Positions 1-11,170 of a stretch of DNA of 11,170 bases are shown here, one piece after another. The DNA is taken from assembly GCA_902784015.1 (NCBI GenBank), contig CACZTC010000066.1, positions 1 to 11,170 on the forward strand. Direction: 5' to 3'. The position numbers were made by a program, and so were the translations under genes. The number at the start of each line of letters is the position of its first letter. Within the stretch, counting starts at the first letter, position 1. Source of the DNA: an uncultured Erysipelotrichaceae bacterium. GTDB taxonomy: Bacteria; Bacillota_I; Bacilli_A; Erysipelotrichales; Erysipelotrichaceae. Below the pieces are notes generated by a model. It was given only the letters and a program-made list of their open reading frames with translations. It was not told where the DNA came from and did no database searches.

Positions 1-575
1 CCTTCTAGATTTCCAATATCAGGATATACTCCAAGATAAGGAGAATTACAAATATTAACAAATTCCATAGCTTTTTCAACAGTATCAATAAAATCTCTAT
101 CCATCATTGTCTCAAAGCCTAATACGACACCTTTTTTAGCAGCCATTCTTGTAGCTATTTTTAGATTCTTTTTGAATTCCTCTTTGGTATTTTCATTTGC
201 TTCTTCATAATAACAATCATATCCAGCAAGTTGAATGATACGAATACCTATAGCACTTGCGAAATCAATTGCTCTTTCCATGATATCCATAGCTTTATCA
301 TGTTTTTCTTTACCTAAAGATCCTAAAGAATATTTTCTTTGGGCACTAAAGCACATTGTATAAATAGGCTGATTAACTCTTTTTATTGATTCTACTAATT
401 TATTCTTCTCTTCATCACTCCAATATAAGCGAGATATTTTCTCATCAGTTTCATCAATAGAAATTTCCATCCAATCAAAGCCACCTTCTTTACAAGCAAT
501 TAGCTTTTCTTCTAAAGATAGTTCAATTGGAACAGCCTTTTCATACATTCCTAATAAATATGGTTTATTGGCCAT
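1..575 (-). CDS. ulaE: L-ribulose-5-phosphate 3-epimerase UlaE (3' end outside window)
   Basis: Converts L-ribulose 5-phosphate and L-xylulose 5-phosphate into each other (epimerisation at C3) in anaerobic L-ascorbate breakdown; cytosolic. I see 191 complete residues of a family that is about 285 long, so the C-terminal third lies beyond position 1. The N-terminus ([10 protein letters not shown]), [32 protein letters not shown] and [14 protein letters not shown] closely follow E. coli UlaE as I remember it. Glu at about residue 155 (VLGFET) and Asp at about 186 (YPDIGN) fit the metal/catalytic positions of this xylose-isomerase-like TIM barrel. The ATG at 573-575 lies inside the 3' end of ulaF (11-base overlap), so translation is probably coupled. 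Together with ulaF it performs the last two steps to D-xylulose 5-phosphate. The enzyme class is very likely; the exact ascorbate role rests on the neighbouring ulaABC genes. Confidence 0.93.
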
Positions 576-1260
576 AATATGCTCCTGGACCATGTTTTCT
601 TAAGAAATGCTTATCTAATAATTCTTGTTGCATAGATTCAACATGTGGATTAGCAATAAATGTCTTAATAGCCATTTCTGATAATACTTCTAAAACAACA
701 CTATTATGAACGGCATCAACTGGACTCTTACCCCAAGTAAATGGACCATGAGAATGCACTAATACGCCAGGCATTTGATTTGGATCAATATTTCTTTTAT
801 TAAACTCTTCAATGATGACTTTACCAGTATTAAGTTCATATTCCCCACCAATTTCTTCAGCTGTCATTTTTCTTGTGCAAGGAACATCACCATAGAAATA
901 ATCGCCATGAGTTGTTCCTAAAGCAGGAATATCTCTACCAGCTTGCGCAAAAGCAACTGCATTAGTTGAATGTGTATGGACAACGCCACCAATATCTTTA
1001 AAATTCTTATAGAATTCTAAATGTGTCATAAGATCAGAAGATGGTTTCATTTTTGAATCTACAACATTACCTTCCATATCAGTAATAACCATATCTTCTG
1101 GTTTCATTACATCATATTCAACACCACTAGGTTTAATCACAATTAAACCCTTTTCTCTATCAATACCTGATACATTACCCCATGTAAAAGTTACTAAATT
1201 ATATTTAGGAAGTAACATATTAGCTTCATATACTTCTTGTTTTAATTCTTCTAACATCAT
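565..1260 (-). CDS. ulaF: L-ribulose-5-phosphate 4-epimerase UlaF/AraD family
   Basis: Class II aldolase-fold enzyme that epimerises L-ribulose 5-phosphate to D-xylulose 5-phosphate; cytosolic, Zn-dependent in the family. At 231 residues it has the family length. Visible motifs: [11 protein letters not shown] and IKPSGVEYD (phosphate binding), PSSD (Asp76), the zinc ligands VHTHS (His95, His97) and VHSHG (His171), the catalytic Asp in [10 protein letters not shown] (Asp120), and the terminal [10 protein letters not shown] with Tyr229. [13 protein letters not shown] is UlaF-like, but the ulaABC context is the main reason to choose ulaF over araD. The start overlaps the preceding stop by one base (TAATG). 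AGGAG lies 4 nt from the first ATG (1260) and 7 nt from the second (1257), so MLEELK may be the true N-terminus. Confidence 0.95.
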
Positions 1261-2297
1261 TATTCTCCTACATATTCATATATTGCTGCTTCATTCAATG
1301 TATGATTAGCACTTAATATATATTCTTTACCAAGATGATGAATAACATCTATATTTGCTGGACCTACTCCACTTTCAATAATAGTTGCTTTATATTCACC
1401 ATCTTCATATGTGATTATAAATAATTCTGCATCTACTCTTCTAACGCCACAAACAAAGCAATTCTTACCACCAAATGAAGTACCTACTAAGGCATGGGCA
1501 AAGTCAATTTCATTAGGATAATTATAGACTTCTTTATATTCACCATTTTCATTCTTATAAACTTTTATCATATTGCCATGGAAAGGTTCAATCGTTACCA
1601 TTTCATCAACACCATCATTATCTAAATCACTAAAAGCAATTTCAGATACTCTTCCATCCATGACTTTTTCCAATTTCCAGCTTTCACCATTATATGGTGG
1701 CACTAATCTTACAATACCTTGATCACTCGCAAAATAACCACATATTTTGCCTTCATAAACACTTCTGGAATAACCATGATTATGATAGAAATTATCTCCT
1801 ACTTGTTGTAAGACAATATTGTCATTTTCTAAATCAGCAGGGATTTCGCCAACATATATTTGTCCAGGTCTACTCCAATCTTCTTTATCTCTTTTATCTC
1901 TAGCTATTGTTGCACATACTAAATAATCTTTATCATCAACATGATAAATATCAAAACGATGTAAGAATGGAAGATTAAAGATATCTTTAATAACCCAACC
2001 ATCTTCACTTCGCTTACCCCAAACAAGCTTGGCATGGCTAGGAGCAACTTTTAAATAGAATTCATTAACAGCTAAGAATTCACCTTTTCTAGTTTCAAAA
2101 GGAATGATGGACATACATCCACCTCTTTCACCGTTCCATAAAACTTCTTTTTCTTCAAATCCTTCACCAGTATAAGCAAAACATTCACTTTCAGGATTCT
2201 CTGAAGCAAATAAAGCATATACTTTATCATCTATTTCAATATGACTAGCACAATAACAACGTACTATATCATCTAATTTCTTTTTTTCGAATCTCAT
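1260..2297 (-). CDS. Cytosolic beta-propeller-like protein with FG-GAP/VCBS-type calcium motif, in the ascorbate operon
   Basis: I do not recognise a named family. The 345 residues have no signal peptide and no membrane segment. They are built from short beta-strand pairs rich in Gly, Tyr and Asp, as in a six- or seven-bladed propeller. One FG-GAP/VCBS-like loop is clear at residues 221-232 ([11 protein letters not shown]), a DxDxDG calcium site more usual in extracellular proteins. Histidines occur at fairly regular intervals in several putative blades: His19, His113 (LHRFD), His174 (YHNHGY), His240 (PFHGN), His268 (FAHAL) and His332 (ANHTL). This resembles metal-binding propeller enzymes such as lactonases or lyases. 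It lies between ulaC (6-nt gap) and ulaF (one-base overlap), which implies a role in ascorbate or related sugar-acid catabolism, perhaps lactone opening, epimerisation or dehydration; that is inference. There is no strong Shine-Dalgarno before its ATG, so translation may be coupled to ulaC. Confidence 0.85.
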
Positions 2298-2303
2298 ATT
2301 ATA

Positions 2304-2768
2304 TTACTCAACTTCACTATACTTTTCTGCTACAGCTAATAACTCCTCATCATTATTAACTTCTAATAAATCTGCAATTAATTCATCATTTGATAAAGCT
2401 TCTGCTAATTGCATCATATTATTCATATGTTCATCTGCATTACTTGAAGCTAACATAAAGAATAATCTAGCATCCTTTTCTGGATTACCTTCTTCAAAAT
2501 GAACTGGTTCATTTGTTTTCATGAAACCAATACCTGTTTTTAATACGCCAGGTGCGTTTTCTGTGCTATGAGGCATTGCGATATTTGGTGCAATAACAAT
2601 ATATGGTCCAAATTTTTCAACACATGCAATTACAGCATCAATATATTCATCTTCTATATATCCTTCATTTTTGAGCGGTACAGCATTAGCTTTGATAGCT
2701 TCACGCCAATCATCAAATCCTTCTTCATAACAAGTTAATTTCTTTTCTACTAAATCTTTTAAAATCAT
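2304..2768 (-). CDS. ulaC: Ascorbate-specific PTS enzyme IIA component UlaC
   Basis: Cytosolic phosphocarrier that takes phosphate from HPr and passes it to UlaB during uptake of L-ascorbate. It is 154 residues, the family length, and is a single PTS EIIA type-2 (mannitol/fructose-like) domain. The phosphorylated histidine is His67 in IAPNIAMPHSTENAPGV, the hallmark of this fold. Start: ATG at 2766-2768 with AAGGAG about 8 nt upstream. It is the first gene of the ulaC-propeller-ulaF-ulaE block and has its own promoter at 2811-2839. It is separated from ulaA-ulaB by 345 bases that include a terminator, so the IIA component can be expressed independently of IIB and IIC. The EIIA assignment is firm; the ascorbate assignment comes from ulaA and ulaB next door. 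Confidence 0.93.
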   Translation of the reverse strand: MILKDLVEKKLTCYEEGFDDWREAIKANAVPLKNEGYIEDEYIDAVIACVEKFGPYIVIAPNIAMPHSTENAPGVLKTGIGFMKTNEPVHFEEGNPEKDARLFFMLASSNADEHMNNMMQLAEALSNDELIADLLEVNNDEELLAVAEKYSEVE

Positions 2769-2810
2769 AAGAATCTCCTTCTAATTAGTTATTTAACTTT
2801 TATTATTTAA

Positions 2811-2839
2811 ATTATAAGTCTTATCTATTTCTCTATCAA
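2811..2839 (-). promoter_or_regulatory. Sigma-A-type promoter for ulaC operon
   Basis: On the minus strand TTGATA (2834-2839) and TATAAT (2811-2816) are separated by exactly 17 bases. The -10 box is perfect and the -35 matches consensus at five of six positions. Transcription would start near 2804, giving a leader of about 36 nt before the ulaC ATG with its AAGGAG site. Upstream, 2840-2918 is an extremely AT-rich, T-run-filled stretch on the plus strand (A-rich on the coding strand), like an UP element or intrinsic bend. I see no convincing CcpA (cre) site nearby. Confidence 0.8.
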
Positions 2840-2918
2840 TAAAATAGCTTTTTATATTTCTTTTTTTATTTTTTTTACTATTTCTTAACTTTTTTAATAT
2901 TATCTATTAGCCAATTCA

Positions 2919-2945
2919 AAAAGGGATTCAAAATGAATCCCTTTT
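2919..2945 (-). terminator. Intrinsic terminator downstream of ulaAB and the structured element
   Basis: A perfect 12-bp inverted repeat (2919-2930 and 2934-2945) with a 3-base loop. On the minus strand it reads AAAAGGGATTCA, TTT, TGAATCCCTTTT followed by one more T, the A-tract/GC-stem/T-tract layout of a Rho-independent terminator. It ends transcription arriving from ulaA-ulaB and lies about 80 bases upstream of the ulaC -35 box. The sequence is nearly symmetric, so some plus-strand activity is possible, but no plus-strand gene precedes it. Confidence 0.75.
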
Positions 2946-2954
2946 CTTAAAGAT

Positions 2955-3113
2955 TATCTATTGTCGGTCACTATGACTTTTTCTCTTTAGGAAATCGTAG
3001 CCGGCAATGATTACTCATATACTTCGTGACCAAATGGTCATGGCTCGTATTATCTAAAAATAGAGTAATAAATTATTTGTGACCTGAGTTATGAATAACT
3101 CAAGGACAAGATA
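2955..3113. ncRNA. Candidate multi-branched structured RNA or palindromic element between ulaB and ulaC
   Basis: This noncoding stretch, directly after the ulaB stop, is almost fully covered by compatible pairings. Its ends pair with each other: TATC (2955-2958) with GATA (3110-3113), TTGTC (2961-2965) with GACAA (3105-3109), and GGTCAC (2966-2971) with GTGACC (3079-3084). A side hairpin TGAGTTA-TGAA-TAACTCA sits at 3085-3102. Inside is one hairpin at 2972-2999 (TATGA with TCGTA, then TTTTC with GGAAA). A second at 3010-3069 pairs ATTACTC with GAGTAAT, ATAC with GTAT, and CGTGACC with GGTCATG. Several stems contain G-U pairs if read as plus-strand RNA, and these become A-C mismatches on the minus strand. 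However, the flanking genes and the adjacent terminator favour minus-strand transcription. It matches no riboswitch class I recognise; a small inserted palindromic repeat is the alternative. Confidence 0.5.
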
Positions 3114-3404
3114 TTACTTATCTAATCCTGCTTCAACGATCTTTTCTTCAATTTCTTGCTCAGATAATAGATTCTTTAAGCCAATGATTTTTGTTCCTTT
3201 ATCCGCTGCACTTTTAAAGTTGTCAACGAAATTAGAAGATACAAATACTACATCATAATTAGAAGCCATACTTGTTGCAGCACCAACGCTAGTGTGGTCA
3301 ACTTGTACATCAACTCCTAATTTTTTGAAGACTTTCATTATCTTCATTTTAATGATTTGGCTAGAACCCATACCATTTCCGCAAGCTGCGATTACTTTTA
3401 ACAT
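3114..3404 (-). CDS. ulaB: Ascorbate-specific PTS enzyme IIB component UlaB
   Basis: Small cytosolic phosphotransfer protein that accepts phosphate from UlaC on a cysteine and transfers it to L-ascorbate as UlaA transports it. It is 96 residues, close to the usual 95-105. The P-loop-like active site is AACGNGMGSSQIIKMKI with the phosphorylated Cys8; the GNGxGSSxxxKMK pattern is characteristic of UlaB/SgaB-type IIB proteins. A strong AATGGAGG ribosome site precedes the ATG at 3402-3404. It is 58 bases downstream of ulaA on the same strand and is the last gene before the structured element and terminator, so ulaA-ulaB form one transcription block. Confidence 0.95.
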   Translation of the reverse strand: MLKVIAACGNGMGSSQIIKMKIMKVFKKLGVDVQVDHTSVGAATSMASNYDVVFVSSNFVDNFKSAADKGTKIIGLKNLLSEQEIEEKIVEAGLDK

Positions 3405-3433
3405 AATTTACCTCCATTTCTATATAACAGAAT

Positions 3434-3449
3434 ATGAGAATAATCTCAT
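3434..3449 (-). other. Small intercistronic hairpin between ulaA and ulaB
   Basis: ATGAGA (3434-3439) and TCTCAT (3444-3449) form a 6-bp stem with a 4-base loop in the 58-base ulaA-ulaB gap. No T-tract follows on the minus strand, so this is not a terminator. It may mark an mRNA processing or stability site that sets the ulaA to ulaB ratio. The evidence is only the inverted repeat. Confidence 0.35.
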
Positions 3450-3462
3450 TTATAAATTACGA

Positions 3463-4932
3463 TTAAGCTTCAAGACCTTTAGCTGCTTTATAAGCATCCC
3501 AGTCTTCTACTACTTGGAAGTAGTGCTCTGGATCTTTTCTATATTGTAATTGTGGAATAGCTAATAAAGCTAAGATGCAGATAACATAACCTACAATACC
3601 AGCATATTTTTGTAGTAAACCACCAACTAGCCATACTGTAGACATATCGAAGTTACCATGCCATCCACCATATTGATATGTTTCAAACATAGAAGCACAT
3701 ACAGCACCACCTAATACTTGGATAACACCTGATAAGAAAGTTAGAATAGCTGCAGCTTTCAAACCACTTGCTTTATTTGCGAATACCGCGAATGTAGCGT
3801 TATCGAAGAATACAGGAACGAAACCCGTGATGATTAAGATTGGGCTCTTGAATACTACTAAACCTAAGATAGCTAAGAATTGACCTAAAGCACCAAAGAA
3901 GAAACCAACGATTGGCGCATTTGGAGAACCAAAACCATAAGTAGCAGCACAGTCCACAGCTGGTACTGAACCAGGTAGTAACTTTTCAGAAATACCTGTG
4001 AATGATTCTGTTAATTCAGCAACGAACATACGAACACCAAGTTGTAAGATACTTAGATAAACTGCCATGTTGAATGCTGTTGTCATTACATAGAATGGGA
4101 AGCTGGTAAAGCTAATTCCTAAACCACCTTCATCAACTGGTGTCTTTAAGAATGTTGGGCCCAATACTGTTAATAAGACTCCGAAGAATAATAACATCAA
4201 TGTACCTGTAGCTACTACGTTATCATTGAAGATTGATAACCAACCAGGTAATTCTAATTCTTCGATTTGTTTAGCATCTCTACCACCGATAACTGGTGCT
4301 AGTTTATTAACGAGCCATACACCAAACATTTGTTGGTGACCAACTGCGAATCCGCCACCATCAGTTAAGCGTTGTGTAACTTCAACTGTTAGGTTAGATG
4401 AAACTGCCCAGAAGACACCTAAGATGATACCTAACATAATTACAGCAGTAACGTCTTGTAATTGTGGGAAGAAATAAATAACCATCCACATACCTGTAGC
4501 TGATTGTTGAACCATAATATGGCCAGTAATGAATAATGTACGAATCTTAGTAACTTTTCTTAATGCTACTAAAGCAATATTTAAGAAGAAAGCAACTAAT
4601 AGTCCTAAGAAGACTAATGATGTTGTTCTTCCTACTGCTTCTAATGCAGCATTAGCAGCAGATTGACCAAAATATGGGTCAATAACTGCAGCGTTTAGTC
4701 CAAATCTTTGGTTTAATCCAGCAAGAATAGGACGGAAGTTAGATACTAGACCACCAGATCCAACATTTAAGATCAAGTAACCTACTGTAGCCTTAACAAA
4801 GCCAGCATATGCTTGATATAAAGGTTTCTTTAATAATAAGTAACCAATTAATACCAAGAATCCGACAAAGAAGGCAGGTTGAGTTAAGATGTTACTTTGG
4901 AAGAACATCCAAATACTCTTCAGAAATTCCAT
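3463..4932 (-). CDS. ulaA: Ascorbate-specific PTS enzyme IIC permease UlaA
   Basis: Membrane channel of the L-ascorbate phosphotransferase system. At 489 residues it is slightly longer than E. coli UlaA (about 465) and has about ten or more hydrophobic helices. Segments that closely follow UlaA: FITGHIMVQQ, TDGGGFAVGHQQMF, LPGWLSIFNDNVV, GVRMFVAELTESFTGIS, LPGSVPAVDCAATYGF and FVPVFFDNATFAVFAN. The open frame extends to 4995, but the ATG at 4930-4932 (MEFLKSIWMFF) is preferred. It has an AAAGGGG ribosome site about 8 nt upstream and matches the E. coli N-terminus (MEIL...), whereas the extra 21 residues are charged and unlike UlaA. It pairs with ulaB downstream. The C-terminal tail (after about residue 465) is hydrophilic and cytosolic. 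Confidence 0.95.
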   Translation of the reverse strand: MEFLKSIWMFFQSNILTQPAFFVGFLVLIGYLLLKKPLYQAYAGFVKATVGYLILNVGSGGLVSNFRPILAGLNQRFGLNAAVIDPYFGQSAANAALEAVGRTTSLVFLGLLVAFFLNIALVALRKVTKIRTLFITGHIMVQQSATGMWMVIYFFPQLQDVTAVIMLGIILGVFWAVSSNLTVEVTQRLTDGGGFAVGHQQMFGVWLVNKLAPVIGGRDAKQIEELELPGWLSIFNDNVVATGTLMLLFFGVLLTVLGPTFLKTPVDEGGLGISFTSFPFYVMTTAFNMAVYLSILQLGVRMFVAELTESFTGISEKLLPGSVPAVDCAATYGFGSPNAPIVGFFFGALGQFLAILGLVVFKSPILIITGFVPVFFDNATFAVFANKASGLKAAAILTFLSGVIQVLGGAVCASMFETYQYGGWHGNFDMSTVWLVGGLLQKYAGIVGYVICILALLAIPQLQYRKDPEHYFQVVEDWDAYKAAKGLEA

Positions 4933-4992
4933 AAATTTACCCCTTTCGAATCTTCTATACTTTCCCTCTAAAGATAAAAAGTATTTAATAAT

Positions 4993-5010
4993 CATTAATC
5001 ATTATTAATG
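4993..5010. repeat. Inverted repeat upstream of ulaA, possible operator
   Basis: CATTAAT (4993-4999) and ATTAATG (5004-5010) are perfect 7-base arms around CATT, about 60 bases upstream of the ulaA start. The size fits a dimeric repressor site, but in DNA this AT-rich such repeats also arise by chance. No regulator gene is present in the window to support it. Confidence 0.3.
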
Positions 5011-5164
5011 AAAATATACTAATATTTATCTTCAAAGAAAAAGCATTACATATATTGTACAACTTTTAGTAAGGAATAACACTTTTTTTTTAGTTTTTTT
5101 ATCTACTAATTTAATTAGAATTATTAGGCTTTTATACTAGCTCTATAAACCAAAAATAACCATT

Positions 5165-5194
5165 ATTATATATTTCTAAGAAAAAAGAAGGCAA
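5165..5194 (-). promoter_or_regulatory. Candidate promoter for ulaA-ulaB
   Basis: On the minus strand TTGCCT (5189-5194) and TATAAT (5165-5170) are 18 bases apart. The -10 box is perfect; the -35 matches four of six. It lies immediately after the T-tract of the preceding gene's terminator, a natural place for the next promoter. The predicted start near 5158 leaves a long leader of about 226 nt. A second, weaker -10-like box (TACAAT, 5054-5059) lies closer to ulaA but lacks a good -35. Confidence 0.45.
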
Positions 5195-5213
5195 TAAAAA
5201 AGGGACTAGCCCT
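5195..5213 (-). terminator. Weak intrinsic terminator after the 262-residue membrane protein gene
   Basis: Minus strand AGGG-CTAGT-CCCT followed by TTTTT and then ATTG, 26 bases beyond the stop codon at 5239. The T-tract is good but the stem has only four pairs, so efficiency is uncertain. Position and orientation suit the end of the upstream gene. Confidence 0.45.
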
Positions 5214-5238
5214 ACGATTCATCAAAAAAAATAAAAAC

Positions 5239-6027
5239 TTATATTGTTTCAATATAAGCTTTCATCTCTTGATTATCTCCAGCTGCTTTTATAGCTCTTT
5301 CTTTATATGTTTTATAATCTTCTTGTTTATTCATTTGTTTAGAACATATTGCACGATTTATGAAATAATGCATCGATTCCCTTTTATTCATATTCTCTTC
5401 AGATACATCTTTTAAATAATGCCATGCTCCTGAATAATCTTCTTCATATAATTTATATTCACCATTAACAACATTCCAATTAAAGAAATATGCCCCTTTT
5501 CTTCTTTGGCCTTTCTTATTTTTCATATCACGTAAATCAATCATCTTCTTATAAGCGTTTTTTAATTTACCTTTAGCTTTCATCTCGCCATTCACAATCA
5601 TCTCACTATATCGAGATAGAATAGCTACATCATAATCATTTAGTTCTTGTTTATCTATTTCATTTATATATTCTTTTAATTCCTGGAATTTTCTAAGATC
5701 TCTTAAACATAACATACGTAACATAACGCATGATGTTTTAAACATTTTTAATAAATCATATTTTTCTATTTTTTCTATATCTAATAATGCTTTATCAGCT
5801 TGTCCATCAAAAATAGTTTTCTTTGTTGCAGCATCATATGTATATCTTAAATATTCATATAATAGTGCTGGTAGGCCACATAGAATAAGTATCAAAATAT
5901 TGAATAATCTACTGCTATTATCTGTAGCACTAATAATATTTCTAACAATGAACATAAAAAATGTTATATATATTGCGAGCGTTAATACTTGTTTAAAGCG
6001 ATAAGAGAATTGATAACGTTTATTCAT
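5239..6027 (-). CDS. Hypothetical protein: two N-terminal membrane helices plus helical (TPR-like) cytosolic domain
   Basis: I do not recognise this 262-residue protein. Two hydrophobic segments are visible at about residues 12-31 (VLTLAIYITFFMFIVRNII) and 41-60 (LFNILILILCGLPALLYEYL). A Lys/Glu-rich, strongly helical region of about 200 residues follows. The later part (about 165-255) alternates short amphipathic helices with Tyr and Ala at helix-packing positions (EYKLYEEDYSGAWHYLKDV, FINRAICSKQMNKQEDYKTY), reminiscent of tetratricopeptide repeats. A membrane-tethered scaffold or adaptor is plausible. There is no Shine-Dalgarno before the ATG, and the predicted promoter -10 ends only 11 bases upstream, so the message may be nearly leaderless. 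It is divergent from the 113-residue membrane protein gene, with which it may be functionally paired. Confidence 0.75.
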   Translation of the reverse strand: MNKRYQFSYRFKQVLTLAIYITFFMFIVRNIISATDNSSRLFNILILILCGLPALLYEYLRYTYDAATKKTIFDGQADKALLDIEKIEKYDLLKMFKTSCVMLRMLCLRDLRKFQELKEYINEIDKQELNDYDVAILSRYSEMIVNGEMKAKGKLKNAYKKMIDLRDMKNKKGQRRKGAYFFNWNVVNGEYKLYEEDYSGAWHYLKDVSEENMNKRESMHYFINRAICSKQMNKQEDYKTYKERAIKAAGDNQEMKAYIETI

Positions 6028-6035
6028 AACGTTAT
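6026..6035. repeat. Palindrome ATAACGTTAT at the start of the divergent gene, possible operator
   Basis: A perfect 10-base palindrome that covers the predicted transcription start and overlaps the start codon (6025-6027). ATAACGTT occurs again 14 bases to the left (6013-6020), inside the coding region. A second inverted repeat, ATATCA-AA-TGATAT (6043-6056), lies between the -10 and -35 boxes. Two repeats in such a small divergent region could be binding sites for one regulator; this is inference. Confidence 0.3.
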
Positions 6036-6037
6036 TT

Positions 6038-6066
6038 ATTGTATATCAAATGATATCTTGAATCAA
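6038..6066 (-). promoter_or_regulatory. Promoter for the leftward 262-residue protein gene
   Basis: On the minus strand TTGATT (6061-6066), a 17-base spacer, then TACAAT (6038-6043). The start would fall near 6031, about four bases before the ATG at 6027, leaving no room for a ribosome-binding site, and none is seen. Its -35 overlaps that of the opposite promoter. Confidence 0.5.
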
Positions 6067-6087
6067 AATAATATTAAGGATTATAAT
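6058..6087 (+). promoter_or_regulatory. Promoter for the rightward 113-residue protein gene
   Basis: TTGAAT (6058-6063), an 18-base spacer, then TATAAT (6082-6087). The start would fall at about 6094-6095, at or next to the ATG, so the transcript would be leaderless. An AAGGA (6076-6080) lies 14 bases upstream of the ATG, too far for good use, and would be outside such a transcript. The -35 shares the sequence TTGAATCAA with the leftward promoter, so the two polymerases would compete. Confidence 0.5.
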
Positions 6088-6094
6088 GCAGTAG

Positions 6095-6436
6095 ATGGAA
6101 AATAAAGAAAATAAAAAAGATAATCTTGAAAACCCAAATCCATATAGTGATGATGATATTAAAGAAATGTCATATTGGCAGTTATGGGGTCTAAGAAGAA
6201 AAGCAGGTATGTATTATTTTTTATTCTTAATATTTGTTTATTCTTTTATTACTTATTTATTCTTAAAAGTTATTTATATATTTGCATCAAAGAATTTCAC
6301 TTCTTTCTCAGTTGATTGGTGGGCTATTCTAATATGCGCCTTAATATCTATTAGTTATTGGCTAATACATGAGAAATATTATCATTTAGTTTATCTAAAA
6401 AAACATCCTGATAAAGCAATAAAGGAAGGCAAATAG
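6095..6436 (+). CDS. Small hypothetical membrane protein with two transmembrane helices
   Basis: The only convincing plus-strand gene. It encodes 113 residues of no family I recognise. A charged, Asn/Glu/Lys-rich N-terminus (about 1-22) is followed by MSYWQLWGLRRKAG, then one membrane helix at about 40-64 (YYFLFLIFVYSFITYLFLKV) and another at about 75-91 (WWAILICALISISYWLI). The tail is basic. The start is fixed from upstream because the preceding in-frame codon (6092-6094) is TAG. No proper ribosome site precedes it, which suits the leaderless promoter described at 6058-6087. It could form a small membrane complex with the divergently encoded two-helix protein; nothing in the sequence proves it. 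The stop codon lies in the loop of the terminator hairpin. Confidence 0.75.
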   Translation: MENKENKKDNLENPNPYSDDDIKEMSYWQLWGLRRKAGMYYFLFLIFVYSFITYLFLKVIYIFASKNFTSFSVDWWAILICALISISYWLIHEKYYHLVYLKKHPDKAIKEGK

Positions 6437-6443
6437 CCTTCCT
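6423..6443. terminator. Bidirectional terminator between converging genes
   Basis: AGGAAGGC (6423-6430), loop AAATA, GCCTTCCT (6436-6443): a perfect 8-bp GC-containing stem. It overlaps the last codons of the plus-strand gene, whose TAG spans the loop and stem, and lies six bases past the stop of the minus-strand lipoprotein gene. The T-tracts are only moderate on either side (TATTATATT on plus, TTATTG on minus). The convergent layout strongly suggests shared use. Confidence 0.7.
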
Positions 6444-6449
6444 ATTATA

Positions 6450-7373
6450 TTAATAATTTATATATGCTACAGTGCCATCTGAATAATGGACTTCATAATA
6501 ACCATGTCCATCTCCTGAACAATTAGGGAAATCTGTTCTATATAATTCATATACTGCAGGTTTTGTTCCAACATTTACTACCGCATTTACAGCTTGTACT
6601 GTAACTTCTTCACTAATGACTTCTTTTTCAACTTCTTCGCCATCAACTTTTTTGATTCTATAAGTTACTTTCTTTTCGCCATTTTTTCCTTGAACAACTA
6701 CTACTTCTTGGCCAGCTTGCATAGATGCATCATTTTGTTTAGCTATGCCATAAGGAATTACTTCTGTTTCACTAACCTCTTCATATGTTATTCTTTCTAT
6801 CACAATTTCAAGTCCTTCTTTTATTTCTGTATCAAGTGAAGGATTGATAGTATCATCTTCGCCTAATGTGATATTTACACTTTTCAAGAAGTCTTCTATA
6901 GTTCCTGGGCTAGCGCTTAATGTTTCTTCTTTACCATCATGCTTAATTTTTACTCCATATGCACTTTCAATGATTATTTCCATATTATCTTTCAAAGCAT
7001 CACTACCATTTACATTCATGGACATATTATCATTTAAGACAATACTTTCTTGTTTAAAAAGATCATCAACAGTGCCGCCTAACATTTTTGCGTTTTTCTC
7101 TTCGCCATCTACTACAATCTTGACATTATGCATTCTTTGAATGGTTATTTCTCCAGCATCTTCTAATTTCTCATCTAGTGCTGGACTTACAGCATCTTCT
7201 TCGCCGATTGTTATTTCTGCTTCATTCAGAATAGCTTCAACAGTATTAGGAACTTTAACTTCTATTGTGGTGGTGGCATTTTCATCTTTGATAGTAACTT
7301 CTACTTGTTTTGAACATGCGCTTAAAGATAATACAAGCGCTAATGATATTCCTAATAATATTTTCTTAATCAT
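6450..7373 (-). CDS. Lipoprotein with three DUF348 repeats and a G5 domain (YabE/Rpf-related)
   Basis: Secreted, lipid-anchored envelope protein of 307 residues. The signal peptide ends in a lipobox LSAC with acylated Cys20. Three DUF348-type repeats follow at about 24-80, 84-136 and 140-194, recognisable by the recurring pattern (T/G)TVxxxL...I.L...D.(I/V).P.L...(I/L).I.(I/R). A G5 domain spans about 196-270 (YEEVSETEVIPYGI to AVNVGTK). In YabE and related resuscitation-promoting-like proteins a 3D lytic domain follows. Here there is instead a short module of about 35 residues (NCSGDGHGYYEVHYSDGT) with one cysteine. DUF348/G5 modules bind cell-wall polymers, so wall attachment or remodelling is likely; a catalytic role is not evident. 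It is the last gene of the operon, with a 4-nt gap after the SGNH protein gene and a GGGGAG ribosome site. Confidence 0.88.
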   Translation of the reverse strand: MIKKILLGISLALVLSLSACSKQVEVTIKDENATTTIEVKVPNTVEAILNEAEITIGEEDAVSPALDEKLEDAGEITIQRMHNVKIVVDGEEKNAKMLGGTVDDLFKQESIVLNDNMSMNVNGSDALKDNMEIIIESAYGVKIKHDGKEETLSASPGTIEDFLKSVNITLGEDDTINPSLDTEIKEGLEIVIERITYEEVSETEVIPYGIAKQNDASMQAGQEVVVVQGKNGEKKVTYRIKKVDGEEVEKEVISEEVTVQAVNAVVNVGTKPAVYELYRTDFPNCSGDGHGYYEVHYSDGTVAYINY

Positions 7374-7377
7374 TTCT

Positions 7378-8766
7378 TTACTCCCCGCTTTCTATTACAC
7401 CTTTATAGATTCTTTTTGTTGTATCATTTTCTTTTAATAATACTTCTATTTCAAATATCTTATTTGGATATTCAATTTTCTTTAAATATACCAAGAATTC
7501 ATCTTCATAAATATCATAAGCATCTAAATATTTGCCATCAACATACACAATAATATCACTATCTTTACTTAATGATTCATTAATCTTCCCTTTTAACTCA
7601 TAAAAGCTAGGATCATATAAATTAGTAGTGATTTCTATCTCCATACCATCTATTAAAGCTTCTTCGCTAATAGATATATCTTTTATTTCTGGCATGGTGA
7701 TAATTGGTGGCTCTTTAATATAATCTCTAAGATTTCTTTCGACTTTTTCAAATATCACTATATCTGGGTTTTGTTCAGATACAATATTATCCAAGCGATA
7801 TGTTGATTCTTTTGTGAAATAAGCTTGTTCAAATTGATTCGCAATTAATGGTATTAAAGTATTCCCAAAAGAATCCCTGAACATCACTAATGCTTTTTCT
7901 TTTTCATTACACTTAGTTTCTATTAAGCCATCTTCCACGCTTTTAGTATCACTTATATATTCATAATTTTGAGGAATATCATAATGATAATTGACTTCTT
8001 TTTCTCCATAATATGAATAAAGCATCTTATTCAAGTCACCATTTTCATTTTTAGCTCTATTAGCTACTAGATCACTATAATCATCATGAGGATGCTTGAT
8101 TGTATTTAAGATTTCATTATAAGCAATCAAAGCCCCTTTATTATTCCAATGTGAATCTCTTTTTAGATATAATACTTCATTTTCATCTTTTAGAGTGCTA
8201 TATAAATCTGCATATAGAATATTCTCTTCTTCACAAAGTTCGTTTAGCTTAAATAATGTATGTTCATTACTAATAATTGTTGAAGAATAATATGGCATAT
8301 GCTCACCATATAAAGTATTTTTATTTGGTGGCACTGTTAGTAACATTGTTATACCTCTATCTTTTAGCCATTTATTCGCAATACTTATATTGCGCTTTAA
8401 ATTTTCTAATTCTCTTTCATTCATCACATTAGTTCCTGAATAATCTGGAATAGTAGAGGAATAATATAGCCAACCATCATTACCATAAATGACATTATTA
8501 TTTGCAGAAGTTTTAAAAATCTTACCTTGAATCTTTCCATCTGTTGCAACTAATTCATTTCTAAAAGCGAAATGTTCACTAAAATAAGTTTCAAAAGCTG
8601 AAAAGAAATTTAAATTGATTCCACCATTATCTTTTATTAAGCTAGGAAATGATGATAATATTCTATTTTCTGTTGTCTCTAAAGTAGGACGAAAAGTCAT
8701 TCCTAATAATGGAATAAATAATAGAAACATACAAATAGTAAGAAAGCCTATTTTAAACTTTTTCAT
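7378..8766 (-). CDS. AlgX/AlgJ-like SGNH acyltransferase (DHHW family), partner of MBOAT
   Basis: Membrane-anchored extracytoplasmic enzyme that in this family transfers acetyl groups, delivered through an MBOAT channel, onto a surface polysaccharide. About 462 residues: an N-terminal signal anchor (about 5-24), then an SGNH/AlgJ domain. Visible motifs: NDGWLYY, TVPPNK, the DSHWNNKG block with Asp204 and His206, and MFRDSFGN with nucleophile Ser299. The 93-residue His-to-Ser distance equals that of AlgX (His176, Ser269). The C-terminal 110 residues form a beta-rich domain that could bind the glycan. AGGAGG (8772-8777) is 2 nt from the ATG at 8769 but 5 nt from the one at 8766, so I prefer MKKFK as the start. 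It follows the MBOAT gene with a 10-14 nt gap. The polymer modified is unknown. Confidence 0.9.
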   Translation of the reverse strand: MKKFKIGFLTICMFLLFIPLLGMTFRPTLETTENRILSSFPSLIKDNGGINLNFFSAFETYFSEHFAFRNELVATDGKIQGKIFKTSANNNVIYGNDGWLYYSSTIPDYSGTNVMNERELENLKRNISIANKWLKDRGITMLLTVPPNKNTLYGEHMPYYSSTIISNEHTLFKLNELCEEENILYADLYSTLKDENEVLYLKRDSHWNNKGALIAYNEILNTIKHPHDDYSDLVANRAKNENGDLNKMLYSYYGEKEVNYHYDIPQNYEYISDTKSVEDGLIETKCNEKEKALVMFRDSFGNTLIPLIANQFEQAYFTKESTYRLDNIVSEQNPDIVIFEKVERNLRDYIKEPPIITMPEIKDISISEEALIDGMEIEITTNLYDPSFYELKGKINESLSKDSDIIVYVDGKYLDAYDIYEDEFLVYLKKIEYPNKIFEIEVLLKENDTTKRIYKGVIESGE

Positions 8767-8779
8767 CATCTCCTCCTTT

Positions 8780-10180
8780 CTAAAATCTAAAATATATAAA
8801 TGGATTATAAGATCCGCCTGATAAGCGCACTAAACACCATGCCAAAAGGATAAAAGCTATTATATATAAACTAATCTGAATGAGCTTATGTTCATCTTTT
8901 TCATCATTTCTTATTATCTTAACTAATTTCATAATTGGTGCACTCATTATTATTCCTATAACTAAGATAGTTATAAAGAATGGATTTAATTGCGACATAT
9001 AGACATTAGCATATGCTGGAGAAGTATTAAAATTCGTAAACATTGTTTTAATCATCCCAAAAGCTTCTGTGAATGTTTCTGCTCTAAATATCACAAAGCT
9101 AATAGTTACCACTAGCATCGTATAAATATGTCCTATAATTCTTGGCATCTTCTTTATTCCTGATACAAATTCTTCTAAGAAACTAAAGAAGCCATGGAAT
9201 AAACCCCACACCACAAATGTCCAACTAGCACCATGCCAAAGACCACAAAGAAAGAATACAATCAATTTATTTAAACCGGCTCTAAAAGCACCTTTTCTAT
9301 TACCACCTAAAGGAATATAAACATAATCTTTGAACCATGATGATAAGGAGATATGCCAACGTCTCCAGAATTCTTTTATTGTGGTAGAAACATATGGGAA
9401 ATCAAAGTTTTCTTTAAAATGAAAACCAAACATTCTACCCATACCTATCGCCATATCACTATAGCCACTGAAATCAAAATATATTTGTAGCGTATAAGCG
9501 ATAGCACCAAGCCAAGCCCCTATTGCATTTACATTTATATATCCACCATCAAAAATAGCATCAGCACATATTGCCATAGTATTAGCTATCAATACCTTCT
9601 TAGCCAAACCAAAAATAAAACGTCTTAAACCAAGTGCCATCTCATCTATATTTATATTTCTATCATTAATTTCTTTTTCAATATCTTTATATTTAACTAT
9701 TGGTCCTGCAATTAACTGTGGAAAGAAAGATATATATAGTAGTACTTTAAAGAAATCTTTTTGAACATTTGTCTCTTTTCTATATACATCAATCACATAA
9801 GACATCGCTTGGAAAGTAAAGAAAGATATACCAATTGGTAAAGCTATATGAGGAACTGGTATACCTAAATTGAATATATTATTAAAGCTTTGTACGAAAA
9901 ATCCTGTATATTTAAAAATAAATAGAATACCAATATTTAGAATTATAGCTAATACCAAAAATAACTTTGGTTTGGATTTATTAATCATCAGCGCAAATAG
10001 ATAATTCATAAATGCACTAAAGATCATCAATAAAACATATACAGGTTCACCAAAGGCATAGAATAATAAACTCGCTATAATTAGTAAAAAATTCTTTATC
10101 TTTAAAGATGGTATAAAAGTATGTAATAAAAAAACTATTGGTAGAAATATACAAATAAATACTAACGAACTAAATGTCAC
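8780..10180 (-). CDS. MBOAT family O-acyltransferase (AlgI/DltB/PatA-like)
   Basis: Polytopic membrane protein of 466 residues, typical for AlgI-type MBOATs. It moves acyl (usually acetyl) groups from a cytosolic donor across the membrane for polymer O-acylation. Clear family motifs: the N-terminal FSSLVFICIFLP, LPIGISFFTFQAMSYVIDVYR (115-134), FFPQLIAGPIVKY (152-164), YFDFSGYSDMAIGMGRMFGF (234-253), EFWRRWHISLSSWFKDYVYI (270-289), and the catalytic His316 in LCGLWHGASWTFVVWGLFHG (311-330). It starts with GTG at 10178-10180 behind an AGAGGA site; the N-terminus fits the family pattern there. It heads the operon with the SGNH and G5/DUF348 genes. AlgI/AlgX-like pairing with the next gene supports polysaccharide or wall-polymer acetylation rather than D-alanylation (no dlt genes nearby). 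Confidence 0.95.
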   Translation of the reverse strand: MTFSSLVFICIFLPIVFLLHTFIPSLKIKNFLLIIASLLFYAFGEPVYVLLMIFSAFMNYLFALMINKSKPKLFLVLAIILNIGILFIFKYTGFFVQSFNNIFNLGIPVPHIALPIGISFFTFQAMSYVIDVYRKETNVQKDFFKVLLYISFFPQLIAGPIVKYKDIEKEINDRNINIDEMALGLRRFIFGLAKKVLIANTMAICADAIFDGGYINVNAIGAWLGAIAYTLQIYFDFSGYSDMAIGMGRMFGFHFKENFDFPYVSTTIKEFWRRWHISLSSWFKDYVYIPLGGNRKGAFRAGLNKLIVFFLCGLWHGASWTFVVWGLFHGFFSFLEEFVSGIKKMPRIIGHIYTMLVVTISFVIFRAETFTEAFGMIKTMFTNFNTSPAYANVYMSQLNPFFITILVIGIIMSAPIMKLVKIIRNDEKDEHKLIQISLYIIAFILLAWCLVRLSGGSYNPFIYFRF

Positions 10181-10204
10181 CTTTTATCCTCTGTCCTTAC
10201 AAAT

Positions 10205-10233
10205 ATTATATTCACTAGTTATTTATTAGTCAT
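10205..10233 (-). promoter_or_regulatory. Promoter for the MBOAT-SGNH-lipoprotein operon
   Basis: On the minus strand ATGACT (10228-10233), 17 bases, then TATAAT (10205-10210). The -10 is perfect and the -35 keeps the TGAC core. Transcription would begin near 10198 and give a leader of about 18 nt that still includes the AGAGGA ribosome site. No terminator is visible in the 71-base gap after the upstream serine hydrolase gene, so readthrough may add to expression. Confidence 0.55.
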
Positions 10234-10251
10234 TCATAAATAAAGAAATAA

Positions 10252-11170
10252 TTAATAATCTATTTCACTATGTAATCTATCTATCGCTCTCATTAAACGA
10301 TGATATGCGCTAAAACTATCATAGCGACTACCAAGCACAACAAATATATATGGTCCATTATTTGCATATACAATTCCAGCATCATTTAACGCAATATCAT
10401 AAGGAGGTATATTTACCCATCCCGCTTTACTTCTAACCTTAACATTACCTAAAGCATCTCTCATCGCATTACCATTCACATCTTCTAGCCAGGATCCCAT
10501 TAATGGTCCATTAGGATTATTTTCAAAAAATTCATGCATACGATACCATATCTTTGCGTATTGCCTTGCTGTACCAGAAATAAATATATATTTTTCTGTT
10601 GGATCAAATACTTCTACGACATCCGCAAAATATTCTCTTGCGCATTTTTGCGAATATTTTCTACACAAATAATGATAATCACTATCCGTAGAATATTTAA
10701 ACATTCTCTTGATTGATTCTTGTTCAACTTTTAAAACTTGCGGATTACTATTAACAAGACTAATCGCATATGGAGCTTTAATTGTACTTGCGCCATATAG
10801 TCTCTTATCTGCATTATAGAAAAAACCTTTACCAGTATTAATATCAATCATCGCAATGCTTAAAGTAGATCCTTTTTTCTCTAATTCCCTTACTGCACTA
10901 ATAAATTCATTTTTAGCGCCAACAGATGGATTAAAAGAATTGATAGTAGTAAGCTCATTTGTTTTCGTAATAGCTTTGTTTAAAATACTAATGATATTTT
11001 GTTTTGCCAAGCTACCTTTAATAATGCCATATTCTTTACATAAATTAGAGAATTCTTTTGAATCTACAAAGCCCGATAATACCTCTCTTCTAGATTTACC
11101 TTTATTCAATTGGTCTACCCAACTATTAATACCACTCGTTTCTCCTTCTCTATCTAATATCACCCTATAG
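10252..11170 (-). CDS. DUF4214 domain plus serine beta-lactamase-like hydrolase (5' end outside window)
   Basis: Partial; the frame runs off the right edge (complete codons from 11169), so the N-terminus is missing and the GTG at 11161-11163 is an internal Val, not a start. The 305 visible residues hold two parts. Residues 1-48 (YRVILDREGETSGINSWVDQ, then a segment ending FVDSKEFSNLCKEYGI) form a DUF4214 module, usually found in secreted proteins. After a linker comes a beta-lactamase2/class A-like serine hydrolase: nucleophile Ser128 in the SxxK motif GASTIKAPYA, YSTDSDYHYL at the SDN position (Ser160 kept, Asn replaced), and SKAGW at the KTG position (Lys248-Ala-Gly), followed by NDAGIVYANNGPYIFVVLGS. 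I see no clear omega-loop glutamate, so antibiotic hydrolysis is unlikely; peptidoglycan or ester hydrolysis is a better guess. Two cysteines (169, 176) could form a disulfide. Confidence 0.88.
   Translation of the reverse strand, partial: YRVILDREGETSGINSWVDQLNKGKSRREVLSGFVDSKEFSNLCKEYGIIKGSLAKQNIISILNKAITKTNELTTINSFNPSVGAKNEFISAVRELEKKGSTLSIAMIDINTGKGFFYNADKRLYGASTIKAPYAISLVNSNPQVLKVEQESIKRMFKYSTDSDYHYLCRKYSQKCAREYFADVVEVFDPTEKYIFISGTARQYAKIWYRMHEFFENNPNGPLMGSWLEDVNGNAMRDALGNVKVRSKAGWVNIPPYDIALNDAGIVYANNGPYIFVVLGSRYDSFSAYHRLMRAIDRLHSEIDY

Follow-up and report, generated by a model that had tools for sequence, protein, structure and literature searches.

Terminator-linked riboswitch aptamers combine a junction core with variable loops and are followed by a terminator. 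Among published RNAs, the idnO motif (SRC-69-1) is described, in the part of its report available to us, as a strong riboswitch candidate located between manX and idnO, mostly in Streptococcus and also in genera of the Erysipelotrichaceae (PMC11109978). Internal intrinsic terminators are presented in the accessible part of another study as setting transporter stoichiometry in the ABC operons of Ruminiclostridium cellulolyticum (PMC9045158), and an sRNA derived from the 3'UTR of the glutamine synthetase mRNA, enterobacterial according to the title of the paper, has also been described (PMC9731577).

Structured RNAs with a very narrow distribution tend to escape comparative surveys, since these depend on large sets of covarying homologues. 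In the present case, one such RNA was revealed from three genomes through its position, its folding and a control in which the sequences were shuffled and realigned. It lies between the EIIB and EIIA genes of a phosphotransferase system (PTS) in the window, i.e. the whole 11,170-nucleotide stretch of DNA from an uncultured Erysipelotrichaceae bacterium that was analysed. The noncoding structured element at this site is real, but it belongs to the minus strand and has tighter limits than a sequence-only reading had given it. That reading had placed an element of the plus strand at 2955-3113; the span is indeed noncoding, lies between EIIB and EIIA and folds strongly, and only 2958-3084 within it forms the conserved unit. 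Because the minus strand carries the PTS genes, the plus strand is the antisense of the presumed transcript.

The PTS locus and the parts of the element

The gene order on the minus strand is an EIIC-GAT PTS permease gene (ulaA-like, 3463-4995; Pfam PF03611, E 1e-94 over 3463-4935), which is the first gene of the upstream unit, an EIIB gene (ulaB-like, 96 aa, 3114-3404; PF02302, E 1.6e-18) directly 5' of the element, the element itself, a terminator hairpin (2919-2945) and an EIIA gene (ulaC-like, 2304-2768; PF00359, E 1.5e-29). EIIA is followed by the gene for a 345-aa protein (1260-2297) and then by that for an AraD protein resembling L-ribulose-5-phosphate 4-epimerase (565-1260). Pfam assigns the PTS proteins to PTS_IIB and PTS_EIIA_2, with EIIC-GAT for the permease; no ascorbate-specific cut-off was reached in NCBIfam and the EIIC equivalog cut-offs were missed. 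The labels ulaB and ulaC of the sequence-only reading are names by homology only. The 345-aa protein gave no match in Pfam or NCBIfam, has no close relative of solved structure (best E 0.12) and was not found in the viral contigs against which it was scanned. Its gene follows EIIA in the window and in both relatives that carry the element, and a relative of it, judged by eye from N-termini, lies directly 3' of EIIB in approximately 14 of 30 EIIB loci. It looks like a regular, uncharacterised component of such PTS operons. At least two operon layouts occur among the EIIB loci compared (2304-3113 in the window; L035-L061), one with EIIB, a hairpin and EIIA, and the other with EIIB followed by a gene of the 345-aa-protein type. 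Where this uncharacterised gene comes directly after EIIB, a hairpin usually lies between the two and EIIA is absent from that place.

The conserved structured RNA is approximately 127 bases long (2958-3084, minus strand) and is modelled as a four-way junction in which P1 encloses P2, P3 and P4, with a conserved ACAA tail. The 5' strand of P1, GGTCAC (3079-3084), is identical in all three carriers, and its 3' strand, GTGACC (2966-2971), reads GTGGCC in both relatives, where the helix is retained through a U.G pair. Among the closing helices proposed earlier, GGTCAC/GTGACC is the conserved one; TATC/GATA, TTGTC/GACAA and the side hairpin (3085-3102) depend on a leader of 29 nt (3085-3113, minus strand) that is specific to the window, includes the side hairpin as an inverted repeat and is unconserved in the relatives, its counterpart being 8 nt in one (G012) and 13 nt in the other (G027) with a different sequence. 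P2 (3053-3064) pairs TCTA with TAGA around a loop of 4, 4 and 6 nt in the three sequences, and has a probability of 0.02 in the window's own ensemble. P3 (2996-3047) is formed by CGAGCC and GGCTACG; its stem is invariant in all three sequences and its apical part is variable (39, 39 and 26 nt). P4 (2982-2994) is a weak hairpin in the constrained folds of the window, and a hairpin is still predicted in the relatives from a different sequence. The four occurrences of GTGACC/GGTCA(C/T) counted in the earlier reading are present (2966-2971, 3026-3031, 3036-3041 and 3079-3084 on the plus strand). The alternative pairing it offered, TTGTCGG (2961-2967) with CCGGCAA (3001-3007), can form on the plus strand if one T.G pair is allowed, but has an A.C mismatch on the minus strand.

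On the 3' side of the element, a 12-bp perfect inverted repeat with a U-run (2919-2945, minus strand) is a predicted intrinsic terminator, and the relatives have hairpins at the equivalent place. A strict terminator scan listed the G012 terminator and left the copies in the window and G027 unlisted. The gap between P1 and the terminator hairpin is 14-20 nt in 3/3 carriers.

A promoter-like site, TTGATA-17-TATAAT (2811-2839, minus strand; 11/12 matches), lies 3' of the terminator and 5' of EIIA, and TTGAAG-17-TATAAT (10/12) is found before EIIA in G012 and G027. The case for an EIIA promoter rests on this recurrence at an equivalent place, because the total counts of promoter-like sites are not above chance expectation in the window (4 against 4.0) or in G027 (1 against 1.2); G012 has 7 against 2.7. 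If the site does act as a promoter, the element belongs to the 3' end of the EIIC-EIIB unit and not to an EIIA leader. Paired GTTAAC motifs approximately 20 nt apart, perhaps an operator, occur between the promoter-like site and EIIA in G012 (locus L003, about 1257-1281, minus strand) and G027 (L004, about 1740-1766, plus strand), and are missing from the window. G027 has in addition two AACGTTCA boxes 5' of its EIIA promoter-like site (L004, about 1657-1684, plus strand), perhaps a regulator site, with a partial counterpart, CGTTCAAATAA, in G012.

Folding, conservation and distribution

The element folds better than shuffles in the sense direction, keeps its position, is conserved in three species far above chance and occurs in a single copy. 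Against dinucleotide shuffles, z for the stretch in the window was -4.5 (minus strand) and -4.25 (plus strand), and in each case 0/200 shuffles folded as well. For the element itself, the sense z was -3.7 in the window and -2.5 and -2.3 in the relatives (3/300 shuffles as good in each relative), and a second sense run gave -3.6, -2.05 (6/200) and -2.5 (5/200). The antisense values were -3.8 in the window and -0.6 and -0.8 in the relatives. For the two relatives, a clear excess of folding over shuffles is seen with the minus-strand RNA alone.

Imposing the consensus P1-P3 on each sequence gave structures 2.4, 0.7 and 0 kcal/mol above the MFE. One P1 pair changes from U-A in the window to U.G in both relatives and retains its pairing on the sense strand only. 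P3 has pair probabilities of 0.89-1.0 in the window and G027 and of 0.03 in G012, which in full context favours a fold without P1 (0.05) and P3. The sequence-only reading had looked to a covariance-model search for conserved position and compensatory base changes; the position beside PTS genes is conserved in the three carriers, but the paired core varies so little that compensatory changes are nearly lacking. Across 16 core pairs in the three sequences there is no double compensatory change, and a 25-pair RNAalifold model contains one, outside the core. Since covariation is near nil, the case for the structure is built on folding energy, on the U.G change and on position. The model of a four-way junction whose core is invariant and whose outer loops vary is plausible, not proven, and the invariance could stem from sequence rather than structure.

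In the shuffle-and-align control, 62/109 ungapped columns of the element were identical three ways, compared with 20.9 on average and never more than 31 over 100 shuffles, and the longest three-way identical run was 10 in the element and 5 in the shuffles. The flank on the 3' side, which extends to EIIA, was at chance level (40/127 identical against a shuffle mean of 36.5). A second alignment (A2) had 63/112 columns identical three ways, compared with 23/138 fourfold sites across EIIB, EIIA and the gene after EIIA; the binomial value of approximately 2e-21 for this comparison ignores the identity gained from alignment itself. Pairwise identity of the element is 79, 70 and 59%, that of EIIB and EIIA is 76-85%, and that of the 3' flank, in a gappy alignment, is 47, 41 and 62%; for the G012/G027 pair the element stands at 59 and the flank at 62. 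By pairwise measures, the element does not exceed the genes in conservation. Within it, freely changing loops separate invariant runs of 10, 8 and 7 bases, and the letters of the terminator differ in all three carriers. Selection has retained the element, in the form of a core and not as a whole.

The element has orthologues at the equivalent site in two relatives, G012 (an uncultured Erysipelotrichaceae MAG, RUG11183) and G027 (Solobacterium sp. RGIG5123, from the rumen of a roe deer). In 3/3 carriers it is located between EIIB and EIIA, before a hairpin and U-run. A DNA search of 100 relatives aligned G012 at 81% over query positions 42-170 and G027 at 82% over 42-84. This primary-sequence search gave some match at E<=1 in 72 genomes; among the matches listed, only G012 and G027 cover a substantial part of the element at E<1e-3, and the others listed are short. 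Also among the matches listed, G081 (41 bits) and G091 (39 bits) have small E values and cover only the terminator side (query 178-212). A covariance model (R1) was built from the three sequences; in runs over more than 40 genomes it operates with stricter filters, at the loss of some weak matches. R1 matched 3/70 genomes of the genus and 7/272 of the family (E<=0.5), three of which are real (the window's genome, G012 and G027). The other family matches (L065-L068) were rejected as weak and overlapping ORFs, L068 partially. Genomes drawn from the class gave 3/395 (E<=0.02), namely the window's own and two matches (L072, L073) that were rejected as both lie within ORFs, and those drawn from the order gave 1/202 (E<=0.01), the own genome only; neither G012 nor G027 is among the matches in these two samples, for which they were apparently not drawn. 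The own genome, which is 78% complete, holds one copy. An exact-pattern scan of genome contigs had three hits, and the one in Proteobacteria UBA4457 was rejected because it overlaps an ORF. Phage and plasmid collections gave no match to the element, and viral contigs gave 0 matches to one exact pattern.

Five other genomes whose EIIB is 80-89% identical have EIIB, a hairpin and EIIA, with the element absent. In a tree of EIIB and EIIA, the three carriers cluster with a support of 0.953 against these five non-carriers, and a single gain would be the simplest history of the element. The best hairpin starts no more than 80 nt from the EIIB stop in 22/30 EIIB loci (a raw count), and at +134 to +167 in the carriers. 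It lies further downstream in L042, L043, L044, L050 and L051, although on visual inspection L042 and L043 also have one at the stop. A hairpin is thus frequent at the position after EIIB, and the element is an addition in one clade.

Possible roles of the element

The region 2958-3084 on the minus strand is tentatively best explained as an orphan structured regulatory RNA of the cis-acting receptor type, in the last part of the EIIC-EIIB transcript, directly before its terminator. The EIIC-EIIB message would carry the element in its 3' untranslated end, and the invariant junction would be the receptor for a protein or a small ligand. Specific recognition, whether of a protein, a ligand or a target RNA, is favoured over passive stabilisation because the unpaired junction bases are invariant. 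The element may act in cis on the message end, either through termination and read-through into EIIA or through processing and decay, and the outcome would be that EIIC-EIIB is tuned against the unit of EIIA, the uncharacterised protein and AraD, which seems to possess its own promoter. The element probably helps to set the output of EIIC-EIIB and the genes that follow. If it senses something, it would place a control point within a PTS, with EIIC-EIIB on one side and EIIA on the other. The broader proposal, that it belongs to a new class of RNA which senses a ligand or a protein from the 3' end of a PTS transcript, balances EIIC-EIIB against EIIA and catabolic enzymes and arose once in one Erysipelotrichaceae lineage, is rather unlikely. 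R1 provides a ready covariance model with which gut metagenomes can be searched.

The element is classed as an orphan structured RNA, not as a riboswitch, and a trans-acting sRNA or a passive stabiliser also fits its position. The chief competing readings are riboswitch control of read-through and a released sRNA. A riboswitch or attenuator, in which a ligand would decide between a stop at 2919-2945 and read-through into EIIA and the later genes, is unlikely. It would account for the multi-helix core, the invariant junction, the variable loops and the terminator that follows at short distance in 3/3 carriers. The conserved part, a candidate for an aptamer-like core, is invariant in 3/3, in a set of three sequences that shows 0 double changes in the 16 core pairs and in which the G012 ensemble prefers another fold. 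An alternative pairing exists in G012 and G027, where GTGGCC of the P1 3' strand can pair with GGCTAC of P3 and is so used by the MFE of G012, but it has a C.A mismatch in the window. The sequence-only reading had suggested mutually exclusive folds near a terminator; a conserved element does lie just before the terminator hairpin, but no antiterminator shared by the three sequences was found, and the terminator pairs are strong. In predictions for the three sequences, the 5' arm of the terminator finds no shared upstream partner when its 3' arm is omitted, and with the element present the terminator pairs at 0.90-1.0, one pair being at 0.66. EIIA expression may not need read-through, because the promoter-like site lies downstream of the terminator in 3/3 carriers.

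It is likewise doubtful that the element is the body of a stable sRNA that RNase cleavage would free from the 3' end of the EIIC-EIIB message, with the intrinsic terminator as its end and other mRNAs as its targets. Element and terminator form a compact 3'-end unit of about 166 nt (2919-3084), and the 3'-terminal position with an intrinsic terminator corresponds to that of 3'UTR-derived sRNAs, which are known from the glutamine synthetase case as far as the available part of that report goes (PMC9731577). The minus strand has no promoter-like site between 2840 and 3480, which is consistent with processing. The conservation, however, spans stem bases and the unpaired stretches between them, not one long unpaired seed. 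It is quite improbable that the element is a passive 3' stabiliser or terminator spacer, as an enlarged form of the simple hairpins that relatives have after EIIB. The hairpins close to the EIIB stop in 22/30 loci would agree with this, as would the internal hairpins that set gene stoichiometry in ABC importer operons, as described in the accessible part of that study (PMC9045158). A passive hairpin requires no conserved letters, yet 62/109 columns are kept while the terminator-bearing flank is at chance and the letters of the terminator itself differ in all three carriers.

A functional RNA or promoter on the plus strand, antisense to EIIB, is very unlikely: the plus-strand z of the window stretch is as low as -4.25 and weak promoter-like sites (9/12) stand at an equivalent place in the window (3026-3053) and G012 (L003, 1572-1599), but antisense folding of the relatives is unremarkable (z -0.6 and -0.8), with one P1 pair broken in each, the window's promoter-like count is at chance and G027 lacks the site. 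The remaining suggestion, insertion of a small palindromic MITE-type mobile element behind the EIIB gene, which the sequence-only reading had offered as its alternative, has a terminal 6-bp inverted repeat (GGTCAC/GTGACC) and the restriction to one clade on its side, but it is extremely unlikely and largely refuted, since the element is single-copy in a genome that is 78% complete, occurs in the relatives at the orthologous site only with conservation far above chance, and is unmatched in the phage and plasmid collections and, for one exact pattern, in viral contigs.

Comparison with known RNAs

At the gathering score, Rfam 15 has 0 matches in the window and 0 in L003, L004 and four other loci, and the earlier statement that the element matches no riboswitch or T-box holds at that score. 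SR6_antitoxin (25.2 of 55 bits, plus strand), STnc40, SpR19 and the other Rfam leads were rejected as far below the cut-off and non-recurrent across the three sequences; the SR6-antitoxin-like match, the lead on the plus strand, does not recur in the relatives. Nothing in the search listings of the open-licence literature, which were mostly all that this covers, describes an element between these genes, and the main text of two ncRNA surveys (PMC8040213, PMC8632094) contains no mention of phosphotransferase or ascorbate.

The nearest published RNA found is the idnO motif, going by the available part of its report (PMC11109978), and the gene context of the two differs. Both are large structured RNAs in a spacer between a PTS gene and a sugar-metabolism gene; the idnO motif lies between manX and idnO, unlike the present element, whose neighbours are the EIIB and EIIA genes of an EIIC-GAT system. 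The strings TACTCTAT, ACGAGCC and GGCTACG are absent from up to approximately 330 nt upstream of idnO in 24/24 family loci, none of which is shown as manX-idnO; 30 idnO loci were fetched, with the upstream gene listed for six and shown as manX in none, and in the class eight genomes were reached and the upstream regions of two were read.

Like terminator-linked riboswitch aptamers, the element as modelled has a junction core and variable loops and then a terminator; unlike them, it matches no Rfam 15 family at the gathering score, has no antiterminator that could be found and is placed after the first genes of its cluster. With the sRNA from the glutamine synthetase mRNA, as far as its report was available (PMC9731577), it would share the location at the 3' end of a metabolic message, and here the RNA is known from sequence alone. 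By analogy, the nearest mechanism would be that of the internal terminators in clostridial ABC operons, going by the part of the study available (PMC9045158). A stem-loop and U-run lie between a transporter gene and the next gene at 2919-2945, with equivalent hairpins in the relatives. As in R. cellulolyticum, an intra-operon stem-loop after a transporter gene would split upstream from downstream expression, which is a prediction for the present locus; that system consists of ABC importers and stem-loops, whereas here a conserved multi-helix element precedes the terminator.
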